A stretch of 64,000 nt of DNA from Medicago truncatula (taxonomy: Eukaryota > Streptophyta > Magnoliopsida > Fabales > Fabaceae), in NCBI RefSeq assembly GCF_003473485.1, contig NC_053042.1:54709762-54773761 (forward strand), in the 5' to 3' direction. Under the pieces are notes generated by a model. The model ran no database searches. It saw only the letters and a program-made list of their open reading frames with translations, and was not told the DNA's origin. A program made the position numbers and the translations under genes. Numbering within the stretch: the stretch's first letter is position 1; the number at the start of each line of letters is the position of its first letter. Positions 1-64,000 of the stretch are shown piece after piece.

Positions 1-1
1 A

Positions 2-118
2 GGCAGGAAGTCAAAGACGATGGTGATGAGGAAGTTAGTAGGTGCCACCAATTTTCCAAATGAAACAGTAACAGGTTTGTTGAGATATGTGTTTGGTGTT
101 AATAATACTAATGAATGA
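2..118 (+). CDS. 3' end of an unidentified gene (partial)
   Basis: A reading frame open from the window edge runs 38 codons to a TGA at 116-118. The peptide contains KLVGATNFPNETVTGLLRYV and ends GVNNTNE. Its composition looks protein-like (mixed hydrophobic and charged residues, not low complexity), unlike the AT-rich sequence after it. I do not recognise the family. If conserved synteny around AMS extends this far, the neighbour of At2g16910 could be considered, but I cannot confirm that. The start and any upstream exons lie outside the window. Confidence 0.4.
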   Translation, partial: GRKSKTMVMRKLVGATNFPNETVTGLLRYVFGVNNTNE

Positions 119-539
119 ATGAGAATTAAGAAGGAAGCGTTTGTTTGTTTTTGACCATGTGCTTTTGTTCGTTCGTTATGGCAATATGTGAGATCTTTTT
201 GACCAATTGAACATATTTTTTTTTTTTTAGAAGAAGAACAAGAATATTATACAATACTCTCTCTTTCTTCCATATGGAAATTAATTGAAGCAGGACGAAA
301 GTACGTCACAGTTCACATCTTTTGAATGCATCTTTGAAAAACAAAACAAAGACAATTTTGTCAAATTTCTAGAAACTGCCAACTATACACTAAATTCAAT
401 TGCCGCTTTTATACGAATCTTGCCATTAACTCTAAATCCTTTGTCCCCCGTATATTGGGATAATCCTAAGCTATCCTATCGTAGGCGTAGCCCTTTAAAT
501 CTTCAAATCTAAACCAATTTGTAGTAATAAAATTGTCAC
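119..539. other. intergenic, no gene seen
   Basis: AT-rich sequence with a T-run near 221-229. It could be the 3' UTR and flank of the gene ending at 118. The short open frame 285-512 starts at a non-ATG codon and looks like chance. Confidence 0.5.
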
Positions 540-548
540 AAGTAAAAT

Positions 549-1677
549 GACTAAATAGAAAATTATCCCTTGAAATTGTAAGTTTCATCAATTACTCTCT
601 TGAAATTAACAAAACTTCAATTGCTCCCATGAAATTTCATAAAGTTAATCAATTTAACCCCTCTGTCAAATTTTTCTGTTAGTGAACATGACGTTTTGTA
701 AATACCCCCTGAAGTTTTGCACTTATGTGCAAAATGCCCCAAACTTAAAAATTTATATTATTTTTTCTTAAAGACAAACAATTAACGATTAAATATTAAA
801 GCTAACTATTAATTTTAGAGTTTGAAAAAACTAGATGCATATATACATCGAAATAGGGAAAATGTGTATTTTAAAGTGACAATAATGGTTATTTCTAATA
901 GACAAATTATTATTTTTAGAGATTTATAGACAAATTAATAATCAGTTTTAAATTTATATTTTCTCCTTCACCATCTTAGTCTTTTAACTCCTCCAACTCT
1001 TTCAACAATTTGCTCAAACTATTTAAACTACACAAACCTCAATATTTTCATATGATTTGTTCTTGTTTACACACTTTATAGAAAACTTCATTCTAATTTC
1101 TTGTTTGTGCTTCAGGCAGGGACAATCACTCATCGTATACAATCTAGCTCACACCACAATACTATCCGACCGAGATATCATATATAGCATATTATCATAT
1201 ATAGCATATTAAGTAATATTCATGTAAAAAGACACAAATCATCAGCAAATGAAATATGTGATCGGTATGTATAGAGGAATACTTATTGAGAAATGTCAAA
1301 CACTTACACATATATTTCTTTACCTTTGAAATTAATCCACAAATTATCTCATTATTGCCACTTTAAAAAATACATATTTTCCCCATTTTGAAGCCTATTT
1401 TTGATGTATATATGCATGTAATTTTTCCAAATTCCAAAATTAATAGTTAGTTTTAATATTTAACTATTAATTGTTTGTTTTTAAGAAAAAAATAATATAA
1501 ATTTTGAAGTTTAGGGGGCATTTTGCACATAAGTGCAAAACTTCAGGGGGTATTTGCAAAACGTCATGTTCACTAACAGAAAAATTTGACGGAGGGGGTA
1601 AATTGATTAACGTTGTGAAATTTCATGGGGGTAATTGACGAAACTTACAATTTCAGGGGATAATTGCCTATTTAATC
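549..1677. mobile_element. MULE-like element with long terminal inverted repeats
   Basis: About 300 bp at each end are inverted copies of each other: the left arm (549 to about 890) matches the reverse complement of the right arm (about 1340 to 1677). The tips read GACTAAATAG and, inverted, GATTAAATAG. The 9-mer AAGTAAAAT flanks both sides (540-548 and 1679-1687). A 9-bp target duplication with long inverted repeats is the Mutator-like pattern. The arms have diverged by many small differences, so the insertion is not recent. The ~450-bp centre has no open reading frame, so the element is non-autonomous. Confidence 0.85.
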
Positions 1678-1766
1678 TAAGTAAAATTGGAAATAGATAT
1701 ATTTTTTTAAATTAATTATCTGTTTGAGTCAAAAAAGTTATAATTCAAATAGTATAATTTAAATAA

Positions 1767-2697
1767 GAGTTTTTCTATTCACACCCTATATATTTCTGGT
1801 TACACCCAATTTTTTTAAAAAGTTTTTGATAATCCCAAAATTGTTCTTTTATATAAATTTTCTTAAAATCTTGATTTCATTCATTGTCACTCTAAAATTT
1901 CACACTCTTTCACCCACCAACGATCAAACAATCCTGATGTTCAATTAATCTCTATGGAAGATTAAAGCGTGAATCAAAACATCTTTCATTCATACTCGAT
2001 TGCATATAAATAAGTGAATTTTTTCTTCTTTTTCAATAACGCTGGTTTCAATTTTCTTCTTCTTGTTCAACTGCATTGTACGACAGTTTCACTTTTACAT
2101 TGTTGAGGTTAACTTAAATTCAGTTTAAGTAGGTTCATGTAAACTTAGTTTACATAATCTACTTAAACTTAGTTTACATAACCTACTTAAACTGAGTTTA
2201 AGTATGTACACTTAAACTCAGTTTACATGACCTACTTAAACTAAGTTTACATGTACATACTTAAACTGATATTACGTATAATCATTGAGCAAGTTTGAAC
2301 TTTTATGTGTACACTTAAACTCAGTTTACATGACCTACTTAAACTGAGTTTAAGTATGTACACTTAAATTTAGTTTACATGACCTACTTAAAATAAGTTT
2401 ACATGTACATACTTAAACTGAGATTACATAGAATCAATGAACAAAGTTGAACTTTTAAATGTACACTTAAACTCGGTTTACATTACCTACTTAAACTGAG
2501 TTTAAGTATGTACACTTAAACTCAGTTTACACGACCTACTAAAACTAAGTTTACACGACTTACTTAAACTGAAGAGGAATTTTAGGGTGTAACCAAGAAA
2601 AAAGGAAGATGCTTTTTGAAAATTAAATTTTATGAAAGGATAATTTTGTCATTTTAGGGTGCAATCAGGATTAAACAGGGTATAATTAGAAAAACTC
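1767..2697. mobile_element. Second MULE-like element carrying a palindromic minisatellite
   Basis: The ends are inverted repeats beginning GAGTTTTTCTA, followed on both sides by imperfectly matching ACACCCT/TACCCT and TACACCC/TGCACCC blocks. Perfect 9-bp duplications TTTAAATAA flank the element at 1758-1766 and 2698-2706. The interior is mostly the tandem palindromic repeat at 2104-2575. No coding sequence is visible. It lies only about 90 bp from the previous MULE-like element but has different termini. Confidence 0.83.
2104..2575. repeat. Palindromic minisatellite inside the 1767-2697 element
   Basis: Tandem, partly inverted copies of ACTTAAACTCAGTTTACAT and its variants alternate with CCTACTTAAACTGAGTTTAAG and TATGTACA. 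ACTTAAACT and AGTTTAAGT are complements, so the array can fold into many hairpins. A higher-order unit of about 180 bp recurs (2210-2320, 2312-2470, 2462-2575), marked by the interruptions near 2276 and 2430 (AATCA-TGA-CAA). Confidence 0.85.
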
Positions 2698-2706
2698 TTT
2701 AAATAA

Positions 2707-3585
2707 AAGATCAAATTGAAAGGAAAAGCTAAAAAAAAAGAACTTTTATCCCTCACCTAAAAAAAACATACTCATATTCCTGGAGTTTTATAAGAATAGA
2801 TTACACTAATCATCATGAGAATTTATGATTTTTCTACCGTATTCAATTAAATGTGAGTAGAAGAATCTAATTCACTACCAAAAAAAATTCATGGAATCTA
2901 ATAAATTAGTATTTTTTTTTTTATAAAATTGATATGTATATACAATATATTATGTTAAAAATAATCTATATACTCCGTATTTTTTTCCAATATAGTAAAT
3001 ATATGATGTGATGTGATGTAATGTAATATAATATGATTAAAAGGAAATGGAAGTGAATTATACATTGTTTTCAACACTTTATATTAAGTAAAAAAATCAA
3101 GAATATTCTTTTAGGTTCAATTGATCTTTTCCCTTATATTTTAAATTTAAACCAAAATAGTGTTGGGAGAGTAAATAACATGATTATCCTCCTGAAAAGA
3201 ATGCAACGAAGAAACTATGTCCTTTAGCTTTGAGTTCCCTGACTTCTTTGATAGAGCGTTAGGTATGGTTGTTTTAAGATTTTTTTAGCTACAATAAAAA
3301 TTGCATAAAATAAAGATAAAAGCATGACCGTAAAGGGATAAAAAAAAGGGAAACAACCTTGTTTGATCGACCGGATGTGTTAATTACAATGTATGATCAA
3401 TGGAGTGTTTATAGCAAAAAACTATGCATATTAGCTAAACGACGTGACCTGCAGTGATGAGCCTCTACTCAACTAATTTTGCGGGTAATGCATGAGTTTT
3501 CCTTGTTCAAGGGATCATGGACATGGTGGCCCATGTTTGGCTTTTTGAGAAAGAATTAGTTTTCCTCGCTTGGCTGCCTTAGCAA
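2707..3585. other. intergenic, no gene seen
   Basis: AT-rich with T- and A-runs. A simple GATGTGATGTAATGTAATAT stretch lies at about 3004-3033. Nothing coding was recognised. Confidence 0.5.
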
Positions 3586-4050
3586 TTACATAACCTTCCA
3601 TCGATAGGTGTTTCTCATTGCATAGTGTTCATCACCTATTTTTCGATACCATCTAACAAGATACTTATATTTAAGTGTTAACGGAAACCATATAAAATAA
3701 GTAGAACATATGATTTTTACATTTCCCACCCATATGTGTTTTCCCACGTGGTGCGCATACAAGGCCAAGATCGACGTATCCTCTGGGCGACCAAGATATG
3801 ACTCGTGAGGTTGTGGTGAAGCCTCATCCTGCTTAGCCTCTTCCTATTGTAGCTCATGCACCGAATTTGCTGACTCAAGCTCAAGGACATGGTGAGACTC
3901 TGGCTCTTGAGAAAGTTTGAGTTTGTCATCTTTGGCCTTCCTTGTGGGCTCGTGCCTAGCCGAGGAAGTCATGATCATCATGTTGTCTCTAATGGGGTCG
4001 GGGTGTGCATTACTATATGAGATCGATTTTTCATTAATACGATGTGGCAA
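3586..4050 (-). pseudogene. Degenerate plant-mobile-domain (MAIN/PMD-like) fragment
   Basis: Read on the minus strand, about 3790 to 3700 encodes SYLGRPEDTSILALYAHHVG followed by KHIWVGN. This resembles the start of the plant mobile domain found in MAIN/MAIL proteins and many MULE-type transposons (family pattern G-G-P-x-D-x-S-L-L-x-x-Y-x-x-H-V-A-x-x-x-W). The frame is interrupted by a stop just upstream (after VHELQ), and downstream similarity fades quickly. The plus-strand sequence is GC-richer than its surroundings. This is probably a decayed transposon-encoded or captured fragment. The family call rests on one motif. Confidence 0.4.
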
Positions 4051-4430
4051 TTTTGAGTGTTTTCATCGGTTGTTTGTGTAAAGTTGCTTTGAACCAACAT
4101 TCCACCACCTTTAAACTAGAAAAATTACTACAATATTAATCATCACATTTGTACTAAAATCTTTATACTGATCTAAATGATTTTTTTAAGGATGCTTTAA
4201 ATGGTTTTTATCTCGTTTAATTGAGTTTTTTACGATATCTATTTTAATTGTTGTTAACCAACAAGTACAAGACAATCATTTAAGTTAGTTTGATGGTATC
4301 GGATTATGACTTTAGAGTATGCTCCTTTTAAAAACTATAAATTTACAAAAGATATTTGCATATGCAGTTTTTTTTTGTCAACTTTTGACTATAACAGTTT
4401 TTTTTATATAGAAATTGTTTATCACATGTA

Positions 4431-5030
4431 AGGGTGGCAAAAATACCCATGCCCACGTGTGCAAAATCCGTCACAGGCACGGGACGGGTAGCTAAACGGG
4501 TATCCACGGATATAATAAACGGATATTTGACTATCCATTATTATATGGATACGGACACAAATTTGATTGTATACATACCCGATTATCTTATCTTATTACT
4601 TAAAAGTTGTAACCATATTGAAGGAAATTTTATCACCCACGTAATATTCCTCATTAATAACCTATTTTTATTTTTAAATTTTTTTAAGTCATCTTATTAA
4701 GTTCACCGTTTCCACTTCATTCACATCATAAAACGTATCCTATGGATTATGTAAGAATCATGAATTTTATATGGATTATGTATGATTTATGAAATTCTGA
4801 ATGGATTATGTATGGATGTTTAAAATTTGAAGTTTTTTGGTAATTAAAAAAAGTTATAATTTGTACAAAAAATAAATAAATTCATGGGTACTCATGGATA
4901 CCTCAATATCCGCGGATACCCGCATAGTGGGTACCCACAAAGGTACGAGGCGAGCACGGGTATCATATTTATCAACAGGGCGGAAACTGACATCATACTA
5001 TCTCTACATATGAGTACCCATTGACATCCT
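4431..5030. mobile_element. hAT-type non-autonomous element (likely)
   Basis: The left end reads AGGGTGGCAAAAATACCCAT and the right end, inverted, AGGATGTCAATGGGTACTC. Near both ends lie repeated (A)CGGGTA / GGATACCC blocks. Short GGTGNCAA tips with sub-terminal GGGTA motifs are typical of abundant plant hAT-derived elements. No convincing 8-bp target duplication was found, so the boundaries are approximate. The open frame at 4434-4700 is non-coding element sequence. Confidence 0.55.
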
Positions 5031-5370
5031 AATCAATGTTAGTTAATTTGTATTTCATCTAACAACTTCCTATTAAAAAGAGTTGGAAAAATATTAAACC
5101 AAATTAAATCCATACTCATTATAATTCATGTAGCAGATGCACATAACTGAAACAAGAGGAAAACCATAGAAATCGATCTCCTTTTGTAGACACATCGATC
5201 TGAAAATATTCCATCTTTGACTTTAAAGAATATAAGAATAATTAATTAAGATTGCTAAAATATTAAATGAATAAAAAACTGAGACAACGTTTAAATTGCC
5301 CTCAAAGAAAAATTAGGGATCATGACAAAAGGTTGCATGACACGTGGGGATCATGACATATATTATTATA

Positions 5371-5742
5371 GGGAATTTCTACGGTACACCTCACAAATTG
5401 AGGTGTACCGGTACTCCTACTTCAAAAATTTATAATTTAAACGATTATTTTATAAAATAAAGAGTTATTTATAAATATTTATATTTTATAAAACATCATT
5501 TTATAAGAAAAAACATCATTTCATTGTTTATAAGAATCATATTAAATTTTTAACATTTTCTCATAAAAAATAATCAATATTCTTTGTTATATGTAACAAA
5601 AATTCAAAAAAAAAAAATTTTATTCCGTCGACACTTTTGGTAAATAAGATTTAATTATTGTAATTGTTAATGATAGAAAACAATTATTTTTCTTCAAAAA
5701 AGGAACTCGTTTCAAATTTTTGAGTGTACCATAAAATTTGCC
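5371..5742 (+). mobile_element. 372-bp MITE, copy A of the GGTACACC family
   Basis: The ends form an imperfect inverted repeat (GGGAATTTCTACGGTACACC and, inverted, GGCAAATTTTATGGTACAC). The left end has a perfect hairpin GGTACACCTCA / TGAGGTGTACC. Flanks ATTATTATA (5362-5370) and ATTATTGTA (5743-5751) are a 9-bp target duplication with one mismatch, suggesting a MULE-derived MITE. A second copy in inverted orientation lies at 56771-57176. Confidence 0.8.
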
Positions 5743-5751
5743 ATTATTGTA

Positions 5752-7639
5752 GGGTAAATATACAATTTTGTTTTGGTAAGTTAGGGTCATGCAAATTAAA
5801 TCAAAGTTAATGTGTCGCCAAATACAATTAATTAATGTCGTGCTATCTATCTAACTGTTGTATACATACGGAGTATATAGTATATTAATACCTGATGAAC
5901 AAGTTGGAGTTTGTATATTGCTCTAAAAAATAAAATAAAAATTAGGGGTTTGTATAATGCAACTTTGTAAGGTAAGGTGTGAATACAAGAAGAAGCTTTT
6001 CTGCGACGACTTTGGTCCTCTGCATAAAGAAGTACAACTGACCAAGGAAAGCCTTATAACCACATCAACATGTAATTATTTGTGGTGGAGTGCAATGAAA
6101 ATGATTTCATTGTTAAACAAATTGTCAAAATAAGATTTTTGCATGCGTATATCATGCAAGTCTCTAGGAAGCGTCTTTTTCACGATGCCGTAAATTTTTG
6201 GACCATTTTAAAATACGCCTACCTATAAAATATTGCATAAGTCAATAATATAACTAAAAATGATATTTCATCCATGTCACTTTGTCAAAAAAGAAAAAAC
6301 TTCATTCATCTCACAATTAAGGACTCTTTTAATTAATAATTTCACACATATTATAAAATAATATAAATGAATGAAAGAAAAAAACTCTATTTTGGAGAAA
6401 AAAAATATATTTATCCTTATCATGGATGAGTGTATCACCATTATCATAAATTCATACTGGAATATGTTAACTTGAGAGTAATAAAAATAATATTAATTAA
6501 AAGGTAGAATTGAAAAACAAATTATTAATATTGTCTTGGAAAGTAAAAGTGTCAATCATTTTTGGACAATATTTTTTACAAATGAATCACTCATTGTGCG
6601 ACATAGATTAAATTTATTTATTTTTTATCCAAAACAACAATTATTTATTGCAAAATTATGAATTTAATATAAATTAATTAAGTTTCAAAATAAACTTATT
6701 AAATTTTATGTCAAATACATACAAGTGTGTACATGATAAAAAAATCCATAAAATAATTATAGTTTATATATAAAATTGGTAAATTAGTAGGGGAAATTAT
6801 TATTATTATTATTATTAGCAAATAAGATTATTAGACTTATTATCCTATACTAATGGAAATTTTATAAACTCTTAGAGATTTGAACTTTGTCTCTTAATGT
6901 GGCAAATTTAAGCTCTTATCTTTTAAAGAGACAATTTAAGCTCTTATCTAACATCTCATAACTTCTTTTTTGAATGACAAATATTAGTAAATTAGTTGTT
7001 AGATTAATGTTTACTTATTTATATTCCCTATTTTTTGTTTTTTTGCTTATCTATCAGTATTTGAACTCAAGACCTCCGACTTTTTATCTTTTCACTCAAA
7101 CTTGTTGACTAGTGATCGGGCTCACACATTTTATATGTGGAAAAGCGGAGAGTTCAGGGTTTGAACCTTGACTCCTTAGCAGATTTCTTCCCTTCTCCAT
7201 CTACACAAGAAAATATCCATGTGTTGCAAGATGCGACTCCAATTACACAATCTCAACATAGATCCCACTTATAGACGCAAATCGACATCCCTATTTATTC
7301 TACTAATGGCTCTCCCATCATAACTAAAAAAAGTAGTTTTCCCCAAAACTGGAGCCTCGACCAGCTCCATTTTAGCAATAAATAGGTTGAATTCTTCAAG
7401 CCCGTGTTCGATGAATTTTAGAGCCAAGATCTAATATAAAGTGGAGTAAATTGGCTTCTTATCCTACAAAGTGGTAAGAATATGAAAAATTCCTTTAATT
7501 TTTTCATATTTTAAAATCCAAAAGGTGAAGTGCGAGAGAAATTAGAGGGTGGAAAAAGAATTTTCCTTAGAGTTAACTATGTGAAGCCCAATATGAACAA
7601 GAGTCCAACCTGTTATGTTCTAACCACTTGTCCATTAAC
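5752..7639. other. intergenic, simple repeats and a possible SINE fragment
   Basis: AT-rich with no coding sequence. An (ATT) microsatellite lies at about 6799-6822. Around 7110-7180 there is a tRNA-promoter-like arrangement (TAGTGATCGGGCTCA, then GGTTTGAACCTTGACTCC) that could be a decayed SINE. Nothing else was recognised. Confidence 0.45.
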
Positions 7640-8023
7640 TATATGAAAATTGCTGTATTGACACATCACTGTTGGCTGAAAAACACCAGTAAAATATTAA
7701 AATACCTATTCGGCAGTTAACTGCCGCGGAATTTAACCGGTTGCAGTTAACAATCGCAGAAACTTCGGCAGACAGTTAACTATCGTGGAAACTTCGGCAG
7801 TTAACCGCCGCGGAGTTTCAAAGTGAAATTAAATGCAAATTAATTTTTTCTCCCTCTAATTTTCTCCATAACGAATAATCAATGAAATTAAATGCAAATT
7901 AAATAAAACATAATCAAATAAGATTTTTTCTCCACGGCAGTTAACTGCCGAAGGGGTATTTTGATATTTTACTAGTGTTTTTTTTATCGAACAGTAATGT
8001 GTCAACATTAATTTTCTAACCAT
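7640..8023. mobile_element. Inverted-repeat element built from GGCAGTTAACTGCC palindromes
   Basis: About 95 bp at the left (ATTGACACATCACTGTTGGC ... TTCGGCAGTTAACTGCC) match the inverse of the right end (GGCAGTTAACTGCC ... AACAGTAATGTGTCAAC). Inside the left arm, variants of the 14-bp palindrome GGCAGTTAACTGCC recur four times (7712-7725, about 7740, about 7770, 7796-7809), and a perfect copy marks the right arm at 7936-7949. No reading frame crosses it convincingly. Outer limits and target duplication are uncertain, so I cannot assign a superfamily. Confidence 0.65.
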
Positions 8024-8461
8024 ATGGGCCAACACTCCCACGATTTCTAAAAAAAAAATCAATTTTGCTCGGATGCACCATTCTTGAACATTTGAAAAAT
8101 CACAAAATATTGCCGAATTTATTGTTATATTTTTTTTTTTCATTTCATATAAAAATAATGTGACAAAAATATTTCTAGAACATGTGACAAATAATTAACT
8201 TTTATATGACTTGAAGCTCTTCATTTCTTCTAAAAAATGAAGAGAATCTCAACTCATAATTAACATGACTTTGTAAACAAGTTTTAAACATATATCCGAT
8301 TTCATTAAGTAGATATTAATTAGTGCAAATACTTTTAAAAAGTAAAAAAAATTATAATATACATTTCTTTTTATGTTTAACATACACTATTATAATAAAA
8401 TATGATTGGAATAAAATATGACTGAACTAATGTGAAACAATTTTATACTATAATCAAATAT

Positions 8462-8526
8462 AGTTCCTTAAAAAAAACCTGTATCAAATAGTTCCTTAAA
8501 AAAAAAAACCTTTATCAAATATAGTT
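8462..8526. repeat. Two-copy tandem repeat, unit about 35 bp
   Basis: TAGTTCCTTAAAAAAAACC followed by TGTATCAAA is repeated directly as TAGTTCCTTAAAAAAAAAAA, CCTTTATCAAA. Slippage in the A-run accounts for the length difference. Confidence 0.7.
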
Positions 8527-8944
8527 AGTAAACTCTACTCAGCATTCCATATGACGATAATTAATGACAAGGCTCCACATGAGTAATTATACTAAAGATC
8601 ATTAAAAAAAAAATCATTGTGTTCAACCAAGTGTAGTACCATTACCTTTTACTTTAACACAAAAAATTAACATATTGAATTGTTATATACGTGTATGCAG
8701 TTTCTATTATTGGTTAAATATATATTAAAGCATTGGAGTAGTTGAAGTTATAGAGATATTATTAACCAAAACGAAATGAATAACTTTGGCAAGGTAGTTA
8801 GGGTTTTGTACGCAATCTTGGAGTCATGCAATATGCTCCTCCCATCATCACCAACTAATCTTATAATATCTTCATTTTTCTGCCTCCTTTCTTTCCTAAC
8901 AAACTAACACATTAATTAAATAAATCAAAATTATTATTTATTTA

Positions 8945-8964
8945 TCTCTCTCTCTCTCTCTCTC
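8945..8964 (+). promoter_or_regulatory. (TC)10 tract upstream of AMS
   Basis: An uninterrupted TC microsatellite about 520 bp before the AMS start codon. Pyrimidine-rich tracts are common in plant core promoters and 5' UTRs. A TATATATGCATATAAA stretch at about 9005-9020 could supply a TATA box. Placement as promoter is inference. Confidence 0.45.
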
Positions 8965-9485
8965 ATTCACCCTCTACACTTCACCTACCATAGTAACAGC
9001 CTCCAATATATATGCATATAAACAAGATAATATTCTTGTGATAATTAGTTGCATCATGCTTATAAGACATTCATTGGTATAAGCAAATTTGTTTCTACTT
9101 GATTTGCTTAGATAATATTTTTGGTATATATAAGCTGTTTTATGTATGCATATGATCTAAATATTTTGATGATGATGATTCAGTTAACTATTGCTGTCAT
9201 TTAAGCTTATTGTATGAATATAAAGAATAAATTCTACTGATTTTTTTGCATGTATGCATGTGAGTATTTAAAAAATGAATATTCTAATTGTACATTATGT
9301 CATTATCTGATATATTCCTTACAAACAAATCATATATATAAGACATGACAAAATTATCACATGATGTATGATTCTGATATCTGACAAATTTTATTATGGT
9401 ACATTTTGTGTGTTTGCTAGCTAGCTAGCTAGGTAGTAAAAGTTTCAGCATCTATTGGATTCTTATTAATTATTAAGAGTGTGAC

Positions 9486-12111
9486 ATGAACAATTTCATC
9501 ATGCAAAACATTACTGAAAGATTAAGACCTCTTGTTGGTTTGAATGGCTGGGATTACTGTGTCTACTGGAAATTAAGTGAAGATCAAAGGTTATAACTTA
9601 TATACATTACATTACATTAATTGTGATGCTAATTTGTCAAATTAATTGTGATGCTAATTTGTTGATTTATATGTAGGTATCTTGAATGGTTGGGATGTTG
9701 TTGTGGTGGGAGTGAAAGCAACCAAAATGGTGGAGAAGAACATCTTTTCCCTGTCTCTTCATGTAGGGATACAATGTTTTCACACCCAAGAACAAACTCT
9801 TGTGATCTTCTTTCCCAACTTTCCACTTCCATACCTATAGATTCAGGGTATATACATATGTTTTTTTTCTTGCTTACTTTTAATTAATTAGTCCCTCCCT
9901 TTACTCTTATCTATAATATTAATGTCCTTTAATCTCTTCATTTAACAGGATTCATGCACAGACTCTATTAACTAACCAACCCAATTGGTTGAACTATCCC
10001 AATAGCTTGGATCCAAACACATTACATGTAAGTTCATTAGTTAATTCAATCCTATTTTTCAACTTCATCTTTGATATGGAAAATGAATTTCACTTTTTTC
10101 AGCTAATTCCATATATATTAATTAATATTTAGTACTATTTTTGCAGGAAACAATTAATGGGACCCATGTTTTGATTCCAGTGCCTGGTGGACTGGTTGAG
10201 CTCTTTGTAACTAAACAGGTACTGTCACATTACATTAGAAACACACATATAAGTAGCTTGATATAAATAAATGGCAAAACTATGTCCTTTAGCTTAAAAA
10301 TTTAAAATTGATTTTATTTTTATTTTTATCTTTAGCTTAATTTATGTGCATGATCATTGAATGATATGCTATAAGGAATGTTTCACCCTTCAACATCATA
10401 ATTAGACCCTTGTTAACAACATCAAGATCACAATCTTAGATAATCACTAAAATCATGCTAATTTTGATGGATTGAATTCCATCTTTATGAATTGAAAATA
10501 TAATTTGCTTTTTTGAATTATCAAAGTAAGGTTTTTGGTTGCATAAAAAAAAGAAAAGTTTGGTCCAACATCTTTGAAGCTTTTATACATAAATGAAAGA
10601 ACTGTTTGAAAATTTTAATTTAGTTAAACAACCTTTGATACAGTTTTGCCTAAATAAATATACCAATAAATTTCTTTTTGTGTATAATATAACAGGTTGG
10701 TGAAGATCAAAATGTAATAGATTTTATCACATCTCAATGCATTGTCATGGTGGATCAAGAGGGGATGAACCACTCAATTGGCTTCAATTCAATGAGCAAC
10801 ATGCAATCAAATGTAGGAGATGAAAATGATAACACAAACAATATTTTCCATCCATCAGAGACATTGAATCTTCCACATGACATCTCTGTATTGAACTTCA
10901 TGCAACAGTTCAATTACAGTTACAATCAACAACAAAACCGAATCAAGAACGATGGAACCTTCTCTGAAGAATACCTAGGTCCATTCCTTCATGATCACGA
11001 AAACAACAACACTCTCAAATCCAACACAGAAGAGGAACATGATAGCAAAAGCTTGATGACAGAAAATAATCAATATGTGTTTGTGGATCCTTTAGACACA
11101 AAAAAGAAGCAAGAAAATGTTGTTGGCAGATCAGATTCAATGTCAGATTGCAGTGATCAAAATGAAGAAGAGGATGATGGAAAATATAGGAGAAGAAGTG
11201 GAAAAGGAAACCAATCAAAGAACCTTGTTGCTGAGAGAAAAAGAAGGAAGAAACTGAATGATAGGTTATATAACCTTCGTTCATTGGTTCCAAGAATCTC
11301 AAAGCTTGATAGAGCTTCTATTCTTGGTGATGCTATTGAATTTGTGAAGGATTTGCAGAAGCAAGTGAAGGAACTTCAAGATGAACTTGAGGAAAATTCA
11401 GAAACAGGAACTGAAAGTAACTGCGTATATGTTGATGGTGTTCAAGTTAAAGCAAATAATAATAACAATGTTACAAAAGCAGAACATGGTTTTCATGTTG
11501 GGAATGGCTATGTATCAAAACAAAAGCAGGAAGATGTTGGTACTGTTGTTACTGACAAGCAGACACAGCAGATGGAGGTAACTATATATATATCAACATA
11601 GCTTAAACTAAAATTTCTATATATAAAAAGTGTAGTAACACATGAATATTGCAGGCACAAGTGGAAGTGGCTCAGATAGATGGTAATGAGTACTTTGTGA
11701 AGGTGTTTTGTGAGCATAGGCCTGGTGGTTTTGTGAAATTGATGGATGCTTTCAACACTTTAGGCATGGATGTAATGCATGCCACAGTAACCAGTCATAA
11801 GGGTCTTGTCTCAAATGTTTTTAAAGTTGAGGTAAATATAATATACCTTCAAAACATTAGCACAAGTTTATTATTATTCCATAACTGAATAGCACAACAT
11901 TAATTTAATGTTCACTTAGAAAGAATAAATTATCCTTTGTTTATTCACATATGAATTGAATGAATTTGTTAGACTACATCAAATCAAAGTATGATGTGAT
12001 AATAATGATACTAATATTTCTTACTAACAGAAAAAGGAGAGTGAGATAGTTGAGGCTGAAGAAGTTAGAGATTCACTACTAGAGCTGACACGGAACAAAT
12101 CGGAATCATAA
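9486..12111 (+). CDS. AMS: bHLH transcription factor, ABORTED MICROSPORES orthologue
   Basis: Seven exons, all with GT-AG introns: 9486-9589, 9677-9847, 9949-10027, 10147-10218, 10696-11577, 11655-11831, 12031-12111. They give 521 aa in frame. Residues 1-165 are the bHLH-MYC N-terminal domain ([48 protein letters not shown]). The bHLH lies at about 318-366 ([20 protein letters not shown]322 and R326 are the expected E-box contacts), followed by a leucine-rich coiled region ending DELEENSE. Exon 6 encodes a C-terminal ACT-like fold ([27 protein letters not shown]). The order and wording match Arabidopsis AMS (bHLH21), a tapetal regulator of pollen-wall and sporopollenin genes acting in the nucleus. 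It lacks the histidine-rich tail of the Arabidopsis protein, hence its shorter length. UBC23 lies downstream as in Arabidopsis. A broken duplicate lies at 14541-14915. Confidence 0.95.
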
Positions 12112-14035
12112 GATGACATCAACATCAGAGAAAATTGATGCAGTTTCAGTAGTTAAACTTTCCATAATTGCTCTTTTTTTTACAATGTTCAATCAATACT
12201 TTGGAAAGTCTAGTGGAAATAATTGAAGAGGTTGTTACCAACCTAAGTAAGCATAATAATGTGCAAATAAATTACCCAATTTCAAATGTGTTGTTGAAAT
12301 TTGATACTCACCCTTCACTTTTCTTGTATAAATATTTCTATCTCTCTCTCTCATATACATAAAGAGTGAATAGAGAAATGGATGGAGATGATCCAAATTC
12401 GTTATTGTTACAAGATAACAATTTTTATGTGGCATTTAAATCCATGTCTCTTTCTTTTCTTTTTTCCCCTTTATATCCCAAAAAGTAGAGAGACTAATAT
12501 GCAATTTATGGAAAAGGGACCGATATAGAACTTTTTAAAATGCAGCGAGAGTTTTCTTTAAATAGACCACTTTAGGGAGAGTTACAAATTTTAAAAATTA
12601 TAAGAATCAATTTGTAAATTTTGTTATTTTATAGGAACCAATTTACAACATTTGAATAAATATAAGGACTAATTTGTAAAATTCAAAATATAAATATAAC
12701 CTACTGTGTAAATTTTAAAACATACATGAGCCAATTCGTATAATTAAAAAATGAAAAGAAAAAAAAAAAAAAATACAATTTGAGACTCACGTATTATAAT
12801 ATAAGGTAAGGGAGAAAATAATAACAACAAATGAAACAAAAAATCTACAAAACTATTGAATCTAAATATAACACGAACATAAAAAAAAGATATGAAAATT
12901 TGAATCTAAGATAGTCTTTCAAAGTTGCAGCATATATATAAAAACATTCATTATATCCTAAAAAAAAAAATCAATTTTTTTTTTTGAAAGAATGTGTGTT
13001 TATTCATATTCAAGAAAGAACAAAGAAAAGCTTGATATTGAGTATGATTTGAGCATCAGTTTTAAAAAGCTCGATTAAAATTGCTTCATGGAATAACCAA
13101 TCGGTAATTATTATTTTATTCATCATCTGCTCATGATCATAGTTTCAAGCTAAACTAAAAAAAAAACTAAAAAAATGAATTGAAAAAAGACAATATGAGG
13201 AAAGGAAAACTCATGATCATGTCTCAAGCTTAAATAAAAATAAAAATATGAATTGAAAGAAGAAAATATGAGAAAAGGAAAAGAGAGATGCTAATTTAGC
13301 AAACTCCACAACCCTGTATGTCTCTATTTATAGTCATAGATACTCACAAGTTAAACATGTCACTTAGAAACGTGTACCTTTTAAAAAGTCCTCACCCAAC
13401 AATTTCGAAACAGCCATAACAATATAAACCTAAACATAGGGATATACAAATAAACAATAACTTAGAAATTTACCGTTTAATTAATTATTTTTTCAAGGCA
13501 AATGAAGTGGAGGTGGTGAAACAAACTCCCTGAAAAAAAAAAAAAAAAGATAAACAAAACAAACAATGGGGTGAGAATTGAAAAATGGGCATCATCACTC
13601 TTCTTCCTTTTCATGAATGATAAAGGGGTGAGAATTCTAATCCATTTTCAAACCGGTAATATAATTTTTTTAGATAAATTAACCTAGCTAAATTGATACC
13701 GGAGAGAATCTGACCGAAGACCTCGAAGAGGATCACACTCCCATGTCCCAAGCCAGTACCACCAGGCCAACCAAAATGGGTTTTAACTCCTAAATATAAT
13801 TAATTATCTACACCTAGAAAATTGAAAAACTAAATCCATTTTTCAACTACAAATATAATACATCCAATCAAATTACTTTATGGACTCAAATGGTTATTGA
13901 GTTTTACCAAAGACCGAACCGTTCAAGAGAATCTGTTCGAGTTTTACCAATGACTGTACTATTTAAGAGAACCCGAGTTCAATTATTGATTGAAACAAAT
14001 ATTGGTTAGACCTTATTACCTTGGTGAAACTCCAA
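12112..14035. other. AMS 3' UTR and intergenic sequence
   Basis: The stretch to about 12,330 is probably AMS 3' UTR, because part of it recurs next to the AMS pseudogene at 14800-14915. Beyond that is AT-rich DNA without genes. A duplicated pair of short blocks sits at 13129-13270 (CTCATGATCAT ... CAAGCT ... AATATGAGAAAAGGAAAA). Confidence 0.5.
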
Positions 14036-14039
14036 TTTA

Positions 14040-14460
14040 TCCCTCACTTCATATACACATTATGTTGCCCCTTCATATACTTGAAAACTAAACCAATGTA
14101 CAACACCACCTAAAAATAAAATAGATTTAAAATTTAAAATAAATTATCTTGAATTTAATTTCAAAACTATGCAAAATTTAATAACTTAACACAACAAGCA
14201 CTATATTTTTTTCCTCTAAAAAAAGCACTATGTTTTTTTTTAAAAAAAAATATAATGGTATGAACATCACTTAAATATATATTTTATTGGTGAAAAATAA
14301 TTTAAATTTAAATAAATCAAATACATTAATTAAGTAAAGATTGAATTAAGAAATACCAAGAACAGTGGTTGCACAACGGATTACTTGTGTTTGAAGAAAC
14401 CAGCTCAAATATGGAAGTCCATTTGTCCGTATGTTCCAAAGTTTGTGAAGTCATATTTTT
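14040..14460 (-). pseudogene. Phytocyanin remnant (duplicate of the 15216-16036 gene)
   Basis: 14048-14090 matches the start of exon 2 of the phytocyanin gene at 15535-15578 (ACACATTATGTTGCCCCTTC, then ACTTGAAAACTA). Intron-like sequence follows (14100-14340 versus 15590-15840). At ACCAAGAACA the copy jumps straight to the upstream region (GTGTTTGAAGAAA, CAGCTCAAATAT, GGAAGTCCA), so the exon 1 coding sequence and nearly all of exon 2 are missing. Because the intron and promoter are included, the copy arose by DNA duplication, not reverse transcription. Confidence 0.82.
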
Positions 14461-14540
14461 TTGGTTTATATGATTAATTATATCACGAACAAGATTTTAA
14501 ACAGTGGTTATGGAATGGTAGTAATTATCAATGACGTGGT

Positions 14541-14915
14541 AAACAAAACAAACAATATTTCCCATCAATCATATGACAATTACAATTACAATTACAATCA
14601 ACAACAGAACAGAATAAAAAAAAAACGATGAAACCTTCTCCCAGGAAAGAGCAAAGTTTTCATGTTCCGAATGGCTATGTTTCAAAACAAAAACAGGAAG
14701 GTGTTACTGACAAGCATACACAACATATGAAGGTACCTGTCAACCTAGCTTTTATATATTAATTACTTTTGTCATTAATTAAACATTTATAACAATGTAC
14801 TATCAATGGAAATAATTGAAGATGAGGTTGTTGCCAACCTAAGCATAATGATGAGACAACTTTGAATATCGTTATTGTTGAAATTGGATTGATCTTTCCG
14901 TCACTCCTCAATACA
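14541..14915 (+). pseudogene. AMS remnant (internally deleted duplicate)
   Basis: Three collinear pieces of AMS are recognisable. 14541-14650 matches exon 5 near 10832-10975 (ACAATTACAATCAACAACA, GATGAAACCTTCTC). 14650-14755 matches the end of exon 5 and the start of its intron (TTTTCATGTT, AATGGCTATGT, CAAAACAAAAACAGGAAG, then GGTA and ATCAACATAGCTT-like sequence). 14800-14915 matches the AMS 3' UTR (GGAAATAATTGAAGA, GGTTGTTGCCAACCTAAG). The bHLH, exons 1-4, 6 and 7 are gone. Retained intron sequence means a genomic duplication. It cannot encode a DNA-binding protein. Confidence 0.85.
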
Positions 14916-15215
14916 TTGCTCTCCTTACTCTAAATCTCTTTGAGAGAGATTAAGAGGGACATGGAGGGTAAAGAGAACAAGGGATAGAGAGAGTGAAGGA
15001 GATGTTCCAAACGATTAAAATTACTTTATAATGTTATTTTTGTAGGTTAGTTTTTAAAATATCTACACAAATATCCATTTGACATAATTCGACTAGATAT
15101 ACATTTTATGTGATTATAACAAACTTTAAAAAAATTGTGACTTAAAATAAATGATGGGTAATTTAAATGAATGATACAAAAAATCATCTAAGAAAAAGTA
15201 TCTAAATTTGTCCAA

Positions 15216-16036
15216 TCAAAAATACAAATTGAGCAATAATAATCCAGTTCCAAAAGGAACGAACTTCCCAATCACTCTCCATCTTTGAGAGATACAAGAA
15301 TTTTGTGATGGAGTTGGTTGAATTTGTGGATTTAATGCACCATCCATAAAATCAGTACCATTGTTGCTAACTTCTTTGACTTCAATCCCAAACCTCATTC
15401 CTCCAAGACAATGTCCAGCTATATTGCAAATGAACCAATATTTCTTCACCTTATTCAGAACCACTTCATCTTCTCCACTTTCATACTTAGCCAACACTCC
15501 ACTACTTGTTTCACATGATCTAAAAGTTTCCTCTCTCACTTCATACACATTATGTTGCCCCTTCACATACTTGAAAACTATACCAATACAACACCAAAAA
15601 TATAATTTAAAATAAATCATCTTTGAATTTAAATTTAAAACTAAATATTAAATTTTAATTATACTTTCAAAATTTAATAGAATAAATACAAATATATGGA
15701 CTTTATTTTTTAAAGATAATGTTATGAACTTATGATCACATACGAATATCTTTTATTGGCGAAAACAATATTTTTAAAATTAAAAAAAAAAAAATATCAA
15801 ATACAAGAATTTAGTAAAGATTGAATTGAGAATGAGAAGTACTACGTACCAAGAACATCTCCACGGCTAAAGTTGTATCTCTCTGCCCAAGTAGCATAAT
15901 TTGTTTGGCTACTCCATTCATCTTGATCACCAACAGCATAAACACTAGCCATGACACAGTTCAAGAGAAAACTACATAGCAAAATAAGAATTGAAAGTAT
16001 GAAGGTACAGTTGTTGAAGAAATTTGTGATCACCAT
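15216..16036 (-). CDS. Phytocyanin (uclacyanin/plantacyanin-type blue copper protein)
   Basis: Two exons on the minus strand, 16036-15850 and 15577-15216, give 182 aa. The chosen ATG opens a clear signal peptide (about residues 1-30, FILSILILLCSFLLNCVMA). An in-frame ATG at 16153 would add 39 residues before it and is less likely. The cupredoxin domain begins VYAVGDQDEW. Copper ligands are visible as H71, C113, H118 and M123 (CNIAGHCLGGM), with C84-C119 as the expected disulfide. The methionine ligand excludes the stellacyanin type. The C-terminus is hydrophobic (GTGLLLLNLYF), consistent with a GPI signal. The protein is expected to be apoplastic or membrane-anchored, in electron transfer or cell-wall redox; substrate unknown. 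Its upstream region is interrupted by the MULE at 16212, about 175 bp before the start. Confidence 0.9.
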
Positions 16037-16211
16037 TTCTTTGAAAAAGTAAGAAAGAAGATGTGATGAAACAGTGGCTGAAATAATGGTGGGTTGCCAC
16101 TTGCTACAGGTTTGCTTGTGTTTGAAGAAACAGCTCAAATATTGGAAGTCCACATCATCGAATAATTAATTTTGTCAATGTTCCAAGTTTGTGAAGTCAC
16201 GTTTTGGTTTA

Positions 16212-16480
16212 GGCTTAAATATGTAATTGATCCCTGCAAATAGGGGTCGTTTAAAAATTGGTCCTTGCAATCACTAATCCTTGCAAACAAACCCTGCAAT
16301 GGTTAATCACTTAAAAATTGGTCCCTGTACCCAGTTAAACTCATCCAGGTCATCTGTTTACTGACGTGGCAACGTCTAACAGGCTTTCACTTGACAGGTC
16401 AGCCATATGGGCATGGGAATGGACGAAAATGCCCCTCTTCAGATGAGGGCAACGTAAAATTACGTAACTACCCTTCGTTC
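16212..16480 (+). repeat. Left terminal inverted repeat of the MULE
   Basis: Begins GGCTTAAATATG and ends CTACCCTTCGTTC. It matches the right arm except for one C/T difference near 16286. It contains GGTCC(T/C)TGCA and TTAAAAATTG repeats that are also seen in the Pack-MULE at 32532. Confidence 0.93.
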
Positions 16481-16596
16481 CTTCATTCTCATGGTTGGTA
16501 CGAATTGCGATCTCTGGGTGGAGAAATTAGGGTTTGAAAAGGGGATTACGGTTTCAAAGCGCGGTTGAAGTGTAGAACCCATACAGATCGAAAGAA

Positions 16597-17255
16597 ATGA
16601 AGTTTCGTGACTCGTTTTCAATGGCGAATCCAAAGGAGGTGTCTTTTTCGAATTCGAAGAACGCAAAGGATGGAGAATCGTCAGGACATAATACAGGTAT
16701 GTTCATCTGAAACGATGAATTTTGTTTTTAGTTGTTGTTTTTTCGGTTTTGTTTAGTTGAATGTCATCGTTTTTAATTTAGGGTTTTATTTTTTCCATCA
16801 TTTCTAAATTAGGGTTTAATTATTTTCCAGATTTGGGTATTTCCGTGAAGTTCCATTATGGGGGGAGGTTTGTTAGGGATTGTGTTATTTGTTACAATGG
16901 GGGAGAAGAAACGTTGATTGAAGGTGTAGATCCTGATAAATGGTGTTTTTTTGAACTAACTGGAATTTTGGAAACTGATTTGCTAGTTAAAAAACCTTTT
17001 AGGTTGTGGTGGATGTTAGATGAAGATCTTAGTTTTAGATTGATTAAAGATGATGCCACTGCTGAAGTTGTAAAAGATTATGCACTTAACAAAAATAATG
17101 TTGTTAATGTTTTTGTTGAACATAATGTGGATGAAAGTATTGTTGTTGTTGATATCCCTAATTATGATGTTGTTGGTGAGGAATTGGGTGAGATTAATAA
17201 GGTAGTTAACAATGAGAAGGGTGAGAGTTCAGAGGCAGTAAATGTGATGTCTTAA
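16597..17255 (+). pseudogene. MULE transposase, N-terminal part (PB1-like region)
   Basis: Two exons (16597-16696, 16831-17255; intron GTATGT...TTCCAG) encode 174 aa ending at a TAA. After a short lead (MANPKEVSFSN) comes ISVKFHYGGRFVRDCVICYN and WCFFELTGILETDL, the N-terminal PB1-like region seen in plant MULE transposases. The frame then stops at 17253-17255 instead of continuing into the DDE core. A second ATG at 16621 is in frame and may be the true start. Since the next transposase block begins one base later, a large internal deletion removed the roughly 400-residue catalytic middle. Confidence 0.75.
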
Positions 17256-18858
17256 TGAACAACATTTCTGAAGCATTTAATTCAACAATATTAGTTGCTA
17301 GAGACAAACCAATACTTACCATGGCTGAATGGATTAGAACATATTTAATGAATAGAATGTCAACCAATAGGCTTAAGCTACAGAATTGGAACCATAAGAT
17401 AATGCCTATGCCTAGGAAAAGATTAAACACAGAAATTGTGAAGTCTGGTGGTTGGGTTGCCATATGGGGTGTTGCTGAAGAGTTTGAAGTTCATCAGGTA
17501 GGAGGAAGTCAGGCTTTTACTGTTAATTTGGCAAAAAAAACTTGTTCATGTAATTTTTGGGAGTTGGTGGGGATTCCTTGCAGACATGCCATTGCAGCTA
17601 TGTCTAAAACTTCAAAGGACCCAGAAGATTATGTCTCTGACTGGTATAGCAGGGAAATGTATGAAAAGTGTTATACACACAATGTAAGTGCTATCAATGG
17701 TCAAGACATGTGGCCAGAGGTTGAATGTGAGGAGTTGTTACCTCCTGCTTATAAAAAGGGTCCAGGAAGACCAAAAAAGGTTAGAAGGAGAGAAGCTGAT
17801 GAAGCACCATCCTCACAAGGTAAGTATAAAAGATATGGGACTACTTACAGGTGCACAAAATGTGATAAGTTTAGGCATAATGCTAAAGGATGCAAAAGTC
17901 TAACTGTCAACCCCAATGCTCAAAAAAGAAAGGTATTACATGTTATCATTTTTTAGATTTATTCTTCAAATTTTGTAATAAGCTAACATGTGTATTCTAT
18001 TATTGGTGAAAACAGAGAAAGCCACCAAGACAACCAAGTGAAGCTAGGACTAGTACAAGTGAAGCTAATGCTGGAGCAAGTGCAACTGATGTTAATGATG
18101 GAGCAAGTGCAAGTGCAAGTGCAAGTGCAAGTGAAGCTGTTTGTGGAGCAAGTACAATTCATGGTGGGGAGTCTACATCAAGTGCAAATGAGTCTGTGCA
18201 GGGTGCAAGTAAGAAAAGGAAGGTTGGGAGCAATACAACATTCATTCCTCCAAAACAGAGTAAGAAATCTAAAAAAAATCCCATGGCCTTTATGTCTTCA
18301 TCTGTAAAGCCAAGTGCTAATGTACAAACAACAGTTCACACCACCAAAAAATCACACACATTAATAGAGCCAACTGCAAATGTCACCACTACGGTTCACA
18401 CTTCAAGCACATCTGTGAGGCCAACTGCAACTGTCAACACTGTGGTGCACACATCAAAAAGTTCACACACAGTTGTTAAACCCACAGCAAATGTAACCAC
18501 TGTTATTAACCCAAAACCTACTGTCATCAAGAAACCTTCTGTTAAACCTGGTATGCACAGAAAACCACCAAGAAAACCTACTGTTCGCACCTTAGATGTT
18601 GTTAGGGCCATTGTGGAGCCAATAGTGAAAGTTAAAGCCCCTATTAGGAAGAGTAGGAGAATAGTCTGGAAAGGTCCTGCAATAAAAAATGGTCCAGGTA
18701 AAGATTTGGAAAACCCAATTGAGGTGGTTGATGAAGAGGTTGAAGAGGCAGGTGGATCAGAGAAACATGTTGCTGAAGCTACACCAAGGAAATTAACAGA
18801 TGCAGGTGGAAGCTGCTTGGCCTTGTTAAGAAGTGTTGAAAATGTGAAGTATATTTAG
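17255..18858 (+). pseudogene. MULE transposase, C-terminal part (SWIM, zinc knuckle, repeat tail)
   Basis: Exons 17255-17932 and 18016-18858 (intron GTATTA...AAACAG) give 506 aa open from an ATG created or exposed at the deletion. It starts with the segment normally following the DDE domain (ISEAFNSTILVARDKPILT). It then has a SWIM zinc finger (C97, C99, C109, H111), an AT-hook-like KKGPGRPKK (167-175) and a CCHC knuckle (C200, C203, H208, C213). The second exon holds an Ala-Ser repeat (18091-18130, GCAAGT hexamers) and about four tandem 17-22-residue repeats around PTANVTTTVHTS. No catalytic D-D-E region is present. If translated, it would be a DNA- or metal-binding protein without transposase activity. 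Confidence 0.8.
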
Positions 18859-19307
18859 TGTTAATTATGTAATGACATTTCCACTGACTTGTATTTTGTG
18901 TTTGGCAAAGTCCAACTTATGTAACTTGTTTAAGACTTGTATCTTGGTGTTTGGTTATGTCCCACTTATGTAATAGCAGTACTTGAATTGTCATAACTTT
19001 GTGATTTGCTTGGCTAAGTCCAAATTTTGTAAAACAAAGTATGAACATCTGTTATTATAAGTATTCAACTTTTGGCAAAGAATGAATTATTTTTAAGTAT
19101 TCAACAATTATAACTTGTGTTTCAAACTTTAATTGCAATCATCTTCCAAACATTGACACAACCTAACAACCCATGATTTCATTCAGAAACTTCACATTAC
19201 ATAATAGTTGTACCAACAAAATTACACAAACACAATACACAATTACACAACAATACATTACACCATAACACACCACAGCTAACATCAAACTTACAAAGTA
19301 CATAACA

Positions 19308-19968
19308 TTACTTCTTAACAAAGAATACAGCAAAGATCAACCAGCTAGCTATGATAATCCACTTAAGCAATTCAACCTTCTTCTTCTCAGCCAACACCTT
19401 CATTTTCCACTTGTCTTTCTTCTTCTCCCATAATTCACCACAGTTGCAATGTTGGTTTGTATACCTTCCAGACTTTGCAGACTCAGCTTCACGAATCACA
19501 GGTCCATTCACAGGTGCAGACTCATCTTCACGAATCAGATGTGCATTACCTTCTTCACGAACCAAAGGTGCAGAGTCTGCTTCCTTTGAGTTTGAAACAG
19601 CTGAATAGCACTGAGTCATTGGTCTGGTAGCTGGCCCAAGTTCATCATCCCAAATCCACTCATTGCAGGTTTTGTATTTTTTCTACATACCAAAGCAAGC
19701 ATTTTCCAATTTTATTCACTGTCACTGTATTGTATGAAAAACGGAAATTTCACAAAATAAAACTTACTTGCCAATCGCGACATCTCCAAAACCTCCTGCC
19801 TTGATTCTCCAAAGTCGTTGCTATGTAAAGAATCATCGGCTTCATAGGTAAACAACGGCACAGTGGAAGCATCCCTCGAGATGTGGGCAATGAGGGAGGA
19901 GGAAACTTTCCACCATTGCAGTAGGTTTCGTAGCTGTCTTTTGTTGAGGTATCGGTTGACATTTGCAA
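19308..19968 (-). CDS. GRF-type zinc-finger protein carried by the MULE
   Basis: Minus-strand exons 19968-19768 and 19682-19308 join in phase 0 (GTAAGT...GTATGTAG) to give 191 aa. Residues about 37-78 fit a GRF zinc finger: C37-x-C39, NQGRRFWRC (C63), then across the splice KKYKTCNEWIWDDE (C73, W76, W78). A Lys-rich coil (EKKKDKWKMKVLAEKKKVEL) and a C-terminal hydrophobic segment (WIIIASWLIFAVFFV) follow, so it may be tail-anchored. GRF fingers bind nucleic acid in other proteins; a role here is unknown. The gene lies within the MULE, convergent with the transposase remnant, ending about 450 bp from it. Splicing is inferred from sequence only. Confidence 0.75.
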
Positions 19969-20093
19969 TGTTAAGGAAACAATGACTGAAATGAAATGAA
20001 GAAGAAGAAGAAGAAGAAGAAAACGATCTGGAGATCCAGGAAGAAGAGGGTCGCAGTGAAAGAGAAGAGAAAAGGATGGTTTTTGAAGAAGAT

Positions 20094-20362
20094 GAACGAA
20101 GGGTAGTTACGTAATTTTACGTTGCCCTCATCTGAAGAGGGGCATTTTCGTCCATTCCCATGCCCATATGGCTGACCTGTCAAGTGAAAGCCTGTTAGAC
20201 GTTGCCACGTCAGTAAACAGATGACCTGGATGAGTTTAACTGGGTACAGGGACCAATTTTTAAGTGATTAACCATTGCAGGGTTTGTTTGCAAAGATTAG
20301 TGATTGCAAGGACCAATTTTTAAACGACCCCTATTTGCAGGGATCAATTACATATTTAAGCC
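20094..20362 (-). repeat. Right terminal inverted repeat of the MULE
   Basis: Inverted partner of 16212-16480 with one mismatch over 269 bp. The GRF gene's start lies about 125 bp inside it, so this arm probably supplies that gene's promoter, as the left arm does for the transposase. Confidence 0.93.
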
Positions 20363-20371
20363 TTTGGTTTA

Positions 20372-20750
20372 TATGATTATATCATGAACAATATTTTAAT
20401 GGAGAGAAAGTCCTCACATTAACACCCTCAGTAATTGACACTGAATATAAGGTTAAAGAAATTGAGAGGTTAAAAATATAAGGTTTAAATCTGAAGAAAA
20501 CTATTAACAATTAACATACTAATATTTACTATTAAAAAAAAAGAAAGAAAAATAACGTCATTGTACATACCTTAAAAGTTGGAAGAAACGATTATTATTA
20601 ACTTCACACCCAAGATAGGCCAAGTCATCATGTTTTCTGCTTTGCCAATCATAATAATTATCGGTACCACTTCTATGCTAGGCATATTGCATAAGAATAA
20701 AGAAGAAATTTGGTCCCTAAATTATTGCTCTTATCAATTTAATCTTTAAA

Positions 20751-20798
<48 letters not shown>

Positions 20799-22227
20799 TA
20801 AGTTGTTCTTAAACTATTATTAATCCATTGTATCAAGCATTCATCTCCTTTAAAATAAAAGAAAAATTGATGAGAGGGATATAGTCATGAATTTGTCCCT
20901 AAAGTTGTTACTTCATGATCACGGTTTAAGTTCTAAAACAGTATTTCTATAGGTCGAGCGTAATTTACAATTTGAATGTTATTAAACAATACAGCTTCCA
21001 GCAATTAATTGTCATGATTCACGAGTCGATTATACTTGTTAAAGTGGCAACAAGTAATTTTAATTTTAATAACAACCCATTAGTTATAGGTCCCAGTATT
21101 ATGAAAAATGGACTTTGATTTAAATTCACGATTGAGCAGAACAGGATATCTGTTAAAATAGTTGGAAGTTATGTGGAGTTGGTTAAGGTAATTTATTTTA
21201 AAGGAAGTGTTGGTTAAGGTAGTTAAATTTAGTTAAGTGTTAATTAGATGGTTATAGTTAATTAACCAGTTAGATGGTTATAATTAGTTAACCATTTCAG
21301 TTAGTGTCGGACCATAAATAAATATTCATATTTATACAATGGAGTGCACCTTAAATTGACATATCCACCAGAAGCCAAAACAGAGTGCTCATATAAAAAA
21401 GAATAAATATATGTGGCTTGGCTGAATTTGTTTGTTTTAACTTGGCTCAATTTTTTATTATTCTTAATTTTCAATTTCAATTAATAGCACATGTCAATAC
21501 ATAATTTTAACTATTATAATATCTTTAATTATCTATAATAAAAAATAATAAAAGTTTGATATCATGAATTTATTATTGAGACAGATCGAACATCTTACAT
21601 GCTAACATTTGTGCATTATATATTAGTTAAAAAATATGATCAAATTAAGTAATGTGAACAGTTCAGATTGTAAAACTGCGACATGTCGTGCTTATGAAAC
21701 TTGGAGGAAGTACACACAAGACTCATCAAAATTGACAGCAAAAATGTCAAACGCTTAAACCAAAAATGAAGACTTGTGAGCGTAGAAAAGGAGTGCAAAG
21801 GGAGAAAGAAGAAAAACAAAATTGGTCATTCTTCAATTATATTCAATTCACCGAATCGTCACACACGAGTTAACAAACCATTGCAACACCATTAACAGAG
21901 ACTTTTAAATACTCGAGAAAATCCAACCCTTTCCACCCTCTGTCCAAATATTCAAAAAAATAAAAGTTCATAACATGAATGTCAGTGATGAACGTTGCCT
22001 CCCCTCTACATGTGACCATACTCAAAGGGATATTCAGCCTGCTCTGTTAGAGGTTGCTTCTCTCAAAGGTTTTTGCTTCCAATTCTGTTCCTTCAAGCTC
22101 CTAGAAGTGAATTGGTCTTTTAAATAAGAGAAATAAAAGTATTTAATAGTAGAAATCAAAACTCAAGAACCTTTACACTTGTCGGTACCTTCAAATTGTA
22201 AGAGAGTGATTGGTGTATTTACTTTTG
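20372..22227. other. intergenic, AT microsatellite and possible LTR fragment
   Basis: A pure AT dinucleotide run lies at 20753-20795. About 21150-21345 has LTR-like character (TGTTAAAATAGTTGGAAGTT ... repeated TTAGATGGTTATA-TTAGTTAACCA), but no paired copy or boundaries were found. The sequence nearest 22227 is likely the 3' UTR of the minus-strand UBC23 gene. Confidence 0.45.
20753..20795. repeat. (AT)n microsatellite
   Basis: Uninterrupted alternating AT over about 43 bases. Confidence 0.95.
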
Positions 22228-25200
22228 CTACAACTCTTTCAAATGCTTAAATTCCTCGCAATCAGCCCCAACTTCACTAAGTGACGCGAAAAGCTTTGGC
22301 ACTATCTTGGCCAACATCAACTTGAAACCAACAGAGGTTGAATTCGGACTGCTATTGTCACTCACAGAGGCATCTCTAGTCAACGAGCCGATCAAGTAGC
22401 CTTTCATATATGCATCACAAGCCTTAAGAATGTAATGACCACGCCTCCTAAAATGTTCTTTGATGAGCACTTCAAAATCCTAGAGAATACATCAGGAAGA
22501 TAACAGTTAAATATACATTGCACATCTAAAAGAAACAAGAGAAATATTAACAAGACATTAGAATGCAAATATGGGATGGTAGAAACTCTACACTTCCTGA
22601 CACTTATTTTGGGAGAATGGTAGACTTTCTCACACTTTAATACCTTGTTTACTACGTATTCCTTCAAGATTTAAATGTTGTTTTTAATACATACGATAAA
22701 CAAAAGCTACCTAAAGAAAGTGTTCTGATTATTCTTTGCTAACCCTGCACCAGCCCTTTTTTAATGGTGTAAATTTTCTATAATGATATATTAACTATAC
22801 ATACGGAGTCCAGTGAAACAAAGTATGCAATATTGCAAGTCCTTTAACCAATCAAAGATAAAGTAGGAGCAAATAAAATATTTAAACATCATTCACAATC
22901 ACCTTGGGTGGCTTCCGCATAAGATACATCATGGTCTTGCAGTTCAGTAAAAATGTATTCTCATTGTATGATAACGAATTCTTCTCTCCTTCAGCTGTTC
23001 CAGTCTGCTTATCATATCCAGCTTCATTGAAGTAAGGCTTGGAGTTGAGTACTAGCCCTTGTAGTGAAACTAGAACTTGAAGGATGCTAGAAGATTTTGG
23101 ATCCCATACTTCATTGCCTCTGCCTGTCCATGTGTTTAGAAGGCTAAGGCAAACCTTCCCTTCCTCATACAAATTAGGGTTAATACGCCAACCACCTGAA
23201 TGATAGTATGCTGACTGCACCATTTGAGGCCACGACAAAGAACACAGGAGGACATGAGATACATTCATGTGGACTAAATTTATATAATGGAATACACCTT
23301 CCAGTCACTATTATAAGCAAAAGTTGATATTTTAGATTCATTCAATAAATGATGTGTGATCTTTAATATAGGTCACATACACCATTTATTGAATGAACCA
23401 AAAATATTAAATTTTGCTTATAATAGTGACCCGAGGGTGTATACTATTTACATCTCAACATAATAAATTGATGTAGCTTCAAAATAAGGCCTTACCGGTG
23501 GAACATCAGGATAATCTGGGGGAAGGTGAAAATCAAAGAAAAACAGCCCATCTTGGTAAGGAGTCCCAAATGGCCCTATAATAACTGCTCTCACAAGATC
23601 CATTCTATCTTCATAAACTCGTACATAGATTTCCTCTGTCAAAATGATTAAATTTTGTTCACATTTATTGAAATGGGTGATAAATACAATACAATATGAA
23701 TGAATCTATCATCACTGTTCACTGACCAGGAAGGTTGTTTTGTAGTATGCCCCAATCTTGTTGCACCTTCTTATACCATTTTCGTATGTTACTCTGCAAG
23801 TGGAGTGAAAAACATTTAGTGACTCCAATCCCATGTGATATAACAAAAGAATTTATATTTTAAAGAAACAAGCATTTTAATGTATTTGTGTGCATACTCA
23901 CATGTTCGATGCACCAATGATAAAAATTCAACAGTATTGATATTTGATTTAGCTAAATCTAAAAATAAGAACCTAACCTACAATAATACTAATCTGTAAT
24001 GATGATTAATCAATACTCAGGCAAGTCCATGCCTGTATATCTTGGTTAATATTCATCAAAGGAAGATGAAGCATAAAATAAACATGCAACTACCTATTCA
24101 TTTTTTCATTTCCCTACTTCCCTCGAGATTAGAATTAAGGCAGAAGCAGTACCTGTCCATTTGCACCAATATAGTAATGGTCTAACGGATCTGTAACCAT
24201 GTCAAAATGTTTCAAACTACAAGCATCATTGTCACAACTGGCAGGAGCCTCTTTATTCTTCAAGCTGCAAAGTGTCTCAGATGCTTCCACATTTTCTAAA
24301 CCTTCTGGAATAACAGACTCCTCATTTTTACAACTCTTGCTGCCCAAATTGTCACCATCAATGGCAATATATTCCTGAGAACTGGACTCACAAATTTTAA
24401 CTGGTGACGAACATTCAATTTCACCATTTGACTGGACGTGAACAGGATCCAAGTTCTTCTGTCCCCTGGAGAATATTCCAGACGCAAGTCGGGTTACAAA
24501 TCGAATTGCTGCAAGTGGGACAGAAAGTGCCGCGGCCCTACCAGAGTCTTTCTCTCCATTCTCTTCTGCAACATTGCTTGAATTTTCCCTATTAACATCC
24601 TGCATGTAATTTTACATTATTATAGAAATAGACTAATAATAACTATAACCAACATCTCTAGTTGGCCCATGATATGTCTACCATAAAACAAATCCATTTA
24701 TCGAAGGGAGGAACTGACTCAAAAGACCTTTTCAAATGAAGAAAAATAAAGGATTTTGAAAGAAATCCTGCTAAAAGTAACTTTTTGATAGGAATCCTGC
24801 TAAAAGTACCAGGTGACAGATTTTCCCTTAGGCTTCCTCTGAGAAAGAAGCAAGTTTAAAACTTACTAATAACCAAGTTATAGTTGGAAAGAGAAACAAA
24901 CCTCTCTGGAATCCTCTTGGACTTCCATTTCATCATCATCAACGGTTTCCCAGGTTGCAGCATCGCTTATATCACTCCCTGCCGCAAGTGATTCAGCATC
25001 ATCATCTCTACCAACCACATAGATTGCTTGGGGTCCAACCTGGAATTAACGTAAATTATAGATAGTGAAATACAAGTGTTGTATCATTAGACATGAACAA
25101 GCGCTTAAGAACACAAACACGCCATATATGTTTATACTAACTCCAATCTATTATTTTGCTTCTTGGATTATTTGCACAAAAATGTTTTGATTAAGAATCT

Positions 25201-28189
25201 AATCAAACCTCATTTGAAGCTATGAATTGGAAAGATCCATAAACCAAAATCTATGGGCTATTTTAGCACCAACAAAAGACTGTTCAACATGCTAGCAAAG
25301 GATCTTTAGTAACCTCCGTAGCAAAAGGAACAGGCTACGCTTGTTCCTAATAGTCACTGCTTTCTATGACATGATTTAAGCCTATAGATATTAAAATGAA
25401 TACAAATAACAATTACAATGTAGGTGATATAAAACCTTTCAGCAGACATTTAGAAAAAGACCACCCACTCAAAAGAAAATAAAAATATGACTATCAAACA
25501 ATGGTAGAAAGTAGAAACACATATCTACAACTCCACTATGATTTTATATTATGGCACAGGCAACAAATGTTCCTTGACTAGATATTCATACTCCACCTTA
25601 TTTTGTATTCTTTAACTCCACCTTAAGGATCATATATTCACTCAGAAATTGGGAATTAGGCTTAACTCAACCCCAAAAGCTAGCTCAAGAGATGGAGATT
25701 GCTAAATACCTACAAACTAACGTACGCAGATTCATCTTTCCCTCCTTTTCCTTAGTAATACTAGTTCACACTTCAGCAATAAGTTTTGACAACTTTTATA
25801 TCTAATCCTTATTGATTGGGACTCTATAAGCTGGACCAAATTTTACCAGCCCAGCAAGCATCCTAAAGCAAAATCCTATACCAATTTCCACCATTTCACA
25901 AAGGTCTTCCTGAATCACTCTTCACAGAAACTGAAAGGCACCTTCGCTGATTGTAAGTATTATGTCTAAAGTACTATTAACACTGATGCACTTAGTAGAA
26001 TATCTAATCACTGGGAAATTGAACATCCTGATTATGTTGTAGTCATACTCGTACAAATTTTAAAACCTAGGCATTTCCACCAACAGAAACAACACAACCA
26101 GATTGCAAGTGGTGTATTAATGATATGTGTACAAAACTGAATATAAGTAAAACATGCAGCATTTATCTTTTATCAACAGAATGGGAAGAAATAACAGATA
26201 ACAATAAGTAAATAAATTAAATGAGCATACCGTTGATACCATCCCATCAGCCCATGTAACTTCAATATCACCATTCTTAAGGCCAGTTATATTTCCAACC
26301 CAAGAGAGGTCTGAGAACTCCACATCAGTTTCGCCAGAAGATGCTTTTTCTGTCTGGGTTGCTGCTTCATTTTTATGTCCATTTTCTTCGTTTTCCTGCT
26401 TCGATTTCTCAGTAGACTCTCCAACAGAAGCTTCTAAACAGACAGACACAGGAGATAGTCTAACAACCACGTCCCCATAGCAGTACTCAAAATCTGGATG
26501 GCCCTCTAGCTCGTAGACACTTACAATTTCCTCGTTGTCGAATTCTCGGGGATCATCTGCCTTGGCAGCTGGTTTTATCCACCTCACACAAGCTGTCCGC
26601 TCTTTGGCATCAACACTCCTCACCACCCCAACTCGGCTAGTTTCACAATTATCCTCACCATCATCAGAGGTCTTCTCTACAACATATTGTTCTGAAACAA
26701 ATTCATGATCACCAGGAGTATCAATAGGAATTAAACTTGTAGAATCTAGTCCACACTCTATCGTTCCATCCTGCCAAGAAACATCAATTCTTGTCCTAGT
26801 GTTGACAATTTGAAGAGCTTTTTCAAAGCTTTCCTCTTTCTTCCGGGCTCTCTTTTCTTTCCTGATGACAACTTTCCTTATTTTCTTGCGGTGAAGAGGC
26901 CAAGCTTCACGGACAGGATCCTTTGATACTGATATAGAACTACCACATGAACTAGATTCACAAGAAGGATTATTTCTATCATTTCCATCATTCCCTTCCA
27001 AAGCACCCACTGGATCAAGGTCCATAGTATCTTTATTCCCATTTGATTCCTCAACTGTAGCGTCTTCTGAATCACATCCGCTTCCTGTTTGATTAGAATC
27101 TAATTCAATGTTAATAGAATCGTTATGTTCCAATTTTGATTTGTTTTTGTTGATGGAAACAGAAGATGACAGTGCAGATGAGTGTAAAAGACACCGGTCA
27201 CCCAATTGCCAATTTGCATGAGCAAAACAAGACAGCAATTTTAAGTTTTTTGGACTCTGTTCCTCAGCTGGGGCAGCAGAAGAATACGGCCCATGACCTG
27301 CAGATGCTATCCAATAAACAAACACTGATCCAACTGTAACATTGGTGACAGTACCTTCTAACCTACTAGCTTTCCACAAGCCAGACAACCATCTAGCCAT
27401 CTTGAAGATGGATGAAGACTTGGCCCTTACACGTTGCCCTGGGTAATAAGGGAAATGTCCATCTTCAAGAATATTGTTCTTCGAAATTGGTTTAAGATCC
27501 ATCGGATCTGCTTTGGAGACTTTACAAACTGAACCATCATCAAATAAGACAGTCACATTATCCAAAACATCATCAACTTTTCCTAACCAAGACCCGAGCA
27601 CCACGTAATCTCCAGCAGTGAAATCCCTGATACGCTTCAAGTCTTTAGATGATACATCTTTTATGATAGATCCATCATGGGCCAACAAATCCACAGATAT
27701 ATTGACATCAACCACAACACCCACTTGCCCGGTAGGGTCAGAGGCAGAAGCTACAAAATCACTATGTAAAAATCCACGATCAACAACTTCTACATCACTG
27801 AAATTCTGCGTGGATTCAGATTCATCCATCCAGAGTACACGTAGCTCGTTAGTCTGAAGAGCAGCAGTCTTACGGTGCACAGAAGCATCATTCCTATCAG
27901 AATTTCTGCAACCATTATTACTTTCATCACCTTCCTCAACATCACCCTCCTCACCCTCATCATCAGTGACTCCACTGTCTGTATCAGAATCAGAATCTGA
28001 ATCCGAATCAGAATCACCATTAACTTCTGTCACAATCCCAACCATCCCAGTGTTTTTATTCTTGACAACATCTTGTCTATAAATTTGCATAGTATTACTT
28101 TTCTTACAAGAAACTCCATCAGGTTCGGCATTAGCATTTTCAGCCGGCTCTTTGTTTTCAGAATGCGCTTCATGTTGTTGAACTTCCAT
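22228..28189 (-). CDS. UBC23: Giant ubiquitin-conjugating enzyme E2 (UBC23/PFU, UBE2O-like)
   Basis: Seven coding exons on the minus strand: 28189-26231, 25039-24902, 24599-24153, 23793-23727, 23635-23496, 23214-22903, 22479-22228. They join in frame to 1104 aa, close to the length I recall for Arabidopsis UBC23. The N-terminal two thirds resemble UBE2O/PHO2-family conserved regions (an acidic SD repeat at 60-72, DYVVLGSWLGKVDDV, YPGQRVRAKSSSIFKMARWL). The UBC domain spans about 850-1000: NNLPEEIYVRVYEDRMD, VIIGPFGTPYQDGLFFFDFH, PPDYPDVPP, YYHSGGWRINPNLYEEGKVC, with catalytic Cys about C939, then LSLLNTWTGRGNEVW. It charges and transfers ubiquitin; UBE2O-type enzymes can combine E2 and E3 roles. 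It is the PFU branch rather than PHO2/UBC24 itself, judged by the AMS neighbour. The start codon lies directly after a probable 5'-UTR intron acceptor. Confidence 0.93.
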
Positions 28190-28980
28190 CTAAAATCATA
28201 AAATATCAATTAAAAAACTTATATAAGAAAACTTTAATTCAGCAATTGTAACAATGAAAAGTTATCCAATCAAGTTCTACTTCTAAGAAAAAAGTTCCAC
28301 CTCTTCCATAGTTTTAAAATTTACTTAGCAGCATGAAACAAAATCTGTCCTTAACTAAATAACAATAATAAACAGAAATATTCAAAAAAAAAAAAAAAAA
28401 GGCATAAACTTTAATCTATATGCACACAAAAAAAAAAGCTAAAAAAATGAATTCTGGATCTGAAATCACGTCACAGAATCAAACAAAAACATAGTTTAGC
28501 TACCAATTACAATCTAGTCTGTGAATTCAAATACACACGCATGCGCGCACACACAACATCATTGATAAAGGGTTATAGTTCAATGAGAGGATATGATAAT
28601 TGATTATATGATAATAAAAATAAAAATCTGCAGAAAAAACACGGATTAACATAACCTAAGGTAGCTGAAAGAATAAAAAGTAATCGAATAATAAAGGAAT
28701 GAGCTAGTTTTTGAGGTTGAATAGGCGTTGCGAGAGGTTAATCGTTTCGGAAAATAAAAATGAAGATGGAAAAAGAAAAAATCTATCAATATTAGGAATT
28801 AATTGAAAAGGATAATAAAAAAACCTATAGCTGTAGGGAGAAGAGAATAGAGAGAAATTGAAATTGAAGCTTACGAAGAAAGAAGAAGGAGCTCGGTCGC
28901 GTTTATTTATCAGATAAAAGACGATGAAGAATATGCGAACAAAGTCTAGTATTTGTTTTTGCAGCGGCGTAGGGACAATT
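28190..28980 (-). promoter_or_regulatory. UBC23 5'-UTR intron, leader and promoter region
   Basis: On the minus strand a donor (GTAAGC, 28874-28869) after a purine/pyrimidine-rich leader (about 28875-28920) and the acceptor GATTTTAG immediately before the ATG define a likely 684-bp 5'-UTR intron. A CA-rich stretch lies near 28530-28557. Transcript evidence is not available, so this is inference from splice-site quality. Confidence 0.55.
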
Positions 28981-30832
28981 TCGTGATTATTGCGTTGCTT
29001 TGTAATTTAGGGATGCCAATGCGTATATATATGTCTAATCCATTCGATGTTAGTCGTTTAAGATTTGCATACGATTTTCAAGGAAACGATTAATTGTGTT
29101 GATTTTAATAATAAAGTTAGTAGCATTTATTAAAATATTTTTATTAATTGTAGTTAATAAAATATTAAATATGAGTATAATATTAGAAAAAAATAATAAA
29201 TGTTGCATTGATATTGTAAAGTGTTAATTATTCTTAGAAAAAGAAAAAAATGTTAAAAAGACAATTATTGTGAGACGAAGGAATATGATTTCTGTGTCAT
29301 TATGAGATAATTATTGTGAGACGAAGGAGTATGAGACTAGGATGAATGATCTCCTAAGATGTCATTGTGTTGCATCTTTTTTATTTTGCAAAAATATATA
29401 TAATCTATTAATTTTAAAGTATTATAGTAGATAGTCATCAATAAATATTTTATAATAGATTTCTTTAAAGAATTTTTTTTTTTTTTTTTTTTATATTTAC
29501 ATAGGTTTCTTCATTCGTCTTTAAAGACACAAAAAGTAAAATTAACAAGAAAATATGCATACATTTCAATTTTTGTAGGTATTGATTATTTTTATCGGCG
29601 CTCGTTCTAAATACTTTTGATTTAAGGATTAATACAAGTAAATTATTTTTCTTTTTATATTTCTTTTATCAATTATTGTTGTTTAATATTATTTTTTTTA
29701 TAGTTTTTCATAGTAATTAAATTGTAGTCCTGCATAACTAGAAATATTTGAATTTTTTTGAGGTTTAAAAGTTAATTGTACTTTTAAGCCTCAAAAAAGT
29801 TCTTTGATATCTATTCCAACAAAATTTAAAAAAATATTATCTAATTGACATTTATTAACTCCTTATGTGTTTAAGAGAAGATCACGCAACTATTTCATGT
29901 AGTCTCACTCTCAACATGATTACCCCTTAAAAAAAAGTTATAAGTTTTGTTCCTTACAAATAAATATATTTCTTTTGACATAAATGATAAGACTAAAAAA
30001 ATATTAATTTAAATTTTAGAAGAATGAAAATCAAAACTTAATTTTATTTTCATAAATTAAAAATAGTAGTTTCAAATTTTAAATTTACTGCTCTCAATTT
30101 TTTTTAAAAAAATTTACTATTTTTAATAGAATCAAAATATATTTGTTTTTTAGTAAAAAAAACATACATATTTGATGTTTTTTTACAAGATCTTTTTTTT
30201 TTTTCTTCCGGTAACACAAGATCTTTAAATTTTATATTTTTGATGGAAGATCTTGAAATTTTATTGTTTCTTGAGAAGACTGGTTCTATTCTTTTTTAAC
30301 TTGAATTCTTACTTTAAATAATGTACTTGTTTATTATTTGAAAACCCGCCCAAAAATTATGAGAGCGAGAAAATAAATTAAGAAAACCTATGATACTGGT
30401 GGATATTTTTCCCTGTTAAAGAATAAAGACGTGGAACACTCGCCAAAAGAAAAAAAGAAAGAAAGAAGCAAAGTAATGAAAATGCTTTTTTGGATGATGC
30501 AAGTTTCATATTGTTGAGAATCCATTCAAAAGTAGTCTTTCGTCCCAAGATATTAGTGCCTCATTTTAATAGCTAACGTAAAGTATAAACTGACTAATTT
30601 AATTTAGATGTTGATAAATAGTATATGCTTTTATTTCTTAGTAGTTTGCTTATTAAGTAGTAATTAGCATCATTCATTATTTATGATTGGACTTTGAGTA
30701 CATTATTATACTTGTTGAATAAATTCTCTAATCAACATTAAACTATACTTATAAGAAAAAGGAAATCTTAGCATCAAAAGTAAATAACACAAGTTCATTA
30801 TCATGGCAAGATTATTGTGTTACTAATTAGAG
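28981..30832. other. intergenic, no gene seen
   Basis: Very AT-rich. A two-copy direct repeat (AATTATTGTGAGACGAAGGA) lies at 29262-29281 and about 29311-29330. The rest holds long T- and A-runs (29470-29492) and no recognised coding sequence. Confidence 0.55.
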
Positions 30833-31913
30833 CTATTTTAGTTGTCCACAATCAAAATCTGACTTCTTCAACAATTGAGCAGCTAGGAATGTAGCCAGAA
30901 TTTTATCCCTAAAGAAGTTAACAGATTTTGAACCACTTTGTTGAATATAACCCACAATATAAGATGCAGTAATGAGATCAATGCATCTCCATTTTCTCTC
31001 ATTTGCATATTTCTTCAAACTTTCCTCAATCCTTTTGTATTCTTCTTCTTCCTTTGGTTTCTTCGAAAAGGCCTCGGCTAAACACCTTGCTAAAACCACT
31101 CCATCCTCTAAAGCAGAACACCCCCCTTGACCAAGATCAGGTGTCATAGGGTGTAAAGCATCTCCAGCAACACAAACATTGCCTTTACTAATATTTCCCA
31201 TCATAAGCTCCCAAGGATGTCTATGTCTCAATGGAGCTGATTGAAATGCATCTAATTCTGTGTTTTCTATGAAATGTTTAACATCACTTGGCATCTTCTC
31301 TAACTTGTTTAACACATATTGTTTTAGCTTAGCAGGGTCTTGTGCTAGCTCTTTATCTGTAAGCAAATGAAGTGCACAATCATTTCATTTTTTAGATTAA
31401 TAATCGGATTGATTTAATCCCGATAATTTGGTTGAAACCATTTCATTTTATTAGTACTTTTTTATTTTTTATTTGCCGTTTGAACAAATTGAACTATGAT
31501 TAGGTGGGTATTAATGTCGTTCTGTATTTGATTTTTAAAACATTTGTTGAAACAAAATATTTAATTTGTATATGGAAAAGAAAGGGTATTATTCACCTTG
31601 GTTAATAGGAGTCCATGTGAAAAACCAATAAACACTTTTCTCATCACATGGGATAGCCCCAGCCCTAAAACCTTTGCCAAAGTACTGCATGAACATTGGT
31701 TCAAGGTTGTGAGTGGTCTTCAACTCTGCATAACCTCTGGTTGCATATCTCCCTGTGTATGAGGCTTCCTTGAACCCTAACCATTTTGCCACCACAGAGT
31801 TTACTCCATCACACCCAATCAATACCTTTTCCACAAATTGCAAACAATAATTATTTTAATTAGACTAACAACTTGAACTCTCAAAGGAAGTTTTTATCTT
31901 CATATATAAATGT

Positions 31914-31958
<45 letters not shown>

Positions 31959-34139
31959 TTGTTTAATTACCTTGGTTTTGATGGTTGTTCCATCAACAAG
32001 ATGTAGTATTTTGGAAAAACCAGATTCCTCAATAGCAACAACCTTTGACATGTACCTAATGGTGCCATTGGGAAGTTCATTGGCAAGGGCTTCCAACAAT
32101 AATTTCCTTTTAACACAACGAACTTCACTGTTTGGCACAAAAACACACAATATCATAACAAGAACTAAGAGGAAATAGAATATAGAGTTGGGGCAGGGTA
32201 TTTACAAAAATTGAAACATTTGTAGTAGTTGATGTGAATGTTACACAATGCACTTACTGTTTTCCTTTGTTGTTCTTGAAAGGTGTGGTTGATGTTTGTT
32301 GCCCCGTAATCAAAGAAGTAGTCACATTCCTAATAAAAAAATTGAAACAGGTAATAAAGCAAATGATTGGTTTTGAAACTAAAATTTTAACTAGGAGGCA
32401 TTTTCCGTCCCAGATTGTATTTTTTTAGTATTAAATAGTTTTAACAAAGTCGTAAACTTAGCTCAATTGATAGTGACAATGCATATTATATACAAAATCT
32501 AGGGTTCAAACCCCGACCACAAAAAAAATAAGGCTTAAATGTGTGTTTGATCCCTGCACTTTCACCCAATTTTGGCATTGGTCCCAGCGCATTTTTTGTT
32601 TGGCATTGATCCCTGCAGTTTGTAAAACTTTTGGTTCTAATCTTTCTGTTAAGTCTCAGTTAAAAAAAAAAAAACTAAAACCAACGGTGTGCCATTTGAA
32701 CCAATCATGACACATCACGTGGCAGTGGCACACTAAATGACAAAATTTCATAATTGAAATAAATAAATTAATATAATTATCATGTTTATCTCTATCATGG
32801 AAAAATCCTTATGTTCTTCGTCTTGCTTTTTCTGCTGGAATTGGTGGACTTCTTTTTGGCTACGGTAATTATTCTTATATCACCCTCTGTTTCTTCATAA
32901 ATTTTTTATAATTTCATGCATCAATCCCTTTTATTTTTCTAAACATCTCTTTTATTTAAAAATAAAAAATTATGTCAAACCTCTTTTACTCTTGTTTGCA
33001 TCTTTTATAAATTTTAATTGAATTCATATACTATCATGATTTTCAAGAATTCTCCTTAATTTCAATTATGGCGCAATATCAATTTCTTCTACGTCTCAGA
33101 ATATTTTTTATTTTGAAGGAATTCTACGTCTCAGAATAATGACAATTCTAGTATTCGCAATATGTTTTGCATAAAGTTTTCAGAATAATGACAATTAGTG
33201 TTCTCAAAATAATTAAAAATTAATTATTTTAATTTATTTATTTCAATTATAAAATTTTGTCATTTAGTGTGCGATGTGGTCTGTCATGATTGGTCCACGT
33301 AGCACACCGTTAGTTTTGATTTTTTTATTTTTAATTGAGACTTAACGGAAGGATTAAAACCAAAAATTTTACAAACTGTAGGGACCAATACCAAACAAAA
33401 AAAAGTGCAAGAACCAATGTCAAAATTGGATGAAAATGTAGGGATCAAACACACATTTAAGCCAACAAATAATAACATTATACGTTGTTCATGATTTCCA
33501 TTAAAAGCCAAAATTATATTATTATAGTATTAAATAAAAAAATTGTAACCGCCTCTTCCTTTCTAGTGATATTTGTTGTTTTTGTCACTCACTGTGCTAA
33601 ATAGCAACACTCCAAAAATCTAAAAATAACAATGTATTTGATATTATAAAAAATTTATAGATATTAATTTTATTTAGAGAGGAAAAAAACTAATACAAAA
33701 ATGAATTGTATCAACACCGTATTTAGATAAAAATGTCCGTACAATACATAATATATAATATATATAAAGTCTGCGGTTCGAACTCCGACCACCACCACAA
33801 ACAAAAAAACGTAACAATCTAAATAATATTCTCAACTGATTTTGTACTTACCCATGAAGCCGCAAATGTTGGTGGCGAAGGATATCTCCTACGCCAACAA
33901 CATCCAAGACCTTCCAAGCATTTTCCCATATTGTTAAAGCAAATCCGCTTACTCTCAAACTATCGGAAGATTCTAATACCAAACTTCTAACGCCTAATCT
34001 GCAATTATCAACATCACTATTTTATTTTGACAGATGAGTAAAAGGTGATAAAAATAAGTGAAAGAGGTTACCTGTGAAGTGCCAAAGATGTTGTGAGACC
34101 AGCAATTCCAGCTCCCACAATCACAATATCTTCTTCCAT
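30833..34139 (-). CDS. FAD-dependent monooxygenase, MO1-like, copy 1
   Basis: Six exons on the minus strand: 34139-34072, 33998-33852, 32329-32258, 32127-31971, 31825-31597, 31356-30833, joining in frame to 398 aa. Residues 5-15 hold the Rossmann FAD motif [11 protein letters not shown]. The middle has the family block [17 protein letters not shown], and the last exon the GD motif [15 protein letters not shown] followed by [14 protein letters not shown]. This is the class A flavoprotein monooxygenase pattern, of the plant MO1/CTF2 group related to zeaxanthin epoxidase and salicylate hydroxylase. The substrate cannot be told. No transit peptide is evident, so it is probably cytosolic. The Glu tract in the last exon has four residues. 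Exon 4 lacks the GGAY found in copy 2. Intron 2 is expanded by a SINE and a Pack-MULE. Copy 2 lies just upstream in the same direction. Confidence 0.9.
31919..31957. repeat. (AT)n microsatellite in monooxygenase copy 1 intron 4
   Basis: About 39 bases of alternating AT directly beside the donor-side end of intron 4. Copy 2 lacks it at the equivalent place (about 36140-36150). Confidence 0.95.
32449..32531 (+). mobile_element. tRNA-derived SINE in intron 2 of monooxygenase copy 1
   Basis: Box-A-like ACTTAGCTCAATTGATAG and box-B-like GGGTTCAAACCCCGACC are followed by an A-rich tail. This is the same family as the better-preserved copy at 50764-50908. A Pack-MULE is inserted exactly at its tail. 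Confidence 0.7.
32532..33463 (+). mobile_element. Pack-MULE within intron 2 of monooxygenase copy 1
   Basis: Inverted repeats of about 235 bp (left to about 32770, right from about 33228) begin GGCTTAAATGTGTGTTTGAT and contain the same GATCCCTGCA-type blocks as the big MULE at 16212, so the two are related families. Flanks AAAAAATAA (32523-32531) and AACAAATAA (33464-33472) are a 9-bp duplication with one mismatch. The centre includes a captured exon fragment of an inositol transporter (32783-32864). No transposase is present. Confidence 0.85.
32783..32864 (+). pseudogene. Captured inositol-transporter exon fragment (INT-like)
   Basis: The plus strand reads [19 protein letters not shown] then IGGLLFGY, ending G|GTAATT at an apparent splice donor. 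This is the first transmembrane segment of plant inositol transporters of the INT2/INT4 type, and the break after GY plus one base coincides with a codon-splitting junction before the family's DTGVISGALL. The fragment is short, has no stop inside, and lies antisense to the host monooxygenase. The AT-rich sequence after 32865 may be captured intron. Confidence 0.85.
33756..33812 (+). repeat. SINE 3' fragment
   Basis: GTCTGCGGTTCGAACTCCGA followed by CCACCACCACAAACAAAAAA matches the box B and tail of the SINE at 46715-46792. The 5' part is missing or decayed. Confidence 0.5.
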
Positions 34140-34249
34140 AACTAACAATTTAGTAAATTTTCTTTTTGCCTTCTCTTGTGCAAAGTATATAATAGTATAC
34201 TAAGCTTTTTTTTTTGGGTAGGATAGAGGGGACAGAAGCTTGCTTTGGG

Positions 34250-34330
34250 TAAGGATAATGCTTCAAAGAACAATACTGCAAGAAGTTTATATATATATAG
34301 ACATAGCTGGGTAAGAGATAATGCATCGTT
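34250..34330 (-). promoter_or_regulatory. Core promoter of monooxygenase copy 1
   Basis: A TATATATATA box at about 34288-34300 lies about 150 bp before the start codon. The surrounding 80 bp (GCTTCAAAGAACAATACTGC, AAGAAGTTTATATATATA, GGGTAAGAGATAATGCA) are conserved in the promoter of copy 2 at 37611-37690, which supports function. Confidence 0.6.
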
Positions 34331-34534
34331 ACTGTCACCAAGCTATAATTTAATCTCATGACGACACGCCATACGTAATTTAGCTGCATATCTCACTTGC
34401 AAAATTGAATTTGAGTTCCATATTTCACTCACATCCCATTCTTTAGATGTTTTTTGCAAAATTGCCGCATTTATTTATTTTAATTAGACACATTTATTCA
34501 TAAGCGCTAACAATAAAATAAAAAAATCGTCTCT

Positions 34535-34645
34535 TTTGAGTTTAGCTCAGTTAATAAGTTAATAGGGACATTACATAATTTATGCAGGAGTCGAAGTTCG
34601 AAATTCGGACATCTCACTTCTCCACATTTAATTGTGTGAGTTAGA
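34535..34645 (+). mobile_element. SINE copy
   Basis: GAGTTTAGCTCAGTTAATAA, then GAAGTTCGAAATTCGGACAT, CTCACTTCTCCACATTTAAT and TGTGTGAGTTAGAC match the order of the copy at 50764-50908, diverged and with a short A tail. Confidence 0.65.
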
Positions 34646-35099
34646 CAAAAAAAAATCATTCTTCTAAAAAAGTTTTTTTTTCTTGTAACCATTCTATTTC
34701 TTTGGGAAACTTGTATTACATCATTATACTTGTTAAATTTTTTCATTAAATCAAATCATTAACTAGGTTTGGACTAAGATTACATTATTATACTTGTTGA
34801 ATTCTCTAATCAACATAAAATCATATTGGTTCTATATTATTGTAACGAACAAAAGCTACGTATTGGTACTCTTGGAGCATGGTTAAGGTAGCTAAAAAAA
34901 AAGTTTTAAGTTGAAAACAAACACTTTTACATTTTTAAGAAATTAATTACACAAGTTTTAATACATTACTACTATATTTATTTTTCAAACTGATAATCAT
35001 CGAAGATACTGGTTAACATTTCCTTTATTGTTATTGTCCAGGAAAGATGATGAAAGCAAGAACGAATCATTGAAGACAATTGTGTCACTGGTTATAAAG

Positions 35100-37559
35100 C
35101 TATTTTAATTGTCCACAGTCAAAATTTGACTTCTTCAACGGCAGAGCAGCAAAGAATGCAGCCAAAAGTCTGCCCTTAAAAAAGTTAACAAATTTTGAAC
35201 CACTTTCATGAATAGAACCCACAATATAACTTGTAGTAATTAGATCAACCCATCTCCATCTTCTCTCCTTTGCATATTTCTTCAAACCTTCTTCAATCCT
35301 TTTATATTCTTCTTCTTCTTCTTCTTCCTTTGGTTTCTTGGAAAATACCTCACCTAAGCACCTTGCTAAAACCACCCCATCCTCTAAAGCACAACACCCC
35401 CCTTGGGCAAGATAAGGTGCCATTGGGTGCAAAGCATCTCCAGCAACACAAACATTGTTTTTACTAATGTTTCCCATTATGAGTTCCCAAGGATGTCTAT
35501 ATCTCAATGGAGCTGAATGTAAAGCATCTAAATTAGTGTTTTCTATGATAAATCTAACATAACTTGGAATCTCCTCTAGCTTGCTTAACACATATTGTTT
35601 TAGTTTAGCAGGATCCTCTGCTAGCTCTTTATCTGTAAAACAAATTGAGTGAAATGGAAATTTATTTCATTTTCAAAGTTGAAACCAATGATTTAAAAAT
35701 TAGGTTAAATCGAACCAAGTTGGACCATAATTGGTTCGTTTGAATTTTTGTAATACTTGTAGCTCATCACATGGTTTTTCATTTTTTAATTTGGATACGC
35801 AAAAGAAAAAGGGTATTCAATTCAATTCAATTCACCTTGCTTGCTAGGAGTACATGTGAAAAACCAATAAGCACACTTGTCATCACATGGAACAGCTCCA
35901 ACTCGAAAACCTTTGCCTAAGTACTCCTTGAACATTGGTTCAAGTTCGTGAGTGTCCTTCAACTCTACATAACCCCTAGTTACATAACTCTCCACGTAAG
36001 AGGCCTCCTTGAAGCCTAACCATTTTGCTACCACAGAGTTTACTCCATCACACCCAATCAATACCTTTTCCACAAATTGCAAACAATAATTATTTTAATT
36101 AGACCAACAACTTGAACTCTCAATGGAAGTTAATGTCTTACATATTTTGTTGTTTAATTACCTTAGTTTTGATGGTTGTTCCATCAGCAAGATGGAGTAT
36201 CTTAGACAAGCCAGATTCTTGAATAGCAACAACCTTTGACATGTATCTAATGGTGCCACTAGGAAGTTCATTGGCAAGGGCTTCCAACAATAATTTCCTT
36301 CGAACTTCATAGGCTCCTCCACTGCATGGCATAAAAACACACATCATAGAAAGAATTAGAATAATGGAATTGTAACAATTTATAAGACTATATAATATGA
36401 TCAGTGCACTTACTGTTTTCCTTTGTTGTCCATGAAAGACGTGGTTGATATTTGTTGCCCCGTTATCAAAGAAGTAGTCACATGCCTGCATTCCAAATCA
36501 AGTTTTTAGTTTCAATCTCTTCTTACTCTTTCATTTTCTCACTAATAAAAAATACAAAGTAGTTAATTTGTTGGATTAACTAAATTCGGTTGAACGACCC
36601 AAGTCATCCAACCACCAATACAAGATACTAAAGACTTGCTTTAGGTCCACCAATGGTACTAAATCCCTTACTTTACCACATATCGCGATGTCCCTTAATG
36701 ACACGTAATCCTATGTGATGCCAAATGTTACGGGATCACTTTGCTTTTATTAACGTGTGTTTCGTTCCACTTTTATTAGCGTATAGCGTAGAATTAATAC
36801 AGATGTCTTTAAGTGCTTTTATTAGTTTAAGTAATATTATTATTTTTTATTGATCATATTTTTACATTTAGTAACTAAAAAACCGATTATTAATTTATTA
36901 AAAAAAACAGATTATTAATTATCTAGATCTTTTAAAAACCAATTACTTAATTATGTGCCAAATTACTTAATATTTTATTATTTTTTTTCTTTTGGTGCAA
37001 ACTAAAAATTAATTCATGCCGCAATATGCATCGCAACAACCAGGATTTAAAATCACGAGGCTGCACATTTTCTTCTATATTTTTTTGTTGATTTAAAAAT
37101 TGAATAGTTTGCACTTACCCATAAAGTTGTAGATGTTTGTGACGAAGGATGTCTCCAACACCAACAACATCCAATGCCTTCCAAGCATTTTTCCATATTA
37201 TTAAAGCAAATCCACTCACTCTCAAACCATCCGAAGATTCTAATATCAAGCTTCGAACGCCCAATCTACAATCATCAATATCACCATTAATAATTAATTT
37301 CTATATCTTAAATTATACCACTAATCATGTAGATAAACAGTACAAGCATTACGTTGAAAATGGACTTAAACTAGGTCTCAGATTAGATTTACATGGATAA
37401 AAAATACAGTGATAGAAGATTTTACTAAAGATGGGTCGGTCAAATTTATATAAGATGTTATCAGAAGTAAAGACAATACCTGTAAAGTCCTAAGGATGTT
37501 GTGAGTCCAGCAATTCCAGCTCCCACAATCACAATATCTTCTTCAATTACAGTTTCCAT
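35100..37559 (-). CDS. FAD-dependent monooxygenase, MO1-like, copy 2
   Basis: Six minus-strand exons with the same phases as copy 1: 37559-37480, 37265-37119, 36485-36414, 36321-36162, 36064-35836, 35632-35100; 406 aa. The N-terminus is slightly longer ([19 protein letters not shown]) and the Rossmann motif is intact. The GD motif reads [16 protein letters not shown], where copies 1 and 3 have [16 protein letters not shown]: the conserved Asp and Gly of DLGQGG are replaced. The last-exon Glu tract has seven residues. Introns are short because no MULE is inserted. It is the same class A flavoprotein family; substrate unknown. The altered motif could weaken FAD binding or change function. The reading frame is otherwise undamaged. 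Confidence 0.88.
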
Positions 37560-37610
37560 TACGAATAAATATATAGTTCACTATCTTTAAGTTTTTATTA
37601 GAATGGAGTG

Positions 37611-37690
37611 GGTAAGCACAATGCTTTAAAGAACAGAATCGCAAGAAGTATATATATAGGGATACAATTGGGCAAAGATGATGCAACGAC
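37611..37690 (-). promoter_or_regulatory. Core promoter of monooxygenase copy 2
   Basis: TATATATA at about 37648-37656 sits about 90 bp upstream of the ATG, within a block (GCTTTAAAGAACAGAATCGC, AAGAAGTATATATA) aligned with the copy 1 promoter. Confidence 0.6.
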
Positions 37691-40254
37691 ACCGACGTTA
37701 TTCACATATTATATTTTTTAACATAATTTCATTTAACGATGACATGTCATACATAAAACCATCCACAGTTTGTTGTTTCATATGTTTAGTGTCATACTAA
37801 ATAGACACCATTATTATCGAGTATAAAATTCGGATGTCTATGAAAAAGAGTGGTTATCGAAACACACTCTTTCTATTCACTTTTTACTGACACTTTTATA
37901 AATCATAATGAAATAAATTTTGTTGAAATGTAATAATATAAAATAAAATTATTGATGTGACCTATTTAACATTTTTTTTAGGTGTTTAGTTGAAAAAATT
38001 AGTGCTTATTAAATACTGCCAAATGCCCACCTAAGTACTTAAAATGAGGTGCTTTGTTGCGGATGCTCTAATTAAATTTGAGTTCATTATTTTCACTTGT
38101 ATCCAATTCAATTTATATATTTTTGCAAAGGAGATATATTATTTTGACATAGAAGTTTGACATTAAAATTCTACAATAAATTAGACGTTTGACATAGTTT
38201 AAAATATGATTAATTAAAAAAAAAGTAGTTTGATACATTAAAACTCTCGTATACACAAGTTTAAAAAAGAGATCCTACCATTTAGTATATTGTATACAAC
38301 CTTATCTTATTTATTTTTAAGGACTTCAATGGCAATTGACTCCATGGTTGCTTGGACCTTTCAAACACCCACTCATCAACTTAAGCATGAAGATATACAT
38401 TACTTTTCCTTTTTTACGTTGTTGACTATTTGTAAAATTATTATTCAAATTACAATTGACTCCATCCCCAACATGGTATTATACGAATAGACATGAAAAT
38501 GTCACATGGTTATTCTCTCAAAAATAAAATGAAAATGTCACATGGTTACAGAATAGAAATGATATTTATACAATCATTTTTTGACAACATTTAGATAACT
38601 TTCTTTTTCATGTTCACATTATATTTTTACTATCTCTCTTCATTTTTTTCTCTCCATTGTTTTTACCAATGAAAAGAGAAAAAAATGAGGTTATCATAGA
38701 AGTTGTTAGTAACTATTGTATGTATTGTTTGTCGTGTCCTAAAACCATAGAACCGGTGATTTTTTTTAGAAGTTTTGTTTTTTAATTGCAATTGTTAGTA
38801 TGTTATTATTATGTTACTATTTTCTCTCTACTTAAGATTCAAATTATGGATTTTTAATTCATCTCTTAGTTCAACCAATTGAGCTGTCCCATGTGGTTAT
38901 TTATGTTGGTTTAGCTCATAAAATTATTAGATTTATTATATTTTAATAATATTATTAACATATGAGATTTCAAAAATATTAAAGTTGTGAAAATGGATAT
39001 GAAAATAAGTTAGACCGAGTTAGACTTTGTAAAATTTAAGTGTGACCCCGACCTTTTTAAAAACATATTATATATATTTTCCCTTTTGTTTAATAATATA
39101 ATATGAGTAGGTGGTATAGGATGGAGTATCTCTCTTTCAAACTCACTTTGATGTCTCACTTATCTCTAGATCTATAAAAAAAATTTAGTTAAAAGCCTAC
39201 TTCATATTAAAATCTTTAAATAAGTAATCTAATGTGTATTTAAGTAGACCAACAAACTAATAATAAGTCAATATGATTAAGTTCTATTTTAAAAATTGAC
39301 GTGGCATTTAGATATTATAACTTTATACGAAAAACTATTTCTATTATAATTTATATTAATATATTTAAATATGTCAAAAGTTAATATCCTTAAGTTAAAG
39401 AAAGTGTTTTTGTTAAAAATATAAAGATAAAATGTTTAACACAAAGTATAAAATCTAATATAATAAGAATAATTATGCAAAAAAAATTAGTCACATATAT
39501 TTAAATAGGTCGGCCAAAGAGGTATAAAAGGTTTTTTTTAGGGTCTGAAGTCTGGTATATTTATCTACATATAATTTTTTCACATATATTTTTTTTGGAA
39601 GATACTTTATTGATATTGTGTTTGGCCTAACTTCTCCTTAAAAATGTAGAAAAGCTGAAAAAAAAAAAAACGGACCAAACGGTACTTTAGTCTAATCTAT
39701 TTTAAAAATGTTCGGTCTAACTTAAGTCTAAAGTAGGCTCAGTTACAGGACATTATCGACCGCTTTAGCCTATTTCCAGTCGTAGTAAATAGAGGTGCTT
39801 TCTAAAATATTCTCTAACACGCTTTCTTATATGGAATATATGGGCACTTCAAATATATACATTTTCTTTAGGTTTCAACTGTGGTCCTCTTATGTCCTTA
39901 AAAAAAAATATTGTGGTCCTCCATTGTAGCATGTAGAATTGTAGTGATGTACTTCCAATTTTTCAGTTGGCTACTATTTGTTTAGTCAAAAAAAAGTTGG
40001 CCACTATTTGCAAAATGAATTTATTGATTGTCTATCTATGTACTCCTTTCACTTCCTCCATTCTAAAAGAAAAGTTATTCATGGTCGATGCTATACTTAG
40101 ATGTTATTATTGACAAAATTTCATCTTATCAGAAGAATATCGTCGGTCTATTTTTAAGAAAACACGAAAGGATTCAACAATAATCTAGAAATTGACAGAA
40201 TAGATGACTTGCAAGACACGACTATATAGTACGACGAGCTTCATCGCACATTTT
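37691..40254. other. intergenic with decayed repeats
   Basis: No gene recognised. Around 38985-39065 and 39650-39790 are GC-richer blocks (GTTAGACCGAGTTAGAC; TCGGTCTAACTTAAGTC, TTTAGCCTATTTCC) that look like ends of an old dispersed repeat. A tRNA-like AGTTCAACCAATTGAGCTG lies at 38867-38885. Confidence 0.4.
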
Positions 40255-40620
40255 TAGGGCCGTATCTAAGGCAGAGCGAAGACGGCAACCGCCCTAAACC
40301 CCAAAATAAATAAGTATGAAATTTGGGCCCCCAAAATTTTTTAGGCGTCTATTAAACTCTAAAAAAAGTTGCTTAGCTTTTTTATCAAGTTGATGTTTGA
40401 GAATTGTTCTCCTCCTATTTGTTTTTGCTCATTCCCGTGTTACATGAGTTAACTAACACTAAAAAAAATGTCTGACTGACGTTGAAAATACACCTTCGTG
40501 AGTTACATTCGACTTTTTTATGGAAATGAACAATTCTAAATGGGAGAAGAGCAATTCTCTTAGATTATGATTCAAATTGTAGATTCGCTCTAGGCCACCA
40601 AAATCTCCAAAACGGCCCTG
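40255..40620. mobile_element. hAT-like non-autonomous element
   Basis: Inverted tips TAGGGCCGT and, inverted, CAGGGCCGT. Flanks CACATTTT and CACACTTC share 6 of 8 positions, compatible with an old 8-bp hAT target duplication. The interior has no coding sequence. Confidence 0.5.
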
Positions 40621-41029
40621 CACACTTCATATTAATACATATAATAGATAAAGTGAGTTTTTATGTATTCGACGGAATATCAATTGACAAAGAACAAATT
40701 TGGAGCTTGTGTCAACTTACAACACATGATCTGTTGATATTAGCTCATTAAAGCAACAACCGCAATCGTGGCCTGTCACTGAAGTAGCAATTAATTGCTC
40801 AATTTCTTTTCCTTATGAATAAAGAGCTCTCATAAAGAACAAATGGTCGAATGCTTAATTTCTGAAGAATACTCCTAATTAGAAAAGACTCAAGCTTTTT
40901 AGAACTTTAAGTATCTCTTCCATAGTTTTTACATTTCTTTAAATTCTTGTAATTTCAATTAAAATGGGTTATGTTTTGAGCGAATTTATCTTTGAAGTCA
41001 TATTAACTTCAGTCATTTAAGACATATTT

Positions 41030-42260
41030 TGAGTGTGTTGAATGAGTATGTTATAAAATTTTGTTGGAACATTGATGTGATGTTGAATGAGTATATTAAC
41101 ACCAAGTAATTATACTTTGATCTAATGTTGTGTGAATTGAAAAAATAAAGTGTGGGAGTCCCACATGAAATAGAACACACACATTAGTAGTGTTTAAATT
41201 GTGTTATTTAATTTTAAATACTTGATAATGATAAAAATAATAGTAATTATTATTTTATTCGAGAATATCATTTTCCATAAATTTAGCTTATGGTGGTTGT
41301 GATAAGAATAATAATTTAATTATTATTATATTTTCTTCATTCAAATCCAATAGTTTGTTTCCTCCACTTTTGTGGATTTGTTTCATTTGATCTTATCCAC
41401 AAGTGTTGTTGAACTGATTAATGGATAAACTTCATTTTAATTTTATCCATTAGAGTAACTGTTGTCGCAATTTTTGCTAAAACAGTTACAGAATCTCTAT
41501 ATAAATAGAGGACTCCGCACACATCGAAATTCACAGTTGATGTTTTCTGTGTTTTTCCTCTCTTCTCCCTCCTTCGACTTGTGTTGACAAGTCCTTCTCC
41601 TTTTTCTACTTCTTTCTGTCCCTTCGGAATTAAGAGTATTCTTAAGACCATAGTCCCTTTTCGGTTTAATGTCCCTTCAGAATTAAGAATGGTCTTAAAA
41701 CATAGTCCCTTCGATAATATATGTTCCTTTAGAATAAAGAGTACTTTTAAGATCATAGTCCCTATTTGGAATAACAATGTCCCATCGGAATTAAGAATGA
41801 TCTTAACGATATATATAAAAAGTATTTCAATATTTTTCTATTTGAGGAGAAATGGTGCTTAAAGTTAGAATGATATTAACACCATATTTGAGTGGTCTCA
41901 ACACCATAACAGAGTGGTAACAATTCCATATTAAAGTGGTTTCAATATTAAAGAGTGATCTTAGTACCATATTTGGAGGTATAGTTCTCGAACGATTTTC
42001 TACAGTGCAGTAATTAATCGAACAGTTGTAGCTGGGCTTGTTTTATCTTGGAGGCGGCGTGGTTGATAGTCTGCCTTGCACAATTTGGGCAGTGCCACGA
42101 AACGTCTTAAAAGAGCGACCTGGTCGTGACTCAACTTAGTAACAACTTCGGTAGATAATAGAATTTGGAAATCCAAATACATCAGTTTGGAAATCCAAAA
42201 ACAACAATTTTAAGACGTTTCGATCTGCTATGTCTACCGAAAAAGTTACTTATCAGTTGT
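41030..42260 (+). mobile_element. LTR-retrotransposon remnant (LTR and leader)
   Basis: The stretch has the layout of a plant LTR: TATA-like CTATATAAATAGAGG at 41497-41511 and a pyrimidine-rich region downstream. From about 42000 comes a GC-richer leader-like segment (GGAGGCGGCGTGGTTGATAG, CGTCTTAAAAGAGCGACCTG). No gag/pol coding sequence or second LTR was found, so exact limits and superfamily are open. Confidence 0.45.
41620..41815. repeat. Degenerate tandem repeat, unit about 55-60 bp
   Basis: Four units share CCCTTC(G/A)GAATTAAGA, then a variable TTCTTAAGACCATAGTCCC. The starts are near 41620, 41672, 41718 and 41780. Frame is not preserved between units. Confidence 0.65.
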
Positions 42261-42484
42261 CCCTAAATACATTAAGGATAAAATAAGCTATAGAAATACA
42301 TCTATCGACTGAAACAATGAAGTGTTTGTTGTTATAACAGCAACACTATGAAATTCATGTATCGCTTTTAATGGTAAAGTGTGAAGTTAATTGTGGATAG
42401 AAAATTGTTTCTCCGCACATCACACAGTTTTTTTTGATCTTTTTTTTTTTCACTAAATAATTGAATTTTTTTTTTTTTTTGAAA

Positions 42485-42610
42485 AAAAAAATAATTGATC
42501 GGTTGTCACACTAATTTACCTCAATGTTCATATAAACATAAAAATACTATTAGAGTCTGTTAAAATTTTAACTTGACTATGTAAATTTTCCAGATCGTTT
42601 CATCGTGATT
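42485..42610. repeat. Dispersed repeat, copy 1
   Basis: ATAATTGATCGGTTGTCACAC ... AAAATACTATTA ... GATCGTTTCATCGTGATTA closely matches 61197-61330 in the same orientation. Confidence 0.7.
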
Positions 42611-42659
42611 AATGATTATGGATTATGGATTTTGTTTAAAAAAAAAATATTTTTTTTAT

Positions 42660-43500
42660 TCTATTATGGGTTTGTGTTGATGAAGGTATGAAGATGGTGA
42701 TGAAGATGATGAAGAGAATGAGGGAAGAAGATGAAGAAAGTTAAATTTTATTTTTGTGGTGGTGGTGTACAATTAGATATAATAGACATGCATGATTTAA
42801 TGGTTGTATTTTCAGAAAAAAAGATCAAACGGTTTAAATTAAACAAATTAATGAGGTCTATGGTAGACCACCTACAATGTTTGTAGTCCATCATAGACAT
42901 TTGAGGTTATACTTAACGGTCATGAATTTATTTGGCAAACGGAGAAAAAAAGAGGGACTAAAACGTGAGTTTTATTAATTGTGGGACCAAAATGAAAATT
43001 GGAAATTAATTAAGGGACCAAGTGACTATCAAACCAAAATAAAAATCAAAAGAGCGAAACTATGAAAGAGTAGATCCAACGATACTATGAATATTGTTGT
43101 TCAAAGATGAATGATGTTTTATTTTTTATTTTCTATATTTAAAGATGAAGATGGATGAATGTATGTATGATCAGGGTGACGAAGAAGAAGAAGAAGAAGA
43201 AGAGTGAAGAAGATGAAGAACCGTAAGAAAATATTATTTATTAGTGATGCACCATATGATATAATAAACCTGCATTATCCAACTGCTCTCTTTTAAAACA
43301 AAATATCAAATGGTTAAAGTTAAATTATTTAATAAGGTCTACGATGAACTACTTATAATGTTGGTACATCTTACACACTTGTGGTTAAAGTTAACAGAAA
43401 CGGATCAAATTGATTAACGGAGATATATTTGAAGGATCGAAAAGAAAAAATTTAGAGTTATAGAACTAAATTGAAAATAATAAATAACTTAGGGAACCAA
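42660..43500. repeat. Diverged tandem duplication of about 430 bp
   Basis: Block 1 (about 42680-43060) and block 2 (about 43150-43500) share an ordered set of motifs: a GAAGAAGATGAAGAA run, ATATAATAGACATGCAT / ATATAATAAACCTGCAT, AATGAGGTCTATG / AATAAGGTCTACG, and a closing AACGGAGA with GGGACTAAAA / GGATCGAAAA. There is no stable reading frame. Confidence 0.65.
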
Positions 43501-43531
43501 ATTATCAGTTAATTAAACCTATTTTTTTCTA

Positions 43532-43733
43532 GGGTCATGCTAACCGGTGCCCCTTGACACTAGTTAAGAAGTCAAATAATATTTGAATTAAATGCTTAAA
43601 TAATAACCTAAAAAGGGTAATATTTATATTCAAAGTTGTGTAATCAATGCATTAAATACTTCCTCTTTTGACTTAAAATTTCCTCTTTTAGTTTCGTTAA
43701 TCATTGCCCTCAGAGCACCGGTTAACATTACCC
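43532..43733. mobile_element. MITE of the GGGTNATGCTAAC family
   Basis: Inverted ends GGGTCATGCTAACCGGTGC and, inverted, GGGTAATGTTAACCGGTGC. Related copies lie at 47193-47377, 50371-50534 and 50603-50926. Confidence 0.75.
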
Positions 43734-44536
43734 TTTTTCCGATGGATTACTTTTTTCTAATTTCTTTTTATAGAATCCATTCTGGTTTCACCTCTCGTAA
43801 CTTTAACAAGAACTATCACGTTGGCTTATAATATTTTGCCCTTTTCTCTTTAAATAATTAAATCATCACTAATACAAGGTAATATAAAATAAATCAATTT
43901 AATCTTCAAACTATCATACTCTTTTCAATTTTTCAAAGAGGAGTGTTATAGACATTTTCTAATATCCTCAATAACATTCATTCATTTATAGAATAAAATT
44001 TATGTGAATATCACGCTTTAAAAATAAATCTTACATAAAATGACGAGACTCATATATATTTCACTTACCAGAAGAGTGAATGGTAGAAAGACTTTTAAAA
44101 AAAGATAATTTATACAATTTGTCTTTTCTAAAATATATAAATAAGACGATTAGCTCATAAAAAAAAAATATAAAATCTATCAAATTTAATATATATATTT
44201 TTTAGGGATAATTTAATATATGTTATTAGGAAATAACATGACAAAATTTATATTATTTTTATTTTTATGGATTAAATTGAGGAATTTCATATAAAAACTA
44301 CATAGTTTTTATATTATTTAGGGATTATATCGAGAGAGTATAGCTTTTTTTTTTTTTTTTGTAGGAAGGAGAGAGTATAGCTTAGATACTAACTTTTTGA
44401 CTATAAGAATTAGATATTAGATTGATGGCTGTTATTGAAGGTTTATTTTAGCGTATATTTTGACACAATCTTTGGTATATAATTTTCAACTCATAATTAA
44501 GAGTTTCAATGACAAAAACCAAAAGGGTAATTTTCT

Positions 44537-44552
44537 CTCTATATATATAGCC
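44537..44552 (+). promoter_or_regulatory. Putative TATA box of the MYB gene
   Basis: CTCTATATATATAGCC lies about 115 bp upstream of the MYB start codon, at a usual distance for a plant gene with a short leader. Confidence 0.5.
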
Positions 44553-44663
44553 AGCCAGTGACCACTTCATTCAATGTTCATAGCCTTTCTCCATATATAA
44601 TTAAGAAACAGTGTCATTTGTGTCCTTTTTTTTTTTCTTCTATTGTCCTCACAAGTCACAAAC

Positions 44664-45669
44664 ATGAGTCGTCGTCATTCATGTTCTTTAAAGCAAAAAC
44701 TAAGAAAAGGTTTATGGTCCCCTGAAGAAGATGATAAGCTTTTCAATTACATAACCATGTTTGGTGTTGGATGTTGGAGTTCAGTTCCTAAACTAGCTGG
44801 TAATCTTAAAATAAATTAGTTCATCCATAAATTAACCCAACAAGATATATAGCAACTATAAACATGACTTTTATTTAGAATACTAGTATTGCTCTCTCAA
44901 ACATTATATATAATATTGCTCTTTTACCATGCACGGTACATATATATCAAGTTATCAACATATATATGGAAGAAATTAAAAAAATGAATCCTTATATTTT
45001 TTCCTTTACCATGCATATATAATTTTTATGAGTTGCAGGGTTGCAAAGGTGTGGAAAGAGCTGTAGATTGAGATGGATAAACTATTTGAGGCCTGATTTG
45101 AAGAGAGGAATGTTCTCAAAACAAGAGGAAGATCTTATCATCAATCTTCATGAAGCACTTGGAAATAGGTAACATGTTATATATATTAATTAATAATGCT
45201 TCAAAAAAAGTGATTATTAATTAATTTCAAATGATGCCTCAGGTGGGCTCAAATTGCATCACAATTACCAGGGAGAACAGATAATGAGATAAAAAACTTT
45301 TGGAATTCAAGTTTGAAGAAGAAACTAATGAAACAAGGGATTGATCCAGCTACACATAAACCCTTGATCAATAATGAATCTCTTCTTGTAAAGGAAGAGA
45401 AGGAAAAACCATCAATGATAATGCCACTGTCTCAACCTCAACCTCAAAGAACTTTAATGCTAGAATCCTCACATGAATATTCAGAAGCACTTCTAATGAA
45501 TAAGCCAACATTTGATCTTGATCCATTGCAATTACAATTTGAACTGAACCAATTTGGAACCAATTCAAGCTATTTCTTCTCTTCAGACAACATCAGCAAC
45601 AACTCATTTTCCAACATGATTAATGAAAATACAGCAGGTGGGTTAATCTCATGGGAAGGTGAAAATTAA
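44664..45669 (+). CDS. R2R3-MYB transcription factor, MYB61/MYB86-like, truncated
   Basis: Exons 44664-44799, 45039-45168 and 45243-45669 give 230 aa. R2 ([39 protein letters not shown]) and R3 ([40 protein letters not shown]) are complete, with the exon borders usual for this family. The segment [17 protein letters not shown] is the hallmark of the MYB61/50/86 group, regulators of secondary wall, mucilage and vascular or stomatal traits. The protein acts in the nucleus. It ends at TAA (45667-45669) after ISWEGEN, but the same frame continues open for 44 further codons that resemble the family's C-terminus (see 45670-45804). DNA binding should be intact; part of the activation region is probably lost. 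Confidence 0.88.
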
Positions 45670-45804
45670 AATAAGCTGTTGGATCCTTTGTTGCAGTTTG
45701 AAGTGAATAATGCAGTAAAATACAACATCAACAAGACAAATTCAATGGATTTCAGTACCTATGATCCTTTAAGTAATATTGATGTATTTCACCAATTATT
45801 ATGA
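45670..45804 (+). pseudogene. In-frame continuation of the MYB C-terminus after a premature stop
   Basis: Directly after the TAA the same frame reads NKLLDPLLQFEVNN ... MDFSTYDPLSNIDVFHQLL and then TGA at 45802-45804. WEGxNK-DP-FQ and DFSSY-PL---FDVF patterns close related MYB61/86 proteins, so this appears to be former coding sequence now in the 3' UTR. Confidence 0.75.
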
Positions 45805-46173
45805 ACTGTATTTTTGTTGGTGATACAAAGTAGGAAAAATATATAGCACAGAAAATTTCTAGCAAAATATTAGAGTATTATGATCCATGGTTCCCCCTCT
45901 TTACTTTCGAGAAAGTTTGATTGTATAACTATTTGTATATTATTAAGAGTGAAGTTAATATCCCTTAATAAATATTGGAGAACTATTTATTAATTTTTCA
46001 ATGATCAATATACCTACGTACGTACATTGCATGGTAGCTAGAGATATTTGTGGGAGAATCTGGCAGAGGTTAGAATAAGAAGATTATCTTCTCAAATCCC
46101 TCCAAAAAGGTTAAAATTGGCTGCTCAATTTCAAAATCTGCATTATTGAAGAAAGAGAAAGATATAGTAATGG

Positions 46174-46316
46174 TGACAACTAGGATACCCGTAGAAGAAT
46201 GGTGGGTAATTTACCCTAATCAATACACATTAGCCACATAAGCACATTTTTAAGTGGTATTCATAAACTATCTTGACCCCACCAACAAATTACTCATTTT
46301 CATTGGTTGGTGGATA
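46174..46316. mobile_element. MITE copy (GAATGGTGGGTAATTTACC family)
   Basis: GTGACAACTAGGATACCC, GAATGGTGGGTAATTTACCC and TAAGCACATTTTTAAGTGG match the inverse of 57668-57830. The right inverted repeat is incomplete here (GGTTGGTGGATAGG). Confidence 0.75.
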
Positions 46317-46714
46317 GGTCTTCTCTTTGATCATATACGTACGGTTTTAAAAACAGGTGTCCAAATAATATTTTCTGTTTTAATATAGCATGCATTTAAT
46401 TTAGCCATGAAGTAGGACACCAACATCAGACATAACATGGACACTAACACGCTCACACCATAAATAATTTGAGAAGTTTACATAATTCATTGTAAGCATA
46501 TATAAATACGTTAAAAAAATTAAAATATATTTTATGAACTTTTTTGGAATAAATGTAATTTTAAAATTAATTGTAAAGTTGAGTACAAAAATTATGACGG
46601 AGTTATATATTTTATGAACCTAATTGCTAACTCCTTTTTTTTTTTTTTTTTTTTATATACATATATATTTTTAGTTGTTCATCGTAGTAGTTTTAAATTA
46701 ATATTACACCATCC

Positions 46715-46800
46715 TCGTGAGTTTAACTCAGTTGGTATGAACAATACATAAAATATGTAAGGTTCGGAGTTCGAACTCCGACCACCACAAAAAAAAAATT
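46715..46800 (+). mobile_element. SINE copy
   Basis: CGTGAGTTTAACTCAGTTGG (box A) and GGAGTTCGAACTCCGACC (box B) followed by an A tail. Confidence 0.65.
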
Positions 46801-47192
46801 AATAGCAGAACAAAAACATTAATCAAAATTGATGACTCGTTAAAAAAATAGTTAAAATGATAATAAATGTGTTCCTAAAAAAGGAAACAATTCTAAATTT
46901 AAATATAAATTTTATAATTTATATTTAAATATCAAATTCAAATATCAATATTTACCATAAAAGGTAACGATAATCACATCAGTTAAAAGACTTGATTTCA
47001 TTTAAATTGATAGAATTATATGATTTTCCCTAAAAAAAAAAAAAGAATTATATGATTTAAATGTATTAATGTCATTTAAATCAATTTTGATCTTTTGAAA
47101 TATTTGATTTACGAAGTTCGGAGTATCAAATAAATTTTATACAACATAATTTTAAACATATATCAAAAGTTTTAGAATATATATATATATAT

Positions 47193-47377
47193 GGGAAATG
47201 CTAAACAATGCCCTTAGGACATTGGTTAAGAGAACATAAATAGAAATAATTTGTTGAAAAATGGTGAAAAGTGTTGAATTCAACTTTTTAAAAGTCAAAA
47301 AGTTGTCATTTCCAATGCAAAACTACTACTTTTAATTTCCTTAATCATTGCTCTGAGGACACTGATTAGCAAGACTC
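47193..47377. mobile_element. MITE of the GGGTNATGCTAAC family
   Basis: Ends GGGAAATGCTAAACAATGCC and, inverted, GAGTCTTGCTAATCAGTG; flanked by AT runs that blur the target site. Confidence 0.65.
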
Positions 47378-47928
47378 TATATATATATAATATCATACTT
47401 GAGAATACTTTGATGAAATGGTAATATGTCTCTTTTCAGCTTAAATGTAGTTTGGAACATATATAATTATCGAAATTCCGTTATATTTAAATTAATTCAA
47501 TTAAAGCTTACATTGACAGCTATAATATGTGTCATATTTACACCACTTCTTCTTAGACTTCAGTTGCATTATACATTATATTCCTTTTACTACTTTAATC
47601 TTCACACTCCTTTTTTTTTTTTTTTTCTGACCCATTTCCATCAATTAAATCAATGGTTTAATGGCAATTACATGCGGTCAAAGTTTTTTATTTTTCAGAC
47701 AAAATCACAATAATTATTTGCAATTCATAAATTTATTATCATGGATTACTAACATTGGAAATTTCAATTTATCATTTGAATTTTAAATGAATATGTAGAT
47801 AAAAAGTTGTTTAATTTATTTGAATATGAGAGTTTTTAAGTTGGACACCTCTATGTTGGTGCAAACTAAAGAACTTCACGGTTGCATGTGTGAATATTAT
47901 TAGGGTATAATACGCTCCCCTCCCTTAA

Positions 47929-48811
47929 CACTGTGTTTGGTTGAGATGAAAAAGAGAGGAGAGAAGTTGGCGAGAGAGAAATTGAAGAGAGATAGCTAAT
48001 TTCTCTCGTTTGGTTTGCAAAGAATCTGTGGAGAGAGATTATAAAAATGCGGGCCCCGCTGCCTTTTTATCTCCTCGCTGATATGCGAAGAAAGACAGAA
48101 GAAACTCACTCTGCTCTTCAGTTTCCTATATTACCCTTGTTCTTGTCCTATTTATTCATGTTTTTTTTTTCCCATCTTTGTTGCTCTTGTGCCACCATGC
48201 TGAACAACCACTTTGTTATGTGCTGTTTTTTCAATTTTAATTCTGATCTTTTCTTGGGTGGACCTGCGTTGAGAATAATTTTTTGGATGATTTTGTTTAT
48301 TAATTATGACCCTGAAATTCAAGTTTAAAGCCACAATTTAATTTGTTACAACTATGGGGGCTGGGGACAACAATATACAACATGTGTGGGAGAGGAGAGA
48401 TCAGGATGGCAGGGTCGGTTAGCAATGGTTATGGAAGGAGATAAGAAACTAAGAAAGGGAAAGATGTTCGCTTCCAAAATAAAATTAAAATATTATTAGC
48501 CAAATCAATCAATATAATAATTAGTTAAATGAATCTAACTATTTTGTACAAAAAAACTTAATTTAATTATTTAAGCTATTCAACATTTAAAAAAAAAAAC
48601 AAATCAAATCTAGAATTAATCATTTTTGTACTCAAGGATATTTTTGTACTTTTAGATATAATCAACACTTCTCTCTTCTCTATTTCTTTTCTCTTTATTT
48701 TATACCAAACAATCCATCAAATATACCATATTTCTCACATATTTCTCTCTTCTCTTATTCTCTCTTACCAACTTCTCTCTTTACAATTTCTCTTCTATAC
48801 CAAACACACCC
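47929..48811. mobile_element. PIF/Harbinger-like or related element, about 880 bp
   Basis: The ends CACTGTGTTTGGTTGAGATG and, inverted, GGGTGTGTTTGGTATAGAAG continue as matching purine-rich GAGAGAAGTTGG blocks. TAA on both sides (47926-47928, 48812-48814) fits a 3-bp target duplication. The interior is GC-richer (48040-48430) with an open frame 48047-48328 that I do not recognise; it may be captured sequence. Confidence 0.6.
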
Positions 48812-48814
48812 TAA

Positions 48815-49960
48815 TGATTGTGGTATTACACTCCCCTCCTCTTTGGTTTTAAAACTCACATTTCCCTCCTTTGAGAGATAATAATATAATATATCTAATC
48901 CACTTTAAATTTTTCAATAAAGTTTAAATCAAATTCTATTAGAATTTTTTTAATTACTTTAATACCCTTTTGCCTACTGCCGTCAACATCACTCCACATG
49001 CTTATCTCAAAAAAAAAAAACATCATCAGTCATCACAAGATACAAAAGTTGAAGACAATTGCTAATTATGTCATTTATTCTCTTCAATTAATTACTTGGA
49101 CATGCGTTGAAATTGGGATACACTTGCCTTTCTTCACTGATTCATCTTTCATAGTTCCCACCTCTTTTAAGAGGAAAAAAATAAAGAGAAAGATGCACAC
49201 AAATAGGCATAGGGTGATTAGTTTAGAGGTCAATTAAACGAATGAAAGATGAAAACATGGGCAAGGAAAAGGGTATTATAGTAATAAACTTGGTGTTTAA
49301 TGGAGATTGACTACCAAATTTCAATGTTAAGCTGTTAACCCTTAATCCCTAGCTTATTAAAAAGCATATGCAGGATTGACATAATATCCTCTAAAAAAAC
49401 ACTCACATAACAAACGGGTTAATATTTTTACCATGTAATTAACTCATTTTTATTCTTTAAAGTATCACCACCAGATAGTAAGAGTGTTTGCGGTCTGGTC
49501 TGGATCATTTTTTGGCAAAAAATCAACCGATTCAAAATAAAAATTATATGCGGTTTGAATTATTGTTTTTAAAAATCTAATCCGATCCAAGTATATGCAG
49601 TTTTATTTGAATGGATTTTTGAAAATCCAAAATCTAACATTTAATTTTTTTATTAATATGGAAATCCAAAATCTAACATTTAATTTTTTTTATTAATATT
49701 AATGTTACACATACATAGTCTAAAATTGAGATTATTATGCTTTATAAAGAGGTTTATAACAAGCCACGATGAACTAGTATCTACAAGGGAAAGAGATGCT
49801 TAAACCACAAGAATGGTATACATGTTCACACCTCACACGTTTTCCACAATTGCCCAAAGGTTCTGCCGTCAAGACACAATGATTAAATCTCTAGGATTCT
49901 GATTGGGAAATGCTGTGATCTATATAGTCAAAATCATCAATTGGAGTTCTGAACAAAATT
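48815..49960. other. intergenic, one short tandem repeat
   Basis: No gene recognised. At about 49624-49706 the block GGAAATCCAAAATCTAACAT plus TTAATTTTTT and TATTAATAT occurs twice in direct order. Confidence 0.5.
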
Positions 49961-49970
49961 AAGGTTAGTA

Positions 49971-50270
49971 CTCCCTCCGTCCTATAATAATTGAGTTATT
50001 TACAAAAAAAAAATATATATATATATTTTAAAATAATTGAGCTATTTCACTTTTTAATACAATATTAATTACTTTTTTTATTTATAATTTAAATTAATAC
50101 TACTTTCACAACTCCCAATTCAATATATTATACTTTACATTTATGATAAAAAAGAATGCACTAAACTTGATAAAGACATTCAAAACCATTTTTCTCTCTC
50201 TTTTATTTATACACTTTTCTTAATCTTAGTGAAATAAGAAAATAGCTCAGTTAAACTGGGAAAGAGGGAG
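49971..50270. mobile_element. Stowaway-type MITE (Tc1/mariner)
   Basis: Begins CTCCCTCCGTCCTATAATAA and ends AACTGGGAAAGAGGGAG, an inverted repeat of the classic CTCCCTCCGT type, flanked by TA on both sides (49969-49970, 50271-50272). Length 300 bp, non-coding. Confidence 0.85.
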
Positions 50271-50370
50271 TAACATTTAGAGTTAAAAGTAGGTTCATGA
50301 TTTACCATGATTAAAATTTAAACCATTGCTATGACCTCAACCACCGAGTGCGTGAACTTTTTTTTTGTGT

Positions 50371-50534
50371 TGCTAACAAGTGTTCTAAGGGTATTGTTTA
50401 AGGAATTTAGAAAAGAAAATTATGTCTTGAAAATACAAGTTAAACACTTGTTAAAGTCATAATCGTATAATCTCCGGTGCAAAAGTTGCTACTTTTATAT
50501 GCTTAAACAATGCCCTTAGAGCACTTGTTAGCAT
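50371..50534. mobile_element. MITE of the ATGCTAAC family
   Basis: TGCTAACAAGTGTTCTAAGG and, inverted, TGCTAACAAGTGCTCTAAGG form near-perfect inverted ends. Confidence 0.8.
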
Positions 50535-50602
50535 TTTTTTTATCTCTCTTGGTGAAAGCAAAACTTTAACATTTACAAGCAAATTGTCCATTTAAAAATA
50601 AA

Positions 50603-50926
50603 GGGTAATGTTAACTTGTGTCCTTGGGCACATGTTAAGAAACCTAAAAAAAGAAATATTCTCTAAAATATTGTGCATTTAATTGATTAAAAAATTAACG
50701 ATTAAATGTATTACACACATTCCAATAAATTATTTATATATTTGAAAAATAAAATGCACAAATCCCCGTGAGCTTAGCTCAGTTGGTAGGGATATTGTAT
50801 ATTATATGCAGGGGATGGGGTTCGAACCCCAGACATTCCACTTCTCCACAATTTAATTGTGTGAGCTCTAGCCACTAGGCTACTTGACCCAAAAAAAAAA
50901 AAAAAAAACACAAGTTAGCATTTTCC
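50603..50926. mobile_element. MITE of the ATGCTAAC family, split by a SINE
   Basis: The left end GGGTAATGTTAACTTGTGTC and the right end, inverted, GGAAAATGCTAACTTGTG belong together. The SINE 50764-50908 lies between them. Confidence 0.75.
50764..50908 (+). mobile_element. Best-preserved tRNA-derived SINE copy
   Basis: GAGCTTAGCTCAGTTGGTAG (box A), GGGGTTCGAACCCCAGACA (box B), then CCACTTCTCCACAATTTAAT, GTGTGAGCTCTAGCCACTAG and GCTACTTGACC, and an 18-base A tail. Flanks CACAAAT and CACAAGT give a 7-bp target duplication with one mismatch. It is a Pol III type element, not an intact tRNA. Confidence 0.8.
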
Positions 50927-52519
50927 TAAAATAAAAGGTATGCTAACAAGTAAAGTGTTCTAAGTGTTTTGTCAAAAAAAGAAAGTATTACAAGTGCATT
51001 AGTTAAAAAAACAAAAATTAGAAACTTTTTTATATTGAAAATTACAAATTTTAAACTTTTAAGAAATTGAATACACTATTTTTCACAACAATTTTTTTTA
51101 TTTGATTTACGTAACAAGTTCTCGATAAGACATTCTTTAACATTTTCACAAACTAATTGTTGTATGCAACTAACACCCGCGGTTGCATGGAAATTGCGAT
51201 TTGAATCCTCCACAGTATATTATTTTTATCTATTTCTTTTAATTACTCTCTCTTTTAGTTATCGGCTCATTTTTTTCAATTTTCTCTCAGCTTTGGCTCA
51301 CATTTTTTGTTGCTGAAGAGAGATACTTGTGGAAGAGGATTCAAAACCTTTTTGAGCTTTATTTTGAATGTCGGTAGTGAAAATAATACTAAAAAAAATT
51401 AAAAATCAATCTTCATAGCTTCAATCAAAGGAACCTAAATCCATTGTTTTGTTTGTTTTGTAACTTATGCTTGTAAGATTCAAGACCCATTGACATGGGT
51501 ATCGAAAATTCCTTATGCTTGTAACTTCACCTATTTCAACTCAATAATAATCTAACTTTTCTATTCCCATACTTAGCTACTAGTGATTCTTGAGGCTTTC
51601 CTAATCTCGGCATTCTCTGTTAATTAAAAAGACTCAAATCTGAAATTTCTTGAAAGCACAAATTTATTGGGTTTTTTTTAGAAATAAAAAAAAAATGTTG
51701 ATGACGAGTTTGGTGATTTTTTTAACCGTTATCCAAAACCACCATCATCGCACAACAAGAGTGAGAAAACAGGATATGAGACAAGTGTGAGCCATAATGG
51801 AGAAGAAGGTGTGAAATATATGGTGCAGACATACCATCATAAAATGTGTGCACCTCTTTAATCTAATGGTCAAAAAAAAACTTTCCCATCATGGAAAATA
51901 ACTTCCCATTCCCATGCTAAACTTCACCTAAAAGTATTATTTTAAATTGGATCTTCTTTAATTTATGTCCACTTCAATGTTCAACCTTTCGCGTTCAACT
52001 TACCTTGACATTATTTTTTAACTAACTACTCCCTTCGTCTCGCAATAGAGAAAATCTTGCATGGTCACAAGCTTTTAGACATATTATTTAGGCGCACACA
52101 CATAAAAATACATTTTATTTCATTATTTAAAAAATAAACAGTACACTATTTAATTATTTTCTCTTTCTACCTTTTCTCAATTATGTATGTGTGTCTAAAT
52201 TTAGTGTCCAAATACTTGTGTCCAAGTAAGTATTTTCCCTTGCAATAATCATTTTACAATTCTTCCATGTGAGATTTGACAATGTCTCTTAAAGTTACAA
52301 AGATAATCTCTTCCCACTAAGTTGACACCTCTTAGACTTATTCCTTATATTTTGATAGGATAAAGTATTACACCACATACTTTTACTTACTTTTACTTTG
52401 ACAAGAAAATACTAATCGAACAAAAATCATTAATTAGGAAATTCAGTTATATTTTATTCCATGAGAAGATTTTTATTTGAGTAATGCGACAATTATATAA
52501 TTTTACTAATTTAATAATG
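50927..52519. other. intergenic, no gene seen
   Basis: Possibly another ATGCTAAC-type fragment at 50940-50995. ACTCCCTTCGTCTCGCAATA at 52027-52046 resembles a lone Stowaway end with no clear partner. No coding sequence recognised. Confidence 0.4.
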
Positions 52520-53417
52520 TTTTTTTTTGAACAGGCAAAAATGAGATATATTAATACGGACACCGTAATTGTTACCGCACAAGATGTGCCAAACAATCAC
52601 AAAAATGTCAAGGTCCAAACAAAATTACAAACAAATCAGTTAAATACCCAGACATAAAAGCGGGCTCGACCACCACTGATGAGTGCCAAAACTAAATACA
52701 ACATTACTAGCCTTTAACCACCACAACGAAGTTGATTTCACTTTATCTAGCAATTGTGGCACAATACTTTGTCTATTTCTAAAAAGCCTATCATTCCTTT
52801 CATTCCACAACACCGAAACACAAAGCAACCAAATCAAGTGGAAGAAAGACCGTCGCCCTCTCGAACAACCTGCATAATTAATAAATTGCTCAAAATGATC
52901 TGAAGTTGATCGAGAGTCGACACCTACCACGCCTAACCAATCCCGCACCATCGGCCATAATGCACCAAAAGTTGCACAAGACAAAAACAAATGAGAAACA
53001 TCTTCGACAATCCCACATCCAGAAACACATAACCGCTCCTCCACAGATAGAATGCCACGATTTGCCAAATTAAGTTTTGTAGGTAACCGATCCCTCAGAA
53101 GTCGCCAAGCAAGGATAGATACTTTGAGAGGAACCTGTTTATGCCAAATTAAGTCCATATTATGGTGTAACTGGGGCTGCTCCTGTGATGTCAGCATGTC
53201 ATAGACTCCACGTACAGAATACCCATCATCATGATTAGGTAACCAGAGCCATCTGTCTATCACTGATTCCTGTCGGAGCTTTGAAGAAGGAAAGTGCATA
53301 GACAGGTAGAGCAGTCAGGACGGACTTTAGTAGAATCAAACGACCACCGAAAGATAGGAACCGACTTTGCCAACCAGACAATCTAGATTTAATAATGTGA
53401 ACGGATTTATGCGAGTC
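52520..53417 (-). mobile_element. 5'-truncated, internally deleted LINE (non-LTR retrotransposon)
   Basis: On the minus strand, 53417 to about 53285 encodes HIIKSRLSGWQSRFLSFGGR then LILLKSVLTALPVYALSFFK, the end of the reverse-transcriptase domain. It shifts abruptly to a frame (53299-52640) with VPLKVSILAWRLLRDRLPTK, NLANRGI and CGIVEDVSHLFLSC, the zinc-binding zf-RVT domain that ends plant LINE ORF2. About 100 residues between them are missing. The low-coordinate end is a T-run (52520-52528), i.e. the poly(A) tail on the minus strand. Inactive. Confidence 0.88.
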
Positions 53418-54087
53418 CAGGTACTTAAAAATGTTTATTTTATTATATGTGTTAATAATTTTACTAAATCCAATTAATTTTATCCGCATGCGCATCTATT
53501 AATTTATAGGTACTTAAAATATGATTTATTTTATTTTATTCATGTGTGTATTGGATATTTGTTTTTGATATAAGTTGTGTATTGGAATTTGCTTTGTTTT
53601 TCCTGCCGCTGTTATGTATTTCTTCTGTTTGCTGCACATCGGTTTCTTTGATTTTGATAACCATTAGGCATTGTTCCTAATTTTATTTAGCACACTATTG
53701 AGAGATTATATTTTATCTCTTTTATTTTAAATTGTATTTTTGTTGATAAAATAATGAATCTTTTTTATTTCGATTTATAACTTTTTATATATATTATGTC
53801 ATATGTGAATTTACGATAAAAAATTTGCTCAAATTTTATAAAATTTTTGGCTCCACCACATAGGTCGGATGTGAAAAGGCTTTACCACTGCACCATCATG
53901 TTTGTTGTATAACAGTCTAAAATATACTATACATGTATGTAAGGGTACCCTATATGTAGCAGAGTTATATTTACAAATTATTTTTGAAAGAACATACTAA
54001 TTTTTATTTTATTTTTTTGAAAGTAAAGAACATACTAATGTTATGTTTAAAAAAATATTATTATTACATATTATAATTTTTTTTTTG

Positions 54088-54370
54088 GGTTAATTAAGTT
54101 TTTAGTCCCTATAAATATTCACAGTTTTGTTTTTAGTCTCTACAAAATAAAATCACACTTTTTAGTCCTTCTGACATTTTCCTTAAGTATTTTAGGGACC
54201 AAAACTGTTGATGAATTTTTTTTACAGAGACTAAAAGTGCTGATGGAAAAATTTATAAGGACTAAAAATTCTAATGAAAAATTTTATAGGGACTAAAAAG
54301 TGTGATTTTATTTTGTAGGGACTAAAAACAGAACTGTGAATATTTATAGAAACAAAAAACTTAATTAACC
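54088..54370. mobile_element. MITE with long inverted repeats (MULE-like)
   Basis: GGTTAATTAAGTTTTTAGTC and, inverted, GGTTAATTAAGTTTTTTGTT, with TAAATATTCACAG on both arms. Inserted in a T-run, so the target duplication (TTTTTTTTG/T) is uninformative. Confidence 0.75.
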
Positions 54371-56770
54371 TTTTTTTTTCTTTCTTCAGGGAATCTATTT
54401 ATTTGCAAATTAAGTGATTTATAACATGTTATAGTAATAGTTAACTTTTAAATATAAATCATCTAGTTAAGTTCAATTCAATGTAAAGTTATATGACCGA
54501 ATCATTCGGTACAATCTGATTCAGTGATGCAGTTCGACCAATGATTTAGTGGTTCGACCAATAATTCAATGACTTGGTATTTTTACCGAGTCGATCACGG
54601 AACTAGTTTTTAAAACTATGCTAGAAACTTGTGGCTATAAGACAATCTGCTATTTCTTAGCATAATCATCTGATAAAAAAAAAAAAAAAAGGGATCATTC
54701 TAAACAAGTTAGTCAACAAATCATCTTATTATCAGCTGAGCAAACTAAAAATTAAAGAAGCAAAAGGCTATAATCATCTTAACACACGACTTGTTAACTG
54801 AGCACTAAATTTTGCACCACGACTACAATACTAATTATAACATTCTTTGCAATAATTAAACAAAAAGGGTTCAAAAGAATACGTATTTCTTGTCAAAAGA
54901 AAAAGAAGTATTTAGCCATAAATGTATATATTGTTATATTTATATCTTTTCAGATCAGTTTGTTTAAATGTTTATCGCATAAATGATGGATGGCTACGTT
55001 GATTCATTTTGCAATTGACACCAAATCAAAGAACTCAAGGTCATTGTGGTGATTATAGTTGAATAATATGCTAAAGTGAGGCGTTGAATAATTGAATTAA
55101 CCTTAGAGCATTTGCCTCTAGAGTAAATTTATGGCCCCCCTGCCTTAGGGACATGATAGAACTGTGTTAAAGATAGATTCTCACCGTCATTGGCAATAAT
55201 GAAGCATTAGGCCAAAAACCTCTTAAACATATATAATTACAAGCACAAGTCAGAAAGGCAATTAACAATGTAAAAAAAAGGTGCAATTGAGAAAAAATAT
55301 ATTCCCTTTAGAATTTAGAATTATTGCAAAAACCTTTGATGTTGATCCAAAAACCAATATTAAATTCATTTGCTAATATTTTTTGTCCTACTCCTCAAAC
55401 TCTCTTTTGTACGTATGCTTCTTCCTATTCACACCCGTTGTACTTTTGCACCGCTTAATAAAACCCTAACACAACCAATTTTATTCTTCCCATGCAACAT
55501 TTTTAGCTATCTGATAGGGCCACAAATATACGGCTATGTTGGTTTTAGTATAAAAAATATCGCATCCACAGAGATCAATTTAACAAGTACTGCTTCTTAT
55601 TGTTTCTATGTTTATCTAAGGCAAAACTCAAAATAGTTGGGTTTCACGCGTAAAATAAAAATAGATTTTCATTAAAATTGATGGGTAGTGTGCTCGTGAT
55701 TTTCGAATATCAAACCATTAATTGATTCGAATCGTCAATCTTTGAACTCTCAACTTTTATTCGTGGGAAGGGAAAACGTGAGTAAAAACCCTTGAGACTT
55801 TGGATTTTGGGGTTAATTACGCGAAGGGAAGATGCTAGCACCCTAAACGTCTACGGTACTCCATAGGAACCTCTTGCCTAATTTATCTTGTGCTAAATTA
55901 ATTTGCTTATTTAAAAATTATTGCCTAAAAGTCTAAGTGAAAGAATGGGGGGAGAAGAAGTATGTTTTTGGTTATTTTTATTTGATTTGGAAGGATTAAC
56001 TTCTTTGGCTACATACCCTTAAAAGAAAGGGATCAAAACCAATGTAGTTCACCTAAAAAGGTTCTTTTTGGTGGGTTAGATTGATTTTAACAATTTTGGA
56101 AAACAGGTTTTAAGAAGAGATTAGAGGCCTCAAGGCATGAGAGAAAATAAGATGAGGTTGGTCAAATTTTAATTACAAGAAACTCAAGTCTAATATGGAT
56201 ATTAAATTGATTAAGCATTTGATTGAGAAAATAAAAGGAAAACACTTGGGGTTAAAGTCCAAGGTTTATTAAGAAAATATTTTTGACGTTTTGCATATTT
56301 GATTTTTTTGGAAAATGATTTTTCTAAGTTAAACGCAACGACGTAACGTAATAAAAAAAGCGAGAAATTTACAAAGGACGTTGGATCCCAAGCAAACTCT
56401 CAAGTAAGTGAACCTAAAATTACTAATAGTTTGATTTTAAGAAAAAATTTAAGTCTAATCATTAACCTAATAGTCACTAACTCATTTCGGTCCTCGATCA
56501 CAGTTATGACTTAAAACGGTAAAAATAAAGTGTGGTGTCGGTGCCACTTCTCATTTATGGATATTTACAAGGGACCTAGATACATGCTAAAGTCTCAAGA
56601 GAAAATAAACGACAAGAAAAATAAAGTGCACAAATTAAATTACATCAATTCCTAAATACACACTAAAAATTAATGACAAGAAATTAAAATATGCATGAAA
56701 TGATTCTAAATAATAATGCAATTATAAAGTAAAAACAATAAAAAAACAGTAAATAACAATTAAAAAAAAA
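54371..56770. other. gene-poor; likely LTR-derived remnant at about 55640-56560
   Basis: No gene recognised. 55780-55880 contains AATTACGCGAAGGGAAGATG and CTAGCACCCTAAACGTCTAC, wording I associate with LTRs of legume Ty3/gypsy (Ogre-like) elements. No paired LTR or coding region is present. Confidence 0.4.
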
Positions 56771-57176
56771 GGCAAATTCTATGGTACACCTAATATATTT
56801 GAGTGTACCGGTACACCACTCTTTAAATTAATAGTTAAATAAGTTATTTTTTGAAGAAAAATATTATTTTTTATCATTTATAATTATAATAACTAAATCT
56901 TATTCATCAAAAATGTCAACAAAATAAAATTATTATTTTTTGAATATTTATCACTAATAATCGAGAACATTCATTATTTTTTATGATAATATGTAAAAAA
57001 AATTACTATAATTCTTATAAACAATGAAATGATGTTTTTTCTTATGAAATAATGTTCTATAAAATATAAATATTGAAAAATAATGTTTATTACATAAAAA
57101 ATGATCGTTAATTTATTTAATTATGAAGCAGGAGTACCGGTACATCTCACTTTGTGATTGTACCGTAGAAGTTTCC
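56771..57176 (-). mobile_element. MITE, copy B of the GGTACACC family
   Basis: Inverted relative to 5371-5742: it begins GGCAAATTCTATGGTACACC and ends TGTACCGTAGAAGTTTCC. Internal blocks (ATTATTTTTTGAAGAAAAAT, AATTATAATAACTAAATCTT, AACAATGAAATGATGTTTTT) correspond to the inverse of copy A. Flanks TTAAAAAAA on both sides allow a 9-bp duplication. Confidence 0.8.
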
Positions 57177-57667
57177 TTAAAAAAATCACAATATTTTTGT
57201 AAATTTTAGAGAAATATTTTTTAAATAAAAGAGGTGCAGAAAGTAAAAACAGTGGTTAAAATAGTAAAACTGTAGAGAAAAATTAAAGGAAAATTTGTGC
57301 TTAGACTGGACAAATCTGGACCATCAGATGAATCAGAAGGTGTAGATCTGACTCCAGGGAAACTCATCACAGCCGCAGGATCAAAAGATCCAAAGGTCAG
57401 AAACGGAAGAATATAGAGACCGTCAGATGATAGATGGGATGGTTTAAAAAACGGTGCATAACAAGAAGGATGAGCAGGCGCGCATATTTGAACAAAATAG
57501 AAGCATCATCGGCCGTTGGATTTCAGATCGAACGGCCTAGCCCTGAGGATGCATAGAAACACCAAGAATTTGCATACGTTGGATTAAAATAAACAAATAC
57601 ACTATAAAAGCAAATTATACTAAGGAAAAACATAAACTAAAAAGGTTTTTTCTAAATTACCTTTGAA
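57177..57667. other. intergenic, no gene seen
   Basis: Includes a moderately GC-rich part (57300-57550) with several GATCYRGA-type words. No reading frame or motif was recognised. It may belong to the same LTR remnant as 55640-56560, interrupted by the MITE. Confidence 0.35.
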
Positions 57668-57830
57668 GAATGGTGGGTAATTTACCAACCAACCAATGAA
57701 AATGAGCAATTTGTTGGTAGGGTCAAGATAGATCATGGATACCACTTAAAAATGTGCTTATGTGGTTAATGTGTATTAGTTGAGGTAAATTATCCACCAT
57801 TCTTCCATGGGTACCCTAGTTGTCACCAAC
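57668..57830 (-). mobile_element. MITE copy with complete inverted repeats (GAATGGTGGGTAATTTACC family)
   Basis: GAATGGTGGGTAATTTACC (57668-57686) and GGTAAATTATCCACCATTC (57784-57802) form a 19-bp inverted repeat. The similarity to 46174-46316 continues outward through GGGTACCCTAGTTGTCACC. Confidence 0.75.
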
Positions 57831-57911
57831 TAAAAAACCTTTCTCTAAGTAAACCTTTAGAGAGAGATGCTTTGCAAAAAAGAGCTTCTTCTCCGATTGC
57901 CTACAATATTC

Positions 57912-57970
57912 CTGTGCGGTGGCTTGCCGGCCCAACAAGACGACGCCGCCGCGCCGGCGAACTCAACCGC
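57912..57970. other. Short GC-rich island
   Basis: GCGGTGGCTTGCCGGCCC and GACGACGCCGCCGCGCCGGC stand out in an otherwise AT-rich region. No open frame or splice structure is recognised around it. It may be the leader of a retroelement or a captured fragment. Confidence 0.5.
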
Positions 57971-60900
57971 CTTCTTTTTTAAAACAAAACACAAATTTCA
58001 TCTTCCTTTTTCTTTCTGAATCCGAATCTAAACATAGATTTTGGAAAATCTTAACAAAAACTTATAGATCTAGCTTTCAGATTGAGCAAAAATGAGTAAC
58101 GAAAATACCTCTTCTTTTACCTTTTCTATACGGTTCGTATCAGCTCCTCCTTCTTCCACGATACAAACTTCTTCTCCTCGCGTTTGGTTACGAATGGAAA
58201 CAATTTTGGTATGCTTATGTTGAACTTCGATCTGTTTTGTTTCTGGACAGTGATGAAGGTTCTGGATCGTTGAGGATGGGACGCAAACGAGAAAGTTAAT
58301 GTGATTTGTGATTGTTGGTTGTGAAAGTCGAATTGGTGGCTGTTTTGGTTTGTGTGACGATTTATCACTGTTCGGTTTTGTTAAAAAAGGATTCTGGAAA
58401 AAAAATGGTTTAGTGTTCTTGAGAGTTCATGATGTGTTTATATGATTTTGTGATTTTTGATCTGAAAATTAAGGAGAGAGGAATGAATTTAGGGTTTGTG
58501 CAGTGATTGTGCGGTTGCAGTGTCAGTCTCTGTACAGTGATTCCTCTCTGACTGCAATAAATGCAGCAGTATTTTTACTGCTGTAAAATAGGATTTTGGT
58601 TTAGTGGACCAATGAGCATGTGACATGTGGACAGGACTAAACTTGGACATTAAAAACAAAACAAAAGGAATATTAATATCACCGGTGAAAATGGACTTAA
58701 ATATTTTAAAGAAAGAAGAAGAAAAAAAATGTGACATTAAAGAAAAAAACATTAGTAACCAAAAAAAAAAGAAAAAAACATTAATGAAAAATGGAAACAA
58801 CATAAAAAGTGTAAAATAAAAAGAAAGTAAATAAATAGCATTAAATAATAATAAAGATCAAATAAATGAAATAATAAGTAAAATTGTACCTTTTGGTAAC
58901 CAGAATGAGGTATTTCAAAATACCTTTCTGCTGAAATTTCGTTTGAAACAACGAAAATTCCCAGCTTTAAAAATACGAATAAAATGAATAGAACAAAGAA
59001 AAGTGATCAAAATTTGGGGTATGATAGGTAGGGACCAAAACAACAGTTTCCGTCGACCTCCGCCACTCGAGTAATTTTGTGCTAATTAAATAGTAACAAG
59101 AGAAATAAAACTTTTGTAGAAAATATTGAACAAGTGACATTGTTTTTCTGATTATACTTTAATTACCTTCTGATGTATTTTTGGATTATACTTTAATTAC
59201 CTTATGAAAATATTGAAAGATTTTAGATTATATTTTAATTACCTTCTGATGTATTATTTATTTATTGTCGTTTTGTTTTAAAGTGCGAGTAATAAGTAAG
59301 ATTTTTTTTTTTCTTCTTATTTATTGTCTTTTTTTTTTTTTTTTTTTTTTTAAATGCGGGTAATAAGCATGGATACAAACGCCAGGAATACTGGGACAGG
59401 CAAGATAATGATTTACTATTTGTTACGTGTCAACTGGGAAAACTGTCATCTCTCATGACATTTAATAAATCACGATGCTATTTGTCAAGATAGGAATATT
59501 TTCTAAGAGCAAACGATTGAGACATAAAGTGTTAACAGATTATATGGTGAAATTCTATCTTCTAGTGTGATTGATTATTGCTCTTAACAACCCATTGTTT
59601 CTTTGTCCATTTTGAAATAGTTGTTTGATATCATCATCAACCTCAACTTCCTTTTTTATTTTTAGGAAGTTTAAACCGAAAGTTTCTACCTATAAATGTT
59701 TCCATTTTTATCTGTCGACAATAGATATATTAATATCTTCTTTTTTTTTCTTTTTTTTTTCTAAGAAGATACATGAATATCTTGAAATGCCAAGTGTTGG
59801 TGTATAAATAACTTCGTTTTATATAAATAGACTCTTGTAAGGATATTAAGAATCATAAAAACCAGCAGTAAATAAGGATATCTTGCACAACACCTATCTT
59901 AACACAAATCACACGGCCACCTTTAAATCATTTGGATGAAACGATTCTTGGATGAACTCTAGATTACCACGACTCATGCATACCCTTAAAAACCGAAAGG
60001 TTAACACAAAAAAAATTCTGATTATGGTCACGAGCTACAACCCCACAACTTGTTGTAGTCTCATTGCACCATCCTCACCCCACTAAGCTTCAAGCAACCA
60101 CTAGTCACAGGGGTCCAAGAGATGGACAAAGAAGCGTTACTACCAGAAGAGACGGGAAAAAACAGACAACCCTTTGGTGATTTATCTACATAATTGAAGC
60201 TTAAACAATCATAGTAGAGTTTTGGAACACCTTATTATTACTAGTCATCCACAAACATATGAAAGAGTCGTCACAAAACTAATCGATGATGGTTGTATTG
60301 TCATCGTCATGCATCCGGAGGTAATGCTGGTCCAAAAGAGCTCACTCCAAATCTCCATATTAAACAATGTTATACTTGTGTTAATTACTTATCAATCTGA
60401 CACCTTTGGACATTAAAAAAAGAATGAAATGGATCAAAGTATTAAACAATAAAATAAAGTAAAAATTGAATACGTACACTTATTGAAAAAGATATCTAGA
60501 CATTCCAACGGTTTAAAATCTATTTGGAAATTTAGGAGGGAAAAGTTGTGTGAAAAGAAAAGAATGAGGAAGGGAAATGAAATAAATGATAGTCCGTACG
60601 TCCATTTGGAAATATTTATCTCTCTCTTTTGCTCTTCTCCCCTCTCCCAAACCCTCTCCTTCAAATTAGAGAATTAGAAGAACAATGAGATATTAAAGAG
60701 AGATCATAAAGCATTCTATCAAATTCCCATTCAAACCATAAATATGATCACATTTAATTTCACTATAGTTCTATATATGCACATTCCATAAACCTCTTCA
60801 AAGATTTAGTGGCAAGTGTGTGTTGTAAACCTAAAATATCAAATCCAATTCCTACTCTCTGAATAAAGTTTGAGCCTATTTGACACTCAGACAAAACTTA

Positions 60901-61196
60901 AAGAATCAGTTGTCTCATTTTTTTTTTCTATAACTCCACCTCATTTGCTCATTAAAAAAAAAAAAAAAAAACTCCACCACTTTTTTTGTCATTTTTGTTA
61001 AATAGCTTAGTGTCTAAAAATTCATTTAAAATGTATAAATGGAGTGTCCGAAGTTCTAATCCCGATCCTTACATATATTATACAATATCATTTACCTACT
61101 GAGTTAATTGTATCTGTATTTAATTTTCATCATAATCAACTAACGTATACCCTCCGTAAAAATATCTTATAAAAGTTGGATATATACTTCACTAAA
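57971..61196. other. gene-poor, no gene recognised
   Basis: 58080-59050 looks repeat-derived (ATTTGGGGTATGATAGG at about 59014, similar to LTR ends). Long T-runs lie at 59329-59351 and 59740-59760. Part of 60000-60180 is GC-richer but its frames are broken. Scattered short open frames have no recognisable family. Confidence 0.4.
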
Positions 61197-61330
61197 TAAT
61201 TGATCTGTTTCACACTATTTACCTTAATGTTGATACAAACATATAAAAATACTATTATAGTCTGACAGTCTGTTAAAATTTTAACTTAAAAGAACTATAT
61301 AAATTTTCCTGATCGTTTCACCGTGATTAG
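61197..61330. repeat. Dispersed repeat, copy 2
   Basis: Direct match to 42485-42610, with the extra insertion GACAGTCTG near 61262. Confidence 0.7.
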
Positions 61331-62999
61331 GATGCATATGCAAACGCAGTACTCATGAGGGTTGAACATGAGTAAAAGGACTTCGTGATTGAGTCATAAA
61401 AAGTTTATATAAAATTTCTAAAGTCCATCCAACAAAGACAATATCATTGTGGGAGTTTCGGACAGTTCATGCAATAGTTGCCACACAAATATGTGACCTA
61501 CCTCCCAAGATAGTGTGTAGTAACAACTAACAAGTCTTTTTATGGGCCATTAAGGATTTGGTTATATATCAGCATGTTTAATGGACAGTAATTAAACAAT
61601 TAAGAATAGAAAGAAAGAAAAAAGACAAATTTGGTATTATTTCTTTTTTATACTTTATTTTTATTTTTATTTTTTATAATTCTTTCACTATCACTTGTTA
61701 AGATAGTAGCATTAAATACCCTATAACAAGGATAGCCTTACAATAGTTGGCATATTGTAATTGTGGTACTCTTAGAATAGGACAACCAAAAAAGTCCTCA
61801 TTTGACAACCAAAATTAAATGAGTATTAAAATATGTCATTAGATTGAAATTAAAATAAACAGTTTAAAAAAATGAAAGATAATTCACTAGGAAACATGTA
61901 TGATATCATCCCAACAAAACAAAATAAGTTGTGTTCATTGTCGAAGATATCTTTTATACGCCAAATCTCGATACTTGTTTTGTGAAATATTGTGATCGTT
62001 CATTATTCAGAAGAATCATCATTTTTAACTTAATTATTGCCTCATTCTCCTCCAACTGCAGTATTCAAATTCAAATTTAACAAATTGTTGTTATGAAATG
62101 ATTTAGCATCATGACTAACAACATCCACAATGGAGTCGCTCATTTTTTGATACTTAAATGAAACTCGCATGTACGCATCACTTATATATAATTTTTTTAA
62201 TAGTAGTACTTAATAAATACTCAATCTCTCCAACCTAGTATTTTACACAAATTTCTTAAATGGGACCCGCTAATCTACTATCAATAACTTTCTATCATTA
62301 CATTTCAATTTTTTAATTTTAAAAAAGTATGGGTTCCACTTAAGAAGGTTTTAAGTGAAACTCTAGGTCTTATAAGACTTCATAAAAATTTCTCCCCAAT
62401 GGAAGTACCTAATATGTACCGGATCTTAAATTGAAGATCCTTCCTTTAGGGATGGTCTAATATCTAATCAGATAGTATTCACCCCATTGATTTGGAATGA
62501 AAAATATTTTTGTAACCAATCCATTACATACAAAGCGGAATGTTGGAAATATATCTTGGGGTTTTTTAAATTTAACGTTTAATGGATTAGTCATTTTAGT
62601 TTTTTTAGTTCTAAATTGGTTATTTTCCGACTTTGTTAAAAAAAATGTTTACATGACCATTTAACATTGAGATGAAAGGTCCAAAAAGGTATTTATGACA
62701 TCAAACATGATTACATAACTTACATATATTTTCATGTTATAGTTTTTCAATTCAATCTTAATTTTACAAATAAATATTTCTTCAACAACATTATAAATCA
62801 ATTAATTGATTTTTTTTGTTACAATTAATTGATCAAATTTGTTTCAGATTAGAATTGAACAATGATCCTAATTTGGATCTAACAACTTAGCAATAAACGT
62901 CCACGTAAGCAATTTTTGACTATTAGATTTTGGTGAAATGTAAAGTATAGTTGAATTTAGGGACTCACCAAGATCAAAGCACATATATATTAAGGTTCA
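61331..62999. other. intergenic, possible MITE at about 62120-62460
   Basis: CATCCACAATGGAGTCGCTC near 62123 and CCCCAATGGAAGTACCTAAT near 62395 suggest an old repeat, but ends do not pair clearly. No gene recognised. Confidence 0.35.
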
Positions 63000-63135
63000 A
63001 TAAACGTTTATAAAGATACTAACAAATCACCCACTAAATAGGTTCCTACAACAACAGGAGTTGAACCGCGGCATTGAAGGAGAGACAACTCCTTACCAAC
63101 TTTCACTATCGGATTATCTTGTTTAAATTTTATTT
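63000..63135 (-). mobile_element. SINE-like copy, minus strand
   Basis: Inverted, it reads GTTGGTAAGGAGTTGTCTC, then CCGCGGTTCAACTCC (box B). The family differs from the 50764 copy in its body. Confidence 0.5.
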
Positions 63136-63559
63136 TACATGGGAAAAGTTGAATAGCAACACAATAAAATATGATTGAGGTATGTACATTTTAAATTAAG
63201 ACTCGTTCTTATCCAACTTCTTGTAATTTTCTTTATAAATCCAAAGTTCATTAAAATCAAGTTATGATTTATGGAGGTTTTGCATAACATGAAATTGAAG
63301 CAAAGGTAGTTAACTCAAATTATGGCTTGAACTGTCAATGTCATTTTGTCAGGTAAAGATATCTAGGAGATTTCCCACTGCAATGCAATAGAAAGCATTT
63401 CACAATGTATATTGAAATTTCAGGCATTTTTTAGATAACACAACTCATTTCTTAATTAACGGCAAGATGAAATGCGACATTGTGGACTAAGCATTATACA
63501 ATATATATAAGTTTTGGTAAAAAAAAATATCATACAAGATAATTGTGTCACTACTCTAA

Positions 63560-64000
63560 TTAAGGGCTATTTTTTAGTTTACCACAATCAAAATTAGATT
63601 TCTTCAATAACTGACTAGCTAAGTATGTAGCCAAAATTTTATCCCTGAAGAAGTTAACCAATTTTGAACCACTTTCCTGAATAGAACCCACAAAATAATT
63701 TGCAATAATGAGATCAATGCATCTCCATCTTCTCTCCTTTGCATATTTCTTGAAACCTTCCTCAATCCTTTTGTATTCTTCTTCTTCTTCTTCTTCTTCC
63801 TTTGGTTTCTTCGAAAAGGCCTCGGCTAAACACCTTGCTAAAACCACTCCATCCTCTAAAGCAGAACACCCCCCTTGACCAAGATCAGGTGTCATAGGGT
63901 GTAAAGCATCTCCAGCAACACAAACATTGCCTTTACTAATATTTCCCATCATAAGCTCCCAAGGATGTCTATGTCTCAATGGAGCTGATTGAAATGCATC
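63560..64000 (-). CDS. FAD-dependent monooxygenase, MO1-like, copy 3 (cut by window edge)
   Basis: The terminal exon on the minus strand is open to the window end and stops at 63560-63562. It begins [20 protein letters not shown] and includes [15 protein letters not shown] and [20 protein letters not shown], more like copy 1 than copy 2. The Glu tract has eight residues. It ends KLKNSP, three residues beyond the other copies. The remaining exons lie beyond the window. It is about 26 kb from copy 2, with the MYB gene and many repeats between. Confidence 0.88.

Follow-up and report, generated by a model that had tools for sequence, protein, structure and literature searches.

A Mutator-like element with a convergent GRF gene

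The window (the whole stretch of DNA analysed, 64,000 nucleotides of Medicago truncatula NC_053042.1) contains a Mutator-like element (MULE) of 4,151 bp at positions 16212–20362, with the blocks of a transposase gene on one strand and a gene for a GRF-type zinc finger protein on the other (Table 1). Its terminal inverted repeats (TIRs), 269 bp each, are identical at 268 of 269 positions, the single mismatch being C/T at position 69, and the target site duplication (TSD) on both flanks is a perfect 9 bp. Re-measurement of both features returned the values given in a preliminary description of the locus; long TIRs and a TSD of about 8–11 bp, most often 9, are the marks of a MULE.

Table 1 Features of the element, in window coordinates
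Feature	Position	Strand	Remark
Left 9-bp TSD, TTTGGTTTA	16203..16211	.	
Left TIR, 269 bp	16212..16480	+	One mismatch to right TIR
Transposase N-terminal block, open frame	16782..17255	+	Aligned to undeleted L009; ends out of frame past the deletion
Deletion junction, TAAA	17239..17242	.	1,520 bp of L009 absent, DDE core included
Transposase C-terminal block: SWIM zinc finger (PF04434) and CCHC-like knuckle	17243..17932	+	SWIM 40.8 bits (Pfam); knuckle match RYYR-CCHC, below its own cut-off
Putative transposase intron, GTATTA...AACAG	17933..18015	+	Frame open across the join
Last transposase exon, low-complexity C-terminal tail	18016..18858	+	
GRF gene, second exon: last (fourth) finger cysteine, linker, lysine-rich part, hydrophobic C-terminal tail	19308..19682	-	
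Putative GRF gene intron, GTAAGT...GTAG	19683..19767	-	Kept between copies
GRF gene, first exon: N-terminus and finger cysteines one to three	19768..19962	-	195 bp from ATG
Right TIR, 269 bp	20094..20362	-	
Right 9-bp TSD, TTTGGTTTA	20363..20371	.	

The GRF gene is convergent with the transposase and, as had been described, intact: its two exons join into a stop-free frame of 189 amino acids, the splicing being predicted because the frames stay open, the sites fit the consensus and the sequence is conserved. The finger straddles the splice join, and its ligand pattern CxC...GRRF..C...C is present in the window protein as CRC, RRFWRC and TC and alike in the aligned relatives (the rows of L014 and L041 are partial). 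The window protein scores 20.0 bits against PF06839, below the Pfam cut-off of 25.9, and three relatives pass the cut-off (L029, 32.3 bits; L043, 30.9 bits; L036, 27.9 bits). A hydrophobic tail ends all six partner proteins scored, which agrees with the C-terminal membrane segment first described. The best PDB sequence match of the L043 protein is the GRF domain of NEIL3 (7omk, E = 1.4e-4), which, according to passages of PMC9266487, binds single-stranded and forked DNA.

Loss of the transposase core and age of the insertion

The nearest relative, L009, is an element of 5,661 bp with its own TSD, 99.6–99.7% identical to the window element and differing from it by 6 substitutions across about 4.1 kb. 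It carries 1,520 bp more, including the DDE core, and the two ends of this segment meet in the window copy at a 4-bp TAAA microhomology. The MULE/DDE profile PF10551 had no match in the three window transposase pieces scanned and was found in undeleted L010 (a piece, 43.8 bits; cut-off 27.6) and in L043 (36.6 bits); because the profile is absent from those pieces, we call the window copy a deletion derivative, as the missing core had already suggested. The N-terminal frame does stop at 17255, where it had been placed, but the junction lies about 14 bp upstream of that base, and the SWIM-containing C-terminal block is in a frame different from that of the N-terminal block.

The element had also been called very young from its near-identical TIRs. 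Insertion does not reset the TIRs of a DNA transposon, so their identity alone does not prove youth, and we dropped it as a measure of age in favour of the distance to L009. The few substitutions separating the two copies, together with the perfect TSD, support a recent insertion. Core loss probably proceeded through interrupted or microhomology-based repair at the TAAA. If the deletion preceded the move to the present site, transposase would have been supplied by another element; alternatively, the core may have been deleted in place after insertion.

Pairing of GRF genes with related transposases

A transposase and a GRF gene occur together at ten other loci read (L009, L010, L020 and L029–L035), with frames often broken and apparently no copy in which both genes are intact. 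Six of these (L029–L033 and L035) are elements of about 6 kb with TIRs of 285–312 bp, 9-bp TSDs and both genes convergent; their TSDs, like that of L009, were taken from the printed flanks. For L043, no TIRs were found within the 6.5 kb fetched. The GRF frames of L030–L033 and L035 are broken, yet the TIRs there are still 95–99% alike, and the GRF gene is therefore not needed in cis. Elsewhere the GRF frame is open in copies whose transposase is dead.

By coordinates, and among the matches listed, a GRF match lies within 8 kb of at least 48 of the 156 related transposase loci, and 47 of these 48 pairs are convergent. Random placement gave a mean of 0.97 pairs and a maximum of 6 (500 placements), and among 150 other MULE (PF10551) matches taken as a control, none shared with the test transposases, two were paired with GRF. 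The distance between the two genes has a median of 2,417 bp, with 38 of 47 pairs at 1.9–3.1 kb. These pairs and the ten loci carrying both genes run counter to the possibility, raised beforehand, that GRF homologues exist only as host genes.

The remaining 108 transposase loci lack a GRF match among those listed. Ten such loci, hand-picked rather than random (L041, L042 and L044–L051), were read: a convergent GRF gene was present in six and was not found in four within the 3.6 kb read. The search profile included the finger of L041 itself, so L041 and its near-copy L042, both seen by eye beforehand, are not independent. L014, likewise unlisted, has GRF exon 1. A hint from the first pairing, that GRF is absent in the 50–65% band of transposase identity, was not upheld by these readings. 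The layout recurs beside transposases down to about 35–41% identity.

At least one of the listed pairs is doubtful: at C2:43122187, beside a transposase of 28% identity, the GRF gene sits in a separate 1.8-kb inverted-repeat unit (L040).

Since the same convergent layout is met at dozens of related loci, we read the GRF partner as an old second gene. To judge from the sequences, it looks like a long-kept gene rather than an accident, placed like mudrB of maize. Estimates of selection are consistent with this: dN/dS of the GRF gene is below 1, with significance varying by pair. Between L009 and L014, L015, L017 and L020 it is 0.19, 0.37, 0.14 and 0.46 (Fisher p = 0.001, 0.006, 5e-8 and 0.014), and between L029 and L030, L031 and L032 it is 0.14, 0.12 and 0.27 (p = 0.009, 0.003 and 0.016); L009–L010 (p = 0.09), L030–L031 (0.49), L030–L032 (0.08) and L031–L032 (0.07) did not reach significance. 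Identity between copies is 50–61% in GRF exon 1 and 32–35% in exon 2, against 66–76% in the transposase core and C-terminal block; exon 1 is no less conserved than the transposase N-terminus (47–61%).

A Pack-MULE style of capture, with a host GRF gene as a passenger that has no role for the element, appears highly improbable. Capture of host sequence by MULEs is known (PMC9168764, in the text available), and donors are plentiful: 143 of 150 scored PF06839 matches in the genome exceed the cut-off, and for 113 of the 161 merged GRF loci no transposase lies within 8 kb among the matches listed. Repeated independent capture, however, predicts neither a fixed orientation nor a fixed distance, so that the near-uniform convergence partly refutes it; the finger and C-terminal tail common to subfamilies, the dN/dS values and the GRF frames that stay open beside dead transposases also speak against it. 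Pack-MULE cargo has no kept place beside a transposase, whereas GRF recurs convergent to related ones. A single chance insertion, or a captured host gene, was rejected in view of the longer relatives and the pairing statistics.

One potential donor, L052, is a GRF gene outside MULEs with zinc knuckle and GRF pieces; visual inspection of the 2 kb read showed no transposase-like frame, and it may be a nodulin N20 gene (PMC4517396). A gene of this type leaves the convergent layout unexplained.

The GRF gene might instead spread mainly by adjoining the right TIR: internal deletions that remove the core keep both ends, and an open GRF frame in a short copy would then be a hitch-hiker. Two short units fit this: the 1.8-kb unit in L040, which keeps the N-terminus of a transposase and a GRF exon but no core, and L036, a palindrome of 3.1 kb that has GRF pieces at each end but lacks a transposase. 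This would account for short copies but not for the recurrence of GRF beside divergent transposases, and we consider it unlikely as the main explanation.

Taken as a whole, it is probable that the window element derives by internal deletion from a two-gene MULE with GRF as its second gene, that it moved recently and that it is now non-autonomous. The transposase of this family is of the MuDR type and has MULE/DDE and SWIM domains. The gene tail to tail with it encodes a small protein in which an N-terminal GRF finger is followed by a linker that varies, a stretch rich in lysine and, at the very C-terminal end, a hydrophobic segment.

Possible role of the GRF protein and known two-gene MULEs

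We tentatively suggest, at rather less than even chances for all parts together, that the GRF protein is a mudrB-like helper able to act in trans, whose finger would touch single-stranded or forked DNA at the transposon ends or the excision gap and whose C-terminal tail would hold it at the ER or the nuclear envelope. MULE accessory classes already known include OTU/ULP and VANC, the latter the anti-silencing factor of VANDAL elements. A less likely reading of the GRF protein is an anti-silencing or otherwise host-facing regulator that does not itself help the DNA reaction along. Such a factor would be useful given the siRNAs associated with long MULE TIRs (part of PMC6446971), the lower conservation of GRF relative to the transposase core fits an arms race, and open GRF frames persist in core-deleted copies; the finger, however, is related to a domain that binds single-stranded DNA, and one would not expect a chromatin factor to carry a membrane tail.

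More broadly, the data may, with odds just short of even, reflect a large plant MULE clade in which the regular second gene encodes a tail-anchored GRF protein. This would add a new class to the accessory genes mudrB, PMD, OTU/ULP and VANC, one that couples the transposition intermediate or its repair to the nuclear or ER membrane. If so, many plant 'GRF zinc finger' family genes would be transposon genes. Since 143 of the 150 scored matches pass the cut-off and at least 48 of 161 merged GRF loci, among the matches listed, adjoin a related MULE transposase within 8 kb, plant 'GRF zinc finger' candidates in gene-family counts or association studies deserve caution, as they may be transposon genes. 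A recognisable finger whose relatives bind single-stranded DNA, combined with a membrane-like tail, also makes the role of a MULE second gene testable.

MULEs with a non-transposase partner had been described beforehand as little known. That holds for the GRF gene, for which our literature search returned no report in a MULE, but antisense second genes of plant MULEs are already known as maize mudrB, the PMD genes and Abermu ORFR. The fingers of NEIL3 and APE2 are likewise GRF-type zinc ribbons; to our knowledge, these are cellular repair proteins that have no C-terminal membrane segment and are not transposon-borne. MuTAnT of M. truncatula is also a MULE with a 9-bp TSD, whereas its putative autonomous copy has a single Jittery-like transposase ORF and GRF does not appear in the available text (PMC4486113). 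The MUDRAVI2, MUDR and MDR groups resemble the window family in that the second gene is often antisense, the TIRs span tens to hundreds of bp, the TSD is 9 bp and the transposase is of the SWIM type (PMC6446971, Table 1); they differ in that the second gene is a PMD gene, and the accessible sections of that paper do not name GRF. Type II Abermu MULEs of grasses are alike in carrying a second, antisense frame, ORFR, which is flanked by the transposase ORF and the 3' TIR and is conserved less than the transposase; ORFR has no similarity to MURB, its function is called unclear, and GRF is absent from the portion of PMC9168764 available.

The window element shares a MuDR-like layout with the six relatives for which TIRs and TSDs are given above, the second gene lying convergent inside the TIRs. 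MuDR has long TIRs, a 9-bp TSD and the same convergent order of its two genes. In maize, insertion requires both mudrA and mudrB and excision requires MURA alone, the function of MURB being unknown (PMC2563033, in part). The sections of that paper at hand do not mention a GRF finger for MURB; MuDR has two genes, as the window family does, and in MuDR the second is a helper needed for insertion.

The window element and its nearest relatives

The window element is bounded by terminal inverted repeats (TIRs) that are near-perfect, as the preliminary description held, and the target-site duplication (TSD) TTTGGTTTA is present on each flank. The C-terminal transposase block contains a SWIM finger (40.8 bits), and the two-exon gene on the opposite strand joins into a stop-free frame of 189 aa. 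The protein encoded by this gene scored 20.0 bits against the GRF zinc finger profile PF06839, under the cut-off of 25.9, and because its relatives score above the cut-off, it was assigned to the GRF class by homology. The element is inserted upstream of the probable start codon of a phytocyanin-like gene, a kind of site that MULEs often use, and the insertion may affect this gene's promoter.

Coordinates of the features and loci discussed (G000, source genome)
Feature	Location	Strand	Remarks
Window	C1:54709762-54773761		64,000 nt
Left TIR	window 16212-16480		269 bp; 1 mismatch vs right TIR
Right TIR	window 20094-20362		269 bp; 1 mismatch vs left TIR
N-terminal transposase frame	ends at window 17255	+	inside window element
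Phytocyanin-like gene	window 15216-16036	-	probable start codon 16036, 175 bp from element's left end
Next open frame of that gene	window 15216-15647	-	plastocyanin-like domain PF02298, 54.4 bits
L009	C8:12749893-12755553		undeleted relative, 5661 bp
Insertion in L011	L011:5378-6737 (G000:C8)		~1.4 kb
L013	G000:C3:57278396-57278866		471 bp total
L036 palindrome	L036:1802-4876 (G000:C1)		3075 bp
L040 unit	L040:4305-6091 (G000:C2)		1.8 kb
L052	G000:C7:39361300-39363300		GRF gene with zinc knuckle

A genome search with the TIRs gave at least 45 matches (40 of 589 candidates scored). Among the undeleted relatives, L009 has its own TSD, AATATAAAA, and is 99.6 and 99.7% identical to the window element over two parts; in alignment the two differ by six substitutions and by gaps of 1, 6 and 3 bp, and a 1520-bp stretch of L009, with TAAA at either edge, has no counterpart in the window element. 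The MULE/DDE region lies within this stretch (tblastn pieces), and the corresponding piece of L010 scored 43.8 bits against PF10551. L010 (5640 bp) and L011 (7035 bp) are 94–97% identical to the window element over long matches. None of these three relatives has an uninterrupted transposase frame; L009 and L010 keep an open GRF frame, and in L011 the GRF gene is split by an insertion. In L013, a MITE-like derivative (89% identity), two TIRs of this family stand almost head to head.

Pairing of GRF and transposase genes across the genome

GRF exon 2, used as a query, found 20 matches, and for 11 of the more diverged ones we fetched 10 kb each. Six of these loci (L029–L033 and L035) are elements of 5952–6119 bp with 9-bp TSDs and TIRs of 285–312 bp (95–99% identical). 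They match all transposase pieces tried (N-terminal 47–61%, D2 66–70%, C-terminal 71–76%) and carry the GRF gene in the same place, convergent with the transposase (exon 1 50–61%, exon 2 32–35%); the window element is thus not alone in having had both genes. L034 also carries both, with no long TIR pair within the 10 kb fetched. The same piece-by-piece test found GRF only in L037, GRF plus an N-terminal transposase relic in L038, and no match in L039. L036 is a palindrome with 723-bp arms (99.3% identical) and GRF pieces at each end, in which this test found no transposase match.

For a wider view we used PF06839 matches, which were not selected for likeness to the window GRF gene (150 scored of 258 candidates, 143 above cut-off), together with the exon 2 matches. 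Within a limit of 8 kb, 47 of the 150 scored matches to a 238-aa transposase piece (311 candidates) had a listed GRF, 46 of them convergent, and these paired with 46 different GRF matches; when positions were relocated at random, the mean was 1.0 and the maximum 4 in 200. The PF06839 list alone paired 37 of the 150 (36 convergent). By identity to the query, pairs were found for 5/6 matches at 80–100%, 8/22 at 60–80%, 1/30 at 50–60%, 2/14 at 42–50%, 30/66 at 35–42% and 1/12 below 35%, this last being doubtful, since its GRF belongs to a 1.8-kb inverted-repeat unit of its own (L040). Merging with a second transposase query, L043 (141 matches scored of 321 candidates), gave 156 loci, 48 with a listed GRF and 47 of these convergent (random mean 0.97, maximum 6 in 500). 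Relocated positions were spread evenly over each chromosome, without the clustering shown by transposons, so the control set matters: PF10551 yielded 923 candidates, and of the 150 matches scored, none shared with the 238-aa-piece matches, two were paired, one convergent and one divergent. The GRF association is therefore concentrated in MULEs related to the window-element transposase.

Unpaired transposase loci are partly detection failures: in ten hand-picked unlisted loci, read with a GRF profile that included the sequence of one of them (L041), GRF was present in six, all convergent, and absent in four over the 3.6 kb examined. Of 161 merged GRF loci, 113 lacked a transposase from the lists inside the 8-kb limit. 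Short derivatives and host genes may account for many of these, and two places were followed. The L040 unit lies between 162-bp inverted repeats (85% identity) and contains a transposase N-terminus and one GRF exon; many PF06839 matches with open frames of 67–72 aa may be copies of similar short units. L052, in which no transposase-like frame was seen by eye over 2 kb, is probably a host gene. A nodulation-specific GRF gene of M. truncatula, N20, appears in the available text of PMC4517396.

Selection and state of the copies

Ratios of dN/dS were computed with stop codons skipped, and should be raised by the several degraded copies compared. For GRF, L009 gave 0.19 against L014 (Fisher p 0.001), 0.37 against L015 (p 0.006), 0.14 against L017 (p 5e-8), 0.46 against L020 (p 0.014) and 0.32 against L010 (p 0.09); L029 gave 0.14 against L030 (p 0.009), 0.12 against L031 (p 0.003) and 0.27 against L032 (p 0.016), and the three pairs within L030–L032 gave 0.31–0.49, not significant. 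For transposase D2, L009 gave 0.27, 0.16 and 0.27 against L014, L015 and L020 (p <1e-5); L014 gave 0.70 against L015 and 0.57 against L020, not significant.

Apparently none of the ten copies read (window, L009–L011, L029–L033, L035) has both genes open. In the window element, L009, L010 and L029 the GRF gene is open and the transposase deleted or interrupted; L031 has an apparently open transposase and a stop within GRF exon 1; and both genes are apparently broken in L011, L030, L032, L033 and L035. Either recent movement used proteins supplied in trans, or there is an intact copy beyond the ten read, or the breaks followed insertion.

The GRF partner and known two-gene elements

The partner proteins share a plan in which a CxC...GRRF.xC...C finger, followed by 'IWDDEL' in the nearer subfamilies, leads through a linker and a lysine-rich stretch to a hydrophobic segment with 0–8 residues beyond it. 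The C-terminal membrane-like segment ascribed to the window protein (best 19-residue Kyte–Doolittle mean 2.09) recurs in five relatives: L029 (1.98), the L036 C-terminal piece (1.60), L043 (2.19), L047 (2.60) and L049 (2.81). All of these six except L043 have SW[ILV]xF in the tail, and the L051 protein has a hydrophobic C-terminal stretch by eye. From its sequence, the partner looks like a tail-anchored membrane protein. The L043 protein matches the GRF domain of NEIL3 (7omk, E 1.4e-4).

No description of a GRF gene within a MULE was found in the literature searched, whose coverage left out most subscription journals and Repbase. In the available text of a diversity survey (PMC6446971), antisense second genes of plant MULEs are PMD or unknown and GRF does not occur; nor does it in that of an arthropod survey (PMC13359780). 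The accessible portion of PMC9168764 calls the function of the Abermu antisense ORFR unclear, and that of one genome paper (PMC10359422) places GRF-type fingers among enriched domains, alongside transposon domains.

The main rival to the reading we favour is that the partner acts as an anti-silencing factor, which we consider somewhat less likely. We tentatively favour a membrane-held helper, which would assist insertion or the repair of excision gaps, because the partner's place corresponds to that of mudrB in maize MuDR; in the text available from PMC2563033, the function of MURB is given as unknown, and MuDR excision needs MURA alone, while insertion needs mudrA together with mudrB.
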